A stretch of 64,000 nucleotides of DNA from Shinella sp. H4-D48 (GTDB lineage Bacteria; Pseudomonadota; Alphaproteobacteria; Rhizobiales; Rhizobiaceae). Of the stretch, positions 1 through 64,000 are shown piece after piece. Location of the stretch: positions 1,968,001 through 2,032,000 of the forward strand of contig NZ_CP093337.1 in the NCBI RefSeq assembly GCF_022637395.1, given 5' to 3'. The position numbers and the translations under genes are program-made. The notes beneath the pieces are model-generated. The model searched no databases. It was given only the letters and a program-made list of their open reading frames with translations, and was not told where the DNA came from. How positions within the stretch are numbered: position 1 is the first letter of the stretch; the number at the start of each line of letters is the position of its first letter.

Positions 1-249
1 GAAACCACGGCCTTCGGCGCGCTGCTTAACCACATCACCGGCGGGCATATCGTGTCGGATGATGAGCCGGGCAAACGTTCCTTCCAGCCCATGAACATCA
101 ATTTCGGCCTGTTCCCGCCGCTGGAGCCGGGAACGGTGACAAAGCCCGAGGCCATGAAGCGTTTCCGTGGCAAGGACAAGGCAATCGCCAAGAAGCATGC
201 GACCGCCGCACGCGCGCTGGACGATTGCGCCCGCTGGCTGAAAGGCTGA
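1..249 (+). CDS. trmFO: TrmFO, folate-dependent tRNA m5U54 methyltransferase (3' end only)
   Basis: Only the C-terminal 82 residues are present; the gene is open at the left edge of the window. The tail carries the family's conserved stretch [18 protein letters not shown] followed by [18 protein letters not shown], and ends in a Lys/Ala-rich helix. TrmFO is a cytoplasmic flavoprotein that methylates U54 of tRNA using methylenetetrahydrofolate and FADH2. The FAD-binding N-terminus lies outside the window, so integrity cannot be judged. The next gene converges on it with an 8-base gap. Confidence 0.9.
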
Positions 250-257
250 TTTAAGGG

Positions 258-707
258 TCAGATCGGCTGTTGCTGCACCCGCTCGCCGGTGGCGGCAGCC
301 ATCGGTCTGAAGCTTCCCAGCAGCCAAAGCGAGACCTCCGCGGCCTGCAGCTCATTGCGGAACTCGAATGTGCCGCCCTCGAAGGCAGCGTTGGCGAATG
401 TCACGGAAAGCCGCCGTGGGCCGGCGCTTTCGACACGCACCGTGCCGGGCTCGATGAGATGGCAAGTGTAGTGCAGGCCGTGTGCGTTCATGCATCCGGC
501 CTTCCCATCGTGCAGGCGCAGGAACACGGTCCCGCCATTTGCCGTGGTCACGACATCGCGGATCGCCTCATCGGGAAAAGCCCGGCCGAACTCCAAGATC
601 GCCAGCCCGGAATCGTTCTCGGCTTTTTCACGTTCATCGCGATGAAACGCGTGACGAAAAATCAGCCCCGCCAGAAACAGGCAGACGATCGTGATGGTCC
701 AGAGCAT
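258..707 (-). CDS. hypothetical membrane-anchored protein, 149 aa
   Basis: I do not recognise this protein. It has one N-terminal hydrophobic segment (about residues 2-17) followed by a short charged stretch and a roughly 110-residue soluble domain rich in beta-prone sequence, which would be periplasmic or cytoplasmic depending on topology. Two cysteines (C72 and C82) lie close together and could form a disulfide or bind a ligand. It starts at an ATG and converges with trmFO. It has no operon partner; the gene behind it on the same strand starts at 1676 and reads toward 825. It looks like a real gene because its coding character and minus-strand direction match its neighbours. Confidence 0.55.
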   Translation of the reverse strand: MLWTITIVCLFLAGLIFRHAFHRDEREKAENDSGLAILEFGRAFPDEAIRDVVTTANGGTVFLRLHDGKAGCMNAHGLHYTCHLIEPGTVRVESAGPRRLSVTFANAAFEGGTFEFRNELQAAEVSLWLLGSFRPMAAATGERVQQQPI

Positions 708-824
708 GGCGTGAACTCCCCCGCGCCGATAACATTCGCCTTCTCTAACGAACGAGGCTTGCGCCAGTTGTGCGTCTCGTCAAATGAAACGGCAGCGGGC
801 GCCAGACGGTTCCGGCCGGACTTG

Positions 825-1676
825 TCACAAAGGACAACGCCGCAGCGCCCGCCACATCCACCATTGCCGTCGCCATTGCGCCGGTTGGAGCGAGCCTTCG
901 AGTACATCCGCGCCGGCCTTTTCGGCGGCATCGAGAATATGCGGCACGAGCGCAATGGGCAGAAATGCCGGACGGTTGCCCACTGACACACCGTTTGCCG
1001 CACGCGCCTTGGCCAGATGTTCCCGGCCGAGGCCCGCAAATGCCTCGATCGCGCGCCTGGCGGCGGCTTTGTCGTCACCTGCAAGCAACGCCTCCGGCGA
1101 CAGGCCGGTCGCCGCAAGCAGATCCGCCGGCAGATAGACCTGTCCGCGCCGGCGATGAATCGGCAGCATCAGCAGAGCACCGGCCACTGTCTGCGCCACG
1201 CCGGCATGGCCTGCAGCGTCGGCAGACTTCGGCGCGTTTGCCGGATCGAGCACCAGGCTTGCAAGCTGGATGAGTGCCGAGGCCGTTTCGCCCGCATAAC
1301 CTTCAAAAGCGGAGCGGCTCTCCATCGGGTCGTTGTAGACATCGAAGATGCGGGCCTCGATCATATCGGTCAGCACGCCGACCGGCAGATGATGTTCCCG
1401 TACGCAGGCCAGAAGGCCGGCCGCCAGCGGATTCGCCGACGCATCGCCATCCGCCTCACCCTCCAGCAGATCCCGCCACCATTGCAGGCGGATTTCTCCG
1501 GGCAGCGCCTCGCGCACGACATCGCGCACCCGGGCGAGCTCGGCATTAAAGGCATAGAGGGCGGCAAGCGCGCCGCGCTTTTCAGCGGGCGCCAGAAGGC
1601 AGGCGAGATAGCGGTCGCGATCGGTGTCGCGAAGCACCGTCAGGCAGTGCGCATAATGAGTATCGTTATCGCTCAC
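825..1676 (-). CDS. squalene/phytoene synthase-like protein (NDUFAF6-like)
   Basis: 283-aa all-alpha protein of the trans-isoprenyl-diphosphate synthase superfamily. Characteristic blocks include the early YAFNAELARVRD segment (residues 41-52), RLQWWRDLLEGE (63-74) and DVYNDP (112-117). The two DxxxD metal-binding motifs of true squalene/phytoene synthases are not evident. This points to the NDUFAF6-like branch, whose human member is a complex I assembly factor, rather than to carotenoid synthesis; no carotenoid genes are nearby. It follows the Mth938/NDUFAF3-like gene by 21 bases in the yajC-secDF direction, so it is probably the last gene of that operon. The family is clear; the non-catalytic role is an inference. 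Confidence 0.75.
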   Translation of the reverse strand: MSDNDTHYAHCLTVLRDTDRDRYLACLLAPAEKRGALAALYAFNAELARVRDVVREALPGEIRLQWWRDLLEGEADGDASANPLAAGLLACVREHHLPVGVLTDMIEARIFDVYNDPMESRSAFEGYAGETASALIQLASLVLDPANAPKSADAAGHAGVAQTVAGALLMLPIHRRRGQVYLPADLLAATGLSPEALLAGDDKAAARRAIEAFAGLGREHLAKARAANGVSVGNRPAFLPIALVPHILDAAEKAGADVLEGSLQPAQWRRQWWMWRALRRCPL

Positions 1677-1697
1677 GTCGAAAAACCGCCTCGCCCG

Positions 1698-2084
1698 TCA
1701 CACGGCGATAAGCGCCGCGGCTACCGCGCGGCTTTCCGCCAGCATGACATTGAACGTACGCACGGCCGCGCCTGTGCTCATTGGATCGGAACTGATTTTG
1801 CGTTCACGCAGGGCCGCTTTGATCTCCGGCGCGAGCGGGCGGATCTCCTTGCCGGTGCCAACGAGCAGAACCTCGATATCGCCCGCCTCGTCCAGAACGC
1901 GCTCCAGATCGACCAGCGTCAGCGGGCTGCCATCCTCTTTGTCCCAGCCATGAATGCCCGAGGGCAGGCAGAGGATGGAGCCGCGATGCGACATATCCGC
2001 AAAGCGGAAGCCGCCATTGCCGTATGCGTCGATCGGCGCGCGTCCGGGGAAGTGCGCCTCCCGGATTTCAATTCCCTTGGCCAT
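1698..2084 (-). CDS. Mth938-like domain protein (NDUFAF3-like, DUF498)
   Basis: 128-aa single-domain protein. The core PSGIHGWDKEDGSPL followed by LVGTGKEIRPL is the signature of the Mth938/NDUFAF3 fold. The human homologue NDUFAF3 is a complex I assembly factor; the bacterial function is not established. The ATG lies inside the end of secDF (17-base overlap), so the gene is almost certainly translationally coupled to secDF. Its position between secDF and another complex I assembly-factor homologue suggests a role in membrane-complex biogenesis; that is an inference. Confidence 0.8.
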   Translation of the reverse strand: MAKGIEIREAHFPGRAPIDAYGNGGFRFADMSHRGSILCLPSGIHGWDKEDGSPLTLVDLERVLDEAGDIEVLLVGTGKEIRPLAPEIKAALRERKISSDPMSTGAAVRTFNVMLAESRAVAAALIAV

Positions 2085-4584
2085 TGGCTCCCGTCGCTTC
2101 CGGGGCCGTCACCGCGCCGCCCTTGCCGGGGCGGTAGCGCTCCGGCCGGAGACGGAACAGAATGAGGATAGGCCCGGCAATGTAGATGGATGATATGGTG
2201 CCGACGGCGACCCCGAAGAACAGCGTCAGCGCGAATGTTCGGATTGCCTCGCCGCCGAAGAGTGCGAGGGCGGCAAGCGCGATCAGCGTGGTCGCGGAGG
2301 TAAGGACCGTGCGCGACAATGTGCGATTGATCGCATCGTCGATCAGGATCGGCAGCGGCATCTGCTTGAAGTGCCGCAGATTCTCGCGGATCCGGTCGTA
2401 GACAACCATCGTGTCGTTCAGCGAGTAGCCGACGACCGTCAGCAACGCGGCAACAGCGCTGATGTTGAACTCGATATTGGCGACGGCCAGGAACCCGAGC
2501 GTGAAGAATACGTCATGGGCCAGCGCAATCACCGCGCCGATGGCAAAATGCCATTCGAAGCGTACCCAGATATAGGCGATCAGCGCGAGAAGCCCGGCCA
2601 CGAAGCCAAGCGTCGCCGTATCGATCAACTCACCTGATATGGACGGACCGACAACCTCGACGCGGCGGAAATCGTAATCGTCCTCGAGCTCGCCACGCGC
2701 GACGAGGACCGAGGTCTGCTCAGCGTTTTCGCCATCGCCCTGCGAGGTCAGCCGGACGATCGCCCGCCGTTCGTCCACCCGCGTATCCACGGTCTGAACG
2801 GCCACGCCGGCATCGGCGAGGCGCGCGGAAATATCGAACGCATCGGCCTTTCCGGATTTCGCCTGAACCTCGACCGCCGCACCGCCCGTGAAATCGATCC
2901 CGAGCCGCAGTTCACCCATCGCAAGCATGCCCGCGATGACCAGCGAAAGCGCGGCCGTCGCCAGGAAAACCGCGTTGCGCACCGCCATGAAGCGCAGGTT
3001 CAGGCTGTCGAAGAACCCGCTGCGCACGCCTTTGGGGAGGCGCGTCGCATGGCTCCGGCCGAGCCAGATCCGGACAAGCCGGTGTGTCAGCCCGAATGTC
3101 GTGAACAGGGTCGCCACCATGCCGACGCCGACCGCAAGCGCGAAGCCACGAACCGGTGCCGCGGAAAGCAGGAACAGGACGGCAACGGCAATCAGCATCG
3201 TGACGGATGCATCCACCACGGTCGTGCGGGCGCGGCCGAAACCGACCGAGACGGCTTGCGACAACGGTCGCCCGGCCTTCACCTCCTCGCGGATACGTTC
3301 GAAGATCAGAACGCTCGCATCGACGGCAAGCCCCATGGTCAGCACGACCCCCGCGATCATCGAAAGCGAGAGCGGCGCACCGATCAGCGCGAGAGCGGCG
3401 AAGGTCAGCAGCACGTTGAAGAACAGCGCCAGCGAAGCGATGATCCCGAGCACACCATAGAAAAATGTTATGAAGGCGACGACAGCGACGACGGCAACCG
3501 CGAGCGCCAGCGCGACGGAGCCGATCGACGTGGCGCCAAGCACCGGCTCGATCGACCGCTCCTCCAGGATCGTGAGAGCTGCCGGTAGCGGGCCGCTGGC
3601 AACGACTCGGGCGAGGTTAGCCGCCCCTTCGGCGTCGAAATCGCCGGAAAGCCGGCCGATGCCATCGCTGATGGCGCCCTGGATCTGCGATGTCGAGATA
3701 ACTTGCCCATCGAGCAGAATCGCGATGGTTCGGCCGGCATTGTCGCGGGTAAAGGCAGCGAGCTTCTCGGCGGCCTCCTTGCGCAACACGAATTCGATGA
3801 AGGGTTCGCCATCGGCCGATGCCCGCGCCGACGCGACATCCGCCGCAGTGAAGAGGTCATCCTGGCGTACGAGATAACCGGTCGGCGGCTCGTCGGCTGA
3901 GTATAGCACTTCGGAACCGGCAGGCGCGCCGCTCTCAATGGCCGTGTTGACCGGCACGCTGTTGTCGATCAGGCGGGCGGAAAGCTTGCCCACGGTCGCC
4001 AGCATGTCCTTCACGCGCTGCGGATCGGTGAGACCCGGCATGGAAACGACGATGCGGCCGCGGTCGCCCCGCCCGACAGTCAGAGCGGGAATTCCGAGAC
4101 TCTCCACACGACGACGCACGGCATCGACGGCGCCGAGCGATGCTGCCGCCACGGCTTCGTCGATGGCGGCATCGGACAGCACGATGCTGAAGGCGCCGTT
4201 TTCGCCTGTGGTCAGCGTGCCGAGCCCAAGGGCATCGAGCGTCTTGCTGGCTGCTTCGACATCACTGGTCGACGATATCGTCACATCGACCTGGTCGTCC
4301 GCGCCGTTGAGATTGCCATAAGGGATCTGCGCTGCCCGCAGGGCATTGCCGATCGTTTCGACGGCGCCTCGCAGGCGCGCATCGATGATATCGTCACGGG
4401 AGATATCGAGAACAAGGCGCGAGCCGCCGGTGAGATCCAGGCCCGGTTTCAGCCGATGTGCGGCGATCCACTCGGGAAGGCCGGCTGCCATGCGTGCCGG
4501 AATAAGGCTTGGCAACAGGACGAGAAGACTGGCCAGGAACGCGGACCAGAGAAGAAACGTTTTCCAGCGGGCGGATTGCTGCAT
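2068..4584 (-). CDS. secDF: SecDF, fused protein-export membrane protein
   Basis: 838 residues: a SecD half (about 1-510) and a SecF half (about 530-838) in one chain, as is usual in many alphaproteobacteria. An N-terminal membrane anchor is followed by the SecD block GLDLTGGSRLVLDI, the large P1 periplasmic domain and six membrane segments. The SecF half has its own anchor, the GIDFTGGAAVEV block and another six-helix bundle. SecDF uses the proton-motive force to complete export through SecYEG. It sits 87 bases after yajC and overlaps the following Mth938-like gene. The chain is complete with no frameshift. Confidence 0.96.
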   Translation of the reverse strand: MQQSARWKTFLLWSAFLASLLVLLPSLIPARMAAGLPEWIAAHRLKPGLDLTGGSRLVLDISRDDIIDARLRGAVETIGNALRAAQIPYGNLNGADDQVDVTISSTSDVEAASKTLDALGLGTLTTGENGAFSIVLSDAAIDEAVAAASLGAVDAVRRRVESLGIPALTVGRGDRGRIVVSMPGLTDPQRVKDMLATVGKLSARLIDNSVPVNTAIESGAPAGSEVLYSADEPPTGYLVRQDDLFTAADVASARASADGEPFIEFVLRKEAAEKLAAFTRDNAGRTIAILLDGQVISTSQIQGAISDGIGRLSGDFDAEGAANLARVVASGPLPAALTILEERSIEPVLGATSIGSVALALAVAVVAVVAFITFFYGVLGIIASLALFFNVLLTFAALALIGAPLSLSMIAGVVLTMGLAVDASVLIFERIREEVKAGRPLSQAVSVGFGRARTTVVDASVTMLIAVAVLFLLSAAPVRGFALAVGVGMVATLFTTFGLTHRLVRIWLGRSHATRLPKGVRSGFFDSLNLRFMAVRNAVFLATAALSLVIAGMLAMGELRLGIDFTGGAAVEVQAKSGKADAFDISARLADAGVAVQTVDTRVDERRAIVRLTSQGDGENAEQTSVLVARGELEDDYDFRRVEVVGPSISGELIDTATLGFVAGLLALIAYIWVRFEWHFAIGAVIALAHDVFFTLGFLAVANIEFNISAVAALLTVVGYSLNDTMVVYDRIRENLRHFKQMPLPILIDDAINRTLSRTVLTSATTLIALAALALFGGEAIRTFALTLFFGVAVGTISSIYIAGPILILFRLRPERYRPGKGGAVTAPEATGANGQGN

Positions 4585-4671
4585 TGCGATCTCGACAAAA
4601 ACGGCGCCAGCGCCGCTGAAAACCAGTCGGGCCGCAGGCCGAGGTTACCCTCGGCCGAACGGCAAGCCAAG

Positions 4672-5010
4672 TCATTCCTTGACGGGTTCGCCCTTGACGC
4701 GGACTTCGCTCACACCGCTGCGCACGACGCGCACCTTGATGCCTTCTGCGATTTCGACTTCAAGCTCGCTGTCGTCGACGACCTTGGTCACCTTGCCGAC
4801 GATACCACCACCCGTGACGACCTGATCGCCGCGGCGGATGTTCTTCAGAAGCTCTTCGCGACGCTTCATGGAAGCGCGCTGCGGGCGGATGATGAGGAAA
4901 TACATCACCACGAAAATCAGCAGGAACGGGAGGATAGACATCAGGATGTCTGCACCGCCTGCTGAACCGCCGGGTGCCGCCGTCTGGGCGAAGGCCTCGG
5001 TAATGAACAT
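4672..5010 (-). CDS. yajC: YajC, preprotein translocase accessory subunit
   Basis: 112 aa with one N-terminal membrane helix (about residues 22-42, SILPFLLIFVVMYFLIIRP) followed by the conserved RPQ-KRR-E cytoplasmic block and a small beta domain (GDQVVTGGGIVGKV). YajC associates with SecDF at the Sec translocon. The order yajC-secDF is conserved across bacteria. AAGGAG stands 5 bases before the ATG, and a good promoter lies about 60-85 bases upstream (5068-5095). Confidence 0.96.
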   Translation of the reverse strand: MFITEAFAQTAAPGGSAGGADILMSILPFLLIFVVMYFLIIRPQRASMKRREELLKNIRRGDQVVTGGGIVGKVTKVVDDSELEVEIAEGIKVRVVRSGVSEVRVKGEPVKE

Positions 5011-5067
5011 CAGCTACTCCTTGAAAACTTGAATTTGTAAGGCCTGAAGGCCCATTTCGGATGCCGG

Positions 5068-5095
5068 AATATAGGCAAGCACACATCCAATGCAA
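5068..5095 (-). promoter_or_regulatory. putative sigma-70-type promoter of the yajC-secDF operon
   Basis: Read on the minus strand: TTGCAT (5095-5090), a 16-base spacer, and TATATT (5073-5068). The -10 element is strong for a GC-rich genome. Transcription would begin about 50 bases before the yajC ATG. The DUF815 gene is divergent and must use a separate promoter in the same 182-base gap. Confidence 0.55.
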
Positions 5096-5192
5096 CACAC
5101 GAGACTGAGAAGCTCTCGTTTTTCAAGTGTTTTCCCCCTTTTCGCCCCCCTTCCCGCCATGCTACCCGGCATGAAGTATGAGGAGAGACACA

Positions 5193-6062
5193 GTGCAGGA
5201 AGATCACGTCAAGCTTCTGCTGGCCGAAATCGGCCGCATCAACGCAACGCTGGAGCGCCTCGCCGGCCCCGCGCCCGCCATCAACGACTGGGACGCGGCA
5301 GACGTCTTCGTCTGGTCGCCCGCGCGCCTGCAGGTGCAAGCGGTGAAGCGCCCGAACCGCATCGACATCGACCTTATCCGCGGCGTCGATCATGTTCGTG
5401 ACATTCTCGTCGATAACACGGTGCGCTTCGCGCGCGGTCTGCCGGCCAACAATGTGCTCTTGTGGGGCGCCCGCGGTATGGGCAAGTCCTCACTGGTCAA
5501 GTCGGTGCATGCGCTCGCGGCGAGCGAAACCGGCAGCAACCTGAAGCTCATCGAGGTTCATCGCGAGGATATCGCCACCCTGCCCGCACTGATGGATATC
5601 CTCAAGGAAGTGCCCTATCCCGTCATCATCTTCTGCGACGACCTTTCCTTCGACCACGACGACACCTCCTACAAGTCGCTGAAGGCGGCGCTGGATGGCG
5701 GCGTCGAGGGACGGCCGGACAATGTACTACTCTATGCCACCTCCAACCGTCGCCACCTCCTGCCCCGCGACATGATGGAAAACGAGCAATCCACGGCCAT
5801 CAACCCGTCGGAAGCCGTCGAGGAAAAGGTCTCCCTTTCCGACCGCTTCGGGCTGTGGCTCGGCTTCTACAAATGCAGTCAGGCAGAATATCTTGAGATG
5901 ATCGACGGCTATGCGAGCCACTATGCGCTCGATATCCCGGTCGAACAGCTTCACGCCGAGGCGTTGGAATGGGCAACGACGCGTGGCTCCCGCTCCGGAC
6001 GCGTCGCCTGGCAATATGTGCAGGATCTTGCCGGACGCCTTGGAAAGCCGCTCCATCGCTAG
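5193..6062 (+). CDS. AAA-family ATP-binding protein, DUF815
   Basis: The DUF815 family is an AAA+ ATPase group of unknown specific role. Walker A is GARGMGKSS and Walker B is VIIFCDDLSF; a later conserved block reads LLYATSNRRHLLP, followed by the sensor-like DRFGLWLGF region. I chose the GTG at 5193 (289 aa) over the in-frame ATG at 5178. AGGAGA at 5181-5186 sits 6 bases before the GTG, whereas the ATG overlaps that ribosome-binding site. It is divergent from yajC and convergent with the LysM/M23 gene, from which a perfect bidirectional terminator separates it. Confidence 0.88.
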   Translation: MQEDHVKLLLAEIGRINATLERLAGPAPAINDWDAADVFVWSPARLQVQAVKRPNRIDIDLIRGVDHVRDILVDNTVRFARGLPANNVLLWGARGMGKSSLVKSVHALAASETGSNLKLIEVHREDIATLPALMDILKEVPYPVIIFCDDLSFDHDDTSYKSLKAALDGGVEGRPDNVLLYATSNRRHLLPRDMMENEQSTAINPSEAVEEKVSLSDRFGLWLGFYKCSQAEYLEMIDGYASHYALDIPVEQLHAEALEWATTRGSRSGRVAWQYVQDLAGRLGKPLHR

Positions 6063-6070
6063 AAACACCC

Positions 6071-6115
6071 GAATGACAAAAGGGCGGTCCCGCAGGAACC
6101 GCCCTTTTGTCATTC
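6071..6115. terminator. bidirectional intrinsic terminator
   Basis: Perfect 18-bp inverted repeat: arms 6071-6088 and 6098-6115, with a 9-base loop. The arms contain AAAAGGGCGG / CCGCCCTTTT, so an A/U-rich stretch follows the GC core on both strands. It lies between the convergent DUF815 gene (ends 6062) and the LysM/M23 gene (ends 6132) and can stop transcription from both. Confidence 0.9.
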
Positions 6116-6131
6116 ATGAATGCAGACGAAC

Positions 6132-7691
6132 CTATTCTAGGAACGTCATCGGGTTGACCGGGGTCGCGTTCTTGCGCACCTCGAAGTGAACCTTCGGACG
6201 GGTGGCGCTGCCGCTCATGCCCGACGTTGCGACGGTCTGGCCGCGCTGGATCTTCTGGCCACGCTGCACGTTGAGGTCGCCGGCGTGGCCATAAACCGTA
6301 ACCGTGCCATCGTCATGGCGGACGAGAACCGCGTTGCCGAGTTCCTTCAGGCTGCTGCCGGCATAGATGACGACGCCATTCTCAGCCGCCTTGATGGGCG
6401 TGCCCTCGGGTACGGAAATGTCGATGCCGTCGTTGCGGCTGCCGTTGACGTTGGAGCCATAGCCGGCAATGACCGCGCCGCGGACCGGCCAGCGATACTT
6501 GCCGATGCCCGTCGATTCGGGCGCTTCGTCGGTCACATCGGATTTCTGCGTCACCTCGGCGACCGAGACGGTTTTGACCGGTGCCTTATAGGATTCCGGC
6601 TTCTTTTCCGCTGTCTCGACCTTTTTTTCCTTTACCGGAACGGAGGCCGTGGTCGTCTTGTCCGTCGTCGTATCCACAGCCGCCCCGCCCGCCGGGATCA
6701 CGAGCTTCTGGCCGATGCGGATCGAGGCGGTCTGGATGCCGTTCGCCTTCTTCAAGGCGTCGACCGACACACCGTTGCTGCGGGCGATCTTGGCGAGCGA
6801 ATCGCCCGGCTTGACCTCGTAGCCGCCAGCGCCTTCACCGGCATTGGCGAGATTGGTGTTGGCCTGATCGGTATCCGACTTTACCTTGTCGCGCTTCGAC
6901 GTGCCGGGCAGGATGGCAACGTTCTGTTCCGTCTTGCGCTCAGGCGTCGGCAGCTTGTTATCGACTTTGAGCGTATGGTCCGTCGCAGCCTTGGCCGCGC
7001 TTGCGGTCGTGCTGAAGGTCGGAATGATGATACGCTGGCCAGGTTCGGCGTCGGTCGAACGCGTCAGGCCGTTTGCGGCGAGAATTTCCTTCTCCGGCAC
7101 GCCGTAGCGGTTAGCGAGCGTCTTTACGCTTTCGCCCTGCCGCAGCATGACAACAGGAGCATTGTTCGTCGACCAACCGGCCTTGGGCTTCTGGATGGTT
7201 CCCGTCGAGAGCGTATCCGCATTGTCGGCGATCGCTTTCGCCTGACGCTGCTGACCGACGGCTTCGCGCTCTGCCGAACGTGCAGCGCCGGCTGTGGGAT
7301 CGTTAAGCGCGCCACGCTGAACGGTCATCGGCGTGGTCGCAAGACGCGAACCGGAGCCACTCGTCGTCGAGGTGTTGATCGGATCGTAGGAAACGCCGCC
7401 CTGATCCGGGAAAGGCTGATTGAGCGCCTGATCCCGACTTCCCATCTGATTTGCGGATGCAAACTGCTGCTGCTCGTTTCCAACCGTTGCGCGGGGAACG
7501 ATGCTATTGCTGCCGAACAGCGTGCGGCGCGGAACCGAGCTGGTCGTCATGTTGTCCTGCCCGGAGCTGGAAAACAGGCCGCCAAAACGGGAAACATCCG
7601 AGCTGCACCCGGTTGCGACACTGGCCAGCAGGGCCGCAGCAATAAGGCGGGTCGCGGTCCTGCCAAAACTCGGCGATACACTCTTACGCAT
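6132..7691 (-). CDS. LysM/M23 lipoprotein with degenerate active site (DipM/NlpD-like)
   Basis: 519 aa from the ATG at 7691; an in-frame TTG at 7703 would add four residues. The N-terminus is a lipoprotein signal ending in the lipobox SVATGC (Cys29). Two LysM peptidoglycan-binding domains follow (about 179-226 and 288-333), then a C-terminal LytM/M23 domain (about 405-517). Two M23 zinc ligands are replaced: the first HxxxD histidine is Asn (NDGID), and the first His of HxH is Lys (PKVHFEV). That pattern matches the non-catalytic amidase activators NlpD, EnvC and DipM rather than active endopeptidases. The nearby surE and pcm recall the classical surE-pcm-nlpD locus. An envelope location and a role in septal amidase activation are inferred. 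Confidence 0.85.
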   Translation of the reverse strand: MRKSVSPSFGRTATRLIAAALLASVATGCSSDVSRFGGLFSSSGQDNMTTSSVPRRTLFGSNSIVPRATVGNEQQQFASANQMGSRDQALNQPFPDQGGVSYDPINTSTTSGSGSRLATTPMTVQRGALNDPTAGAARSAEREAVGQQRQAKAIADNADTLSTGTIQKPKAGWSTNNAPVVMLRQGESVKTLANRYGVPEKEILAANGLTRSTDAEPGQRIIIPTFSTTASAAKAATDHTLKVDNKLPTPERKTEQNVAILPGTSKRDKVKSDTDQANTNLANAGEGAGGYEVKPGDSLAKIARSNGVSVDALKKANGIQTASIRIGQKLVIPAGGAAVDTTTDKTTTASVPVKEKKVETAEKKPESYKAPVKTVSVAEVTQKSDVTDEAPESTGIGKYRWPVRGAVIAGYGSNVNGSRNDGIDISVPEGTPIKAAENGVVIYAGSSLKELGNAVLVRHDDGTVTVYGHAGDLNVQRGQKIQRGQTVATSGMSGSATRPKVHFEVRKNATPVNPMTFLE

Positions 7692-7829
7692 AAGACTACC
7701 CAATCGGTACGCTACTTGAAGTGAACCGATTAAAGCGCGTTAGAGTTACTGCCCGGTTAAGGCTGGCCTATCCGCAAAGGTTTTTTGATAAATTGATAAC
7801 CATGCGCAAGGCGGCCATCGCCGGCAGCG

Positions 7830-8435
7830 TCAGAAGCCGGCCGCGTACATGCTGTCGGCGCGGGAGATGCGTGCGCCGATATGGGCGTTATTTTCCATAT
7901 TGCCCTGCCCCGGCTGCAGGATCGCGGAAATCGGCGTCGCCCGCCGGGCCACACCTTCAATGACCGATTCGGGTTCGCTCATGTCGAGCGCGCTTTCGTT
8001 GTACGCGATGGCACGCAGAGCAGAAACGGCCGTCTCACGCGTCCCGAGATAGCGGGCACTGCGCTGATCCTGCGGCGGCATGCTGTCGAAATATTCGATA
8101 TAGGCGCGGTAGTAGGCCTTGCGATCACCGGCCTCCAAGAAATGACCAAAGGCGCCATATTCACGGGCTTCGAGTGCGGCCGTATCCAGGTTGTTGCGTT
8201 CGGCATCCGTCAAGGCCGGCTGGCTGTGAACTGCCTCTTCCTTGGCGACGCTGAGAACGAGAAGCGCATCGACCGAAAGGCCGACATGGGATGAGGGATC
8301 GCTCGTGCCGCCGGCGAGGTTCGCTGATGAAACAGCCTCCGCCACGTCCTCGTTGGCCTTGCCGGCCGCCTTGGTCGCGAGATAGGCGAGCCCCTCATGG
8401 GTCGAGCCGCTGGCTATCCTGTTCGAGACGTACAT
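7830..8435 (-). CDS. hypothetical protein, 201 aa
   Basis: I do not recognise this protein. It is soluble, mostly helical, Ala/Glu-rich, with no signal peptide or membrane segment. I chose the ATG at 8435 because GGAGAGG stands 4 bases upstream; an ATG at 8447 overlaps that site. A TTAA-N7-TTAA motif matching the CtrA box lies 109-123 bases upstream, so the gene may be cell-cycle regulated. Its neighbours are pcm (upstream, same strand) and the LysM/M23 lipoprotein (downstream), but the 246-base gap to pcm and the CtrA box suggest independent transcription. Confidence 0.65.
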   Translation of the reverse strand: MYVSNRIASGSTHEGLAYLATKAAGKANEDVAEAVSSANLAGGTSDPSSHVGLSVDALLVLSVAKEEAVHSQPALTDAERNNLDTAALEAREYGAFGHFLEAGDRKAYYRAYIEYFDSMPPQDQRSARYLGTRETAVSALRAIAYNESALDMSEPESVIEGVARRATPISAILQPGQGNMENNAHIGARISRADSMYAAGF

Positions 8436-8543
8436 TTCCCTCTCCATCGGAATCGCCGGAAGGTTGAAAACCCGGCATCCTGCGTGGAAACTGCTGCTTC
8501 GCTACGGGCCTACGCGCCGAAGCTTGCGCGAGGCTTGCGTCGG

Positions 8544-8558
8544 TTAACAAAAGGTTAA
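8544..8558. promoter_or_regulatory. CtrA-type binding site TTAA-N7-TTAA
   Basis: The sequence TTAACAAAAGGTTAA is an exact full CtrA consensus with the canonical 7-base spacer, in the gap between pcm and the unknown gene that starts at 8435. CtrA is the master cell-cycle response regulator of alphaproteobacteria and often binds near or over the promoters it controls. With two TTAA words in a GC-rich non-coding gap, a chance match is possible but unlikely. Confidence 0.6.
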
Positions 8559-8681
8559 CGCTACACTTTCTCGGCCGACTGGAGGATTGGCGCACGGCAA
8601 AGCGCACGGATCACGCGGAAAACCGGCGAAACGACTCAGCCGGCAGCGCAATTGGGAAGGCAGGGTAAAACGTTCGGGCGC

Positions 8682-9338
8682 TCAGAGCGCCTGGGCCATC
8701 ATCGGAACGATGGGCAGATAGGGCACCGCAAAAAGATCCTCGCGATCGAAGCGGCTGCCGGTCTTGGTCAGCTTCAGCATGCGACACTCGGTTTCGCTGA
8801 CCATGGCGGGCGCGATGAGAACACCACCGGAAACGAGCTGCTCGGCAAAGAAGCGCGGCAGCGCCGGAAAGGCGGCGGTGACGAGGATGCGGTCGAAGGT
8901 GCCCTCACCCGGCATGCCGTTGCTGCCATCGGCCTGCCGGACGATGACGTTGCGGGTGCCGGCCTTTTCGATGGCTTGCTGGGCGTTCGTGACCAGCGTG
9001 CGATAGCGGTCGATGGTCAGCACGCGCTCCGTCAGGCGCCCCATGACGGCAGCGGTGAAGCCGCTGCCCGTACCGACTTCCAGCACGCGCTGGCCAGCCT
9101 TGAGATTCAGGATATGCAGCAGGCGCACGGCAAGATCGATGCCTTCGGCAAAAGAGCCGCATTCCAGCGGGAGCAGCCTGCTCGAATAGGCGTCGCCAGC
9201 AAATTGCGGGGGAACGAAGAGCGTGCGGGGCGTCTGCTCCACCGCCGTGAGGAGTTCGAGATTGTTTATGCCCTCGCCGCGCAGACGCAGCGCCAACGCG
9301 GCAAATCCCTCCTTCTCGATCACCCGCCCCGTGCTCAA
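8682..9338 (-). CDS. pcm: protein-L-isoaspartate O-methyltransferase
   Basis: 218 aa. The SAM-binding motif I is [16 protein letters not shown], preceded by the PCMT-specific [14 protein letters not shown] region that covers the substrate site. The enzyme repairs isoaspartyl residues in aged proteins in the cytoplasm. The start is a TTG at 9338 overlapping the surE stop by 4 bases, with GAGGA 7 bases before it inside surE; a GTG five codons later is an alternative. The two genes are tightly coupled, the order surE-pcm being conserved in proteobacteria. Confidence 0.92.
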
Positions 9339-10105
9339 TCCGCATCCTCACCGATCAGGGCGCGCTTAACGCGATCCAGCACCGTGTAGTCCGTCAGGTC
9401 GAGCTTGAGCGGCGTGACGGAGATCTTGTGGTTCTTCACTGCATGAATATCGGTGCCAGCGCGGAAATCGCCCTTCCGCTCGCCGAAGCGTAGCCAGTAA
9501 TAGGGAAAACCGCGGCCGTCGGCACGTTCGTCGATGGTCAGGCCGAAATCGAGCTTGCCCTGGCTCGTTACTTCGACGCCCTGGAGCTCCTTCGGCGCGC
9601 AATTCGGGAAATTGAGGTTGAAGAACGTCCAGTCCGGCAGCTCGACATCCATCAGCTGGCGAATGAGATTGGGCGCGAAGGTCTCGGCAAGTTCCCACGG
9701 CACGACACGGCCATGGGCATGATTGTACGCCTGGCTGAGCGCCATGGACTTGATGCCCTGAAGCGTACCCTCGATGGCGCCGGCGATGGTGCCGGAATAG
9801 GTGACGTCGTCAGCCATGTTGGCGCCGGCATTCACGCCGGACAGAACGAGATCCGGCTTTTTGTCGAGAACCTCGCGCACGCCCATGATGACGCAGTCAG
9901 TCGGCGTGCCGCGCAACGCGAAACGCTTCTCATCGATCTTCCTGAGCCGCAACGGCTCGGAAAGCGTCAGGGAGTGGGCAAGGCCGCTCTGGTCGGTCTC
10001 CGGGGCGACGACCCACACGTCATCCGTGAGTTCACGCGCGATGCGTTCGAGGGCCGCAAGGCCTTCTGCGTGGATACCATCATCGTTCGTCAGAAGAATG
10101 CGCAT
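9335..10105 (-). CDS. surE: 5'/3'-nucleotidase SurE
   Basis: 256 aa. The N-terminal [13 protein letters not shown] carries the NDDG metal-binding motif, followed by [15 protein letters not shown] and [22 protein letters not shown], all signature SurE blocks. It is a cytoplasmic divalent-metal-dependent phosphatase acting on nucleoside monophosphates. It begins 13 bases after serS ends and overlaps pcm by 4 bases, so serS-surE-pcm read as one operon. Confidence 0.95.
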
Positions 10106-10118
10106 GCCCCGTCCCGCC

Positions 10119-11402
10119 TCAGGCGGCCTTCTCGATCTTCGTCAGCCCGCCCATATAGGGCAGCAGCGCCTCAGGCACAGTCACGGTGCCATCGTCATTG
10201 AGGTAATTTTCCATGACGGCGATGAGCGCGCGGCCGACGGCCGTACCCGAGCCGTTCAGCGTGTGCACGAACTTCGTCGCCTTGTCGTCCTTGCCGCGGT
10301 AGCGGGCATTCATCCGGCGCCCCTGGAAATCGCCACACACCGAGCAGGACGAGATCTCCCGGAAGGTGTCCTGGCCGGGCAGCCAGACCTCAAGGTCGTA
10401 GGTTTTACGGGCGCCGAAGCCCATGTCGCCGGTGCAGAGCGTCATGACGCGGTAATGCAGGCCGAGGCGCTGAAGGATCGTTTCCGCGCAGGCTGTCATA
10501 CGCTCATGCTCGTCCACAGCGCTTTCGGCATCCGTGATCGAGACAAGTTCGCACTTCATGAACTGGTGCTGGCGCAGCATGCCACGCGTATCGCGCCCTG
10601 CCGAACCCGCCTCCGAGCGGAAACACGGCGTCAGCGCCGTGAAACGCAGTGGAAGCTTTTCCTGTTCAAGGATTTCCTCGCGCACCAGATTGGTGAGCGA
10701 GACTTCCGCCGTCGGGATCAGCCAGCGGCCATCGGTGGTGCGAAACAGGTCTTCGGAGAACTTCGGCAGCTGACCCGTGCCGAACATGGCGTCGTCACGC
10801 ACCAGAAGCGGCGCATGCACCTCCGTATAGCCGTGCTCCTGGGTGTGCACGTCGATCATGAACTGGCCGAGCGCCCTTTCCAGGCGGGCAAGCTGGCCCT
10901 TGAGAACGGTGAAGCGCGAACCTGCGATCTTCGCCGCCGCCTCGAAATCCATGTAGCCGAGGGCTTCGCCGATCTCGTAGTGCTCCAGCGCCTTATGGTT
11001 CCAGGCGGGCCTGCTGCCCCAACGGTGCTTCTCGACATTGCCCGCTTCGTCTTCTCCGACAGGCACGTCGTCGAATGGAATGTTCGGCAGGCGTGCCAGC
11101 GCGTCGTTGAGCTCAGCGGTGACCTGTCGCTCTTCTTCCTCTGCTGCCGGAAGGCGGTCCTTGATGGCGGAGACTTCCGCCTTCAGCTTGTCGGCAAGAT
11201 CGGTATTCTTGGCGGCCATGGCCGCGCCGATTTCCTTGGAGGCGGCATTGCGGCGCGACTGCATGTCCTGCGCGGTCTGGATGACGCTGCGGCGCTTCTC
11301 GTCGAGGTCGATCAGGGTCTGCGCAAGCGCGCTTGCACCGCGCTTGGCCAAAGCGGCGTCAAGGGCGGTCGGGTTGTCGCGGATCCATTTGATATCAAGC
11401 AT
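10119..11402 (-). CDS. serS: seryl-tRNA synthetase
   Basis: 427 aa class II synthetase. The N-terminal tRNA-binding coiled coil spans about residues 28-105. It is followed by the class II motifs: motif 2 around [18 protein letters not shown] and motif 3 near [18 protein letters not shown]. The ATG at 11402 ([10 protein letters not shown]) is the standard SerS start and has GGA spaced about 7 bases upstream; longer in-frame extensions are not plausible. It follows tatC by 66 bases and is coupled downstream to surE. Confidence 0.96.
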
Positions 11403-11468
11403 TGTCGTTCCAGGCTCTTCCGTGGATGAAGGCCCATCCACGCCCGGCAGCGACCCGCAGGCGAAGGC

Positions 11469-12299
11469 TTATTCAGCCTCGCCATGCGTTGCAGCGACCT
11501 CGTTTTCCGCATCCTGCGCGTTCGAGGCGCTCGCCCGCTGCCGTTCGATGAGTCGGGCCGTATAGATGGAAATCTCGTAGAGAAGGATGGCCGGCAGTGC
11601 AAGGCCGATCTGGGACACCGGATCGGGCGGCGTCAGCACGGCCGCCACGACGAAGGCGATGACGATTGCGTATTTGCGCTTTTCCGCAAGCGTCTGCGAC
11701 GTGATGAAGCCGGCGCGCACCAGAAGCGATGAGATAACCGGCAACTGGAACACCAAACCAAAGGCGAAGATCAGCGACATGATGAGGCTGAGATACTCCG
11801 AAACCTTTGGCAGAAGCTGAATGGAAACCTGGCCTTCGCCGCCGCCCTGCTCCATGGAGAGGAAGAACCACATGACCATGGGCGTGAAGAAGAAATAAAC
11901 GAGTGCGGCGCCAATCAGGAACAGGATCGGCGATGCGATGAGGAACGGCAGGAAGGCAGAACGCTCGTTCTTGTAGAGGCCGGGCGCCACGAACTTGTAG
12001 ACCTGCTGGGCAATCACCGGAAAGGCGATGACCAGAGCGCTGAACATGGCGACCTTGATCTGCGTGAAGAAAAATTCCTGCGGCGCGGTATAGATCAATT
12101 CGACATTGCGATGCGTCAGGCCGGCCCATTCGACGGACCACTTGAACGGCAGCACCAGGATGTTGAAAAGGTGTTTGGCGAAGTAGAAGCAGACCAGGAA
12201 CGCGACGAAGAACGCACCGACGGCCCACATCAGGCGTTGGCGCAGTTCGATCAGATGCTCGAGGAGCGGCTGGGGCTTGTCTTCGATATCGCCGCTCAT
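11469..12299 (-). CDS. tatC: Sec-independent translocase TatC
   Basis: 276 aa with six predicted membrane helices. Family blocks include the N-terminal PLLEHLIELRQRLMWA and FAFGLVFQLPV in the middle of the protein. TatC with TatB is the receptor for twin-arginine signal peptides at the inner membrane. The ATG overlaps the tatB stop (ATGA). A probable local client is the Tat-signal-bearing MsrP encoded at 47353. Confidence 0.96.
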   Translation of the reverse strand: MSGDIEDKPQPLLEHLIELRQRLMWAVGAFFVAFLVCFYFAKHLFNILVLPFKWSVEWAGLTHRNVELIYTAPQEFFFTQIKVAMFSALVIAFPVIAQQVYKFVAPGLYKNERSAFLPFLIASPILFLIGAALVYFFFTPMVMWFFLSMEQGGGEGQVSIQLLPKVSEYLSLIMSLIFAFGLVFQLPVISSLLVRAGFITSQTLAEKRKYAIVIAFVVAAVLTPPDPVSQIGLALPAILLYEISIYTARLIERQRASASNAQDAENEVAATHGEAE

Positions 12300-12901
12300 G
12301 CCTCGTCCTTCCGGGTCTTTGCAGTCTTGGCCTTGGCGGCAACTGTCTTCTTGGCGGTCGAGACTTTTGCGACCGGCTCGGCGGCAGCCTTTGGCTCGGC
12401 CTTCGCCTTGGCGGCCGGCTTGCGCGCAGCCTTTTGCGTCTCTGCGATCACAGGGTCGGTCTTCTTTGCCGCGGTCTTGCGCGTCGGCCCCTTCTTCAAG
12501 GGTTCGGCGGCGACAGGCTCTGTAGATGCGGGCTTGTTCGCTTCCGACGGCACGGCGGAAACGGCCGAGACCGGCGTCGAAATGGATGAGGACGGGGATC
12601 CGACCGACTTCTGGAGGTCCGACTTGATCTCGTCTCCCACCTGGCGCAGCGGATTGACCGCCTCGCGTATGGTGTTCAGCGGGTTAAGCTTCTGCGCATC
12701 GCCGATGGTCTTGCGAACATCGTCAAGATCAGCCTCGCGCAGCGCCTCGTCGAACTGCTGGCGGAAATCGCTCGCCATGCCGCGCATCTTCGTTACCATG
12801 CGGCCGAATGTCCTGAGCATCGGCGGCAGGTCCTTCGGGCCTACCACCAAAATCAGGACGACGGCGATAACCAGTATCTCTGTCCAGCCGACATCAAGCA
12901 T
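12296..12901 (-). CDS. tatB: Sec-independent translocase TatB
   Basis: 201 aa. The N-terminal helix MLDVGWTEILVIAVVLILVV followed by GPKDLPPMLRTFG is the TatB signature (Glu8, Gly-Pro hinge). An amphipathic helix follows, then a long Ala/Lys/Pro-rich, low-complexity tail (about 120-201), common in rhizobial TatB. It lies between tatA and tatC in a compact operon: 50 bases after tatA, 4-base overlap with tatC. Confidence 0.94.
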   Translation of the reverse strand: MLDVGWTEILVIAVVLILVVGPKDLPPMLRTFGRMVTKMRGMASDFRQQFDEALREADLDDVRKTIGDAQKLNPLNTIREAVNPLRQVGDEIKSDLQKSVGSPSSSISTPVSAVSAVPSEANKPASTEPVAAEPLKKGPTRKTAAKKTDPVIAETQKAARKPAAKAKAEPKAAAEPVAKVSTAKKTVAAKAKTAKTRKDEA

Positions 12902-12951
12902 TGGGTACTGTCCTCAGAAGCCGCGCACCACCGTCCGCGGCCGAATGCCGG

Positions 12952-13146
12952 TTACTTGACCTCGTCGGCCTTGTGGTCGACGGTCTTCGCCTGCTCGGCG
13001 CTGGCTTCTTCGTCCGTCATACCCTTCTTGAAGTTCTTGATGCCCTTGGCGACATCGCCCATCAGTTCCGGAATCTTGCCACGGCCGAACAGCAGCAGCA
13101 CTACCACCAGAACAATCAGCCAATGCCAGATGCTGAAAGAACCCAT
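12952..13146 (-). CDS. tatA: Sec-independent translocase TatA
   Basis: 64 aa. It has a single N-terminal helix ([16 protein letters not shown]), the [20 protein letters not shown] hinge and amphipathic helix, and a short charged tail. TatA oligomers form the pore element of the Tat system. It is first in tatA-tatB-tatC. Confidence 0.95.
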
Positions 13147-13188
13147 TCGCTTGACTCCCTTTTGAACTCTGATCCCGATGTAAGACGT

Positions 13189-14292
13189 TCAGCCGTCTTT
13201 TTCAAACACTAGTATGTCGCGCTGGTTAGCCGAAAGCGTGACGTCGCGCAATCCGGCAGGCAGTTGATCGGCCCTCACCCGCGCCCGAACGGGACGGTCG
13301 GTTCCGTCGACGGCGAGCTCCAGAAGCTCGACCACGCCAAGGAAACGCCGCGAAAGGATGCGCGCCGGCGTGTCGCCGCCGGTTTCCTGTACGCGAATGC
13401 CCGTCAAACGCACCGCGACGTGAACTTTCTGGCCGTCGATAAAATCTTTGCCATCGACATTGCCGAGCGGCGTTTCCACGACGCCGCCACGCACATGGCC
13501 CGGAAATTCGTTGATCTCCGAGAAGAACGCCGCAGCAAACATGTCGTTCGGCTTGAGATACAGGTCTTCGGCGGTACCCACCTGGACAAGCTTGCCGTCC
13601 TTGAGAAGTGCAATGCGGTCCCCCATGCGCATCGCCTCCTCGGCATCATGCGTGACGACGATGGCGCTGGCGCGGGATTTTCGCAGGATGGCGAGCGTAT
13701 CGGCCCGGATGGAATCCTTGAGCCGCGAATCCAGGCCGGAGAATGGCTCGTCCATCAGGAGAACGCTCGGCCGGGGGGCCAAAGCCCGCGCAAGCGCCAC
13801 GCGCTGCTGCTCGCCGCCGGACAGCATATGCGGGAATTTTGCCGCGTAGTGCGACAGACCGACGCGGTCCAGCGCCACGTTCGCCTCAGCCTCCGCTTCG
13901 GCGCGCGGAAGCGCCGTCAGACCGAAGCGTACATTGTCGAGCACGGACATATGCGGGAACAGCGCAAAATCCTGAAACATCAGCCCGACGCCGCGTCGTT
14001 CCGGCGGCAGGAAGACATCCGGGCCGGCGATCTCGCGATCATCAAGCAGAACGCGGCCGCGTGTCTGCGCCTCGATGCCGGCGGCGATGCGCAGAAGCGT
14101 CGTCTTGCCGGAGCCTGAAGGCCCGAGCAGGCACAACACCTCGCCCGGTTCCGCCGTCAGCGAGAGGCCACGAATGGTGTCCTTGTTGTGATAGCTGTGG
14201 TGAATGTCATCGAAGACGAGGCGCGACGCGAAGGTCACCGCCGAAGCTCGTCTCGCCTCGATGCCGTTGGAACCTGACGGGTCCGAAGCCAT
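13189..14292 (-). CDS. ABC transporter ATP-binding protein, FbpC/PotA-like
   Basis: 367 aa. An N-terminal ATPase domain has Walker A GPSGSGKTT (57-65), Q-loop FQDFALFPHM, signature LSGGEQQRVALARALA and Walker B VLLMDEPFSGLD. A C-terminal TOBE-like region follows (about 265-360). This architecture is typical of importer ATPases for ferric iron, spermidine, thiamine or molybdate. No permease or binding protein lies beside it, so the substrate cannot be assigned. It lies between scpB and tatA on the same strand and probably serves a permease encoded elsewhere. Confidence 0.85.
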   Translation of the reverse strand: MASDPSGSNGIEARRASAVTFASRLVFDDIHHSYHNKDTIRGLSLTAEPGEVLCLLGPSGSGKTTLLRIAAGIEAQTRGRVLLDDREIAGPDVFLPPERRGVGLMFQDFALFPHMSVLDNVRFGLTALPRAEAEAEANVALDRVGLSHYAAKFPHMLSGGEQQRVALARALAPRPSVLLMDEPFSGLDSRLKDSIRADTLAILRKSRASAIVVTHDAEEAMRMGDRIALLKDGKLVQVGTAEDLYLKPNDMFAAAFFSEINEFPGHVRGGVVETPLGNVDGKDFIDGQKVHVAVRLTGIRVQETGGDTPARILSRRFLGVVELLELAVDGTDRPVRARVRADQLPAGLRDVTLSANQRDILVFEKDG

Positions 14293-14355
14293 TGCAGAAG
14301 TCTTTCCCTGTCGCCGGCGCGGAGGTCGACGATGCAGTCTTGCATAAACCTTCGT

Positions 14356-15060
14356 CTATTCGTCCGCTTTTCCGCCCGGTGTCAAGAGTCCGAGTTCCTC
14401 GAGGTCGAGTTGTGTCAGCGGATCCTCGTCCTCCGCGAGCTCATCCTCGCCAAGCGGCATGGGGATCTGGAAATTGGACGGAATACGGCCGGACAGCAGG
14501 CCTGTTCCCTTCAACTCGTCGAGGCCCGGCAGGTCGCGCAGTTCTTCCAGCCCGAAATGATCGAGGAAATCCCGCGTGGTGCCGAATGTCACAGGACGGC
14601 CGGGCGAGCGCCGGCGGCCGCGCAGGCGCACCCATCCGGCCTCCATGAGGACGTCGAGCGTGCCTTTGGATGTCTGCACGCCACGGATATCCTCTATTTC
14701 CGCACGCGTTACCGGCTGGTGATAGGCGATGATCGAAAGCACCTCGAGCGCGGCGCGCGAGACTTTGCGCACCTCCGTTTCCTCGGTGCGAATGACGAAG
14801 GACATGTCGGGTGCCGTGCGGAACGCCCAGCTATCCTCGATCTGCAGGAGATTGACGCCGCGTCCCGCATAGAACGCCTTCAGCTCGCGCATGACATGCA
14901 GGACATCGACACCGCGCGGCAGGCGCTCGGCGATATAGGCCGACGAAACCGGGCCGGCGGAGGCGAAAACCAGCGCCTCGGCAATGCGCGTGGCTTCATA
15001 GAGCCGCCGCGGATCGACAACAGTCGCGTTTTCGTCGCTGGCGCCCACATCTTCAGCCAC
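14356..15060 (-). CDS. scpB: SMC-ScpAB complex subunit ScpB
   Basis: About 234 aa with two winged-helix domains. Recognisable blocks are EATRIAEALVFASAGPVS, EVLSIIAYHQPVTRAEIEDI and GTLDVLMEAGWVRLRGR. ScpB with ScpA and SMC forms the condensin that compacts and segregates the chromosome. I chose the GTG at 15060, whose first bases overlap the scpA stop; a GTG at 15048 is an alternative, and codons further upstream lie inside scpA. Confidence 0.9.
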   Translation of the reverse strand: MAEDVGASDENATVVDPRRLYEATRIAEALVFASAGPVSSAYIAERLPRGVDVLHVMRELKAFYAGRGVNLLQIEDSWAFRTAPDMSFVIRTEETEVRKVSRAALEVLSIIAYHQPVTRAEIEDIRGVQTSKGTLDVLMEAGWVRLRGRRRSPGRPVTFGTTRDFLDHFGLEELRDLPGLDELKGTGLLSGRIPSNFQIPMPLGEDELAEDEDPLTQLDLEELGLLTPGGKADE

Positions 15061-15922
15061 CCTCTTCGCCCCCACTTCCCTCGCCTTCGCCCGCCTTCTG
15101 GCCCCGGCGCAGATAGATGGGCTGGAAGACACCGTCCTGACGCAGTTCCAGCCGCCCTTCCCGGACAAGTTCCAGCGTTGCGGCAAATGCGCTGGCAATC
15201 GCCGTGGTCCGTTCAGCCGGATCGCTCAGGTAACGCAGCATGAAATGATCGAGCGCCGTCCAGTTGTCATCGAAATCGCCAACGAGGAGCTGCAGGAGTT
15301 CGCGCGCGTCGGCCAGCGACCAGACGCTGCGCTTCTCGATAGTGACCTGGGTGATTGCATGACGCTGGCGCAGCGACGCATAGGCGGTCAGCAGATCGTA
15401 GAGAGACGCCTCGAAAGCCGAGCGGCGCTCGGTGGGAATATGCTCGGGCATGCCGCGCGCAAACACATCGCGGCCGAGGCGGTTGCGGTTGACCAGCTTC
15501 GTGGCCGCATCGCGCATCGCTTCCAGCCGCTTGAGGCGGAAGGCAAGACTCGCCGCCATCTCCTCACCCGAAGGCCCGTCGTCCTTCGCCTGCTTGGGAA
15601 TGAGGAGGCGTGACTTGAGATAGGCAAGCCAGGCCGCCATGACGAGGTAATCTGCTGCAAGCTCGATGCGGATCTTGCGCGCCCGGTCGATGAAGACGAG
15701 GTATTGCTCGGCCAGCGCCAGAACGGAGATACGTGTCAGGTCGACCTTCTGCGTCCGGGCGAGGTGAAGGAGCAGATCGAGCGGCCCTTCGAAGCCGGCG
15801 AGATCGACGACGAGGCTTTCCTCGTGCAATCCCCGCCCCGAGGCGTCATCCTGCCACAGGTCGTCCATCGGCGCATCCGCGCCGCGTCCCTTCCTCGGTG
15901 GCTTGCCGCCTGTTGCCTGCAC
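15053..15922 (-). CDS. scpA: SMC-ScpAB complex subunit ScpA (kleisin)
   Basis: 289 aa. The hallmark block is LVVDLAGFEGPLDLLLHL, followed by ALAEQYLVFIDRARKIRIEL and AAWLAYLKSRLLIP. The C-terminal winged helix is near residues 230-280. The GTG at 15922 has AGAGG 6 bases upstream; the ATG at 15868 has no such site and would remove the lead-in of 18 residues. ScpA bridges the SMC heads and binds ScpB. Overlap with scpB and the 54-base gap after nagZ suggest one operon. Confidence 0.92.
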   Translation of the reverse strand: MQATGGKPPRKGRGADAPMDDLWQDDASGRGLHEESLVVDLAGFEGPLDLLLHLARTQKVDLTRISVLALAEQYLVFIDRARKIRIELAADYLVMAAWLAYLKSRLLIPKQAKDDGPSGEEMAASLAFRLKRLEAMRDAATKLVNRNRLGRDVFARGMPEHIPTERRSAFEASLYDLLTAYASLRQRHAITQVTIEKRSVWSLADARELLQLLVGDFDDNWTALDHFMLRYLSDPAERTTAIASAFAATLELVREGRLELRQDGVFQPIYLRRGQKAGEGEGSGGEEGG

Positions 15923-15976
15923 GTCGCGCCTCTCGTGTTCGAACGCAGTTCCCGACGCACGCCGCGACGCTGTGGA

Positions 15977-16996
15977 TCAGGCCACCGCGATCATGGCATT
16001 GAATTCTTCTCGCAGCGCCTGCTCGTCCGCGTCGTCAGGCGCCTGGAAACCTGCACGGACCGCCTTCGCCCGCCGCAGGCTGTCGCCGGCAAGCGGCGGG
16101 GCGTTTTCGGTCACTGCCAGCATTTCGTCCATGATGCCATGGCAATGCAACACCATGTCGAGACCCGCGGCGATGATTCCCCGTGTTCTTTCGGCAATAT
16201 CGCCCCGCAAGGCGTTCATCGAGACGTCATCGGACATCAGGAGCCCGTCGAAGCCTATCTTCTCGCGGATAATTTCGCGCACGACCTTTGGCGACGTGGT
16301 GGCCGGGTTGTCGGGGTCTATGGCCGTGAAGACGATGTGCGCCGACATCGCCATCAATTCATCGTTCATGCGCCGGAACGGCACGAAGTCGCAGGCATCG
16401 AGCTCTTCCAGACTTGCCTGCACCACGGGCAAATCGTGGTGGGAATCGACCATGGTGCGGCCGTGACCGGGCATGTGCTTCATGATTGGCAGCATGCCGC
16501 CGGCCTTCAGGCCTTCCGCGGCGGCCTTGCCCATGGCGGACACGATTTCCGGCTCCTGGCCATAGGCCCGGTTACCGATCACGTCATGCACGCCGGGAAC
16601 GGCGACATCCAGCACCGGCAGGCAATCCACGTTGATGCCGAGACGCAGCAGATCGAAGGCATGCAGGCGCGACATCAGCCAGCTTGCCCGCAGGCCCTTT
16701 TCCGCATCGGAACGGTAGATGGCACCGAGCGCTGCGGCGTTCGGATATTGCTGGACATGGGGCGGCTTGATGCGCTGCACACGCCCGCCTTCCTGATCGA
16801 TCAGCACGGGAATATCGGCATCGCCGCCGATGCAATCGCGCATTTCGGCAGTGAGATCGGCGACCTGCGCCGGTTCACCGATATTGCGACCGAACAGGAT
16901 AAAACCCCAGGGCCGCTCATTGCGGAAGAAGGCTTTTTCGTCGGCGGTGAGGCTCAGGCCCTTGCAGCCCGAAATGAAGGATTTCGATTCGCTCAT
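15977..16996 (-). CDS. nagZ: beta-N-acetylhexosaminidase NagZ
   Basis: 339 aa, glycoside hydrolase family 3. The motif KHMPGHGRTMVDSHHDLP carries the family's His/Asp pair on the flexible loop; LMSDDVSMNAL holds the aspartate nucleophile. NagZ removes GlcNAc from GlcNAc-1,6-anhydroMurNAc peptides during cytoplasmic peptidoglycan recycling. It follows the SPOR-domain gene; the terminator at 17081-17103 separates the two, so nagZ may have its own promoter or depend on read-through. Confidence 0.94.
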   Translation of the reverse strand: MSESKSFISGCKGLSLTADEKAFFRNERPWGFILFGRNIGEPAQVADLTAEMRDCIGGDADIPVLIDQEGGRVQRIKPPHVQQYPNAAALGAIYRSDAEKGLRASWLMSRLHAFDLLRLGINVDCLPVLDVAVPGVHDVIGNRAYGQEPEIVSAMGKAAAEGLKAGGMLPIMKHMPGHGRTMVDSHHDLPVVQASLEELDACDFVPFRRMNDELMAMSAHIVFTAIDPDNPATTSPKVVREIIREKIGFDGLLMSDDVSMNALRGDIAERTRGIIAAGLDMVLHCHGIMDEMLAVTENAPPLAGDSLRRAKAVRAGFQAPDDADEQALREEFNAMIAVA

Positions 16997-17080
16997 ATCG
17001 GCAATCTTATTGGTTCGGGAAAGAAAGACGAGGCCCTGATCTGCGGGCTATCCGCGATGCGCCCCGAGATGGAATCGAAA

Positions 17081-17103
17081 GGGCGCGGACAAGATCCGCG
17101 CCC
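17081..17103 (-). terminator. intrinsic terminator after the SPOR-domain gene
   Basis: Arms 17081-17089 and 17095-17103 form a perfect 9-bp GC-rich stem (GGGCGCGGA with its complement) and a 5-base loop. On the minus strand it is followed by TTTC. It lies between the SPOR gene stop and the nagZ start. The U-tract is short, so termination may be partial. Confidence 0.65.
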
Positions 17104-17124
17104 CTCAAATGCTGACTGCATGCC

Positions 17125-20100
17125 TCAGCGGGTGACGAGGCAGCTGCCGCCGGCGCCCTTGTAGCGGTTGCACAGGCTGTTGGCCTCTTCACGCGAACCA
17201 GCCGGAATACGCACACGATAGAACGTGCCCTTGTTGGGGATCGCCACCTGCTTGATGTCCACGCCGCGACCGCCGATCACGCTGCCGAACTTGGCGGACA
17301 GCGAATTGTAGGTCTTCTGCGCTTCCGCCTCAGACGGCAGCGAGGCGATCTGGATGACGTAGCTGCCGGGCGTCACGGCGGCGACCTGGGTGGTCTCCGC
17401 GGCCTGGCTCGTCGCAGCCGCGGTCTGCTGGCCACGGACATTGCCGTTTTCGGTAACAGTTCCGACAACGTTGACCGGCTGGTCGACCGGACGGCTTTCC
17501 GGCGTCGGCGTGTTGTTGCCGGCCGTCGTCGCGGCGTCCGCACCGAAGGTCGTGGTTTTTACGGTACGGACAGGCGCGGTGTCATCGACCTGGGCATTCG
17601 CCACTTCGGCAAGCGCGGAGCGCGGCTGAGTGCCGGTGGCAGCCTGTTCGGCACGCAGCGAGGCATTGGGATCGACCTCGGCATTTGCCGTTGTGGCTTC
17701 GCCTGCCGTGCGGCCGGTGGTCGCCGTCGCCTTCGCGTCGAACTGGGCGGTTTCCTGCGTCGCCGGCGTATCCTCCCGGGCAACCAGCGTGCCGTCGGGT
17801 TTGACGATCATGGTGCGCACCTTGCGGGGCGACACGACAGGCTTGCCGGCGTCGGCGGTCGCCTTTTCAGGCTCATCCACGCCCGGAAGCAGGCGGCTTC
17901 CATCGTCGGCGCCAGCTGTCTCCTGCCCGTCATCCGCATCATCGAACGGCAGGGTGTCCGGCGTTAGCGTGCGCTGTACCACATCGATCGGCTCCTCCGA
18001 CGAGGTGACGAGTTGCTCCTGCTGCGGCGTATTAGCGCCGTCGCCTGCCACGCGATCGTAGACGGCCTTGTCCTGATTGGGCACGGTCTTGCCGCCACGC
18101 TCCTCGGGCACGACCTTGATCGGTTCCTTGTCAGCGAGAATGACGCGTGGCTCACCGGAACTCGCCGTGCCGCCGCCCGTAAACGACGACCATGCATAGA
18201 CGCCACCGCCGCCGACAAGCAGCAGGGCGGCGACGGAGGCCGCAATCAGCATGCCGCGGCGCGGGCGCGACTGTTCGTCATCATAGCCATCGCCGGCGTA
18301 AAGCGTGTTGGCCTGGCCGGGATCGACGGGGATGGCCATGCGCTCCGGCTGGTGCAGCGAACGGCGGAAATCCTCTTCGAGCGCCCGTTCGAAATCATCG
18401 ACATCGTTGATCTGCGCTGCCGGCTGGCCGACCGCGGCTGCACCCGTGGCAGCGCCGCGCGACAAATCTTCCGCGCGCGCCGGAGCAGCCGGCTCGGTAA
18501 AGAGCTGGGCCATCTCCGCATCGAGGTCGAAATCGAAATCGGGCTGGTAGGCCTGCGGCTTTTCCTTCTCGACAACGGGAAGCTGCGGCACGTCCAGTTC
18601 CGTGACCGGCGCGACACCAACATCGGTATCGGCGATCATGGTCGGATCGAAAGGCAGCGAGCCATCCGCCATTTCCGAAACGATCGGCTGCGGCGCCGTA
18701 TAGGTCGATACGGGTACGGCAACGGCCGGCTCACGGCGCACGGGGCGTTCTGCTTCGACAGCGCGAGCCGTTTCTACCGGAGCCACCTCTGCGCGGGCCA
18801 CGGGTTTCGTAACGGCCGGAGTTTCATCCAGCGAAAAATCGGACAGATCGAGATCGATGTCAGAGAGATCAAAGTCCAGATTGTCGAAATGGATGTCCGG
18901 CTCGGCGGCGGGCGTCGTAGCGGAAACCGGCTCCTTACGGGTTTCGATGATCGGTGCCGGCGCTGTAAACGCAGGTTCGGTGAAAGTCGGGACGGCAGAC
19001 GTTACCGCCTTTTCCGCTACGGTCTCGCGGCGGCCGGTCGGTGTTGCACGTCCGAAAATGGCTGCGACATTCGCAAAAGAGTTGCGCTGTGCAGCGGCGG
19101 CTGTAACCCCCGCCGTCGTGGCCGCAGCAGCGGTGGAGGCGGAAAAGGGCGAACCTGCTTCCGGCACAGGATAAAGCTCGACTTCGGCCAGCAGGGAATC
19201 GTGACCGTAGCCCCGCCCCTTCTGGACGGACTGCACCTGGTAATCCGGAGCAGCCTCATGCACAGGCTCCGCCTGCCAGGACTGCTGGGCTTCGGCGACG
19301 GCGCGTGCATGATCTTCTGCCGTGTCGATGGGCATCTCGGAAACGAAATGCGGCTGCTCGCCGGCATAATAGGCTGTCTCGGCATGGAATGGCTCGGCAT
19401 GCTCGACGCCCGAATCGGCCGGCATCCAGCTGCCTGCAACGGGCTCGACAGCGCTTTCGATCACCGTTTCGGCAACCGGCAACGGCTGGACGAACGCGGC
19501 TTCAGCGCTCGTATCCTGCGCGTGAGCCACATCCGTGAAGGTATCGCCGAGAGAAAGTTCAAGCTCGCGCTCGAGATCCACCCCGAGATCGGAAACCGTG
19601 TCGCCTTCCACCGGCTGCAGGCCGAGGAATGTGGGCTCGGGCGCCGCATAAGTTTCGGGTTCCGGGACAGTCGAAATCTGCGGCGGGGCTTCGAAATGCG
19701 GCTCGAAGCGTTCAGCGAACTGCAAGCCTGCATGGGCCTCCGCCTCGACGGAAACCGGCGGCACGTCCTGAACGGTGCCTTCAAGCTCATCAGCGAGCAG
19801 AAGCGCGGAATCAGCAGGGACATCGGCCTGAAACACCGAAGCTTCGACGGTCGCCGGCGTTTCTTCGAACGCTGGCTCCCAATCGCGAGCTTCGTCGACA
19901 TAAACGTCATGAGCGACGAAATCCTCGACGGGACTGGCGACGAACGCATCCACTTGCGGCTCGAAGACGGGCTCGGCATCAACTTGGGCCTGATATGTTT
20001 CGACCGGCGCCTCGAACGTGGGTTCGGCGAATGACGGCTCCTGATGACGGGGGGTGTCTACGAACGTGTCTCGCGCAGGAATCTCGTCGATGATCGCGGC

Positions 20101-20421
20101 GCGGTCCTCGACAACCGGCGACGGCACATCGAAGACAGGCTCGCCGTGGCGTTCGGCAGCCGGCTCCACAAGCGGCTGCGCCGAAACGCGGCTTGCGGGG
20201 GCATCGTACTGCTCGAAGGCTCGCATCAGCTCGTCCTCGAGCGCGAGAACAGCATTCTCGCGCCGGGGCGCAGGCTGCGCGCTTTCGGAGAAGGATTGCG
20301 TCACGCCCTGCACCGGGCGCGGATCGAAGTTCACGAGACGGGCAAGCTCGCTCAGCGGATCATCATCCGCCAAGAGGCCCGCATCACCGGTTCCGCTTCG
20401 CGCGAAGTTCTTGTCAGCCAT
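17125..20421 (-). CDS. large SPOR-domain membrane protein
   Basis: 1098 aa from the ATG at 20421 (a GTG four codons upstream is less likely). Residues 1-720 are very acidic, rich in Ala/Glu/Pro/Val and low in complexity, so probably disordered and cytoplasmic. One membrane helix lies at about 722-747 (GMLIAASVAALLLVGGGGVY). A periplasmic linker leads to a C-terminal SPOR domain (about 1017-1098) beginning GSYVIQIASLPSEAEA. SPOR domains bind glycan strands stripped of stem peptides at division septa. The gene lies between argS and nagZ. The family is clear; a division role is inferred from the domain. The N-terminal region is unusually long compared with FtsN-type proteins. Confidence 0.85.
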   Translation of the reverse strand: MADKNFARSGTGDAGLLADDDPLSELARLVNFDPRPVQGVTQSFSESAQPAPRRENAVLALEDELMRAFEQYDAPASRVSAQPLVEPAAERHGEPVFDVPSPVVEDRAAIIDEIPARDTFVDTPRHQEPSFAEPTFEAPVETYQAQVDAEPVFEPQVDAFVASPVEDFVAHDVYVDEARDWEPAFEETPATVEASVFQADVPADSALLLADELEGTVQDVPPVSVEAEAHAGLQFAERFEPHFEAPPQISTVPEPETYAAPEPTFLGLQPVEGDTVSDLGVDLERELELSLGDTFTDVAHAQDTSAEAAFVQPLPVAETVIESAVEPVAGSWMPADSGVEHAEPFHAETAYYAGEQPHFVSEMPIDTAEDHARAVAEAQQSWQAEPVHEAAPDYQVQSVQKGRGYGHDSLLAEVELYPVPEAGSPFSASTAAAATTAGVTAAAAQRNSFANVAAIFGRATPTGRRETVAEKAVTSAVPTFTEPAFTAPAPIIETRKEPVSATTPAAEPDIHFDNLDFDLSDIDLDLSDFSLDETPAVTKPVARAEVAPVETARAVEAERPVRREPAVAVPVSTYTAPQPIVSEMADGSLPFDPTMIADTDVGVAPVTELDVPQLPVVEKEKPQAYQPDFDFDLDAEMAQLFTEPAAPARAEDLSRGAATGAAAVGQPAAQINDVDDFERALEEDFRRSLHQPERMAIPVDPGQANTLYAGDGYDDEQSRPRRGMLIAASVAALLLVGGGGVYAWSSFTGGGTASSGEPRVILADKEPIKVVPEERGGKTVPNQDKAVYDRVAGDGANTPQQEQLVTSSEEPIDVVQRTLTPDTLPFDDADDGQETAGADDGSRLLPGVDEPEKATADAGKPVVSPRKVRTMIVKPDGTLVAREDTPATQETAQFDAKATATTGRTAGEATTANAEVDPNASLRAEQAATGTQPRSALAEVANAQVDDTAPVRTVKTTTFGADAATTAGNNTPTPESRPVDQPVNVVGTVTENGNVRGQQTAAATSQAAETTQVAAVTPGSYVIQIASLPSEAEAQKTYNSLSAKFGSVIGGRGVDIKQVAIPNKGTFYRVRIPAGSREEANSLCNRYKGAGGSCLVTR

Positions 20422-20483
20422 ACTGCTTCCCACTCATAAGCTACAAAGACGCATTGCCAGCTTATTATGGGTAAATGGTGACG

Positions 20484-22244
20484 TTATCGCATTTCATCCG
20501 GTGCTGCGGTACCTGTAATGGACAGACCCGACTTGATAACGGAAGCGACAGCGTGCACCAGCCCAAGTCTGGCGATGGTCAATTCTCTATTTTTATCGTT
20601 AACAAACCGTAATTCCGGTTGTTCTTTACCCTTGTTCCAGTGTCCGTGGAATGCGCTGGCAAGTTCATAGAGATAAAATGCAATGCGATGCGGCTCCTGC
20701 GCCGCTGCCGCACCTTCGATGACACGGGGATATTCTGCCAGTTTTGCCAGAAGCTGCAACTCGCTCGGATCCGCGATATTTCCGGCGATCGCACTGGCAA
20801 GATCGAGCGCACCTACATCGAGACCCGGCAGTGCCTCGGCCGCCTGACGGAAGACCGACATGCAACGTGCATGAGCATACTGCACATAGAAGACCGGATT
20901 GTCCTTGGACTGCTCGGTCACCTTCGCAAAGTCGAAGTCGAGCGGCTCGCTGCTCTTGCGATAGAGCATCATGAAGCGGACGGGATCGCGGCCGACCTCC
21001 TCGACGACATCGCGCAGGGTCACGAAATCGCCGGAGCGCTTGGACATCTTCACCGGCTCGCCATCGCGGTAGAGCTTGACGAGCTGGCACAGCAGGACGG
21101 TCAGCTTCGAGTTTCCATCGGAAACCGCCTTGGCGACCGCCTCAAGGCGCTTGACGTAACCGCCATGGTCGGCGCCGAGCACATAGATCATCTCGTCGAA
21201 GCCGCGATCGAACTTGTCCTTGAAGTAGGCGACGTCTGCGGCGAAGTAAGTATAGGACCCGTCGGACTTGATCAGCGGGCGGTCGATATCGTCACCCACC
21301 TCCGTCGAGCGGAACAGGGTCTGCTCGCGGTCTTCCCAGTCTTCCGGCAGTTGACCCTTCGGCGGGGGCAGAACGCCCTTGTAGACATAGCCCTTGAAGG
21401 TCAGGTCATTGATCGCGGTGCGGATAGGCGCGCCGTTTCCGGCATGAAGCGAACGTTCCGAGAAGAAGACGTCATGCTCGACGTTGAGGGCGGCCAGGTC
21501 CTCGCGGATCATCGCCATCATCATGTCGATGGCCTTTTCCTTGACGATCGGCAGCCACTGCACCTCCGACATCGCACGCAGCGACGTGCCGTGTTCGGCC
21601 ACGAGCGCCTCCCCAACAGGGATCAGGTAGTCGCCGGGATAGAGACCCGACGGGATTTCACCGATCGTCTCGCCCAGCGCCTGCCGATAGCGAAGGAAGG
21701 CGGAACGCGCCAACACGTCGATCTGCGAACCGGCATCGTTGATGTAATATTCCTTCGTGACGGCGTAACCGGCAAAGGCGAGAAGATTGGCGAGCGCATC
21801 GCCGACCACGGCACCGCGGCAATGGCCGACATGCATGGGGCCGGTCGGATTGGCCGACACATATTCCACGTTGACCTTTCGGCCGGCGCCCGTCGTGCTG
21901 CGACCATAATCGGAGCCCGCAGCCACGACGGCAGCCAAAAGCTTCTGCCAATAGGCGACGGACAGGCGCACATTGATGAAGCCCGGCCCGGCCACGCCGA
22001 CATCGGCGACTTCCGGATCGTTCTTCAGCTCGGCCACGATGAGATCGGCAAGCGCGCGCGGATTGAGACCGAGCGGCTTGGCCAGAACCATCGCAGCATT
22101 GGTGGCGACATCGCCATGGCTCTGATCACGCGGCGGCTCGACGCTGATACGGCCGAAATCGAGTTCGGCGCGCTTCTCACGGACGATTTGAAGTCCTTCG
22201 AGTACGTTTTTGATTCTGCTGTCGAAGTCTGTAAAAAGGTTCAT
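20484..22244 (-). CDS. argS: arginyl-tRNA synthetase
   Basis: 586 aa class I synthetase. The HIGH-type motif is [12 protein letters not shown] (about residue 138) and the KMSKS-type motif is [10 protein letters not shown] (about 395). The C-terminal DALR anticodon-binding domain holds [14 protein letters not shown] take the ATG at 22244 ([11 protein letters not shown]), with an in-frame ATG three codons upstream as the alternative. It is followed after 62 bases by the SPOR gene. Confidence 0.95.
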
Positions 22245-22313
22245 CTCATCCATCCGCGCGCAGAGAACCGCATCGGGCTGTATTCCTGCGAAGAAATTCG
22301 GGGTGCCGGCTGA

Positions 22314-23534
22314 CTATCGCAATTCAGGGGTATGGTCAAACAGCCGGCGATGGGTGTTGATCGCGTAATTGTCGGTCATACCCGCCAGATAATCGGCGAC
22401 GTGGCGGGCACGCGCCGATTCGGGCATGGTGGCGATGCGGTCGACCCAATAGTGTCCCTGCATGAGCTGGGGATCATCCATGTAAGCATGATAGAGATCG
22501 GTCAGGATCGATGCCGCGTTGGCGCGCACGCGCATGACTTCCGGGTGCCGGTAGATCCTTGAGAACAGGAGTTTCTTGATCTCCCTGTCGGTCTGCCCCA
22601 TGCCTTCGGAAAAGGTCGCCATGCACCGGCGCGCCTTGCGCACATCGTCGGCACTCTCGGGACGAACCTCCAGCAGCGCGTGCTGCGCGTAGCCGATGAC
22701 ATCCTCCACCATCGCCGTGATCTGCCGGCGCATGATCTCGTGGGTGAAGCGCGATGCTTCGAGACCCGGATAGCGATCGTGAACCTCCCGCATCAGCCTT
22801 GCCAGGAAGGGCACCTCCTCCAGCATGTCGAAGGTCAGGAAGCCGGAGCGCAGGCCGTCATCGATGTCATGGGTGTTATAGGCGATATCATCGGCGATGG
22901 CGGCGACCTGCGCCTCCAAGCTCGCGAAACTGCCAATTTCAAGATCATGCATCGCGCAATATTCAAGGATGGGCCGCGGCACCTCCTTGCCATGCGTGCA
23001 TTCTCCGTTGGGACCGATCAGCGGGCCGTTGTGCTTGACCAGACCCTCCAGGCTTTCCCATGTCAGGTTCAGCCCATCGAACTCGGCATAGCGTCGTTCG
23101 AGCTTGGTGACGATGCGCAGGGACTGGGCGTTGTGATCGAAGCCGCCGAATGGCTCCAGAACCTCCTGCAACGCGTCTTCCCCGGTATGCCCGAAGGGGG
23201 TGTGACCGAAATCGTGCACCAGCGCCACGCCTTCGGCGAGATCCTCGTCGAGCTTCAGTGCCCGCGCCAGCGCCCGGGCGATCTGCGCCACCTCGATAGT
23301 ATGGGTCAGCCGCGTGCGGTAATGGTCGCCGTCAGCTGCGATGAACACCTGCGTCTTGTGCTTGAGACGACGGAAGGCCGTCGTGTGCACAATGCGGTCG
23401 CGGTCGCGCTGGAAATCCGATCGCGTGGGGCTTTCGCTTTCGGGAAAGAGCCTCCCACGGCTTGTCCAGGGATCGGAAGCATAGATGGCGCGCTGTCCGG
23501 CGCCGAAACCCAGCGCATGTCTGTCGAGTGTCAT
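22314..23534 (-). CDS. dgt: deoxyguanosinetriphosphate triphosphohydrolase-like protein
   Basis: 406 aa HD-domain dNTPase. The metal-binding HD motif is [17 protein letters not shown] (H107-D108). Earlier [21 protein letters not shown] and [18 protein letters not shown] are typical of the dGTPase type 2 subfamily. It would hydrolyse dNTPs to deoxynucleosides and triphosphate. It is divergent from erpA across a 217-base gap. Confidence 0.92.
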
Positions 23535-23751
23535 TCGTCACCTGCATTCACGCCGCCCATTGACGCGGCCTCAATGCCTTCATACCTATAGTGTGCATAG
23601 CAGCAAGTCCGGCCGCAAGCTCCGTCTGAAAGATCAGCATTTTCAATGATCTGCCGACGGTTCCGCGTTTAGTCGGGCTTCACGGCGCAGCCGCGCCGGC
23701 CAATGCGAACAAACGATTCTCTCCGGATCTTGACCCCGGCAGGAGGCAGAC

Positions 23752-24084
23752 ATGAGCAACCAACCCGTAACCCTTTCCGATGCCGCCGCCCGGCGCATTG
23801 CGACCATTCTCGGCTCCTCGCCCGAAAAGCAGGCGCTTCGCGTGTCTGTCGAAGGCGGCGGCTGTTCCGGCTTTTCCTACAAGTTCGATCTTGTCGAAGA
23901 CCAGCAGGACGATGATCTCGTTCTGGAGAAGAACGATGCACGCGTGCTGATCGACCAGCTTTCGCTCGTCTACATGGACGGCTCGGAGATCGATTTCGTC
24001 GACAACCTTCTTGGCCAGTCTTTCCAGATCAAGAATCCGAACGCCGTCGCCAATTGCGGCTGCGGCACCAGCTTCTCGATCTGA
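23752..24084 (+). CDS. erpA: iron-sulfur cluster insertion protein ErpA
   Basis: 110 aa A-type Fe-S carrier (HesB/IscA/SufA family). The three cluster-binding cysteines are present: C38 in GGGCSGFSYKF, and C102 and C104 in NCGCGTSF. It delivers Fe-S clusters to apoproteins in the cytoplasm. A strong AGGAGG stands 5 bases before the ATG. The dgt gene is divergent and xthA follows 59 bases downstream. SufA or a second A-type paralogue is the alternative name. Confidence 0.9.
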   Translation: MSNQPVTLSDAAARRIATILGSSPEKQALRVSVEGGGCSGFSYKFDLVEDQQDDDLVLEKNDARVLIDQLSLVYMDGSEIDFVDNLLGQSFQIKNPNAVANCGCGTSFSI

Positions 24085-24143
24085 CGTCATTTCATACCCG
24101 GCCAACAGAGATTGGCCGGAAGAACACGCGAAACGGAAACCGC

Positions 24144-24941
24144 ATGCCGATCAAGATTGCCACCTGGAACATCAACGGCGTGCGGGCCCGCATCGAAAAC
24201 CTCGTCGCGTGGCTGAAGGAATCGAACCCCGACATCGTCGCGTTGCAGGAAATCAAGACGGTCGATGAGACATTTCCGCGCCTGGAGATCGAAGCGCTCG
24301 GCTATCATGTGGAGACACACGGGCAGAAGGGCTTCAACGGTGTCGCGCTTCTGTCGAAGATCCGCCCCGACGAGGTGAACCGCGGCCTTCCGGGCGACGA
24401 GGCCGACGAACAGGCGCGCTTCATCGAGGGCGTCTTTTCCGTTGAGGGCGGCGCAATCCGCGTCTGCTCGATCTACCTGCCGAACGGCAACCCCGCCGAT
24501 GATCCGGTCAAATACCCCTACAAGCTTTCATGGATGGAGCGCCTCTTCGCCTTCGCGCAGGATCGCCTGGCGCTGGAAGAACCCCTCGTGCTTGCCGGCG
24601 ACTATAATGTCATCCCCGAGCCGCACGACTGCTGGGACGTCAAGGTCTGGGAGCGGGACGCGCTCTATCTGCCGCCGACACGGCAGGCCTTCAGACGTCT
24701 TGAAAACCTCGGTCTCACCGATGCGGTGCGCGCCTCGTCGGATGCCGCGCCGCTTTATACGTTCTGGGATTATCAGGGCGGGTGCTGGCCGAAGAACTAC
24801 GGTATCCGCATCGACCATCTCATGCTGTCGGCCGAGGCATCGGACCGGCTGGTCTCGACAGCCGTCGAGAAGCATGTGCGCAACTGGGAAAAGCCATCGG
24901 ACCATGTGCCAGTAGTGGCTGTGCTCGACTACGCCGCGTGA
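24144..24941 (+). CDS. xthA: exodeoxyribonuclease III
   Basis: 265 aa endonuclease/exonuclease/phosphatase fold. Motifs are IATWNINGVRAR, LQEIKT (catalytic Glu), GDYNVIPEPHD, RIDHLMLS and the terminal SDHVPVVAVLD. It acts as an AP endonuclease and 3'-5' exonuclease in base-excision repair. I start it at the ATG at 24144 (MPIKIATWN), where the fold begins. It converges with exoR, 27 bases away. Confidence 0.94.
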   Translation: MPIKIATWNINGVRARIENLVAWLKESNPDIVALQEIKTVDETFPRLEIEALGYHVETHGQKGFNGVALLSKIRPDEVNRGLPGDEADEQARFIEGVFSVEGGAIRVCSIYLPNGNPADDPVKYPYKLSWMERLFAFAQDRLALEEPLVLAGDYNVIPEPHDCWDVKVWERDALYLPPTRQAFRRLENLGLTDAVRASSDAAPLYTFWDYQGGCWPKNYGIRIDHLMLSAEASDRLVSTAVEKHVRNWEKPSDHVPVVAVLDYAA

Positions 24942-24968
24942 TGCGCGCGAGATCTCTCTTCGATCAGT

Positions 24969-25754
24969 CTATTCGTTGGGATTGAAACGAATGCTCTGCG
25001 CGAGTGCGACGCCCTTGCGGCGGTCCTCCTCGGTGGCGACGGAGAACGCCTCCTCCTGCGTCGCCTGAAGCCAGCCACAGTCCTTGGGCGGGCAATGGTC
25101 CAGCGCCGCCGTCATGAAGGCGAGACCACGGGCCGTGTCCCCTTCCTGGAAAAGAATGTTACCGAACAAGCCCATCGCACCGGCATGGCCCTTGTTGCGC
25201 GCGCGGTTCAGCCATTTCTTGGCTTGGTGCACGGACACATTGCCACCCTCGCCGCGCAGCATCATGCGGCCAAGCTGGAACTGCGCTTCGGGAATGCCGA
25301 AGGTGGACGCGGCCTGGAAATAGAGCTGACGCGCCTGCGTCAGATCGATCCGGACCGGACTGTCTGGGATACCGCGGCGATAGTAGCTGGCGAGTGAAAT
25401 CAGGGCGCTGGCGAAATAACCCGTATCTTCCGACCCCGGCTCGACGCCGGCACGGGCGATCTCGCTATAGATCTTGAAGGCTTCCAGGTCGTTCTCCGGT
25501 ACGCCGTCGCCGTCGGCATACATGTTGGCGAGCGCCCAGCGCGAACCCGTATGTCCCTTTTCCGCGGCATAGCGATAGGCCTCGACGGCATCGCCCTTGC
25601 GACCTTCCTTGTAGGAGAAGAAACCGAACTTGAAGAGATCGAAAGGCCCGCTTTCCTTGGTAATGCCCGCATCGGGATCGAATGCCAGAGCCGTCGACGC
25701 CATCCCGCAGGAGAGCGAAAGGCAGAGACCCATTACAAGTACTTTCATCGGCAT
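24969..25754 (-). CDS. exoR: ExoR, periplasmic Sel1-repeat regulator
   Basis: 261 aa. A Sec signal peptide (about 1-24, cleavage after STALA) is followed by Sel1-like repeats such as GHTGSRWALANMYADGDG and AQFQLGRMMLRGEGG. The sequence matches rhizobial ExoR closely. In Sinorhizobium and Agrobacterium, ExoR binds the sensor ExoS in the periplasm and represses the ExoS/ChvI system, which controls exopolysaccharide, motility and acid response. The open frame extends about 100 codons further upstream, but without a signal peptide there; the ATG at 25754 gives the expected N-terminus (ATG at 25748 is also possible). Confidence 0.9.
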   Translation of the reverse strand: MPMKVLVMGLCLSLSCGMASTALAFDPDAGITKESGPFDLFKFGFFSYKEGRKGDAVEAYRYAAEKGHTGSRWALANMYADGDGVPENDLEAFKIYSEIARAGVEPGSEDTGYFASALISLASYYRRGIPDSPVRIDLTQARQLYFQAASTFGIPEAQFQLGRMMLRGEGGNVSVHQAKKWLNRARNKGHAGAMGLFGNILFQEGDTARGLAFMTAALDHCPPKDCGWLQATQEEAFSVATEEDRRKGVALAQSIRFNPNE

Positions 25755-26011
25755 CAACTCAGACCTGGGTATCACTTCAACTATTCCGCGGCCGGCCGAT
25801 CTATCGCCAAGAAACCGGGAACGTACGGTTTTCGTACGCTTTTCCGACAGTTCCCGCGGCAATGACATCGTTTGGCTCATCATATCCCTTGAGCGCGGTC
25901 GCCCGCATCTGCATGCCCTTATCGCTGCGCCCCGTTTGTGGCGGGAAATGGACATTTCGTCGCTTGCCAGAGGGTGTAGCAAACTCTGGAAAAAAATGTG
26001 TTGCGATTCTG

Positions 26012-26037
26012 TCACAGAATTTTCAGCAACACTGTGA
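26012..26037. promoter_or_regulatory. inverted repeat, possible operator upstream of exoR
   Basis: TCACAG (26012-26017) and CTGTGA (26032-26037) form a perfect 6-bp inverted repeat with a 14-base AT-rich spacer, about 260-285 bases before the exoR start. Such symmetry suggests a dimeric regulator. ExoR expression is known to respond to ChvI in relatives, but I cannot tell from sequence whether this is a ChvI site. Confidence 0.3.
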
Positions 26038-26193
26038 TTTCCCCACTGCAAGCGCCCAACAATAAGGAAACATTAACTATAACGATTGTCGCAGATGATT
26101 TGAGCACCATTTAGGCGCGCCCGATGAGCGCCGCGCGAAAGCTGCGGGACAGGCTGCGCGAAAAGCAGGAAAACAGAAGCCCAGAAACGAGAA

Positions 26194-26214
26194 AACCCGG
26201 CACTAGGCCGGGTT
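26194..26214 (-). terminator. intrinsic terminator of tRNA-Leu
   Basis: Arms 26194-26201 (AACCCGGC) and 26207-26214 (GCCGGGTT) form an 8-bp stem with a 5-base loop. On the minus strand the stem runs into TTTTC. It starts 3 bases after the tRNA CCA end. Confidence 0.85.
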
Positions 26215-26216
26215 CT

Positions 26217-26301
26217 TGGTGCGGTCGAGAAGACTCGAACTTCCACGGGTTGCCCCACAGCGACCTCAACGCTGCGCGTCTACCAATTCCGCCACGACCG
26301 C
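26217..26301 (-). tRNA. tRNA-Leu (anticodon GAG)
   Basis: On the minus strand the 5' acceptor arm GCGGTCG (26301-26295) pairs with CGACCGC (26227-26221), followed by A and an encoded CCA (26219-26217). The D-arm contains AATTGGTAGACGC. The anticodon stem CAGCG/CGCTG encloses the loop TTGAGGT, giving anticodon GAG, which reads CTC and CTT leucine codons. A long variable arm (GGGGCAACCC) confirms a class II tRNA, and the T-arm carries GTTCGAGTC. Length is 85 nt including CCA. Confidence 0.97.
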
Positions 26302-26336
26302 ATCGTGGTAGGTGTCGTCTTGCGGCGACGGGGGTG

Positions 26337-26365
26337 CATGTAGCAAAAGGATTTGGGGTGCACAA
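26337..26365 (-). promoter_or_regulatory. putative promoter of tRNA-Leu
   Basis: Minus strand TTGTGC (26365-26360), 17-base spacer, TACATG (26342-26337). The -10 is weak, but spacing and position (about 36 bases before the mature 5' end) fit a tRNA promoter. Confidence 0.35.
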
Positions 26366-26496
26366 GGCCGCGCGACAAGAAAAATGAGAGAAAGCGAAAC
26401 AATTTCAACAGTCCCTTCGCAAGGCCCCGGAAACCCCTGAAATCCTTGCAGGATCGCTCCTATATCTGGCACAAGGAACCCGAAAGGAAAGCCGTC

Positions 26497-27243
26497 ATGC
26501 AGCGCCAGGACATCGAGACATCCCTTCTAGCGATTCCCGGCTCCCCGCCGGTGCGCTGGCGCGTCGCGCCAGGACTTGTCGCCTATGACGAGGCAGTCGA
26601 AACGATGGAGCGCGAGGCGGCCGCCATTGCGCGCGGAGAAGCCGACGAACTGGTCTGGCTGGTCGAGCATCCGCCTCTTTACACCGCTGGCACCAGCGCG
26701 GTGCCCGATGACCTGGTGGCTCCCGATCGCTTTCCGGTGTTCTCCACGGGACGCGGCGGTGAATATACCTATCACGGCCCCGGCCAGCGTGTTGTCTATG
26801 TCATGCTGGATCTCAAGCGCCGGCGGCAGGATGTGCGTGCCTTCGTGGCAGCACTCGAGGCCGTCGTGATCGATGCGCTCGATTCCATGAACATCCGCGG
26901 CGAGCGGCGCGAAGATCGTGTCGGAGTCTGGGTACGCCGGCCCGAGCGCCCACCGCTGCCCGATGGGTCACCTGCAGAAGACAAGATCGCCGCCATCGGC
27001 ATCCGCCTGCGCCGGTGGGTGAGCTTTCACGGCTTTTCCCTCAATGTCGATCCGGACCTCGAACATTTCAGCGGCATCGTGCCTTGCGGCATCCGCGGTT
27101 ACGGCGTGACCAGCCTCGTCGACCTCGGCCTGCCGGTCATGATGAGCGACGTCGATATCCAGATCCGCAACTCGTTCGAGCGGGTCTTTGGCGAAACCAT
27201 CCCCGACACGGACTTTCAGGCGATTAGCGCATCGCAGGCATAG
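26497..27243 (+). CDS. lipB: octanoyltransferase LipB
   Basis: 248 aa. Blocks [56 protein letters not shown] (with the catalytic lysine) and [13 protein letters not shown] (with the catalytic cysteine) are diagnostic. LipB moves octanoyl groups from acyl carrier protein to lipoyl domains in the cytoplasm. The ATG at 26497 is preceded by GAAAGGAAA; longer in-frame starts have no support. Its last 28 bases overlap the convergent M50 protease gene. Confidence 0.95.
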
Positions 27244-28460
27244 ACGATCGCGTAGCCGTGCAGGGCAAGGGCAGCGTAGAAACCGAAGCCCGCGAGCAGC
27301 ATCTGCGGCGGCGTCATGGGCTCCAGCGCGCGACGCGGTTTCACGCCACCGGCACCGATCAGGCTCAGGAGCGTGAAGACGGCAAGGCCAGCGATGAGAA
27401 GCGTGAACGGCAGGCCGATACGCCAGCCGACGAATACGATGGCCAGCGTCACCAGAAAGCTCGCGGAAAGAAGGCCGGCTCGACTCTCGAAAACCTGACG
27501 CAACACCTGCCCGCCATCGAAACGGTGCATCGGCAGGAGGTTGAGCAGGTTGAACGCGCCGAGGATCAGCAGGAAGACCAGCACGGCAGCACCTGCCGCG
27601 CGCGAGCCGGCATCGTGCAGCGCGATCAGCGGCGGCACAAGGAAAGCCGACATGCCAGCGCCCATCAGCGCGCAGACCGCCACCTCGAAGCGTGAATTGT
27701 AAGGCCGCCCACCGACGGCGATGCCGCCGAGCAGCGGCACGAAGATCATGCGCACGCGCTTGTGACCGAAGGCCCGGTAAGCGGCCATGTGCCCGAATTC
27801 ATGCAGAACGATCACCGCCGTGAGAAAAGAAGACAGCAGCAGACCGCGCACGTTGAGCCCGAAAAACGGCCAGAGCAGCACTGTCGACAGGATGGCGAGC
27901 ACCATCTGCGTCGCCGGCCGCTCCAAAATGCCCCTCACCTCGCCTTGTCCCGTGGCGAGCCACTGATCGAGCGCCTTCATTTCACGGCGCAGCTGCACAT
28001 AGCGGAAAAGCAGGAAGGCGATGCCGCGATAACGATCCGTCTGTTCGACCGTCATCAGCGTTCCGCCCGGCACCGGACGCAGGAAACGCCGATCCACATA
28101 ATCCTCCCAGAAGGAAGAATCGAGCGCGCTGTCTTCGATGACGCGAGTCTCGCAGGCGATACCATCGCCATCGCGCGCTTCGCGCACCGACACTGTTCGG
28201 GTAATCGGTTCACCTCGCCGATCTGGGTAGCGGAAGGTTTGCCGGGCACGATCCGAGGAAAGAGGCTCGCTTGACAAGACGGAGGGATGCCAGTCGGCTT
28301 CGCTGCCAAGCGGGCTGACCAGCCCGGCAAGACGCGCCGGTGATGCCTTTAGAACCCGGCTGAGCCGCAGGGTGCGGCGGCCGACCGGCGCTGCGATTAA
28401 CAGCCAGATCAGGCCGAGATTGATTGCCAGCAGCAAGACAACCGAAACCGAAGTCGACAT
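27216..28460 (-). CDS. M50-family site-2 metalloprotease with N-terminal SRPBCC-like region
   Basis: 414 aa from the ATG at 28460, which has GGGAGG 6 bases upstream (an ATG seven codons earlier lacks one). There is one N-terminal membrane helix, then a soluble region (about 50-150) ending in a motif resembling the C-terminal helix of SRPBCC proteins ([14 protein letters not shown]). A multi-pass M50 domain follows, with HEFGH zinc motif (220-224) and the partner motif MHRFDGGQ, where LDG is usual. It is expected to be an inner-membrane intramembrane protease. The substrate is unknown. It converges with lipB, overlapping it by 28 bases. Confidence 0.78.
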
Positions 28461-28529
28461 TGCATCCTCCCCGGTCGTCATGGACCGGAGATTTCAGGCT
28501 AGCGGCGATTTCCTAACAAATCAGGAGTT

Positions 28530-30482
28530 TCAGGCGAATTCCATGATGACGGCGTCAACTGCCAGGCTTTCGCCGGGTCGCGCACGGATCGGGCCGACGG
28601 TCAGGTCACGCTCGGCGCGCAGGACGTTCTCCATCTTCATGGCTTCCACCACGGCAAGGGTCTCGCCCGCTTTCACCTCCTGACCTTCCTGAACGGAAAT
28701 CGACACGACCAGGCCTGGCATGGGGCAAAGCAACATTTTCGAGGTATCGGGCGGCAGCTTGACCGGCATCAGCGCATCGAGTTCGGCAAGGCGCGGCGCG
28801 AAGACGCGGGTCCGTACGGACAGCCCCTGCCAGTCGATGCGCATGCCGTTTCGCAACGGCCGCAACTGCGCCGTCACCGATTTTCCGTCAACCGCGCCGC
28901 GCCATACGGCATCGCCCGGACGCCACTCGCTTTCGACCGCATCCGTCGTCGCGAGCGCGTGGTAATCATCGCCGATCTTCACCACCCAGTCTGACCGTAG
29001 CCCTTGCGCTGGACGCAGGCGGTCGAGGTGTTTCGCGCGGCGCGCGGCGTCGGTCAGGTGCGCGGAGAGCGCGACACGGGCCAGCACCTGCGCCTCACCT
29101 GCGTTCGGTGTCATTGGCGCGAAGCCGTCGGGATATTCTTCGGCGATGAAACCGGTCGAAAGCCGCCCCTCCCGCCAGCGAGGATGCCGCATCAGCGCGG
29201 CGAGGAAGGGAACATTGTGCTCGATGCCATCGACGCTGAAGCCATCGAGTGCGTCGCTCATGGCATCGATCGCCTCCAGGCGACTCGGCGCCCAGGTGCA
29301 AAGCTTGGCGACCATGGGATCGTAATACATCGAGATTTCGGCGCCCTCGTAGACGCCGGTATCGTTGCGCACGATCGTTGAACCGGATTTCCCTTCCGCG
29401 GGCGGGCGATAGCGGGTGAGCCGACCGATGGACGGCAGGAAGCTGCGATATGGGTCCTCGGCATAGAGACGGCTTTCGACAGCCCAGCCATCAAGGCGGA
29501 TATCGTTCTGCGTCAGCGCCAGCTTTTCGCCGGCGGCAATGCGGATCATCTGTTCAACGAGATCGATGCCCGTGACGAGTTCCGTCACCGGATGCTCGAC
29601 CTGCAGGCGGGTGTTCATCTCGAGGAAATAGAAGTTTCGGTCGCGGTCGACGATGAACTCCACCGTGCCGGCGCTCTGGTAATCGACCGCTTTGGCGAGC
29701 GCCACCGACTGCTCGCCCATGGCACGCCGTGTCGCCGCATCGAGAAACGGCGATGGCGCCTCCTCGACGACCTTCTGGTTTCGGCGCTGGATGGAGCATT
29801 CTCGCTCGCCGAGATAGAGCGTCGTGCCATGCGCATCCGCGAGCACCTGGATCTCGATATGGCGCGGGTCGACGATATATTTCTCGATGAAGACGCGGTC
29901 GTCGCCAAACGCGCTTTTCGCCTCCGAGCGGGCGCGGTCGAAACCGTCGCGCACCTCGTCCTTATTCCACGCGATGCGCATGCCCTTGCCGCCGCCGCCA
30001 GCGGAGGCCTTGATCATCACGGGATAGCCGATTTCGCCGGCAATGCGCTCCGCGTGGGCGGCGTCCTCGATCACACCGAGGAAACCCGGCACCGTCGAGA
30101 CGTTTGCGGCATTGGCGAATTTCTTCGATTCGATCTTGTCGCCCATGGCACGGATCGCCTTGGGCTTGGGGCCGATAAAAATAATGCCTTCGGCCTCCAG
30201 CGCCTCACAAAAGCTGGCGCGCTCGGAAAGGAAGCCGTAGCCGGGATGGACCGCCTCTGCGCCGGTCTCCTTACAGGCAGCAATGATCTTGTCTGCGACC
30301 AGATAGCTTTCGGCCGCCGGCGCGGGACCGATATGGATGGCTTCGTCTGCCATTTCGACATGCAGCGCGTCGCGGTCGGCATCGGAATAGACCGCAACGG
30401 TGGCGATGCCCATCCTGCGTGCCGTCTTGATCACGCGGCAGGCGATCTCGCCGCGATTGGCAATCAGGATCTTCTTGAACAT
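28530..30482 (-). CDS. pccA: propionyl-CoA carboxylase, biotin-containing alpha subunit
   Basis: 650 aa. The biotin carboxylase part opens with FKKILIANRGEIACRVIKTA, with ATP-grasp loop KASAGGGGKGMR and EMNTRLQVEHPVTE. A middle BT-like region follows, then the C-terminal biotinyl domain with VVEAMKMENVL (biotin lysine about residue 616). The enzyme carboxylates propionyl-CoA to methylmalonyl-CoA. I chose ATG 30482, preceded by GGGAGG. Methylcrotonyl-CoA carboxylase alpha is the alternative, but the beta subunit at 36287 is PccB-like and supports propionyl-CoA. The two subunit genes are separated by about 5.8 kb of other genes. Confidence 0.85.
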   Translation of the reverse strand: MFKKILIANRGEIACRVIKTARRMGIATVAVYSDADRDALHVEMADEAIHIGPAPAAESYLVADKIIAACKETGAEAVHPGYGFLSERASFCEALEAEGIIFIGPKPKAIRAMGDKIESKKFANAANVSTVPGFLGVIEDAAHAERIAGEIGYPVMIKASAGGGGKGMRIAWNKDEVRDGFDRARSEAKSAFGDDRVFIEKYIVDPRHIEIQVLADAHGTTLYLGERECSIQRRNQKVVEEAPSPFLDAATRRAMGEQSVALAKAVDYQSAGTVEFIVDRDRNFYFLEMNTRLQVEHPVTELVTGIDLVEQMIRIAAGEKLALTQNDIRLDGWAVESRLYAEDPYRSFLPSIGRLTRYRPPAEGKSGSTIVRNDTGVYEGAEISMYYDPMVAKLCTWAPSRLEAIDAMSDALDGFSVDGIEHNVPFLAALMRHPRWREGRLSTGFIAEEYPDGFAPMTPNAGEAQVLARVALSAHLTDAARRAKHLDRLRPAQGLRSDWVVKIGDDYHALATTDAVESEWRPGDAVWRGAVDGKSVTAQLRPLRNGMRIDWQGLSVRTRVFAPRLAELDALMPVKLPPDTSKMLLCPMPGLVVSISVQEGQEVKAGETLAVVEAMKMENVLRAERDLTVGPIRARPGESLAVDAVIMEFA

Positions 30483-30558
30483 GCTTTCCTCCCGGCAGTC
30501 TTGTGCAGGAGTTGTAGCCACAAAAGCCCCGGCCATTCAACGGCAGCGCACGGGCACT

Positions 30559-31509
30559 TTAGTCGAAGGCAATATCCGCCCTCGCCTTTCGGCTCTTTTG
30601 TTCGCGCCAGATGATGAAAAGGCCAGAGGCGACGATGATTGCGATACCGAGCCATTTCGACGGCGTGGGAAAATCGCCGAAGATCGCGTAGCCGAGCACG
30701 GTTGCAGAGATGATCTCGAAATACTGGAACGGAGCCAGTAGCGACAGCGGCGCCATGCGGAAGGCGCGCACCACCAGCATATGCGCATAACCCGACAGCG
30801 CCCCCAGAATGAGCAGCAGGATGAGTGTGAAGAGCGACGGCGGCAGCGACAGCTCAAAGTCGCCAATGCCGGCATTGTTGCCGATCATGAGTGCGGCGCC
30901 CATGAACAGCGTTCCGCCGAACCCGGCGATCGTTTGCATGGTAAGCGGCGAATCGGCATCACCGATGGCGCGGTTCATGAAGAGATAGATGGAATAGAGG
31001 AAGGCACAGCCAACCGGCAGCAGCGCCGTCCAGCCGAACAGCACGAAACTCGGCTGGATGACGATGAGCGCACCACCAAAGCCAACAATGATGGCGAGCC
31101 AGCGCCGCCAGCCGACCTTGTCGCCGAGAAAGGCAGCAGACATCGCCGTCAGTATGAAGGGTTCCACGAAGTAGATCGCAAAGACATCCGCCAGCGGCAT
31201 GTACTTGACGGCAGCGAAGAAGAGCAGGCTTGCCGCGCCGTGGATTGCCCCGCGCAGGAGGTTGAGCCATGGACGCTTCGGGCGCAGCGTCGCGGCGCCG
31301 GCAGCCGTGAAGATCAGCGGCACGGTGCAGACCAACTGGAAGAAGAAGCGGTAGAACGTAACCTGCCCGGGCGACATGCCGGCGAAATTGGCCATGTATT
31401 TGGCGATGGCATCCATGCAGGGCAGAAGCAGCATGGCGATGGCCATGAGCGCCACGCCCTGCATGGTGTTTGCGCCGGACTGGCCGACTGGGCCTGCGCC
31501 TGCATTCAT
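30559..31509 (-). CDS. DMT-superfamily transporter, EamA type
   Basis: 316 aa with about ten membrane helices in two EamA repeats, as in the RhaT/YdcZ-like exporters. Typical features are the GVALMAIAMLLLPCMDAIAK start of repeat 1 and the APFQYFEIISATVLGYAIFG segment of repeat 2. The start ATG at 31509 has GAGGAG 8 bases upstream. Substrates of this family range from amino acids to metabolites, so none is assigned. It is divergent from the XRE regulator across 154 bases, which may control it. Confidence 0.85.
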   Translation of the reverse strand: MNAGAGPVGQSGANTMQGVALMAIAMLLLPCMDAIAKYMANFAGMSPGQVTFYRFFFQLVCTVPLIFTAAGAATLRPKRPWLNLLRGAIHGAASLLFFAAVKYMPLADVFAIYFVEPFILTAMSAAFLGDKVGWRRWLAIIVGFGGALIVIQPSFVLFGWTALLPVGCAFLYSIYLFMNRAIGDADSPLTMQTIAGFGGTLFMGAALMIGNNAGIGDFELSLPPSLFTLILLLILGALSGYAHMLVVRAFRMAPLSLLAPFQYFEIISATVLGYAIFGDFPTPSKWLGIAIIVASGLFIIWREQKSRKARADIAFD

Positions 31510-31663
31510 GATGCGTCTCCTCGTTACTTTCTCCTTAGACCTTTTCACTCAACTGGCAATGACGGATTTTCGGCCCCGCAGAGGCGGCGCGAAGCGGCGC
31601 ATTTGAGGTAGAAACGAGGCCTTCTCTGGCTGTAAACTTGCCGGAAACACATTGGAGGCCGCG

Positions 31664-32068
31664 ATGACCATTGCCGGCGAAAACAACACCATTCCCTTTC
31701 CTGCCATCCGTACCGACGGTGACACGCTGGGCGGCCGCATCTGGCGCGCGCGCGATGCCATCGGCGTTTCGCTGGAAGACCTTGCGGCACGGCTCGGCCT
31801 GCCGGAAGACACGATCGGCGGCTGGGAAAGCGACCGCGCCGAGCCGGACACCAAGGCGCTCTTCATGCTGGCAGGCGTTCTGTCGGTCTCGCCGTCCTGG
31901 CTGATCGCCGGCATCGGCGAGGCGCCGGGCGATCCCGCCGGCGACGAGCACCTCCACCCCCTGCTTCGACAGCTCCGCGAGGTGCACCAGCTGCATGAGC
32001 GGACAGGCAAGGCGATCGCCGCGCTCGAGGCCGAGGTCGCCAGGCTGATACAAAAAGATCAGGCCTGA
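31664..32068 (+). CDS. XRE-family helix-turn-helix regulator
   Basis: 134 aa. The HTH domain covers about residues 24-80 (GRIWRARDAIGVSLEDLAAR, then GGWESDRAEPD and the SPSWLIAGIG tail of the Cro/CI fold). A short C-terminal helix with heptad character (about 95-130) may dimerise. GGAGG stands 5 bases before the ATG. It lies between a divergent DMT transporter and frmA (78 bases downstream, same strand), so either is a plausible target; neither link is proven. Confidence 0.85.
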   Translation: MTIAGENNTIPFPAIRTDGDTLGGRIWRARDAIGVSLEDLAARLGLPEDTIGGWESDRAEPDTKALFMLAGVLSVSPSWLIAGIGEAPGDPAGDEHLHPLLRQLREVHQLHERTGKAIAALEAEVARLIQKDQA

Positions 32069-32146
32069 TTTTCACCCCAAGACTTGAGACAGCGGCCCGG
32101 CTCTGCAATGGTCTGGTCGCAAGAGAATCCGCATAGGGAGACGACT

Positions 32147-33273
<1,127 letters not shown>

Positions 33274-33274
<1 letters not shown>

Positions 33275-33747
33275 TGACGGCAGCCGCCTACCTGGTCGAT
33301 GTGCGGAGAATGGAAGCATTCTCCGCGGTCGAGCTTTATGCCCTGCTGAAACTGCGCGTCGATGTCTTCGTCGTCGAGCAGGCCTGCGCCTATCCGGAAC
33401 TGGATGGCAAGGATGCCGATGCGCTGCATCTGCGCCTGATCATCGATGGTGAGACCGCAGCCTATGCGCGGTTGTGGAAGCCGGAAAACGGCGGCCCGCG
33501 CATCGGGCGTGTCATCGTGGCACCGGCACATCGCGGCAGCGGCCTCGGCGGGGCGCTGATGCGCGCCGCGATAGAGGCCTGCGAAGCGCATTTCCCCGGT
33601 CAACCGATCTCGCTTTCGGCGCAGAGCCATCTCGAACCCTTCTATCGGTCCCTTGGCTTTATCCCGACTTCGGCGGAATATGTCGAAGATGGCATTCCCC
33701 ATCTCGATATGGCGCGGCCGGCCGAAAGCCAGGCACAGGCGAACTGA
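33274..33747 (+). CDS. GNAT-family N-acetyltransferase, ElaA-like
   Basis: 157 aa. The ElaA pattern is clear: LYALLKLRVDVFVVEQACAYPELDGKD at the N-terminus (described by parts), IGRVIVAPAHRGSGLGGALM as the acetyl-CoA-binding motif A, and LEPFYRSLGF as motif B. The substrate is unknown. It is translationally coupled to frmA by a one-base overlap, so it shares that transcript, but a direct role in formaldehyde handling is not implied. Confidence 0.85.
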
Positions 33748-33760
33748 AAAGACCGATCGC

Positions 33761-34234
33761 ATGAACGAAGACCAGCCCACCATCTTTGTCGATGCGGATG
33801 CCTGCCCGGTAAAGCCGGAGGTCCTCAAGGTTGCCGAGCGGCACGGCCTGCCGGTGACGTTCGTCGCCAATTCGGGGCTGCGTCCATCGCGTGACCCGAT
33901 GATCCGCAACGTCATCGTCTCCGGCGCCTTCGATGCGGCCGACAACTGGATCGTCGAGAACGTGCGCGAAGGCGACATCGTCATCACCGCGGATGTGCCA
34001 CTTGCCGGCAGAACCGTCGCCAAGGGGGCGCATGTGACCGGTCCGACCGGGCGACTGTTCGACCAGACCAATATCGGCATGGCCAGCGCGATGCGCGATC
34101 TCGGTGCACATCTGCGCGAGACCGGCGAAAGCAAGGGCTACAATGCCGCCTTCTCGCCGCGCGACCGTTCCGCCTTCCTGGAAACCCTGGACCGGCTTTG
34201 CCGCCGGGCGAAGAACGCGCGGGCAGGATCATGA
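33761..34234 (+). CDS. UPF0178 / DUF188 family protein (YaiI-like)
   Basis: 157 aa. The N-terminal IFVDADACPVKPEVLKVAER and the later IVITADVPLAGRTVAKGA are the conserved aspartate-rich blocks of YaiI/YqxD proteins, which have a PIN-like fold with predicted metal-binding acidic residues. No biochemical role is established. It follows the ElaA-like gene by 13 bases and overlaps the next gene by 4 bases (ATGA). Confidence 0.88.
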   Translation: MNEDQPTIFVDADACPVKPEVLKVAERHGLPVTFVANSGLRPSRDPMIRNVIVSGAFDAADNWIVENVREGDIVITADVPLAGRTVAKGAHVTGPTGRLFDQTNIGMASAMRDLGAHLRETGESKGYNAAFSPRDRSAFLETLDRLCRRAKNARAGS

Positions 34235-34887
34235 CGGCAGCACCGGCACGCAAGATCTACGGTCGGCACCTGCCTTTCTATGCAGGCATCGCCGCAGCCG
34301 TCTTATGCGGCGTGCCGGCGATCTTGATGAAACCGGATTTCGCAATCGATATTGCCGTCGTGGTGTTCTTCTCCTGCTACCTGGGAATGACGATCATTCG
34401 CCTGCCCTATCTGACGGCGGGCTATCTCGAACATCATGCCACCGACGCCGACGAACCGGTGTGGATCATCTTCACGGTCACCTTCGCGACCGCCGCCGTG
34501 TCCATAGGCTCGCTGTTCGTCGTGCTCAATCGCAAGGGGGCCTCGGGCATCGAACTCGCCCTCGCCTTCGCCTCGGTCGCGCTGGGCTGGTTTACCATCC
34601 ACACCATGGCGGCACTGCATTACGCCCATGTCTACTGGCGGCCATCGAACACGGAGACGGGACGCGGCGCAGGCCGCAGCCTTTCCTTCCCCGGCGACAC
34701 AAAGCCGGGCGCGTTCGACTTCCTGTATTTCGCCTTCGTGATCGGCATGACGGCGCAGACATCTGACGTCGCGATCACCTCGACGGCGATGCGCAAGGTC
34801 AACCTGCTGCACGCCATCGCATCCTTCTTCTTCAACACGGTGCTGGTCGCAGCCGCGGTGAACGCGGCCGTGTCGCTCGCCACCTGA
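34231..34887 (+). CDS. DUF1345 membrane protein
   Basis: 218 aa with about five membrane helices, including LPFYAGIAAAVLCGVPAIL and TFATAAVSIGSLFVVLN. The conserved DUF1345 stretch reads FTIHTMAALHYAHVYW, followed by FLYFAFVIGMTAQTSDVAIT. Function is unknown. The ATG overlaps the stop of the UPF0178 gene, and fghA follows 16 bases later, so it is embedded in the formaldehyde operon. Confidence 0.85.
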   Translation: MTAAPARKIYGRHLPFYAGIAAAVLCGVPAILMKPDFAIDIAVVVFFSCYLGMTIIRLPYLTAGYLEHHATDADEPVWIIFTVTFATAAVSIGSLFVVLNRKGASGIELALAFASVALGWFTIHTMAALHYAHVYWRPSNTETGRGAGRSLSFPGDTKPGAFDFLYFAFVIGMTAQTSDVAITSTAMRKVNLLHAIASFFFNTVLVAAAVNAAVSLAT

Positions 34888-34903
34888 CATCAGGAGCTTC
34901 CCA

Positions 34904-35737
34904 ATGAAAGTGCTATCCCAGAACACCGCCTTCGGCGGCATGCAGGGCGTGTTCGCCCACGATTCCGAGGCCTGCAAGGCCGAGATGACCTTCGCCGTCT
35001 TCGTGCCGCCGCAGGCCATAAAGGAGCCGCGCCCGGTGCTGTGGTATCTGTCCGGCCTCACCTGCACCCATGCCAATGTCATGGAAAAAGGCGAATACCG
35101 CCGCATGGCAGCGGAGCTCGGCCTGATCGTCGTCTGCCCCGATACCAGCCCGCGCGGCAATGACGTGCCGGACGAAATCACCAACTGGCAGATGGGCAAG
35201 GGCGCCGGCTTCTATCTCGACGCCACCGAGGCGCCGTGGGCGGAAAACTACCAGATGTACAGCTATGTGACGGAAGAACTGCCGAATTTCCTCAGCCAGC
35301 ATTTCCGCATGGACATGGATCGCCAGGGCATCTTCGGTCATTCCATGGGCGGGCACGGCGCCATGACCATCGCGCTGAAGCATCCCGACCGGTTCAAGAG
35401 CTGCTCGGCCTTCGCGCCGATCGTCGAACCGTCGACCGCCGACTGGTCCGCGCCCGCTTTCGAAAAATATCTCGGTGCCGACAAGGCGGCATGGCGCCAA
35501 TACGATGCTTGTGCCTTGGTGGCAGATGGCGCGCGTTTCCCGGAGTTCCTTATCGACCAGGGCAAGGCGGATGGCTTCCTCGACAACGGCCTGCGTCCCT
35601 GGCTGTTCGAAGAGGCGATCAAGGATACGGACATCAAGCTCACGCTGCGCATGCATGAGCGCTACGACCACTCCTATTACTTCATCTCGACCTTCATGGA
35701 CGACCATCTGAAGTGGCACGCCGAACGCCTCGGCTGA
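34904..35737 (+). CDS. fghA: S-formylglutathione hydrolase
   Basis: 277 aa alpha/beta hydrolase. The nucleophile elbow is GHSMGG (Ser147); the LSGLTCTHANVM block near residue 49 and the C-terminal YDHSYYFISTF (catalytic His) are typical of esterase D/FghA. It hydrolyses S-formylglutathione to formate and glutathione, completing the pathway begun by FrmA. It is probably the last gene of the frmA operon, followed by a GC-rich hairpin. Confidence 0.95.
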   Translation: MKVLSQNTAFGGMQGVFAHDSEACKAEMTFAVFVPPQAIKEPRPVLWYLSGLTCTHANVMEKGEYRRMAAELGLIVVCPDTSPRGNDVPDEITNWQMGKGAGFYLDATEAPWAENYQMYSYVTEELPNFLSQHFRMDMDRQGIFGHSMGGHGAMTIALKHPDRFKSCSAFAPIVEPSTADWSAPAFEKYLGADKAAWRQYDACALVADGARFPEFLIDQGKADGFLDNGLRPWLFEEAIKDTDIKLTLRMHERYDHSYYFISTFMDDHLKWHAERLG

Positions 35738-35757
35738 CACGACGATTTCCCATGGCG

Positions 35758-35783
35758 GGGGCGCATGGCTGACATGCCGCCCC
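35758..35783 (+). terminator. probable terminator hairpin after fghA
   Basis: Arms 35758-35767 (GGGGCGCATG) and 35773-35783 (CATGCCGCCCC, one bulged C) with a 5-base loop. The following TGCTCTT is only a weak U-tract. It would separate the frmA operon from gdx. Confidence 0.5.
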
Positions 35784-35788
35784 TGCTC

Positions 35789-35817
35789 TTGCGATCGGCC
35801 TCACGATGCGCAATATT
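35789..35817 (+). promoter_or_regulatory. putative gdx promoter
   Basis: TTGCGA (35789-35794), 17-base spacer, AATATT (35812-35817). The predicted start near 35823-35824 coincides with the first base of riboswitch hairpin P1, which supports the assignment. Confidence 0.45.
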
Positions 35818-35823
35818 TCTTCA

Positions 35824-35895
35824 CGGTAGACGGCTACCGCCGGGACATCCGGTCACGATCGCGGGGACGGCCTCGCTCCTTTCAAACGGAGTAGG
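35824..35895 (+). promoter_or_regulatory. guanidine-II riboswitch (mini-ykkC motif)
   Basis: Two hairpins, each with an ACGG tetraloop (consensus ACGR), precede gdx. P1 is CGGTAG-ACGG-CTACCG (35824-35839), all six pairs canonical. P2 is GCGGGG-ACGG-CCTCGC (35861-35876), six pairs with one G-U. The linker is 21 bases. The ribosome-binding site GGAG (35888-35891) can pair with CTCC (35876-35879), which abuts and shares the last base of P2. This fits translational control in which guanidine-bound P1/P2 releases the ribosome-binding site. Architecture, loop sequence and the downstream guanidine exporter all match the known class. Confidence 0.88.
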
Positions 35896-35899
35896 CAAA

Positions 35900-36214
35900 A
35901 TGCCCTGGATTCTTCTTACCCTTGCAGGTCTCTTCGAAATCGGCTGGGCTGTCGGTCTCAAATATACCGATGGTTTCACAAAGCTCGTGCCGACCGTCCT
36001 CACCGCCGGTTCCATGCTGGTCAGCATTGTGCTTCTCGGCCTTGCCGTGAAGACGCTGCCCATGGGCACGGCCTATGCGATCTGGACCGGAATCGGCACC
36101 GTCGGCACCGTCATTCTCGGTATCGTCCTTTTCGCAGAGCCGGTCACGGCCATGCGGATAGGCTGTATCACCCTGATCGTCACGGGCATTCTCGGCCTGA
36201 AGTTCGTCGCGTAG
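35900..36214 (+). CDS. gdx: guanidinium exporter, SMR family (Gdx/SugE)
   Basis: 104 aa with four membrane helices. Glu13 in LAGLFEIGWAVGLKYTDGF is the proton/substrate carboxylate of SMR proteins, and WTGIGTVGTVILGI is the conserved helix 3 segment. The sequence is of the SugE/Gdx branch, which exports guanidinium in exchange for protons, rather than the broad multidrug Qac branch. The start at 35900 is placed by GGAG 8 bases upstream; longer in-frame starts fall within the riboswitch and are rejected. Control by the upstream guanidine-II riboswitch supports the function. Confidence 0.93.
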   Translation: MPWILLTLAGLFEIGWAVGLKYTDGFTKLVPTVLTAGSMLVSIVLLGLAVKTLPMGTAYAIWTGIGTVGTVILGIVLFAEPVTAMRIGCITLIVTGILGLKFVA

Positions 36215-36286
36215 ACATAACTGGTACGGCCGGGGGCAAGAGCTCCCGGCAACGCCTCCAGATGGAAACCCACGACATCCGTTGTT

Positions 36287-37819
36287 TTACAGCGGAATGT
36301 TGTCGTGCTTCTTCCAGGGATTTTCCAGATCCTTGTTGCGCAGCAGGCGCAGCGCGCGGGCAATGCGCTTGCGCGTCGAATGCGGCATGATCACCTCGTC
36401 GATATAGCCGCGCTCAGCCGCCACGAAGGGCGACAGGAACCGGTCCTCGTACATCTTCGTGTGCTCGGCGATCTTTTCGGGATTGTCGATATCCTTGCGG
36501 AAGATGATCTCGACCGCGCCCTTGGCACCCATCACGGCGATCTGCGCCGTCGGCCAGGCATAGTTGATATCGCCGCGAAGGTGTTTCGAGGCCATGACGT
36601 CATAGGCACCGCCATAGGCCTTGCGGGTGATGAGCGTGACCTTCGGCACCGTTGCCTCGGCAAAGGCGAAGAGCAGCTTGGCGCCGTGCTTGATGAGGCC
36701 GCCATATTCCTGCGCCGTGCCCGGCAGGAAGCCCGGAACATCGACGAAAGTCACGACGGGAATGTTGAAACAGTCGCAGAATCGCACGAAACGCGCGGCC
36801 TTGCGACTGGCATCCGAATCGAGAACACCCGCCAGCACCATAGGCTGGTTGGCGACGAAGCCGACCGATGTGCCCTCGATACGGCCGAAGCCGCAGACGA
36901 TGTTCCGGGCAAAGCTTTCCTGTATCTCGAAGAAATCGCCTTCGTCGACGGTCTTGAGGATCAGCTCCTTGATGTCATAGGGCTTGTTGGCGTTCGCCGG
37001 CACCAGCGTATCGAGCGAGGCATCGACCGCCTCCACGGACTGGAAGCATTCGATCTCCGGCACGGGCGAAGTATTCGACTGCGGCAGGAAATCCACGAGG
37101 CGGCGAACCTGAAGAAGCGCGTCGACATCGTTGTCGTAGGCACCGTCGGCAATCGAGGATTTCGTGGTGTGAACGGAGGCGCCGCCGAGTTCCTCGGCAG
37201 TCACGGTCTCGTTCGTCACGGTCTTCACCACATCCGGCCCCGTCACGAACATGTAGGACGTGTCGCGGACCATGAAGATGAAATCGGTCATAGCAGGGGA
37301 ATAGACGTCGCCGCCCGCGCATGGCCCCATGATGACGGAAATCTGCGGAATGACGCCCGAGGCCAGCACGTTGCGCTGGAAAACCTCGGCATAGCCGCCA
37401 AGTGCCGCGACACCCTCCTGGATACGGGCACCGCCGGCATCGTAAAGCCCGATGATGGGTGCCCTGTTCTTGAGCGCCATGTCCTGGACCTTCATGATCT
37501 TCTGGGCATGGGTCTCGGAAAGCGAACCGCCGAAGACCGTGAAATCCTTGGCGAAGACGAAGACGGTGCGGCCATTGACGGTGCCCCAGCCGGTGACGAC
37601 GCCATCGCCGGCGATTTTCGTCTTCTCCATGCCGAAATCCGTGGAGCGGTGTTCGACGAACATGTCGAACTCCTCGAACGAGCCCTCGTCGAGGAAAACA
37701 TCGATGCGCTCGCGCGCCGTCAGCTTGCCGCGCTTGTGTTGCGCATCGATGCGCGCCTGTCCGCCGCCCATGCGGGCGCGCTCGCGCCGGACTTCGAGCT
37801 CGTGGAGAATTTCCTTCAT
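36287..37819 (-). CDS. pccB: propionyl-CoA carboxylase, carboxyltransferase beta subunit
   Basis: 510 aa, the usual PccB length. The crotonase-like carboxyltransferase blocks are [20 protein letters not shown], the oxyanion [29 protein letters not shown] and [19 protein letters not shown]. It pairs with PccA (encoded at 28530). The ATG at 37819 has GAGGG upstream. Propionyl-CoA from odd-chain fat and branched amino-acid breakdown would be its substrate. It converges with gdx, 72 bases away. Confidence 0.9.
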
Positions 37820-37906
37820 GATCCCTCGGTTCCTCCCGTTCAGACAACGGCTTAGCATGGGGAACCGGGGGCTTGAAGAGGATTTGCCTAGATCGATGGT
37901 CTTAGG

Positions 37907-38692
37907 TCAGCGTGGAATGCCGGCGAGAACGGAGGCGGCGACATCCATCTCCTCGCGCCGCAGCTCCCGACGCCGGAAGGCTTCCTCATCGGTGCCCCAA
38001 TGCTCGATCTGCCAGTCCTCGTCCACATGAGCGAGAGACCAGGCCGTCTCGGCATCGACAACGCCCTCCGCAAGCGCCAGTGCCAGCAGCGCCGAGCCCG
38101 TCAGCGTCGTGACGGTGTGCAGGCAGGCCAGCGCCAGCGGATCGGTATGCGCAGAGAGTGCTGCGGCAAAGGCGTCGATTGCCGGTGCCGGCTGCTCCTG
38201 GTGCATAACGCCTTCTACAAGGATAAACCGAGCACCCTTGGCCTCAGCCGCCCAGCGCAGGATCGGACCCCAACTGTCGCGCTGGCGGTTGACCAGACCC
38301 TCGGGAGAATCGGCGCGGTAGCACAGCATGTCGGTGCCGGCGAAACGCACGATCTCGTCGGCCACCGCATCGAAATTGGCGGCGACGCCGTCGATTGCCG
38401 TGTTGGCGAGGCGGGTAACGGGCATCTTCGCGGGATCGATCTCCTCGCCCTGCCCGTCCCATTCTTCGCGCAGGCGATCGGCAATCGCCCGGGACGGCAC
38501 CGCCAGAATGTTCTTGCCCGGCGTGCGCACCGGCCTGCCGTCGAGAAGAATGCGGAATCCCTCATCCGACTGCTCGGTCGTCACGTCCGTGTAGAACCGC
38601 TTCGGCAGCGGCCGCTTCATCTGGATTTGCGCGCGGCGTACCGGATCGGGATCGCTCATCGCATCGGAAAGATCGCTTCGGATATCACGCAT
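37907..38692 (-). CDS. ATP12-family F1-ATPase assembly chaperone
   Basis: 261 aa. The conserved start KRFYTDVTTEQSDEGFRILL, then GRPVRTPGKNILAVPSRA and LANTAIDG, and the acidic segment HVDEDWQIEHWGTDEEA are diagnostic of ATP12. In mitochondria ATP12 binds the F1 alpha subunit during assembly; the bacterial homologue is assumed to act similarly. The ATG at 38692 overlaps the HAD gene's end by 8 bases, forming the chain rluA-like / HAD / ATP12, followed by pccB after 87 bases. Confidence 0.9.
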   Translation of the reverse strand: MRDIRSDLSDAMSDPDPVRRAQIQMKRPLPKRFYTDVTTEQSDEGFRILLDGRPVRTPGKNILAVPSRAIADRLREEWDGQGEEIDPAKMPVTRLANTAIDGVAANFDAVADEIVRFAGTDMLCYRADSPEGLVNRQRDSWGPILRWAAEAKGARFILVEGVMHQEQPAPAIDAFAAALSAHTDPLALACLHTVTTLTGSALLALALAEGVVDAETAWSLAHVDEDWQIEHWGTDEEAFRRRELRREEMDVAASVLAGIPR

Positions 38693-39350
38693 CGGAAATC
38701 TCCAGCCATTCGAGAAGGTCGGCCGGCGTGCGCAGGATATGGTCTGCGCCCGCATCAACCAGTTCGGGAACACTTGCATATCCCCAGGAAACGCCGATGG
38801 CCTTGGCACCGGCTGCCTTGGCCATCTGCATGTCATAGACGGCATCGCCGATCACAACCGTGCGGGCCGCATCGATACCCGCCTCGCTGCAACATTCCAT
38901 GACCATGGCCGGATGCGGCTTGGAGGGGCAGTCGTCGGCGGTGCGGGATACGAAGAAAGTCTTGTCGAAGCCATGGGAGGCACGAATGAGATCGAGCCCG
39001 CGGCGGGACTTTCCGGTGACCGCACCGAGGATCAGGTCGTTTTCGCCCTCCAGCCGCGCCATCATCGGCGCGATGCCGTCGAAAAGTGGTTCCTGGAAAC
39101 CGGGCTCGGCACGCACGTCGGTAAAGATGGCCTTGTAATGCGCCGTCATCGCCAGCGCCTCGTCGTCGACATGGGGCTTGTCCTGCATGCGGGCTATCGC
39201 GATATCGAGGGTAAGCCCGATGATCGCCTTGGTCTCGGCCACATCCGGCCGGGCATACCCGAAATCGACGAAGGTGCGGGCCATGACCTCGTGGATCAGC
39301 TTGACGCTGTCCACCAGTGTTCCGTCGCAATCGAAAAGCACAAGCCGCAT
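38685..39350 (-). CDS. HAD-IA family hydrolase, phosphoglycolate phosphatase-like
   Basis: 221 aa. Motif I is VLFDCDGTLVDS, motif II lies in LGAVTGKSRRGLD (Thr), motif III lysine in DCPSKPHPAMV and motif IV acids in VVIGDAVYDMQMA, all in the order of the HAD fold with an alpha-helical cap (about 15-85). It is likely a small-molecule phosphatase; the substrate is not assigned. I use the ATG at 39350 rather than the GTG at 39353 because GAGGA is 6 bases upstream. It shares one base with the stop of the pseudouridine synthase gene. Confidence 0.88.
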   Translation of the reverse strand: MRLVLFDCDGTLVDSVKLIHEVMARTFVDFGYARPDVAETKAIIGLTLDIAIARMQDKPHVDDEALAMTAHYKAIFTDVRAEPGFQEPLFDGIAPMMARLEGENDLILGAVTGKSRRGLDLIRASHGFDKTFFVSRTADDCPSKPHPAMVMECCSEAGIDAARTVVIGDAVYDMQMAKAAGAKAIGVSWGYASVPELVDAGADHILRTPADLLEWLEISDA

Positions 39351-40342
39351 CACTCTTCCTCATCCGCGGTGTTCTGGTCGAAACCGAAGAGGTTCCATGT
39401 TTGCACCATGTGCGGCGGCAGGGGCGCGGTCACACGCAGGCGCCCGCCATTCGGATGCGGAATATCGATGTGACGCGCATGCAGATGGAGCCGGTTCTGG
39501 ACCCCGCCGGGGAAATTCCAGTTCACATCCGAATCGAAATACTTGGGGTCGCCGAGAATGGGATGGCCGATATGCAGGGCATGGACGCGCAGCTGATGGG
39601 TACGCCCGGTGTAGGGTTCCATCTCTAGCCACGCGAAGTTCTGCCCCGCCTGCTCGACGACGCGGTAGAAGGAGACGGCGTGGTCTGCGCCATCCTCGCC
39701 GTGCTTGGCGATACGCATGCGATCGCCATCCGGCGTCTGCTCCTTGACGAGCCAGGTGGAAATCTTGTCCTCGCGCTTCTTCGGCACGCCCTTGACCAGC
39801 GACCAGTAGGTCTTCTTGGTGTCGCGCTCGCGAAACGCCGCCGTGAGCTTCTGCGCGGCACCGCGCGTGCGGGCGATGACAAGAACGCCCGACGTGTCGC
39901 GGTCGAGGCGATGCACGAGGCGCGGCTTCTCGCCCTTCTGGCTCGTCCAGGCTTCCAGCATCTGGTCGATATGGCGCGTGACGCCCGAACCGCCCTGCAC
40001 GGCGATGCCGGCCGGCTTGTTGAGCACGAACACCTTGTCATCCTCATGCAGCAGCATGCGCGACAGGAGTTCGCCGTCAGGGGAGTGCTTGAGATCACGG
40101 CTGGCAATGGGGCCGGACTTCGCAGCTTTCGGATCGACATCCATGGGCGGGATGCGGATAATCTGTCCGGGCTGTATGCGCGTGTCGCTTTTCGCACGCC
40201 CGCCGTCGATGCGGACCTGCCCGGAGCGCAGCAATTTTTGAAGCTGGCCAAAGCCGAGCCCCGGATAGTGGACCTTGAACCAACGGTCGAGACGCATGCC
40301 CGCCTCGTCGTTATCCACCTGCTTGTGTTCGATGCCTGCCAT
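39350..40342 (-). CDS. RluA-family pseudouridine synthase (RluC-like)
   Basis: 330 aa. An N-terminal S4 RNA-binding domain (about 15-75, AGMRLDRWFKVHYPGLGFGQ) is followed by the catalytic domain with HRLDRDTSGVLV (catalytic Asp147) and the RTHQLRVH motif. RluC modifies several uridines in 23S rRNA; RluD or another RluA member cannot be excluded from sequence alone. First gene of the rluC-like / HAD / ATP12 chain. Confidence 0.88.
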   Translation of the reverse strand: MAGIEHKQVDNDEAGMRLDRWFKVHYPGLGFGQLQKLLRSGQVRIDGGRAKSDTRIQPGQIIRIPPMDVDPKAAKSGPIASRDLKHSPDGELLSRMLLHEDDKVFVLNKPAGIAVQGGSGVTRHIDQMLEAWTSQKGEKPRLVHRLDRDTSGVLVIARTRGAAQKLTAAFRERDTKKTYWSLVKGVPKKREDKISTWLVKEQTPDGDRMRIAKHGEDGADHAVSFYRVVEQAGQNFAWLEMEPYTGRTHQLRVHALHIGHPILGDPKYFDSDVNWNFPGGVQNRLHLHARHIDIPHPNGGRLRVTAPLPPHMVQTWNLFGFDQNTADEEE

Positions 40343-40388
40343 GTCAGCCTTCTTTCGTTGCGCCGCTCTTAGCGCAAGAACGAAGGAA

Positions 40389-40625
40389 TTAGAAGGCGCG
40401 GAAGGTCAGTGTCGTCAGCGAACGCACGATGCCGGGAATGGACGCGACATGATCGTTGATGAACTTGCCGATATCCTCTTCGCTTTCGACATATATCTTG
40501 AGCAGCAGGTCGAACTCGCCGCTCGTCGAATAGAGCTCCGAAATGAGTTCGGTTGCGTAAAGCGCATCGGCCACCTCATAGGTCTTGCCCGGGGCGCATT
40601 GCAGTTGCACGAAAATCGGCTTCAT
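40389..40625 (-). CDS. stand-alone Lrp/AsnC ligand-binding (RAM) domain protein
   Basis: 78 aa. The whole chain is one alpha-beta RAM domain (PIFVQLQCAPGKTYEVADAL, then SGEFDLLLKIYV and GIVRSLTTLTF). There is no DNA-binding domain. Such small proteins form the same ring assemblies as Lrp effector domains and may sense amino acids or modulate full-length Lrp proteins. The ATG at 40625 gives the domain start; further upstream in-frame codons lack homology. Its role is unknown. Confidence 0.82.
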   Translation of the reverse strand: MKPIFVQLQCAPGKTYEVADALYATELISELYSTSGEFDLLLKIYVESEEDIGKFINDHVASIPGIVRSLTTLTFRAF

Positions 40626-40833
40626 CGGTCCTCCCGTGCCATCGGCGGCATGCTCGAGCCGCGCGACTCCGGCGGCATTACGCATTCCTTATGACGGAAT
40701 TGTCACCGCAAAGGCAAGACCGCCGGAAACAGCCGACATCGGTTAAAATTCGATGAAAATACAAGCATCATAATTCACTGCAGCGAAATTCCCGAATGCT
40801 AGAGTCGATCATCCGACCAACCGTTGAAATGCC

Positions 40834-41121
40834 ATGACCCAGATCGTGACAGTCTCTCCGGCAACCGCCGCCTATGCCTCTCTCGGCATGAAAACCACAA
40901 CGCGGAGCCATACGCTCTTCGAGGAACGCATCCATCACTGGAGCGAGGATGCGAAGGTGCGCGGCGATGCCCGCGTGCTCGCGGTCCTCAACGTCATCCA
41001 GCCCCCGGCGCTTGCGCTCGCCCTCCTCACCGCGCCGGACCTGCGCCCCCAGGTAACGGTCGCCGAGGCACAGCGCCAATACGACGAGAACGGTCAGGAA
41101 GTACCGCCCGACGTCGACTGA
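40834..41121 (+). CDS. hypothetical protein, 95 aa
   Basis: I do not recognise this protein. It is soluble, with a basic N-terminal half (TTTRSHTLFEERIHHWSED) and a central Leu/Ala-rich segment too short for a confident membrane helix, ending in an acidic tail. A strong intrinsic terminator lies 34 bases after its stop, which supports it as an expressed gene. It is divergent from the RAM-domain gene. Confidence 0.55.
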   Translation: MTQIVTVSPATAAYASLGMKTTTRSHTLFEERIHHWSEDAKVRGDARVLAVLNVIQPPALALALLTAPDLRPQVTVAEAQRQYDENGQEVPPDVD

Positions 41122-41154
41122 CACCTCCCCAACAACAGCCGTCCCCAACACCTC

Positions 41155-41180
41155 GCCCCCGTTACCGGGGGCTTTCTTTT
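41155..41180 (+). terminator. intrinsic terminator
   Basis: Arms 41155-41161 (GCCCCCG) and 41166-41172 (CGGGGGC) with the loop TTAC, followed on the plus strand by TTTCTTTT. It ends transcription of the 95-aa gene. Confidence 0.92.
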
Positions 41181-41246
41181 CATGTCGTATGTCTTCATAG
41201 CCGAAGCATCGCTGATACCCGCCAACAAAGTTGGATGAGATTTCGA

Positions 41247-42001
41247 CCGACTAGGAGAGGTGGATCACCGGTTACGTAAAATCGGTCGACTAGCACTTTC
41301 GCTTGGCGCGCAACCACTACCTGGCCATGTACACGCACTCAACCCAATGCTACCCTGAATAGGCAATGGGGAGCGCGCTAATGACGGGAAAGAAGACGGC
41401 TCATACGGGGTGGCATTTCATACTGACGACGAACGGGTGGCATTGGGAATTGTTTGACGAGAACGGCAATTGGATCGGTCGGTCCATCATGTCGTTTCCA
41501 ACAAAACAAGCCTGCTATGAAAACGCGCTTGCGCATAGCAGGGCGAAACGGCCTTTCATTGAGCGGGAGAAGGACCTCACACACGAAGAAGAGCGCGATC
41601 GCCGTAATGATCTTCATGCCTTCCGCAGTTGGTTTGCCATGAAACAACAGGCCTTCTCCGCCGGATTCGCTGAGGGTAGCGAATCGTCAGCCGAGCGTCA
41701 CGGCGTCGGTGAAGAAGAGACATGGTATGTTTACATACTGTCGTCAGGCGCAAGCGATCTGTTGCTGTTAGAGGCGGAAAACACGCTGGAGCCGCACGTA
41801 AACAAGGCGAAGAACGGCTCCGCCGCCAAGCACGCGAAGGTACTGGTGTGGTGCGAATGGCATGACAGTAAGGAAAGCGCCATGAACCGTCTGAAGGAGA
41901 TGCGGAAATGGTCGCGGCAGAGGAAGATCGGTTTCATCGAGGCATCCAATCCCGGCTGGAACGACATCTCTGAAAGCTTCGCGGCGCGGTAGCCGACTAG
42001 G
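41247..42001. repeat. 9-bp direct repeats bracketing the degenerate GIY-YIG gene
   Basis: CCGACTAGG occurs at 41247-41255 and again at 41993-42001, just outside the 203-aa gene; the second copy begins right after its stop codon. A related TCGACTAG lies at 41286-41293, and TCGACCGA / TCGGTCGA make a short inverted repeat nearby. The bracketed DNA is visibly less GC-rich than its surroundings in places (about 50% at 41401-41460). The pattern could be the trace of an insertion, but no integrase or transposase is present. Confidence 0.35.
41381..41992 (+). CDS. two-domain protein: YegP-like N-terminus, degenerate GIY-YIG-like C-terminus
   Basis: 203 aa from the ATG at 41381, with GGGGAG 7 bases upstream. 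Residues about 10-55 (TTNGWHWELFDENGNWIG, later TKQACYENA) resemble one DUF1508/YegP repeat. A charged linker follows. Residues about 115-197 resemble UPF0213/GIY-YIG proteins: WYVYIL replaces the first strand, VLVWCEWHDSKESAMNR and KWSRQRKIGFIEASNPGWNDI match the end of that family. The GIY and YIG motifs and the catalytic arginine are gone (LEPHV where LxxRV is expected), so nuclease activity is unlikely. Both domain assignments are by eye. Confidence 0.6.
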   Translation: MTGKKTAHTGWHFILTTNGWHWELFDENGNWIGRSIMSFPTKQACYENALAHSRAKRPFIEREKDLTHEEERDRRNDLHAFRSWFAMKQQAFSAGFAEGSESSAERHGVGEEETWYVYILSSGASDLLLLEAENTLEPHVNKAKNGSAAKHAKVLVWCEWHDSKESAMNRLKEMRKWSRQRKIGFIEASNPGWNDISESFAAR

Positions 42002-42097
42002 TTGTCATTGCGGTGCAGGATTGCACGGGCTACATGCGAACGTCCCGTTACGGGGAATCGCCTTATGGCGAATCCCGTGATGCAGAAGGAACCGCCG

Positions 42098-43090
42098 ATG
42101 CCCACAGCACCGCGCAAGGGAGCGATCGCCCTCGCCTACCGTGTTTTCGTCCTGCCGGGCGTCATTGTCTATCTTTTCGCCGTCAGTACCGTCGTGCTTG
42201 CCGCCGACCGCTTCTGGCTGGTCGATCTTGTCACCTTCGCCTGGCCCTACGTTGTCGCCGTCGGCGTGCTGCTGACTGTCGCGGCCTTGCTGACACGCCG
42301 CGTCAAGGCTATCGCCATGGCGGTGATCGGCCTTGCGGTCGCGCTCCTGCCGGCCGCGGACGTGCCGACCGCCCGTGCCTCCTCCGCGCAAGGCGGCATC
42401 AAGGTGATGACGGCGAACATCTTCGGCGACAATATCAAGGATCGCGCCGCCTTCCTTGCCCTGTTGAAGCAGGAGCGGCCCGACGTCGTCGTTCTCGAAG
42501 AGACCAGTCCCGCCTGGGAGCGGCTCATTTCGTCATCCGGCCTTTATCCCTATGAGAGCAGCACCGAAGCGATGCTGCGGGACGCGCTGAAAGTCTATTC
42601 GACCCTGCCCATCCGCGCTGAAACGGAACTGAAGCGCGCCGTCACCGAGCCTCAGGCCTACAAGCAGCCACTGCGGCTCGAGCTCGATCTCGCCGGCAAG
42701 CCGCTTTTTCTCTATGCCTTCCATCCGGAAACGCCGCGCCGGCTCTGGCAGTGGCGCGACCGCAATGCCTATCTCTCGGCCGCCGCCGATGCGGTGAAAG
42801 GCGATCTGGAACGGGCGCCGGTGATTGTGGCCGGCGACTGGAACACACCAACCTGGTCGCCCTTCTTCCGCACCTTCCTCCAGCAATCAGGTCTGGCTTC
42901 CACGGCGGATGGTTGGCTGCAGCCAGTCACGCGCTTTACCATGAAGCTCGAGGCCTTCGCCTATGTCGGCGCCACCATCGACCACATCGCCGTTTCACCG
43001 GACATCTTCCTGCGCAAGCACCGTGTCGGTCCGGCCTTCGGCTCGAACCACCGGCCAGTCATCGCAGAACTGACGCTGCCGCAGACCTGA
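42098..43090 (+). CDS. endonuclease/exonuclease/phosphatase-family membrane protein
   Basis: 330 aa. Two or three N-terminal membrane helices (about 10-95) precede an EEP domain with MTANIFGD, VVVLEETSPAW (catalytic Glu), VAGDWNTPTWSPF, ATIDHIAVS and SNHRPVIAEL. Membrane-tethered EEP proteins of this form are common in rhizobia; the active domain would face the periplasm if the helices are three. The substrate is unknown. I chose the ATG at 42098, with AAGGA 6 bases upstream; in-frame ATGs at 42065 and 42080 are alternatives. Confidence 0.85.
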   Translation: MPTAPRKGAIALAYRVFVLPGVIVYLFAVSTVVLAADRFWLVDLVTFAWPYVVAVGVLLTVAALLTRRVKAIAMAVIGLAVALLPAADVPTARASSAQGGIKVMTANIFGDNIKDRAAFLALLKQERPDVVVLEETSPAWERLISSSGLYPYESSTEAMLRDALKVYSTLPIRAETELKRAVTEPQAYKQPLRLELDLAGKPLFLYAFHPETPRRLWQWRDRNAYLSAAADAVKGDLERAPVIVAGDWNTPTWSPFFRTFLQQSGLASTADGWLQPVTRFTMKLEAFAYVGATIDHIAVSPDIFLRKHRVGPAFGSNHRPVIAELTLPQT

Positions 43091-43151
43091 GACCTCGTCG
43101 CGCCGAAAAAATACGCTATCTTGTCAGGGTAGCCGAAACGAGGAGACGACG

Positions 43152-43322
43152 ATGACGACCAAGAAGGACAGCCCGAAAACCTCGCTCGAACAGGAACGTG
43201 CCCGGCAGAAGGAAAAGAGCCCGAAGGCCGAGCAGGACGACTATCTGGAGGAAGCGCTGGAAGAGACCTTTCCGGCGAGCGACCCGATCGCGCCCGGTGA
43301 TGTGAAGGATCACGCCAAGTGA
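43152..43322 (+). CDS. small conserved protein with EETFPASDP motif, 56 aa
   Basis: A very charged, probably disordered protein whose C-terminal half carries LEEALEETFPASDPIAP. That motif recurs in many small alphaproteobacterial proteins of unknown function. GGAGAC precedes the ATG by 6 bases. The stop is 13 bases before the GTG of the next gene, so the two are likely co-transcribed. Confidence 0.7.
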   Translation: MTTKKDSPKTSLEQERARQKEKSPKAEQDDYLEEALEETFPASDPIAPGDVKDHAK

Positions 43323-43335
43323 GTGGAGCCGCGGC

Positions 43336-43986
43336 GTGAACGGCAGTTTTCTCTTCACCGGCCCGGACGACGCGCCGGTGACACTGCTCCTGGCCCATGG
43401 CAGCGGAGCACCGATGGACTCGCCGGCCATGAATGCGGCTGCCGAGGCGCTGGCGGCGCAGGGCCTGCGTATCGCGCGGTTCGAATTCTCCTACATGGCG
43501 GCGCGGCGCACCAACGGCAGCCGTCGGCCGCCGCCCAAGGCAGAGACACTGAACCCGGAGTTCCGCGCGGCCGTTTTGGCGCTCGGCGCGAACGGCCCGC
43601 TGGTCATCGGCGGCAAGTCGATGGGTGGGCGCGTCGCCAGCATGGTGGCGGACGATCTCCATGCCGCCGGCATCGTCGCAGGTCTGCTCTGTCTCGGCTA
43701 TCCGTTCCACCCGCCGGAAAAGCCGACGCAGTTGCGCACCGCCCACCTGATGACGTTGAAGACGCCGACGCTCATCTGCCAGGGCACGCGCGATCCCTTC
43801 GGCACGAAGGAAGAGGTTTCGACCTATGGCCTGCCCGAAAGCATCCGCCTCTTGCGGCTCGAAGACGGCGATCATGACCTGAAGCCGCGCAAGTCTATTT
43901 CCGGTTTCTCCGCCGCCGACCATCTCGCCACGATGGCAAGGACGGTAAAAGAGTGGACCGAGACCCTCCGACACCCGGCCAAATAA
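43336..43986 (+). CDS. alpha/beta hydrolase, KANL3/Tex30-like
   Basis: 216 aa. LLLAHGSGAPMDSPAMN near the N-terminus, the nucleophile elbow GGKSMGGRVAS (Ser about 97), and late TPTLICQGTRDPFG and DGDHDLKPRK give a complete Ser-Asp-His set. This KANL3/Tex30-like family is uncharacterised in bacteria. The start is a GTG at 43336 with GGAG 7 bases upstream. It follows the small EETFPASDP gene by 13 bases. Confidence 0.85.
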   Translation: MNGSFLFTGPDDAPVTLLLAHGSGAPMDSPAMNAAAEALAAQGLRIARFEFSYMAARRTNGSRRPPPKAETLNPEFRAAVLALGANGPLVIGGKSMGGRVASMVADDLHAAGIVAGLLCLGYPFHPPEKPTQLRTAHLMTLKTPTLICQGTRDPFGTKEEVSTYGLPESIRLLRLEDGDHDLKPRKSISGFSAADHLATMARTVKEWTETLRHPAK

Positions 43987-44128
43987 AGCTGAGGGACTGA
44001 TTCAACGGTTTGACGAATTGAATCCGCTTTTCCATGCAAGGCTTTGAAACGCTATCCATTTTCGAAAAAGGGAACATTAACCGGGCTGTGCCAGAATGTT
44101 GGTTCCATCCCCCAAAGTCGGGCAAGCC

Positions 44129-44443
44129 ATGACGCACAGCTTTGCTTATACGCACTACGACCTCGACATGCAGCGCAGCGGAACGGTCATAGAGATCACG
44201 CTGTCAGCCGTCGCCAATGTGCGCCTGATGAGCCATGGCAATTTCGACCTGTTCAAAAATGCCCGTCAGCACAAGTTTCTCGGCGGCGTGGCCAAGCAAT
44301 CGCCGATCCGGCTGAAAATCCCGCAGAGCGGGCACTGGCATATCGTGGTGGATATGGAAGGGCATCCGGGCAAGGCGCAATCCTCGATCAAGATCGTGCC
44401 GAAAGGCCCGGAAAAGCCCGCGCAACGCTTCAACGCCGCCTAG
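44129..44443 (+). CDS. DUF1883 domain protein
   Basis: 104 aa. The conserved DUF1883 pattern THYDLDMQRSGTVIEITLS, then NVRLMSHGNFDLFKN and IPQSGHWHIVVDMEGH is clear. The domain is a small beta fold of unknown function, sometimes linked to signalling domains; here it stands alone. The stop codon overlaps that of the convergent rarA within the palindrome CTAG. Its 142-base upstream gap contains no other gene. Confidence 0.85.
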   Translation: MTHSFAYTHYDLDMQRSGTVIEITLSAVANVRLMSHGNFDLFKNARQHKFLGGVAKQSPIRLKIPQSGHWHIVVDMEGHPGKAQSSIKIVPKGPEKPAQRFNAA

Positions 44444-45753
44444 CTGCAGCCGCGCTCGTGGCGCAGCTTCGCCCACCATTCCAGCCGCTTGCGAAGCTCG
44501 CGCTCGAAACCGCGCTCCGGCGGATTGTAGAAGGTCCTGCGGCCCATCTTCTCCGGGAAATAATCCTGGCCGGAAAAGGCATCCGGCTGGTCATGGTCGT
44601 AGAGGTAGCCGTCGCTATAGCCCTCCCCCTTCATCAGCTTGGTCGGCGCGTTGAGGATGTGCTTGGGCGGCAGCAGCGAACCGTTCTCCTTCGCCGCGCG
44701 CATTGCGGATTTGTAGGCGGTGTAGACGGCATTCGATTTCGGCGCAGTGGCGAGATAGACGCAGGCCTGCGCCAGCGCCAGTTCGCCCTCCGGCGAGCCC
44801 AGGAAATCATAGGCGTCCTTGGCTGCATTGCACACGACGAGCGCCTGCGGATCGGCAAGGCCGATATCCTCGACGGCCATGCGCACCATGCGCCGGCACA
44901 GGAACAGCGGATCCTCGCCGGCATCCAGCATGCGGGAGAGATAGTAGAGCGATGCATCCGGGTCGGAGCCGCGCACCGCCTTATGCAGCGCTGAAATAAG
45001 ATTGTAGTGGCCGTCCTGCGACTTGTCGTAGACGGGCGCGCGGCGCTGCACGATGCGAAAGAGATCGTCCTGCCCGAAGGTCTCGCCGGCGCGCGCGGCG
45101 CGCCACACCTCTTCGGCCAGCGTCAGCACGGCGCGGCCATCGCCGTCCGCCATGCGCAGGAGCGACGCACGCGCCTCCTCATCGAGCGGAAGCGGCTTTT
45201 CCTCTACCGTCTCCGCCCGTTTCAGAAGCTCTTCGAGACTTTGCTCGTCATGGGGCTTGAAGGTCAGTACGCGTGCCCGCGACAGAAGCGCCGCATTCAG
45301 CTCGAAGGACGGGTTCTCGGTCGTCGCACCGACAAGCACGATGGTGCCGTCTTCCATGACAGGCAGGAAACTGTCCTGCTGGGCACGGTTGAAGCGATGG
45401 ATCTCGTCGACGAAGAGCAAGGTCTGGCGGCCGCCCATACGACGCGCTCGCGCCGCTTCGAAGACCTTCTTGAGGTCAGCCACACCGGAGAAGATCGCGG
45501 AGATCTGCTCGAAGGCGAGCCCCGTCTCCCCGGATAGCAGTCGTGCGACCGTTGTCTTTCCGGTGCCGGGTGGCCCCCAGAAGATCATGGAGCCAAGTGA
45601 GCCAGCCTCGATCATGCGCGAAAGCACGCCGTCCGGCCCGGTCAGATGCGCCTGGCCGGAGACTTCGCCCAGCGTGCGCGGACGCAGGCGGTCGGCCAGA
45701 GGCCGTTTTGCCGCCATGTCCTCGGGTTCACGCGGGGCGAAGAGATCGCTCAT
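44440..45753 (-). CDS. rarA: replication-associated recombination ATPase RarA (MgsA)
   Basis: 437 aa AAA+ ATPase. LADRLRPRTLGEVSGQAHL opens the family; Walker A is GPPGTGKTT, Walker B LLFVDEIHRFNRAQQD, sensor 1 GATTENPSFELN, and the C-terminal tetramerisation domain contains YSDGYLYDHDQPDAFSGQDY. RarA acts at stalled replication forks. Its ATG overlaps the Deg protease stop (ATGA), so the two are co-expressed. Confidence 0.94.
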   Translation of the reverse strand: MSDLFAPREPEDMAAKRPLADRLRPRTLGEVSGQAHLTGPDGVLSRMIEAGSLGSMIFWGPPGTGKTTVARLLSGETGLAFEQISAIFSGVADLKKVFEAARARRMGGRQTLLFVDEIHRFNRAQQDSFLPVMEDGTIVLVGATTENPSFELNAALLSRARVLTFKPHDEQSLEELLKRAETVEEKPLPLDEEARASLLRMADGDGRAVLTLAEEVWRAARAGETFGQDDLFRIVQRRAPVYDKSQDGHYNLISALHKAVRGSDPDASLYYLSRMLDAGEDPLFLCRRMVRMAVEDIGLADPQALVVCNAAKDAYDFLGSPEGELALAQACVYLATAPKSNAVYTAYKSAMRAAKENGSLLPPKHILNAPTKLMKGEGYSDGYLYDHDQPDAFSGQDYFPEKMGRRTFYNPPERGFERELRKRLEWWAKLRHERGCS

Positions 45754-47153
45754 CGGAAGAACTGACGAATGCGCTGGCCGTCACGCTCGATCTCGACGCG
45801 CCAGAAGGAGGGGTTTTCCTTGACGAGCGCTTCCAGCGTCTCCGTCGTCGACACGGCCGTGCCGTTCAGCTCGATAACGATATCGCGCGGCTGGAGGCCG
45901 ATGCGGGCGGCGGGAGAGCCGCGATTGACTTGCGTGACGACGACGCCTGTCGTGGTCTGGTTTGTCGGCATGCGAAGCTCATCCGCCACGCGCGGGGAGA
46001 GATTGGCGATCACGGCGCCCGAGAAGGGATTGCGTCCCTCGATCAGGCGCTCGTCACGCGGGGTTGTTTCGGGTGCGCGGTCGAGGGCAAGTGTCAGTTC
46101 CTCCTGCTTGCCATTGGCGATGACGGTGATTTTCGCCGTACCGCCGATACCGACCGTCGTCAGACGGTAACCCAAGGCATCAGGGTGCTCGACGGCAATG
46201 CCGTTGACGGCGGTGACGACCTGCCCCGGCTTCATTCCGGCCTTCTCTGCGGGGCTTCCAGCCTGAACGCGCGAAATGAGCGCGCCCCGCGCGCGGTCCA
46301 GGCCGAGCGCCTCGGCGACCTCCGATGTCACTGCATCGAAGGTTGCACCGATGAACGGGCGGTCGAAGGTAGCGTTTCCATGTTCAGCGCTTGCCACGAA
46401 AGTCTTCACCAGATTGGCGGGAATGGCGAAGCCCACGCCATTGGAGCCACCGCCACGCGAGAAGATGGCGGTGTTGATGCCGATCAGTTCCCCATTCATG
46501 TTGACGAGACCGCCACCGGAATTGCCAGGGTTGATCGCCGCGTCCGTCTGGATGAAGAAGCCGAAGTCGCCGGAGCGAACCTGGTTGCGGGCCAGCGCCG
46601 ACACGATACCGCTCGTCACCGTCTGGCCGACGCCGAATGGGTTGCCGATGGCAAGAACCAGATCGCCCACCTGAACCACATCGCTGTCGCCGAGCGGCAG
46701 CGTGGAGAATTTCGCATCGCCCTTGATCTTCAGCACCGCGAGGTCGATCCGCTCGTCCTTGAGGACGACCGTGCTTTCGAATTCCCGGCCATCCGCCAGC
46801 GCGACCTTGATGTCGCTGGCCCCTTCGATGACGTGATTGTTGGTCACCACGATGCCGTTGGCGCCGACGATCACGCCCGAGCCGAGCGAGGACTGCTTTT
46901 CACTGCGGTTGGGCATGCGCTGGCCGAAGAACTCCTCGAAGAAGGGATCGCCTTCGAAGATGGAGCGGCGTTCGACCGACCGTTCGGCATAGACGTTGAC
47001 GACCGCGTTTTCGACCTTCTTGACGAGCGGTGCGAAAGACAGCTGCATCTCCGTCCTCGACTGCGGGACGGTGCGCTCCTCTGCCGTGGCTGGCGTGACA
47101 AGCGCCAGCGCCACGAAAAGCGGGGCGGCAAACAGCATTCTGGCTTTCGACAT
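45750..47153 (-). CDS. Do/DegQ-family periplasmic serine protease
   Basis: 467 aa. A signal peptide (about 1-24, cleavage after PATA) leads into a trypsin-like domain with catalytic triad H107 (TNNHVIE), D137 and S212 (NPGNSGGGL). Two PDZ domains follow (about 265-350 and 385-460). It would degrade or refold damaged periplasmic proteins. The linkage with rarA and proximity to rplQ is a common alphaproteobacterial arrangement. Whether it is DegP, DegQ or DegS-like cannot be settled by eye; two PDZ domains argue against DegS. Confidence 0.92.
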   Translation of the reverse strand: MSKARMLFAAPLFVALALVTPATAEERTVPQSRTEMQLSFAPLVKKVENAVVNVYAERSVERRSIFEGDPFFEEFFGQRMPNRSEKQSSLGSGVIVGANGIVVTNNHVIEGASDIKVALADGREFESTVVLKDERIDLAVLKIKGDAKFSTLPLGDSDVVQVGDLVLAIGNPFGVGQTVTSGIVSALARNQVRSGDFGFFIQTDAAINPGNSGGGLVNMNGELIGINTAIFSRGGGSNGVGFAIPANLVKTFVASAEHGNATFDRPFIGATFDAVTSEVAEALGLDRARGALISRVQAGSPAEKAGMKPGQVVTAVNGIAVEHPDALGYRLTTVGIGGTAKITVIANGKQEELTLALDRAPETTPRDERLIEGRNPFSGAVIANLSPRVADELRMPTNQTTTGVVVTQVNRGSPAARIGLQPRDIVIELNGTAVSTTETLEALVKENPSFWRVEIERDGQRIRQFFR

Positions 47154-47352
47154 GGGCGAGTCTCCTTCGTTTGCGCGTCAGGTTCAGATAGGATTTCGGG
47201 GGAAAAAAGGCAAACCGGGCTTGGTACTGCGCTCACGGCCTCTCACGGGCCGCGCACGTAAATGTGGTTGCAGAAAAAATCACCGCCATTGAAACAACTT
47301 TGTCCGCCGTTACGTAGGTATCAGGGAATACAATCGAACGGATCGAGTCCCC

Positions 47353-48294
47353 ATGTCAGTCTATCGCCCTCCCCGCATTCCCGCCTCGGAGATTACGCCC
47401 GAGAACTGTTTTCTTAACCGCCGCGCCTTCATCGCCACGGCGGCCGGTGGCATGCTGGCAGCGACTGCCGCACCCGCCTTTGCCTCGGCGTTGAAGGCGT
47501 CGGAGAGCCGCTACACGGTCGATGAGAAGCTGACGCCCGAAAAGGACGTGACGACCTACAACAATTTCTACGAGTTCGGCCTCGGCAAAGGCGATCCAGC
47601 GGCGAACTCCGCAAACTTCAAGCCCACCCCCTGGACCGTGAAGGTAGACGGCCTCGTCGGCAAGCCCAAGGAATTCGGTCTGGAGGAGCTGCTCGCCATG
47701 CCGCTCGAGGATCGCGTCTACCGGATGCGCTGCGTCGAGGCCTGGTCGATGGTCATTCCCTGGGTCGGCTTTCCGCTCGCAGCCCTGCTCGACAAGGTGG
47801 AGCCGCTCGGCGACGCGAAATATGTCGCCTTCGAAACGGTCGTGCGGCCGGAACAGATGCCGGGACAAGCGGGCTACTTCCAGTCGCTGCCCTGGCCATA
47901 TGTCGAAGGCCTGCGGCTCGATGAGGCCCGCAATCCGCTGACGCTGCTTTCGGTCGGCGTCTACGGCAAGACGCTGCCCAACCAGAACGGAGCGCCCATC
48001 CGGCTCGTCGTTCCCTGGAAATATGGTTTCAAGGGCATCAAGTCGATCGTCAAGATCACGCTGACCGACAAGCAGCCGCCATCCACCTGGAATATTTCCG
48101 CGCCGAACGAATACGGCTTCTATGCCAACGTCAATCCGAAGGTGGATCATCCGCGCTGGAGCCAGGCGACTGAAAACCGCATCGGCGAAGGCGGCTTTTT
48201 CGGCGCCAACCGCCGCCCGACTCTGCCGTTCAACGGCTATGCGGAAGAGGTGGCGAGCCTGTATTCCGGCATGGACCTGCGGGCGAACTTCTGA
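47353..48294 (+). CDS. msrP: periplasmic methionine sulfoxide reductase, molybdopterin subunit MsrP
   Basis: 313 aa. The Tat signal peptide carries [12 protein letters not shown] (Arg23-Arg24), with cleavage after APAFA. The molybdenum ligand is Cys127 in [17 protein letters not shown], and [14 protein letters not shown] is a family block. MsrP reduces methionine sulfoxide in periplasmic proteins, taking electrons from MsrQ. It should depend on the TatABC proteins encoded at 11469-13146. The stop overlaps the msrQ start. Confidence 0.95.
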
Positions 48295-48953
48295 TGCCCG
48301 CCGCCATCCCCGCGCTGCCTCGAAAATACCATGCGGCCTCGATCTGGCTGCTCTACGCCGTCGGCCTCCTGCCGGCGGCATGGGGCTTCTGGCTTGGCGC
48401 CACCGGCGGGCTCCCTGGAAACCCGGTCAAGGAGTTCGAGCACCTTCTTGGCCTCTGGGCGCTGCGCTTCCTCGTGGCGACGCTCGCCATCACGCCGCTG
48501 CGAGACCTGTTCGGCATCAACTGGATCCGTTATCGCCGCGCTCTGGGCCTGTTGGCCTTCTGGTACGTGCTGATGCACTTCCTTACCTATATGGTGCTGG
48601 ACCAGTATCTGAACTTCGCGGCGATTATCGACGACATCGTCCGGCGCCCCTTCATCACCATCGGCATGGCCGCATTCGTGATGCTCATTCCCTTGGCGTT
48701 GACGTCGAACAACTGGTCGATCCGACGGCTGGGGCCACGCTGGGTCAAACTTCACAGGCTCGTCTATGTCATTGCCGCCGCCGGTGTTCTTCACTTCGCC
48801 ATGTCGGTCAAGGTCGTGGGGCTGGAGCCTTGGACCTATATCGCGCTCGTTGCGCTGCTGCTGCTGTACCGTTTTCTGCGTCCGATCCTGCGGAACCGAA
48901 CTCGCGGCAGACGGACAAACGCCACCCTGCCGGGGCGTGAGCGATCGGCCTGA
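48294..48953 (+). CDS. msrQ: heme-binding membrane subunit MsrQ
   Basis: 219 aa, about six membrane helices of the ferric reductase-like fold. Candidate heme histidines lie in VLMHFLTYMVLD and KLHRLVYVIAAAGVLHF. It passes electrons from the quinone pool or flavin reductase to MsrP. Its stop TGA and the stop of the convergent diguanylate cyclase gene share the palindrome TGATCA, leaving no intergenic base. Confidence 0.93.
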   Translation: MPAAIPALPRKYHAASIWLLYAVGLLPAAWGFWLGATGGLPGNPVKEFEHLLGLWALRFLVATLAITPLRDLFGINWIRYRRALGLLAFWYVLMHFLTYMVLDQYLNFAAIIDDIVRRPFITIGMAAFVMLIPLALTSNNWSIRRLGPRWVKLHRLVYVIAAAGVLHFAMSVKVVGLEPWTYIALVALLLLYRFLRPILRNRTRGRRTNATLPGRERSA

Positions 48954-50144
48954 TCAGCCGCTCATTTCATCGCGCACGACGAAAAGCCGCGGGCCTGCCG
49001 CTGGCTGGCCGCCGTCCGCGGCGTTGCTGACAACCCGGTTGCGGCCGCTGCTCTTCGCCAGATAAAGCAACCGGTCTGCGCGGCTGATCGCTTCGTGGAT
49101 CGTGTGGTCTCCCGCCGCCGTGACCGATATGCCGAAGCTTGCCGTGATCGGCCGGTCGATGCCGATGCCGCTCAAGTCGCGTTCCCCCAGCGCGATGCGG
49201 ACGGTGTTGGCGAGCATATGCGCGTCCGGAAGGCGGCAATTCGGCAAGTAAGCGATGAACTCCTCCCCGCCGAAGCGGGCAACGGCGAGGCCGGGCCACG
49301 ACACCGCCCGCAGGAGACGCGCGACCTCGCGGATCGCCTCATCGCCAGCAGCATGGCCGAAGTGATCGTTGATCGACTTGAACCAGTCGATATCGGCGAC
49401 GATGATTGCCGCGTCGTTCTTCGCCGACCGGCCACCTTCGCCGATGAACTGTTCGAAACCGCGCCGGTTGAGCAGGCCTGTCAGCGGATCCTCCTCAGCA
49501 TCCCTCCTGTGACCATCTAGGACACGCAACGCGACGGAAGCGAGCGCGGTGAGTGCCAGAAGCAGCGCCCCGATGGTGGATGTGATCTGCATCACATACG
49601 CATAGGACGAGCCGACGAAGGCATCGATGGCGGGCGAACCGGCCATGTAGAAGAACACCAGCGTCCGGACGACCGTCTCGAGTACCACGAAGATGGCGGC
49701 GGCGAACAGTGCCTTTTCCACCGGAGCACGCAAGCGCAAGCGTACGGCTACCATCGCCACGACCAGCAGAAGGCCGCAAGTGATATCGCTCAGGAAAAGT
49801 TCGTAGCGAAGGCTATCGACACCAAGAACCGCCACGGCCATGCCGGCGTAACCGAGCATGGCGATGGCACCCCGCAGTGCAAACATCCGCGGTGCGTTGA
49901 AGTGGCAGATAAGAGCGTGGCTGTAGAAAAGGAACGCACAGACAAAAAGCGCATCCGCCGCCAAGGCAACCGCCGCCACGGGCAGGACAGCAAGAAGCAG
50001 CGGCGCGAGGAAGCCAAGGGCAGCGCAGAGATAACCGCCGCCCCAGAAGAGAGCCGCACGGTTGCCGTAACGGGCAACGACGAGGAACGCGACGCCAAAC
50101 AGGCTGAGGACCACTGGCAGCAGGAAAGCGAAGTTCTCGTCCAT
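48954..50144 (-). CDS. membrane-bound diguanylate cyclase (GGDEF)
   Basis: 396 aa. The N-terminal half (about 1-205) contains six or seven hydrophobic helices, a MASE-like sensor without recognised ligands. The GGDEF domain (about 220-375) has DPLTGLLNRRGFEQF, IVADIDWFKSINDHFGHAAGD and the active-site variant ARFGGEEF, consistent with catalysis. I see no RxxD inhibitory site before it. It is expected to make cyclic-di-GMP. I use the ATG at 50144; the preceding GTG is possible. Confidence 0.88.
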   Translation of the reverse strand: MDENFAFLLPVVLSLFGVAFLVVARYGNRAALFWGGGYLCAALGFLAPLLLAVLPVAAVALAADALFVCAFLFYSHALICHFNAPRMFALRGAIAMLGYAGMAVAVLGVDSLRYELFLSDITCGLLLVVAMVAVRLRLRAPVEKALFAAAIFVVLETVVRTLVFFYMAGSPAIDAFVGSSYAYVMQITSTIGALLLALTALASVALRVLDGHRRDAEEDPLTGLLNRRGFEQFIGEGGRSAKNDAAIIVADIDWFKSINDHFGHAAGDEAIREVARLLRAVSWPGLAVARFGGEEFIAYLPNCRLPDAHMLANTVRIALGERDLSGIGIDRPITASFGISVTAAGDHTIHEAISRADRLLYLAKSSGRNRVVSNAADGGQPAAGPRLFVVRDEMSG

Positions 50145-50256
50145 CACCCGAACTCGATTGAATTTTCGCGCGCAGCCTAGCCGACAGGACTGAAAACACT
50201 GCCTAAGGACATGGTTTACGAAATGCTACTGATACGCAAAATCCCTGAAATACAAA

Positions 50257-50282
50257 AAGCCGGACGCTCGCGCGTCCGGCTT
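50257..50282 (-). terminator. intrinsic terminator after rplQ
   Basis: Perfect 11-bp stem, arms 50257-50267 and 50272-50282, loop of 4, running on the minus strand into TTTTTG. It closes the ribosomal alpha unit. Confidence 0.93.
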
Positions 50283-50308
50283 CGGATCGTTCCTTGGAAC
50301 GGATCAGA

Positions 50309-50734
50309 TCATGCGGCTTCGGCAGCTTCGGCTTCAGCAGCGACGCGGGCCTTGTCGGCTGCGCCCTTGGCATCGACGTCGCGCTCGACGAATTCGATGA
50401 CAGCCAGCGGAGCGTTGTCGCCATGGCGGTAGCCGGCCTTCATGATACGCAGATAACCGCCGTTGCGGTTGGCGTAACGGGTTGCGATCGCGTCGAACAG
50501 CTTCGAAACGACGGCAACGTCACGGATCTGCGAGATCGCCTGACGACGAGCGTGCAGGTCGCCGCGCTTGCCGAGGGTGACGAGCTTCTCGACGATCGGA
50601 CGAATTTCCTTCGCCTTCGGCAGCGTGGTGACGATCTGCTCATGCTGGATGAGCGAAGCAGCCATGTTGGCGAACATCGCCTTGCGGTGGCTGGCGGTAC
50701 GGTTGAGTTTGCGACCGGAATTCTGGTGGCGCAT
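50309..50734 (-). CDS. rplQ: ribosomal protein L17
   Basis: 141 aa. [20 protein letters not shown] is the standard L17 start, followed by LLQHEQI-like [18 protein letters not shown]. The C-terminal tail is Ala/Glu-rich. Binds 23S rRNA near the exit tunnel. Last gene of the cluster, 139 bases after rpoA with a hairpin between. Confidence 0.97.
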
Positions 50735-50832
50735 CTCGGTTCTCCTTCACATGCAGGCAGTTGCCTGCCGTTTGACGGGGCGCATGTCCATCTCGCGTGC
50801 CGCGAGACCATGTCCATACGCGTTGATCTTGC

Positions 50833-50876
50833 TGAGGCCAGCCTTGCGCGCCCCGGAAGGGGCGCGTGCGGCCTCA
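50833..50876. other. rpoA-rplQ intergenic hairpin
   Basis: Outer arms TGAGGCC (50833-50839) and GGCCTCA (50870-50876, including the rpoA stop codon) enclose an inner perfect GCGCCCC/GGGGCGC stem (50848-50854 with 50859-50865). No U-tract follows on the minus strand, so a role in RNA stability, processing or attenuation is more likely than simple termination. Confidence 0.55.
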
Positions 50877-51884
50877 GTACTGGTCTTCGTAACGCTTGGC
50901 GAGATCTTCGATGTTCTCGGGCGGCCATGCAGGCACTTCCATGCCGAGGTGCAGGCCCATAGAAGCGAGAACTTCCTTGATCTCGTTAAGCGACTTGCGA
51001 CCAAAATTCGGAGTGCGAAGCATTTCGGCTTCGGTCTTCTGAATGAGATCGCCGATATAGACGATGTTGTCGTTCTTCAGGCAGTTCGCCGAACGGACGG
51101 ACAGTTCCAGTTCGTCGACCTTCTTGAGGAGCGCCGGATTGAACGCCAGTTCCGTGACCGATTCTTCCTCGGCTTCCTTCTGCGGCTCGTCGAAGTTGAC
51201 GAAGACCGAGAGCTGGTCCTGAAGAATGCGGGCCGCGAACGCAATTGCATCCTCGCCCGTGACGGAACCGTCGGTTTCGATGGTCATCGTCAGCTTGTCG
51301 TAGTCGAGAACCTGGCCTTCACGGGTGTTTTCCACCTTGTAGGACACTTTCTTGACCGGCGAGTAGAGGCTGTCGACCGGGATGAGGCCGATCGGTGCGT
51401 CTTCGGAACGGTTGCGGTCAGCCGGGACATAGCCCTTGCCGTTGTTGACCGTGAACTCCATACGGATCTCCGCGCCCTCGTCGAGGGTGCAGATGACATG
51501 CTCGGGGTTCAGGATCTCGATGTCGCCGACCGTCTGGATATCACCAGCCGTAACGACGCCCGGACCCTGCTTGCGCACGACCATACGCTTCGCGTCATCG
51601 CCATCCATCTTGATGGCGATTTCCTTGATGTTCAGCACGATGTCCGTCACATCTTCCCGGACGCCCGGGATGGAGGAGAACTCGTGCAGGACGCCGTCGA
51701 TCTGCACGGCGGTGACAGCCGCACCGCGCAGCGACGACAGGAGAACGCGCCGCAGCGCGTTGCCGAGCGTCAGGCCGAAGCCACGCTCCAGCGGCTCGGC
51801 AACAAGGCTTGCCTTGGTGCGGCCGGAGGAGGTGAACTCCACCTTGTTCGGCTTGATCAGTTCCTGCCAGTTTTTCTGGATCAT
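50874..51884 (-). CDS. rpoA: RNA polymerase alpha subunit
   Basis: 336 aa. [17 protein letters not shown] starts the N-terminal dimerisation domain, with [17 protein letters not shown] as the signature. After an acidic linker the C-terminal DNA-binding domain contains [20 protein letters not shown]. It assembles RNA polymerase and contacts UP elements and activators. The ATG at 51884 is the standard start. Confidence 0.98.
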
Positions 51885-51941
51885 ATGTTTTGCCTTCCGT
51901 TCGCCGCCACCATCCAATCGTGGCGACCGAGCCCTGAAGTT

Positions 51942-51967
51942 CTGGAAAAGCCGACCGGCTTTTCCAG
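51942..51967. other. rpsK-rpoA intergenic hairpin
   Basis: Perfect 11-bp stem CTGGAAAAGCC / GGCTTTTCCAG (51942-51952, 51957-51967) with a 4-base loop, extendable by outer pairs. The U-rich run is inside the stem rather than after it, so termination is doubtful. It lies in the 100-base gap before rpoA. Confidence 0.5.
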
Positions 51968-51984
51968 CAGTTCGAATGCGATGA

Positions 51985-52374
51985 TCAGACGCGACGCTTC
52001 TTGCGCGGGCGGCAACCGTTGTGCGGGATCGGGGTCACGTCGCGGATGGACGTGATCATGAAGCCGGCAGCCTGGAGGGCGCGCAGAGCCGATTCGCGAC
52101 CCGAACCCGGACCGCAGACTTCGACTTCCAGCGACTTCATGCCGTGTTCCTGGGCCTTCTTGGCGCAGTCTTCGGCAGCGATCTGGGCAGCGAACGGGGT
52201 CGACTTACGCGAGCCCTTGAAGCCCTTGGCGCCGGCCGACGACCAGGCAATGGCGTTGCCCTGTGCGTCCGTGATGGTGATCATCGTGTTGTTGAACGAA
52301 GAATTGACGTGAGCAACACCCGAGGTGATGTTCTTGCGTTCGCGACGGCGGACGCGTGCGGCTTCCTTGGCCAT
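51985..52374 (-). CDS. rpsK: ribosomal protein S11
   Basis: 129 aa. [20 protein letters not shown] and the C-terminal [20 protein letters not shown] identify S11 of the 30S platform. The ATG at 52374 gives the standard N-terminus ([15 protein letters not shown]). It follows rpsM after an unusual 241-base spacer containing a repeat and a terminator-like hairpin. Confidence 0.98.
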
Positions 52375-52390
52375 GGGTAGTCCTTTCGTT

Positions 52391-52525
52391 GATCTCGACA
52401 CCGCCGTAATGCCAGCGGCTCCACCGGGTCGGGGCAGCACCCCTTCCCTGAATAACAATTGCACGCAGCCATCAGGCAAAGCGTGCGGCGATATCGTCAC
52501 TGCCGTAACACCAGCAGCTCCACCG
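52391..52525. repeat. imperfect 36-nt direct repeat in the rpsM-rpsK spacer
   Basis: Copies at 52391-52426 and 52490-52525 match at 30 of 36 positions by my count, sharing the core GCTCCACCG and GCCGTAA. They are 99 bases apart. On the transcript side TTGCCTGATG also occurs before each copy. This suggests a local duplication in a non-coding leader of rpsK. Confidence 0.55.
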
Positions 52526-52565
52526 ACCAGGACCCTGACATCAGGCAAGCCCCTGCTCGAAACTC

Positions 52566-52594
52566 AAAAGAGGCCGGCGCGAAGCGCCAGCCTC
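52566..52594 (-). terminator. terminator-like hairpin after rpsM
   Basis: Arms 52570-52580 and 52584-52594 form an 11-bp stem (one G-U) with a 3-base loop. On the minus strand it is followed by TTTTG (52569-52565). It begins 22 bases after the rpsM stop, inside what is normally one operon, so it may act as an attenuator. Confidence 0.7.
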
Positions 52595-52615
52595 CCGTTC
52601 CCCGTTTCCGGGAAA

Positions 52616-52984
52616 TTACTTCTTCTTGCCTGCGATGGCCTTGGCCGGGCCCTTGCGGGTACGGGCGTTCGTGTGCGTGCGCTGACCGCGAACCGGAAGG
52701 CTGCGGCGGTGACGCAGGCCACGGTAGCAACCGAGGTCCATGAGACGCTTGATATTCATCGAGGTTTCGCGACGCAGGTCACCTTCGACCTGATAGTCAC
52801 GATCGATTGCTTCACGGATCTGCAGGACTTCTGCGTCCGTCAGCTGGTGAACGCGACGATCAGCCGGGATACCGACCTTCTCGATGATTTCCTTTGCAAA
52901 CTTCGGGCCGATCCCGTGGATATAGGTCAGCGCGATGACTACGCGCTTTGCAGTCGGGATGTTGACGCCAGCGATACGTGCCAC
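52616..52984 (-). CDS. rpsM: ribosomal protein S13
   Basis: 122 aa. [20 protein letters not shown] starts the protein; [20 protein letters not shown] near the C-terminus is the rRNA/tRNA-contacting tail. S13 sits at the 30S head and contacts P-site tRNA. Preceded by its own promoter (53156-53184), as in the alpha operon of other bacteria. The rpsD gene usually found here in enterics is absent. Confidence 0.98.
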
Positions 52985-53155
52985 GCCTGTTCTCCTTGCT
53001 TCCAGTTGCCATCCGGCAAGTGGTCTTCTTCATTTGAAACGGCTTCGAAAGCCGCAACGCTCAATCGATGTTCGGTACGCACCAAAAGGACCGCACCCGG
53101 ACTTCTCATCTGGAAATCCGCGCCGATCGCAATGGCATGTCGCGAGTTGGCGCTG

Positions 53156-53184
53156 TCTTAAGGGGAATCGGCCGAAAAAGTCAA
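53156..53184 (-). promoter_or_regulatory. putative promoter of the alpha unit (rpsM)
   Basis: Minus strand TTGACT (53184-53179), 17-base spacer, TTAAGA (53161-53156). Both hexamers are close to consensus. The start would fall near 53149, giving a leader of about 165 bases before rpsM, long enough for ribosomal-protein feedback control. Confidence 0.65.
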
Positions 53185-53212
53185 CTCCCCGGCCGTTCCT
53201 TTTTGCCTGATA

Positions 53213-53797
53213 TCAGGCACTCTCGAGGATTCCGTCGATCTCGGCGGTCACCTTGTCGACATTGGCCATGCCATCGACGGTCTGAAGCTTGCCGGTCGAG
53301 GCATAATAGTTCGACAGCGGCGCGGTCTTCTCACGGTATTCGGTCAGCCGGCGCTTGAAAGATTCGGCATTATCGTCGGAGCGGACGGTGCCGCCCGCAG
53401 CGATGGTTTCGGCGACGCGATTCTCCATGCGCTTGACCAGCGCATCCTCATCGACCTTCAGCTCGATGACCGCATCAAGTGCGATACCCTTGCCGGCCAG
53501 GATCCCATCGAGGGCTTCGGCCTGCGGAACCGTGCGCGGATAGCCGTCGAGGATGAACCCCTTCGCGCAGTCCGGCTCGGCGATTCGGTCGGACACGATC
53601 TCGTTGACGATCGCATCCGAAACCAGCTGGCCGGCATCCATGACGGCCTTGGCGCGCTTGCCGACATCCGTCCCGGCGGCAACGGCCGCGCGGAGCATGT
53701 CCCCCGTGGAAAGCTGCGGGATGCCGTACTTCTCGGTCAGCAGCTTGGCCTGCGTCCCCTTGCCGGCACCCGGCGGGCCCAGAAAAATCAGTCTCAT
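53213..53797 (-). CDS. adk: adenylate kinase
   Basis: 194 aa, the short-LID type. The P-loop is [32 protein letters not shown] is the Asp-containing signature. It interconverts ATP+AMP and 2 ADP. The ATG overlaps the secY stop by 4 bases (ATGA), an arrangement common in alphaproteobacteria. Confidence 0.97.
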
Positions 53798-55134
53798 CGT
53801 CCCCTCTTACCTCCACGCAACTTCGACTTCTTGATCAGCCCTTCATACTGCTGGGCGATCAGGTGGCCCTGTATCTGTGCTACCGTATCCAAGGTCACGC
53901 TGACAACAATCAAAAGCGATGTACCACCAAGGTAGAAGGGCACACCTGTCTGAGCGATGAGAATTTCAGGAAGAATACAGACGAACATCAGGTAGGCAGC
54001 GCCGATGACCGTAATACGGGTCAGCACGTAATCGATATATTCAGCGGTGCGCTCGCCGGGGCGGATGCCCGGGATGAAGCCGCCGTGCTTCTTCAGGTTA
54101 TCGGCCGTGTCCTTCGGGTTGAAGACGATGGCCGTGTAGAAGAAGGCGAAGAAGGCGATCATGGCGGCATAGAGCGCCATGTAGAGTGGGCGGCCATGGC
54201 CGAGCGAGGCGATGATCGACGTCGCCCAGGCGGGCAATTCCGACGTGTTGGAGAAGCCAGCAAGCGTTGCCGGCAGAAGCAGCAACGAGGAGGCGAAAAT
54301 GGCCGGGATAACGCCAGCGGTGTTCAGCTTCAGCGGCAGATGCGAGGTGTCGCCCTGGAACATGCGGTTGCCGACCTGTCGCTTCGGATACTGGATCAGC
54401 AGGCGGCGCTGGGCACGCTCGACAAAGACGATGAGCGCGATGACGCCGACAGCCATGACGACGACGGCGATGACGACGCCGATCGACAGCGCGCCTGTGC
54501 GGCTGAGTTCCAGCGTGCCGGCCAGCGCGCCGGGCAGCGCGGCGACGATGCCGGCGAAGATGATCAGCGAAATGCCGTTGCCGATACCGCGCGAGGTGAT
54601 CTGCTCACCCAGCCACATCAGGAACATGGTACCGCCGAGCAGCGAAATGACCGTGGAAATGCGGAAGAACCAGCCCGGATCGTTGACAAGCCCTGCCCCG
54701 CTTTCGAGGCCCACCGCAATGCCATAGGCCTGCAGCGTGCCGAGCAGCACCGTGCCGTAGCGGGTGTACTGGTTGATGATCTTGCGGCCTTGCTCGCCTT
54801 CCTTCTTCAGCTGCTCGAGCGAAGGAACAACCGATGTCATCAGCTGCACGATGATCGACGCGGAAATGTACGGCATGATGCCGAGCGCGAAGATCGCCAT
54901 GCGCTCGACGGCGCCACCGGAGAACATGTTGAAGAGACCGAGAATACCGCCGGACTGGCCGCGGAAGGCCTGCGCGAAAGCATCGGGGTTGAGGCCCGGC
55001 AACGGAATGTAGGTGCCGAGACGATATACGAGCAGCGCGCCCAGCGTGAACCAGAGACGCTTCTTCAGGTCTTCCGCCTTGGCGAAAGTCGAGAAGTTCA
55101 AATTAGAGGCAAGTTGTTCCGCTGCCGAAGCCAT
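53794..55134 (-). CDS. secY: protein translocase subunit SecY
   Basis: 446 aa with ten membrane helices. Signatures include the start [34 protein letters not shown], and the loop [20 protein letters not shown]. SecY is the channel of the Sec translocon that SecDF-YajC (encoded at 2068-5010) supports. It is separated from rplO by 315 bases holding a terminator and a promoter, so it probably starts its own transcript with adk. Confidence 0.98.
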
Positions 55135-55289
55135 GCATTTCTCCGCGTAGCCAATCCGGCGGCGGCGACGCCCGGCCAGGTCCGAAATGGCTTATCCGTT
55201 GGCATTCGCGCCCTGCCCTCCCCGGGCAATGCGCATATGCTGAAATTGGTCGTGCCCTTTTGCCGTTGCGGCAAATCGGACGGATGGAG

Positions 55290-55318
55290 CCTAAACCGGT
55301 TGAAACGCGGATTGTCAA
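55290..55318 (-). promoter_or_regulatory. putative secY promoter
   Basis: Minus strand: a perfect TTGACA (55318-55313), 17-base spacer, TTTAGG (55295-55290). It lies downstream of the rplO terminator and about 150 bases before the secY ATG, where a new start is needed. The -10 is weak. The rest of the 315-base gap (55135-55449) shows no gene. Confidence 0.5.
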
Positions 55319-55407
55319 GCAATCCCGGCCTCACCCTGGTTTTTCTTCCGGACAACAGCGGAGAGACAATTCCCGGCCGTCGTTGTGAGGCTCACATATG
55401 GGAGCAA

Positions 55408-55438
55408 AATCGCCCGGTGTGAAGCACACCGGGCGATT
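55408..55438 (-). terminator. strong intrinsic terminator after rplO
   Basis: Perfect 14-bp stem AATCGCCCGGTGTG with its complement (55408-55421 and 55425-55438) and a 3-base loop, running on the minus strand into TTTTG. It sits 11 bases after the rplO stop and should end the spc transcript before secY. Confidence 0.92.
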
Positions 55439-55449
55439 ATTTCGTGGAA

Positions 55450-55929
55450 TTATTCGGCAGCTTCGGGGGCTGCGATCAGCAGCTTGATCGAGCCGCCGGC
55501 CTTTTCGATCTTCTCCACCGCCGGCTTGGAAGCGCCAGCCACTTCGAAAGCGACCTTGGCCTTCAGTTCGCCGTCAGCGAGGATGCGAACGCCGTCCTTG
55601 ATGCGGCGGATGACACCGGCAGCCTTGAGGGCTGCAGCATCAACCGTTGCCTTGCCGTCGAGCTTGCCGGCGTCGATGGCCTTCTGAACGCGCTCCAGCG
55701 AAACGACGTTGAAGTCGGACGAGAAGATGTTCGTGAAGCCGCGCTTGGGCAGGCGACGGTAGATGGGCATCTGACCGCCTTCGAAGCCGTTGATGGCAAC
55801 GCCCGAACGAGCCTTCTGACCCTTGACACCGCGACCACCGGTCTTGCCCTTGCCGGAACCGATACCGCGACCGAGGCGCTTACGGTTCTTCGAAGAGCCT
55901 TCGTTGTCCTTGATTTCATTAAGTTTCAT
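55450..55929 (-). CDS. rplO: ribosomal protein L15
   Basis: 159 aa. [11 protein letters not shown], then the glycine-rich [20 protein letters not shown] and [18 protein letters not shown] are typical L15. Binds 23S rRNA late in 50S assembly. It ends in an Ala/Glu-rich tail and is followed by a strong terminator. Confidence 0.98.
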
Positions 55930-55942
55930 GATCTTGTCTCCC

Positions 55943-56146
55943 TCACTTCTCGTCGACGACGCGGACGAGGTGCTGGACGGCGCGGATCATGCCGCGGACA
56001 GACGGCGTGTCTTCCAGCGTACGGACCCGGTGCATCTTGTTAAGGCCCAGGCCGACCAGCGTGGCGCGCTGAACAGCCGGACGGCGGATGGGGCTGCCGA
56101 TCTGCTCGACAGTCACCGTCTTCTTGGCGGTTTCTTTCTTAGCCAT
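55943..56146 (-). CDS. rpmD: ribosomal protein L30
   Basis: 67 aa. [20 protein letters not shown] followed by [18 protein letters not shown] is the L30 pattern. Small 50S protein lying between rpsE and rplO with 13-base gaps on both sides. Confidence 0.97.
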
Positions 56147-56159
56147 GGATCAGGGCTCC

Positions 56160-56726
56160 TTATTCTTCAGCAGCGACGCCGGCGGACTGGCGGCGAGCCT
56201 GCAGCGTGGCGTATTTGAGGCCGCGCTGTGCTGCGATGTCCTTCGGGTGCATCTGGCTCTTGAGAGCGTCGAACGTCGCACGAATCATGTTGTAGGGGTT
56301 CGACGAACCGGTCGACTTTGCGACGACGTCATGAACGCCGAGCGTTTCGAAGACCGCGCGCATCGGACCACCGGCGATGATACCGGTACCAGCCTTGGCC
56401 GAACGAAGCAGAACCTTGCCGGCGCCGTGACGGCCGTGCACGTCGTGGTGCAGCGTGCGGCCCGAGCGCAGCGGAACGAAGATAAGGTCGCGCTTGGCGG
56501 CTTCCGTGGCCTTCCGGATTGCTTCCGGAACTTCACGAGCCTTGCCATGGCCGAAGCCGACGCGGCCCTTCTGGTCGCCCACGACGACGAGAGCTGCAAA
56601 ACCGAAACGACGGCCGCCCTTGACGACCTTTGCGACGCGGTTGATCGCGACGAGCTTGTCGACAAACTCGCTGTCGCGCTCTTCGCGGTTCTGGCGGTCA
56701 TCGCGACCGCGCTTTTCCTGTGCCAT
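56160..56726 (-). CDS. rpsE: ribosomal protein S5
   Basis: 188 aa. The double-stranded RNA-binding fold carries [19 protein letters not shown]; the second half has [21 protein letters not shown]5 contributes to decoding accuracy and helicase action on mRNA. The 127-base gap before it contains a very stable hairpin. Confidence 0.98.
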
Positions 56727-56822
56727 TGTCCTTTTCCTTTTTCTTTTCCGGGTGCAATCGGCAGATTGACGAAAGTCGCCCCCATCCTAAAAAAATGGAA
56801 GCGACAGATACCCTACTGAGAT

Positions 56823-56848
56823 CGGCGGGGCGCCGAAGCGCCCGGCCG
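56823..56848. other. rplR-rpsE intergenic hairpin with TTCG loop
   Basis: On the minus strand GGGCGC-TTCG-GCGCCC (56843-56828), extended by CGGC/GCCG after one mismatch, six bases past the rplR stop. The UUCG tetraloop makes it exceptionally stable. No U-tract follows, so mRNA processing or protection is likelier than termination. Confidence 0.6.
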
Positions 56849-56853
56849 AATGA

Positions 56854-57216
56854 TCAGAAGTTCAGGCCACCTTCACGAGCAGCGTCGGCAAGAGCCTTGA
56901 CGCGGCCGTGGTAGAGGAAGGCGCCACGGTCGAAGACGACGTCCTTGACGCCGGCCTTGACTGCGCGCTCGGCAATGAGCTTGCCGACGGCAGCAGCTGC
57001 TGCCGTGTCGGCGCCCGTCTTCAGCGACGAACGCAGATCGGTGTCGAGCGTGGAGGCGGACGCAAGCGTCTTGCCGGCCACGTCGTCGATAACCTGTACG
57101 TAGATGTTCTTCGACGAGCGATGAACCGACAGGCGCGGACGGCCATTGGCCACCGCCTTGAGGGAACGGCGCACGCGGTTGGCGCGGCGCACGAGAGCTT
57201 CTTTAGTGCTAGCCAT
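56854..57216 (-). CDS. rplR: ribosomal protein L18
   Basis: 120 aa. [20 protein letters not shown] and [20 protein letters not shown], ending in [20 protein letters not shown], are typical L18. Binds 5S rRNA with L5. Confidence 0.98.
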
Positions 57217-57228
57217 TTCGCGTGATCC

Positions 57229-57762
57229 TTACTTCTTCTTGCCTTCCTTGCGGACGATGCGCTCTTCCGCGTACTTGACGCCCTTGCCCTTGTAGGGCTC
57301 GGGGCCACGGTACTCGCGGATTTCCGCAGCGACCTGGCCGACCTGCTGTTTGCTGATGCCGGACACGATGATTTCGGTCGGCTTCGGAACAGCGATCGTG
57401 ATGCCTTCCGGCGTCTGGTAGACGACGTCATGGCTGAAGCCGAGTGCCAGCTGCAGGTTCTTGCCCTGCAGAGACGCGCGGTAACCGACGCCGTTGATTT
57501 CGAGCTTGCGCTCGTAGCCGTCCTTGACGCCCTTGAAGATGTTCTCGACCATCGTGCGGGACATGCCCCACTTGGAACGAGCATCCTTCGACTGGCTGTT
57601 CGGCTCGACGACAACGGCGTTGTCTTCGAGCTTCACCGAAACTTCGTCGTTTGCAACGAAGAACAGTTCACCCTTCGGGCCCTTCGCGGTGACCTTCTGA
57701 CCATCGACGGTCGCGGTAACACCAGCGGGAACCGGAACGGGCTTCTTACCGATACGAGACAT
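57229..57762 (-). CDS. rplF: ribosomal protein L6
   Basis: 177 aa. [20 protein letters not shown] and the C-terminal [20 protein letters not shown] with lysine-rich end are the L6 signatures. It supports the GTPase-associated region of the 50S subunit. Confidence 0.98.
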
Positions 57763-57804
57763 TGTTTTATCCTGTCTGTTCGTTATGGAGATCCATGCCC
57801 GATC

Positions 57805-58203
57805 TTAGAAGATCGAGCAAAGAACCTCGCCACCAACGTTCTGTTCGCGTGCCTGGTGATCGGCCATCACGCCCTTCGGAGTCGAAAGGATGGTGATGCC
57901 GAGGCCGTTCGCGACCTGCGGAATGGACTTGACCGAGACATAGACCCGGCGGCCCGGCTTGGAGACGCGGTCGATCTTGCGGATCACGGACGCGCCTTCG
58001 TAGTACTTGAGTTCGATGCTCAGCTCGGACTTGCCGTTGCCGAATTCGACTTCGGAGTATCCGCGGATGTAGCCTTCAGCCTGAAGGACATCCAGAACGC
58101 GTGCGCGCAGCTTGGAAGCCGGCGTGGAAACGCTGGACTTGCGGCGAGCAGCACCGTTGCGGATACGGGTGAGCATATCGCCCAGGGGATCAGTCATTGC
58201 CAT
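57805..58203 (-). CDS. rpsH: ribosomal protein S8
   Basis: 132 aa. [20 protein letters not shown] and the C-terminal [20 protein letters not shown] identify S8. It binds helix 21 of 16S rRNA and in E. coli represses the spc operon by binding its mRNA. Confidence 0.98.
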
Positions 58204-58215
58204 GTACCCGTCTCC

Positions 58216-58521
58216 TTACCAGCTCGACTTGACAATGCCCGGCACCTTGCCGGAATTGCCCAGTTCACGAAGCGCAATACGCGACATACCAAGTTTGCGA
58301 TAAAACGCACGAGGACGGCCGGTGACTTCGCAACGGTTGCGGATGCGGGTCTTGGAACCATTGCGCGGCATTTCGGCAAGCTTCAAGGTTGCCTTGAAGC
58401 GGTCTTCGATCGGAAGAGCCTGGTTCTGGATGATCGCCTTGAGGGCGGCGCGCTTTGCAGCCTGGTTTGCGACCAGTTTGCGGCGGCGCTTGTTCTTCTC
58501 GACTGCGCTGGTTTTAGCCAT
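58216..58521 (-). CDS. rpsN: ribosomal protein S14
   Basis: 101 aa. It is the long, zinc-free form: the CxxC pairs of the short form are absent. [20 protein letters not shown] is the conserved core. Confidence 0.98.
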
Positions 58522-58554
58522 AACAGTAATCCTTCTTTACGCTTGTCGTTACGG

Positions 58555-59112
58555 TCAGGCGCGGAACGGGAAGCTGAACTCTTTCAGAAGAGCGCGCGCT
58601 TCGTCGTCCGTCGGGGCCGTCGTGCAAACGATGATGTCCATGCCCCACATCTGATCAACCTTGTCGTAGTTGATCTCAGGGAACACAATGTGCTCCTTGA
58701 TACCCATGGCGAAGTTGCCACGGCCATCGAAGGACTTCGGGTTCAGACCACGGAAGTCGCGTACGCGGGGCAGCGCGATGTTCACGAGGCGATCCAGAAA
58801 TTCGAACATGCGGGCGCCACGAAGGGTAACCTTCGCGCCGATCGGCATGCCTTCGCGCAGCTTGAAGCCGGCGATGGAGTTGCGGGCGCGCGTGATGACC
58901 GGCTTCTGGCCGGCAATCGCTGCGAGGTCAGCGGCGGCAACCGAAGGCTTCTTCGAGTCGCCCGTGGCTTCGCCCACGCCCATGTTGATCACGATCTTGT
59001 CGAGGCGCGGGATCTGCATCTCGTTGGCGTAGGAGAACTGCTCCATAAGCGCCTTGCGGATACGCTCGACATATTCCTTCTTGAGCCGCGGCTCATACTT
59101 GGTGTCAGCCAT
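58555..59112 (-). CDS. rplE: ribosomal protein L5
   Basis: 185 aa from the ATG at 59112 ([18 protein letters not shown]), inside the last bases of rplX (8-base overlap). [19 protein letters not shown]-type motif ([15 protein letters not shown]) and FSYANEMQ identify L5, the 5S rRNA-binding protein that contacts P-site tRNA. Confidence 0.98.
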
Positions 59113-59416
59113 CGATCGACACTCCCGAACGCTTTGCAACACGAACCTTCTTGTCGCCCTCAACCTTGAAGCCAACGCGGGTCGGCTTGCCGTCCTTGGG
59201 ATCGGCAATGGCAATGTTCGACAGATGGATCGAAGCTTCCTTGGTGATGATGCCGGCTTCCTGGGTCTGGGACTGGCGCTGGTGACGCTTCACCAGGTTG
59301 ATACCCTTGACGACCGCACGATCTTCCTTCGGCAGCACCTGCACAACTTCACCGGTACGGCCCTTGTCCTTGCCGGTGAGTACGACGACCTTGTCGCCCT
59401 TGCGAATCTTTTGCAT
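59105..59416 (-). CDS. rplX: ribosomal protein L24
   Basis: 103 aa. [20 protein letters not shown] is the KOW motif. Of two in-frame ATGs, 59416 is preferred: AAGGAG stands 8 bases before it but only 2 bases before the ATG at 59422. L24 is an early 50S assembly initiator. Confidence 0.97.
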
Positions 59417-59428
59417 AGCCATCGCTCC

Positions 59429-59797
59429 TTAGAGTACTTCGGGAGCCAGCGAGATGATCTTCATGTGGTTCTTGGCGCGAAGCTCGCGCGGAACCGGTCC
59501 GAAGATACGGGTGCCGATAGGCTCTTTCTTGTTGTCGATCAGGACAGCGGCGTTGCTGTCGAAACGAATGACGCTGCCGTCGGCGCGACGGATGTCCTTG
59601 GCGGTGCGAACGACAACCGCCTTCATCACATCACCCTTCTTCACGCGGCCGCGCGGAATAGCTTCCTTGATCGAGACGACGATAACGTCGCCAACGGAAG
59701 CGTACTTGCGCTTGGAGCCGCCCAGCACCTTGATGCACATGACACGACGTGCGCCGGAATTATCCGCGACGTCGAGGTTAGTCTGCATCTGAATCAT
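59429..59797 (-). CDS. rplN: ribosomal protein L14
   Basis: 122 aa. [20 protein letters not shown] is the invariant start, and [20 protein letters not shown] the end. First gene of the spc unit; 248 bases separate it from rpsQ, including an intrinsic terminator. I found no convincing promoter in that gap. Confidence 0.98.
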
Positions 59798-59957
59798 GTC
59801 AGGTCGCCTTCTTGTTTTACCAGACCGGTTGGGCCAATCCCGATCAAGGAAAGGCCCCCTGTTCCAGCATATGGAAATTCATGTCTTCGCGCGGGAAGAT
59901 GTGTTGCCAGGGTGGTTTCCCTTCGGCGAACCGACGGACCTTCCGTGCGCTCAAAGC

Positions 59958-59983
59958 AAAAGACGCTCGTGATTCCGAGCGTC
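59958..59983 (-). terminator. intrinsic terminator between rpsQ and rplN
   Basis: Arms GACGCTCG (59962-59969) and CGAGCGTC (59976-59983), 6-base loop, followed on the minus strand by TTTTGC. It marks the end of the S10 unit. Confidence 0.85.
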
Positions 59984-60045
59984 CTTGCGCTGCTTCATAC
60001 AGGTTTTCGCGCCAGACGCAAGGCCCGACGCGAAATCTGCTGTTT

Positions 60046-60282
60046 TTAAGCCTGGGCCGCTACGACGGTCCAGCGCTTGTCCTTCGAAATCGGGGCGCAT
60101 TCCTGGATGGAAACGACGTCGCCGACCTTGTACTGGTTGGTTTCGTCATGCGCCTTGTACTTCTTCGACCGGCGAACGGTCTTCTGAAGCAGGGGATGGG
60201 CAAAACGGCGTTCGACGCGCACGACAACAGTCTTGTCGTTCTTGTCGCTGACAACAGTGCCCTGCAGAATGCGTTTCGGCAT
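60046..60282 (-). CDS. rpsQ: ribosomal protein S17
   Basis: 78 aa. [20 protein letters not shown] and [20 protein letters not shown] are the S17 OB-fold. Last gene of the S10 unit. Confidence 0.98.
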
Positions 60283-60294
60283 ATTTTTTGGTCC

Positions 60295-60495
60295 TTAGGC
60301 CTTGGCTTCTGCCGCCTTCTGGCGGGCAATGGTCTTGACGCGTGCGATGTCCTTGCGGACTTCGTTGATGCGCGAGGTCTTCTCAAGCTGGCCGGTGGCC
60401 TTCTGGAAGCGCAGGTTGAACTGCTCCTTCTTCAGCTTGGCAAGCTCTTCGTTGAGCTGATCGGCGCTGAGCGCCTTGACGTCTGCGGCTTTCAT
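60295..60495 (-). CDS. rpmC: ribosomal protein L29
   Basis: 66 aa, two helices. [20 protein letters not shown] is the L29 signature. It lies at the peptide exit tunnel. 12-base gaps separate it from rpsQ and rplP. Confidence 0.98.
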
Positions 60496-60507
60496 GGCGC
60501 TCGCTCC

Positions 60508-60921
60508 TTACTCTGCAATGCGCTGTACGAAGCGCGTCTTGACCGAGAGCTTGGCCGAGCCGAGACGAAGCGCCTCGCGGGCGATCTCCTCGGAGACACC
60601 GTCGATCTCGAACATCATACGACCGGGCTTGACCTTGGCTGCCCAGTATTCGACCGAACCCTTACCCTTACCCATACGGACTTCCGTGGGCTTGGCGGTG
60701 ACCGGAACGTCGGGGAACACGCGGATCCACACACGGCCGGCACGCTTCATGTAACGGGTGATCGCGCGGCGGGCCGCTTCGATCTCGCGAGCGTTCACGC
60801 GGTTCGGTTCCTGAGCCTTCAAGCCGAACTCGCCGAAAGCGAGCTCGGAGCCGCCCTTGGCGACACCCTTGATGCGGCCCTTGAACTGCTTGCGGTACTT
60901 GGTACGCTTTGGCTGCAACAT
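60508..60921 (-). CDS. rplP: ribosomal protein L16
   Basis: 137 aa. [20 protein letters not shown] is the standard start, with [20 protein letters not shown] in the middle. It helps form the A site of the 50S subunit. Confidence 0.98.
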
Positions 60922-60959
60922 TTTTTTACTTCTCCGATATTGGCTGCCAAACGCGACTG

Positions 60960-61691
60960 TTACGCGTTTTCACGACGACGGTCGCCGCGATCACCGCGTT
61001 CGCGGCTTGCGGGACCCTGGCTGTCACTTTCGCTCGCGCGACGCTCAGAGGCCATCGGATCGTGCTCAAGGATTTCGCCCTTGAAGATCCAGACCTTGAT
61101 GCCGCAGATACCGAATGCGGTTTCGGCTTCAGCCGTACCGTAGTCGATGTCCGCACGCAGCGTGTGGAGCGGAACGCGACCTTCGCGGTACCATTCGGTA
61201 CGCGCGATTTCCGCACCGCCGAGACGGCCGCCGCAGGTGATCTTGATGCCTTCGGCGCCAAGACGCATGGCCGACTGCACAGCGCGCTTCATCGCACGGC
61301 GGAAAGCCACGCGGCGCTCGAGCTGCTGGGCGATCGACTGTGCAACGAGGGTCGCGTCGACTTCCGGCTTGCGCACTTCAACGATGTTGAGGTGCGTTTC
61401 GGAGTTCGTCATCTCGGAAAGCTTCTTGCGAAGCTTTTCGATGTCTGCACCCTTCTTGCCGATGATCAGACCCGGGCGAGCCGAGTGGATCGTGACACGG
61501 CACTTCTTGTGCGGACGCTCGATGACGACCTTGGCGATACCGGCCTGCTTCAGTTCATCCTGAACGAACTTGCGGATCTTCAGGTCTTCGTGAAGCAGCT
61601 GGCTGTATTCGGCGTTGTCGGCGAACCAGCGGCTGTCCCAGGTACGGTTGATGCCGAGGCGGAAACCGATCGGATTAATCTTCTGGCCCAT
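60960..61691 (-). CDS. rpsC: ribosomal protein S3
   Basis: 243 aa. [20 protein letters not shown] starts it; the KH domain has [17 protein letters not shown], and the C-terminal domain [20 protein letters not shown]. The last 25 residues are Arg/Glu/Asp-rich and low in complexity. Part of the mRNA entry channel. Confidence 0.98.
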
Positions 61692-62080
61692 TATGCGGCC
61701 TCCCCTTTGGCTTCGACTTCACGGACGACGATCGTGAGATGCGAGAAAGGCTTCTCGATCCGCGATGCACGGCCGCGGCCACGAGCGTGGAAACGCTTCA
61801 TGACAATCGACTTGCCGACATAGGCTTCGGCGACGACAAGGCTGTCGACGTCGAGGTCGTGGTTGTTTTCTGCGTTTGCGATCGCGGATTCGAGCGTCTT
61901 CTTGACGGTCTCGGCGCTACGCTTGCGCGAGAATTCAAGTTCTGCAAGGGCGCGATCGACCTTCTTGCCGCGGATGAGCGCAGCAAGCAGGTTGAGCTTC
62001 TGGGGGCTGACGCGGATCGTGCGCGCAACGGCCTGCGCCTCGTTATCCTTCAGCCGACGTTCGGCTTTAGCCTTACCCAT
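61691..62080 (-). CDS. rplV: ribosomal protein L22
   Basis: 129 aa. [20 protein letters not shown] and the terminal [20 protein letters not shown] identify L22, whose loop lines the exit tunnel. The stop shares a base with the rpsC start. Confidence 0.98.
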
Positions 62081-62082
62081 CG

Positions 62083-62361
62083 TTACTTCCTCTTCGCCTT
62101 CTTGTCCGCGCCGTGACCGTAATAGGTCCGCGTCGGAGCGAATTCACCAAACTTGTGGCCGACCATGTCTTCATTGACGGCCACCGGGATGTGCTTCGAG
62201 CCGTTGTAGACACCGAAGGTCAATCCAACGAACTGCGGCAGGATCGTGGAGCGACGGCTCCAGATCTTGATAACTTCGCTGCGACCGCCTTCACGAACCT
62301 TCTCAGCCTTCTTGAGAAGATAGCCGTCAACAAACGGGCCTTTCCATACTGAACGAGCCAT
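62083..62361 (-). CDS. rpsS: ribosomal protein S19
   Basis: 92 aa. [40 protein letters not shown] and [20 protein letters not shown] are diagnostic. It pairs with S13 in the 30S head. The gap to rplV is 2 bases. Confidence 0.98.
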
Positions 62362-62377
62362 TTCTGACTAACCTCTC

Positions 62378-63214
62378 TTACTTCTTCTTCAAGTGGCGCG
62401 AGCGCATGATGAACTTGTCGGTCGACTTGTTCGAACGGGTCCGCTTGCCCTTGGTGGGCTTACCCCACGGGGAAACCGGGTGACGACCACCGGAGGTGCG
62501 GCCTTCACCACCACCATGCGGGTGGTCGACGGGGTTCATGACGACACCGCGGTTGTGCGGGGTCTTGCCGCGCCAGCGCGTACGGCCAGCCTTACCATCA
62601 TTGATGTTGCCGTGTTCCGGGTTGGAGACGGCGCCGATGGTTGCTAGGCAGGACGAATGAACCAGGCGCTGTTCGCCAGAGTTGAGGCGAAGGATCGCCA
62701 TGCCCTGGTCGCGACCGACCAGCTGTACGAAGGTACCAGCCGAACGTGCGATCTGACCGCCCTTGCCGGGCTTCATTTCGACGTTGTGGACGATCGAACC
62801 AACCGGCATGTACTGCAGCGGCATGGTGTTGCCGGGCTTCACGTCAACGGCCTTCTCAGACGCGATGACCTTGTCGCCGACAGCCAGGCGCTGCGGCGCC
62901 AGGATGTAAGCCTGCTCGCCGTCAGCATAGTTCACCAGAGCGATGAACGCCGTGCGGTTCGGGTCGTATTCCAGACGCTCGACCGTACCTTCGACGTCGA
63001 ACTTGCGACGCTTGAAGTCGACGAGACGGTAGGTACGCTTGTGACCGCCGCCGATGAAGCGGGCAGTGATGCGACCTGCGTTGTTACGGCCACCGCTCTT
63101 GGAGAGACCCTCGGTGAGAGCCTTTACGGGCTTGCCCTTGTAAAGGCCCGACCGGTCGACGATGACCAGCTGGCGCTGGCTCGGAGTGGTCGGGTTGTAG
63201 CTTTTCAATGCCAT
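62378..63214 (-). CDS. rplB: ribosomal protein L2
   Basis: 278 aa. [40 protein letters not shown] and the invariant histidine in [20 protein letters not shown] mark L2. It is essential for subunit association and peptidyl transfer. Confidence 0.98.
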
Positions 63215-63245
63215 TTTCTTGTTTCCTCTTTAGCCGACTGCTCGA

Positions 63246-63539
63246 TTAGAGCCCGGTGGAGACGTCGATGGACTGACCGTCAGCAAGCGTGACGATAGCC
63301 TTCTTGACATCTCCCTGCCGGCCGGCGAAGCCGCGGAAACGCTTTACCTTGCCCTTGCGGACGAGCGTGTTCACAGCCGTGACCTTGACGCCGAAGAGAG
63401 CTTCCACGGCAGCCTTGATTTCAGGCTTGGAAGCGCGCTTGGCGACGTTGAAGACGATCTGGTTGTTTTCGGATACCAGCGTCGACTTTTCGGTGATCGA
63501 AGGAGATACGATCACATCGTAGTGGCGAAGATCCGTCAT
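63246..63539 (-). CDS. rplW: ribosomal protein L23
   Basis: 97 aa. [20 protein letters not shown] is the L23 start region. Docking site for trigger factor and SRP at the tunnel exit. The ATG overlaps the rplD stop by 4 bases. Confidence 0.97.
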
Positions 63540-64000
63540 TTGAACCGCTCCTCGAGGGCTTCTACAGCAGCCTTGGAGAGCACGAGCTTGCCGCGGCGCA
63601 GGATATCGTAAACGTTGATGCCCTGGATCGGCAGTACATCCACGTTCGGGATGTTGCGAGCTGCGAGCTTGAAGTTGCCGTCAAGTTCAGCGCCGCCGAT
63701 GAAGAGAGCATTGGTGAGGCCGAGGGAAGCGAATACGCCGGCCAGAGCCTTCGTCTTTGCTTCTGCGGCGACGAGGTCGTCGATGATGATGACGTCGTCA
63801 GCCTTGAGCTTGGCCGAGAGAGCGTGACGCAGGCCGAGCGCGCGGACCTGCTTGGGCAGGTCGTGAGCGTGGCTACGGGATACCGGGCCGTGAGCCTTGG
63901 CACCGCCGCGGAACTGCGGAGCGCGAGCCGAATGGTGACGAGCGCGGCCCGTACCCTTCTGCTTGTACATCTTGGAGCCGGTACGCGAAACTTCGCCGCG
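63536..64000 (-). CDS. rplD: ribosomal protein L4 (C-terminal part)
   Basis: The gene runs off the right edge; 154 codons are present. [20 protein letters not shown], then [20 protein letters not shown] and the [20 protein letters not shown] end are typical L4. The internal ATG at 63970 is not the start: the reading frame continues upstream through [10 protein letters not shown] to the window end. Confidence 0.95.

Follow-up and report, generated by a model that had tools for sequence, protein, structure and literature searches.

The question raised by this locus is whether the short leader in front of gdx in Shinella sp. H4-D48 is a guanidine-II (mini-ykkC) riboswitch and, if so, by what means it would control the gene. 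The window, i.e. the whole stretch of DNA analysed, is 64,000 nt long. An earlier note had described two ACGG hairpins separated by a 21-nt spacer, a Shine-Dalgarno (SD) sequence and a complementary CTCC at 35876–35879, and on direct reading all of these coordinates were exact. The features are as follows.

35824–35839, plus strand: hairpin P1, CGGTAG-ACGG-CTACCG, 6 bp, ACGG loop, AG/CU closing pairs.
35861–35876, plus strand: hairpin P2, GCGGGG-ACGG-CCTCGC, 6 bp including one G-U, ACGG loop.
35888–35891, plus strand: Shine-Dalgarno sequence GGAG, 8 nt before the ATG.
35900–36214 (stop included), plus strand: gdx (sugE), ATG at 35900, a 104-aa SMR guanidinium exporter.

The loop-closing G-C pairs are intact at 35829–35834 in P1 and 35866–35871 in P2; the G-C pair under each loop has been reported as the floor of the pocket (PMC5486947). 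The protein belongs to the Gdx (SugE) subtype of SMR exporters at the curated cut-off, scoring 98.8 bits against PF00893 and passing the NCBIfam SugE equivalog NF008512 narrowly (127.7 bits against a cut-off of 126). Its PDB sequence matches at E up to 1e-10 were two, 6wk5 (E 7.3e-34) and 8vxu, both of the SMR family. The start of gdx was taken as 35900 and not as 35765, the start of the mechanical reading frame; that frame (35765–36214, 149 aa) begins at an in-frame ATG upstream of the promoter and spans the whole switch. A carboxyltransferase gene faces gdx, and fghA lies upstream. The genes at 32084–35737, upstream of gdx, encode a zinc-type alcohol dehydrogenase, a DUF1345 protein and an S-formylglutathione hydrolase, a set that looks like a formaldehyde detoxification neighbourhood.

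The leader was compared with those of other gdx genes. The best 80 of 548 confirmed matches in named genomes, the best 70 rows of a family search and the genus itself gave 169 gdx loci and 160 distinct leaders, among them that of the window and one from a distant SMR paralogue; related leaders are counted many times over in every tally. Cores were scored as two RGACGRCY sequences (the loop and two closing pairs) at plausible spacing within the 140 nt upstream of the start. Two cores were found in 135 leaders, one in 6 and none in 19, against 0.12 leaders of 160 expected to have two by chance (mononucleotide shuffles). A hairpin rule demanding at least 4 bp per hairpin gave two in 123, one in 16 and none in 21. 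Among the 135 leaders, P1 pairs 3–6 were formed in 132, 129, 124 and 94 and P2 pairs 3–6 in 131, 133, 95 and 117. All eight counts exceeded the maximum reached in 200 column shuffles, that of P2 pair 3 narrowly (131 vs 129). P1 showed many pair types, with all six standard ones at pair 3. Pair 7 of P1 or P2 did not rise above the 200 column shuffles in these leaders.

These counts bear on a reading in which the hairpins have no regulatory role or form an intergenic terminator or processing site of fghA, which does end close upstream at 35737. An fghA-like gene was present upstream in at least 41 of the 160 loci (40 loci had only 300-odd bases of flank) and two cores were present in 135, so the element goes with gdx and not with fghA. 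The covariation in P1, P2 and a linker hairpin described below also speaks against this reading, which is extremely improbable.

The Rfam model, which the earlier note had proposed as a check, gave a divided answer. RF01068 (guanidine-II) did match the site, at 18.6 bits and in a 221-base scan only, short of its gathering score of 32, which is a detection threshold and not a structural feature. At the gathering threshold, tRNA alone was found in the whole window and the guanidine-II site was not; a permissive scan of the whole window also did not list it. That permissive scan gave a sub-threshold Alpha_RBS match on the minus strand at 52952–53026 (28.6 of 38 bits); its matching part resembles the beginning of a ribosomal protein gene, presumably a coding similarity. 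In the whole genome the site was only the best of six weak Rfam matches (E 0.44, the second being 0.48), and Rfam alone would therefore not decide. A new covariance model was made from 28 leaders outside the genus, out of 32 candidate rows; four leaders titled Mesorhizobium were left out since their P1 and linker differ. With this model the window site scored 49.1 bits (E 7.3e-8) and the next place 16.5 bits.

The same difficulty with Rfam was seen in relatives. With 124 candidates scored per genome, none of the 21 genus gdx leaders was listed over the cut-off, 7 being listed at 17.6–22.5 bits and 14 not at all at E up to 1. Given that these leaders miss the cut-off and yet the model from outside the genus gives 49.1 bits, it is apparently the Rfam model that is the limit and not the site. 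Twenty loci were also scanned with Rfam, 15 of them of what we call the AG type, in which P1 is closed by AG-ACGR-CU. One AG-type locus (L035) reached the cut-off and 14 were not listed at E up to 1, against 4 of the 5 non-AG loci reaching the cut-off.

Two ACGR-loop hairpins, their closing G-C pairs and a position before the exporter gene gdx place the site in the guanidine-II class. Its 21-nt linker also agrees with the class, in which the great majority of linkers are reported to be 13 nt or more (PMC5486947), with the qualification that it is partly folded and leaves a free tether of 8 nt. The assignment in the earlier note is thus borne out by the 135 two-core leaders of 160, the covariation, the 49.1-bit model and the Gdx family matches. 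As judged by sequence comparison, the site is a lineage variant, a Rhizobiaceae subtype, of the guanidine-II riboswitch, and we infer that it binds its ligand and switches. The class is a known one; what is new here is a testable lineage-specific structure, and the guanidine-II switches in one branch of the Rhizobiaceae are mostly passed over by the Rfam model.

The AG type makes up 55 of the 135 two-core leaders, 21 of them from the genus. It has three further features in common, namely a linker hairpin, an anti-SD sequence in and after the 3′ arm of P2, and being mostly missed by Rfam. The linker hairpin (PL), like the palindrome and the full extent of the anti-P2/SD hairpin below, had not been part of the earlier note.

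35840–35852, plus strand: PL, a hairpin in the linker immediately following P1, CCGGG-ACA-TCCGG, with G-U as its last pair.
35853–35860, plus strand: PL–P2 tether, 8 nt, the optimum of the anchored test.

When PL was anchored 8 nt before P2 in the AG-type leaders, 214 of 250 cells were paired (86%), as against 20–57% at nine other offsets; outside the genus the figures were 109 of 145 (75%) and 29–53%. Over the full AG set each of the five pairs exceeded all 500 shuffles, and C-G, G-C, G-U, A-U and U-A alternatives were observed. Outside the genus pairs 1–4 exceeded all 500 shuffles, pairs 2 and 4 narrowly, and pair 5 did not. A linker stem of at least 5 bp was found in 46 of the 55 AG-type leaders (16.6 in shuffles). 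A PL-like hairpin was absent from the 80 non-AG leaders, with such a stem in 9 against 7.4 in shuffles. The probable role of PL is to shorten the tether and so bring P1 and P2 together. A nucleotide extends about 6 Å, and the 8-nt tether left by PL could just span 49 Å. This is the distance reported for the 14-nt linker in Gloeobacter (PMC5486947). The smallest guanidine switch can, it appears, hold a third conserved hairpin setting the tether between the kissing loops.

The third hairpin could also be taken as a sign of a guanidine-II-like RNA with a shifted ligand preference, for methylguanidine or agmatine for instance, as could the second pair of P1, which is A-U (AG-ACGG-CU) and is G-C in the Rfam consensus; other guanidino compounds have been reported to fit the pocket (PMC5486947). 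However, both hairpins retain the reported pocket residues (loop ACG-R and closing G-C), the gene encodes a Gdx, and we regard such a shift as very unlikely.

The earlier note had also placed a promoter at 35789–35817 and had predicted from it a transcript starting at or next to P1. Its boxes read as follows.

35789–35794, plus strand: −35 element TTGCGA, TTG invariant in a 16-sequence alignment, phased to P1 in relatives.
35812–35817, plus strand: −10 element AATATT, 17-nt spacer, ends 12 nt before the P1 loop.

An E. coli-like matrix was used to score promoters in the 100 nt around the P1 start. In 115 of the 123 two-hairpin leaders (13.3 in dinucleotide shuffles) the best promoter had a −10 element ending 9–16 nt before the P1 loop, the distance being exactly 12 nt in 58; these counts are not independent because the species are related. 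This phasing supports the predicted start. Since the −10 element of the window ends 12 nt before the P1 loop, the predicted +1 is 35824, the first base of P1. From the phasing in relatives, this base or a neighbouring one is the probable start of the message, and the 76-nt leader would then be almost only switch. The same phasing was found in 37 of 40 leaders before the second atpB gene discussed below (4.3 in mononucleotide shuffles). Among 30 leaders found by Rfam across the phylum it was weaker, with 10 at a distance of 9–16 nt against 3.1 in shuffles. A generic promoter scan of 35700–36320 using stricter consensus rules gave no promoter, and the promoter call rests on comparison. In Magnetospirillum gryphiswaldense a mapped start is tabulated 7 nt upstream of the Rfam-predicted guanidine-II element (PMC9549626 Table 1). 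With the positions of promoter and aptamer locked together, transcription start would be tied to RNA folding.

The pairing of the SD with CTCC in the earlier note is present but incomplete, being only the core of a longer hairpin.

35870–35896, plus strand: anti-P2/SD-sequestering hairpin, GCCU.GCUCC with GGAGUAGGC; minimum-energy fold.

This hairpin has 9 bp and one bulge. In the minimum-energy fold P1 and PL are kept, P2 is dissolved and the SD is buried by the GCCU.GCUCC–GGAGUAGGC pairing. The 3′ arm of P2 (35871–35876) lies inside the SD hairpin, making the two folds mutually exclusive. Forcing P1 and P2 to form cost 3.4 kcal/mol in the leader alone and 6.6–7.5 kcal/mol with some coding sequence. 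The stretch after P2 could form an anti-SD stem of at least 5 bp in 49 of the 55 AG-type leaders against 16.4 in shuffles; in 78 non-AG leaders it was not above shuffles as an SD partner (21 vs 19.7). The linker could pair with the SD over at least 4 bp in 69 of these 78 (47.3 in shuffles). In the AG type it could do so in 43 of 55 (28.6 in shuffles) but over at least 5 bp in 15, hardly above shuffles (12.5); a minor linker anti-SD may exist there as well. Enforcing P1 and P2 raised the predicted SD exposure in the window from 0.00 to 0.24 only, and over the 123 leaders from a mean of 0.244 to 0.300, with a rise of more than 0.2 in 36 and a fall of more than 0.2 in 9; neither kissing nor ligand enters into these folds. 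As the computed accessibility gave no clean ON prediction, the conservation of the complementarity was relied upon instead.

We infer the following course of events from these parts. Without ligand, P2 would be unfolded, and the SD would be hidden by pairing of the SD region with the 3′ arm of P2 and the three bases that follow it (35870–35896). Guanidinium would bind the two ACGG loops and stabilise the P1–P2 kissing pair, as has been reported for loop kissing in other species (PMC5486947; PMC7544219), and this stabilisation would have to pay the folding cost of P1 and P2. P2 would then keep its 3′ arm and the SD hairpin would be reduced to a weak 3-bp remnant, so that ribosomes could start. 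The explanation as a whole, a Rhizobiaceae subtype of guanidine-II whose message starts at or next to P1 and which switches on gdx translation, is in our judgement very probably correct. A different emphasis would have the aptamer act mainly on RNA decay or transcription, e.g. on Rho access, and on translation only as a consequence. The leader probably begins at P1, where folding close to the 5′ end could influence decay, the computed SD release is incomplete, and a class III guanidine riboswitch has been reported to work partly via RNase E protection (PMC9094411, PMC12186494). However, a strict scan found no intrinsic terminator-like site in 35700–36320, and the SD lies inside the alternative hairpin, its complement being kept in those 49 of 55 AG-type leaders. 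Action mainly on decay or transcription is improbable.

Control of gdx may not be by RNA alone. A palindrome lies upstream of the promoter.

35763–35777, no strand assigned: palindrome GCATGGCTGACATGC, centred on 35770 (about −54), with 6 of 7 pairs formed around a central base.

A match to GCATGGCNGCCATGC of at least 10 of 14 letters, centred 18–20 nt upstream of the −35 element, was present in all 21 genus leaders, on a consensus drawn from the same leaders it was scored on. Among 94 other leaders 22 had a match at −18 or −19, and the other 88 offsets held 14 matches. A palindrome scan blind to the letters was made on 115 leaders with a promoter assigned inside the phased window. At 6 or more of 7 pairs it peaked at centres −19 (19 loci) and −18 (6), with at most 4 at other odd offsets and at most 3 at even ones; the genus contributes much of this peak, for with the genus removed and at least 5 of 7 pairs, there were 10 at −19 and 7 at −18, but also 7 at −12, and 6 at −30 and −57. 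The fghA stop lies 19–148 nt from the −35 element in palindrome-bearing loci and the palindrome centre constantly 18–20 nt from it. This fixed distance to the promoter, when that to the upstream gene is not fixed, suggests from sequence that the palindrome is the site of a bound factor, a candidate operator.

A terminator of fghA was considered for the palindrome and rejected. No T tract follows it, its distance to fghA varies while that to −35 is fixed, and it is present also where another gene lies upstream (L105, L114, L109). Allowing up to two mismatches the pattern occurred 155 times in the genome against 27 for a reversed control; when one mismatch at most was allowed, 18 of the 24 sites were in coding-like frames. 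A 16-letter form occurred 25 times in 18 of the 21 genus genomes, 15 times at gdx. No regulon could be defined from the genome-wide pattern matches, and no regulator gene was seen beside gdx on inspection of eight loci by eye. Only 4 of 40 leaders of the second atpB reached 10 of 14 letters and none reached 11, and the palindrome thus looks specific to gdx. Double control of gdx in this lineage, by a transcription factor at 35763–35777 (some 54 bp ahead of the start) and by the three-hairpin guanidine-II switch, is put forward tentatively, the chances being a little below even. The phased palindrome makes protein sensors of guanidine a testable question. Riboswitches are given in a 2025 review as the only known guanidine receptors besides transporters and enzymes (PMC12186494). 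A factor at the palindrome would, were it to sense guanidinium, be the first protein known to regulate the guanidinium response.

Guanidine-II elements over the Rfam cut-off also stand before other genes, the three loci read in the genus and family search scoring 34.9, 36.4 and 40.5 bits. One such gene is a second atpB, which encodes an orphan second F0 subunit a (AtpB2): of 28 genomes examined, 15 had two atpB genes and 13 had one. In 13 of the two-copy genomes an Rfam match over the cut-off preceded the second atpB, and none over the cut-off was found in the 13 single-atpB genomes. In the remaining two, the match upstream of the second atpB was 25.0 bits (G071) or absent (G199). The motif RLFA(V/N)M in 72 distinct atpB genes had Val in 41 and Asn in 30 and was absent from one. 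Two hairpins by the hairpin rule were upstream of 37 of the 41 Val-type genes and of none of the 30 Asn-type genes, and the core-only rule, used for Val-type genes only, gave 40 of 41. Examples are L230 2976–3018 (G075:C12) and L232 326–368 (G154:C5). With midpoint rooting the Val-type genes group as a single clade (support 0.77), marked by 12 diagnostic columns. Two of these flank the essential Arg: L is replaced by H at the third residue ahead of it and N by V at the fourth residue beyond it. We take this Arg and this N to be Arg210 and Asn214 of E. coli, Arg being essential in F0 subunit a. Some of the loci being short, at least 6 of the 41 Val-type genes have an SMR gene 27–146 nt downstream on the same strand. 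The genome of the window has one atpB, of the Asn type.

The link of a second subunit a to guanidine-II hints that the proton channel of ATP synthase may be exposed to guanidine stress. Our hypothesis is that guanidinium, as a mimic of the arginine side chain, might disturb the F0 half-channel and that AtpB2 might be a guanidine-induced substitute subunit a. A literature search covering work other than the founding mini-ykkC and guanidine-II papers found no link between a guanidine riboswitch and ATP synthase in the sections consulted (PMC12342949, PMC9971707); ATP synthase is tied there to Na+-I riboswitches (PMC9971707). In the AtpB2 leaders the P2 loop lies 26–31 nt before the start codon in 9 and 104–248 nt in most others (compare L230, L232 and L233 with L259, L275 and L282). 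By eye, short reading frames are present in the long leaders, as is a TCTC...GAGA hairpin downstream of P2. Separately, the 34.9-bit guanidine-II element at L231 472–516 (G205:C11:44271–44315) ends 17 nt upstream of a gene for a Na_Ca_ex (ChaA-like) cation exchanger, and at this one locus the exchanger is possibly a further type of guanidinium exporter.

The window switch can finally be set beside known systems. It shares with RF01068 a pair of short GC-rich hairpins, each with a G-C-closed ACGR loop, beside the ribosome site of an SMR exporter gene; it differs in its score of 18.6 bits, the AG/CU closing pairs of P1, the extra linker hairpin and the 8-nt tether. In Gloeobacter violaceus a stem-loop over P2 and the ribosome site has likewise been proposed to exclude the folded switch (PMC5486947), but the 14-nt linker there is reported to be well extended and a linker hairpin is not described in the Introduction or Discussion of that paper. 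Escherichia coli gdx shares with the window the gene, the two-loop aptamer and a translational ON model as reported (PMC9094411, PMC13064478), whereas its putative anti-SD is placed in the linker and that of the window lies in and after the 3′ arm of P2.
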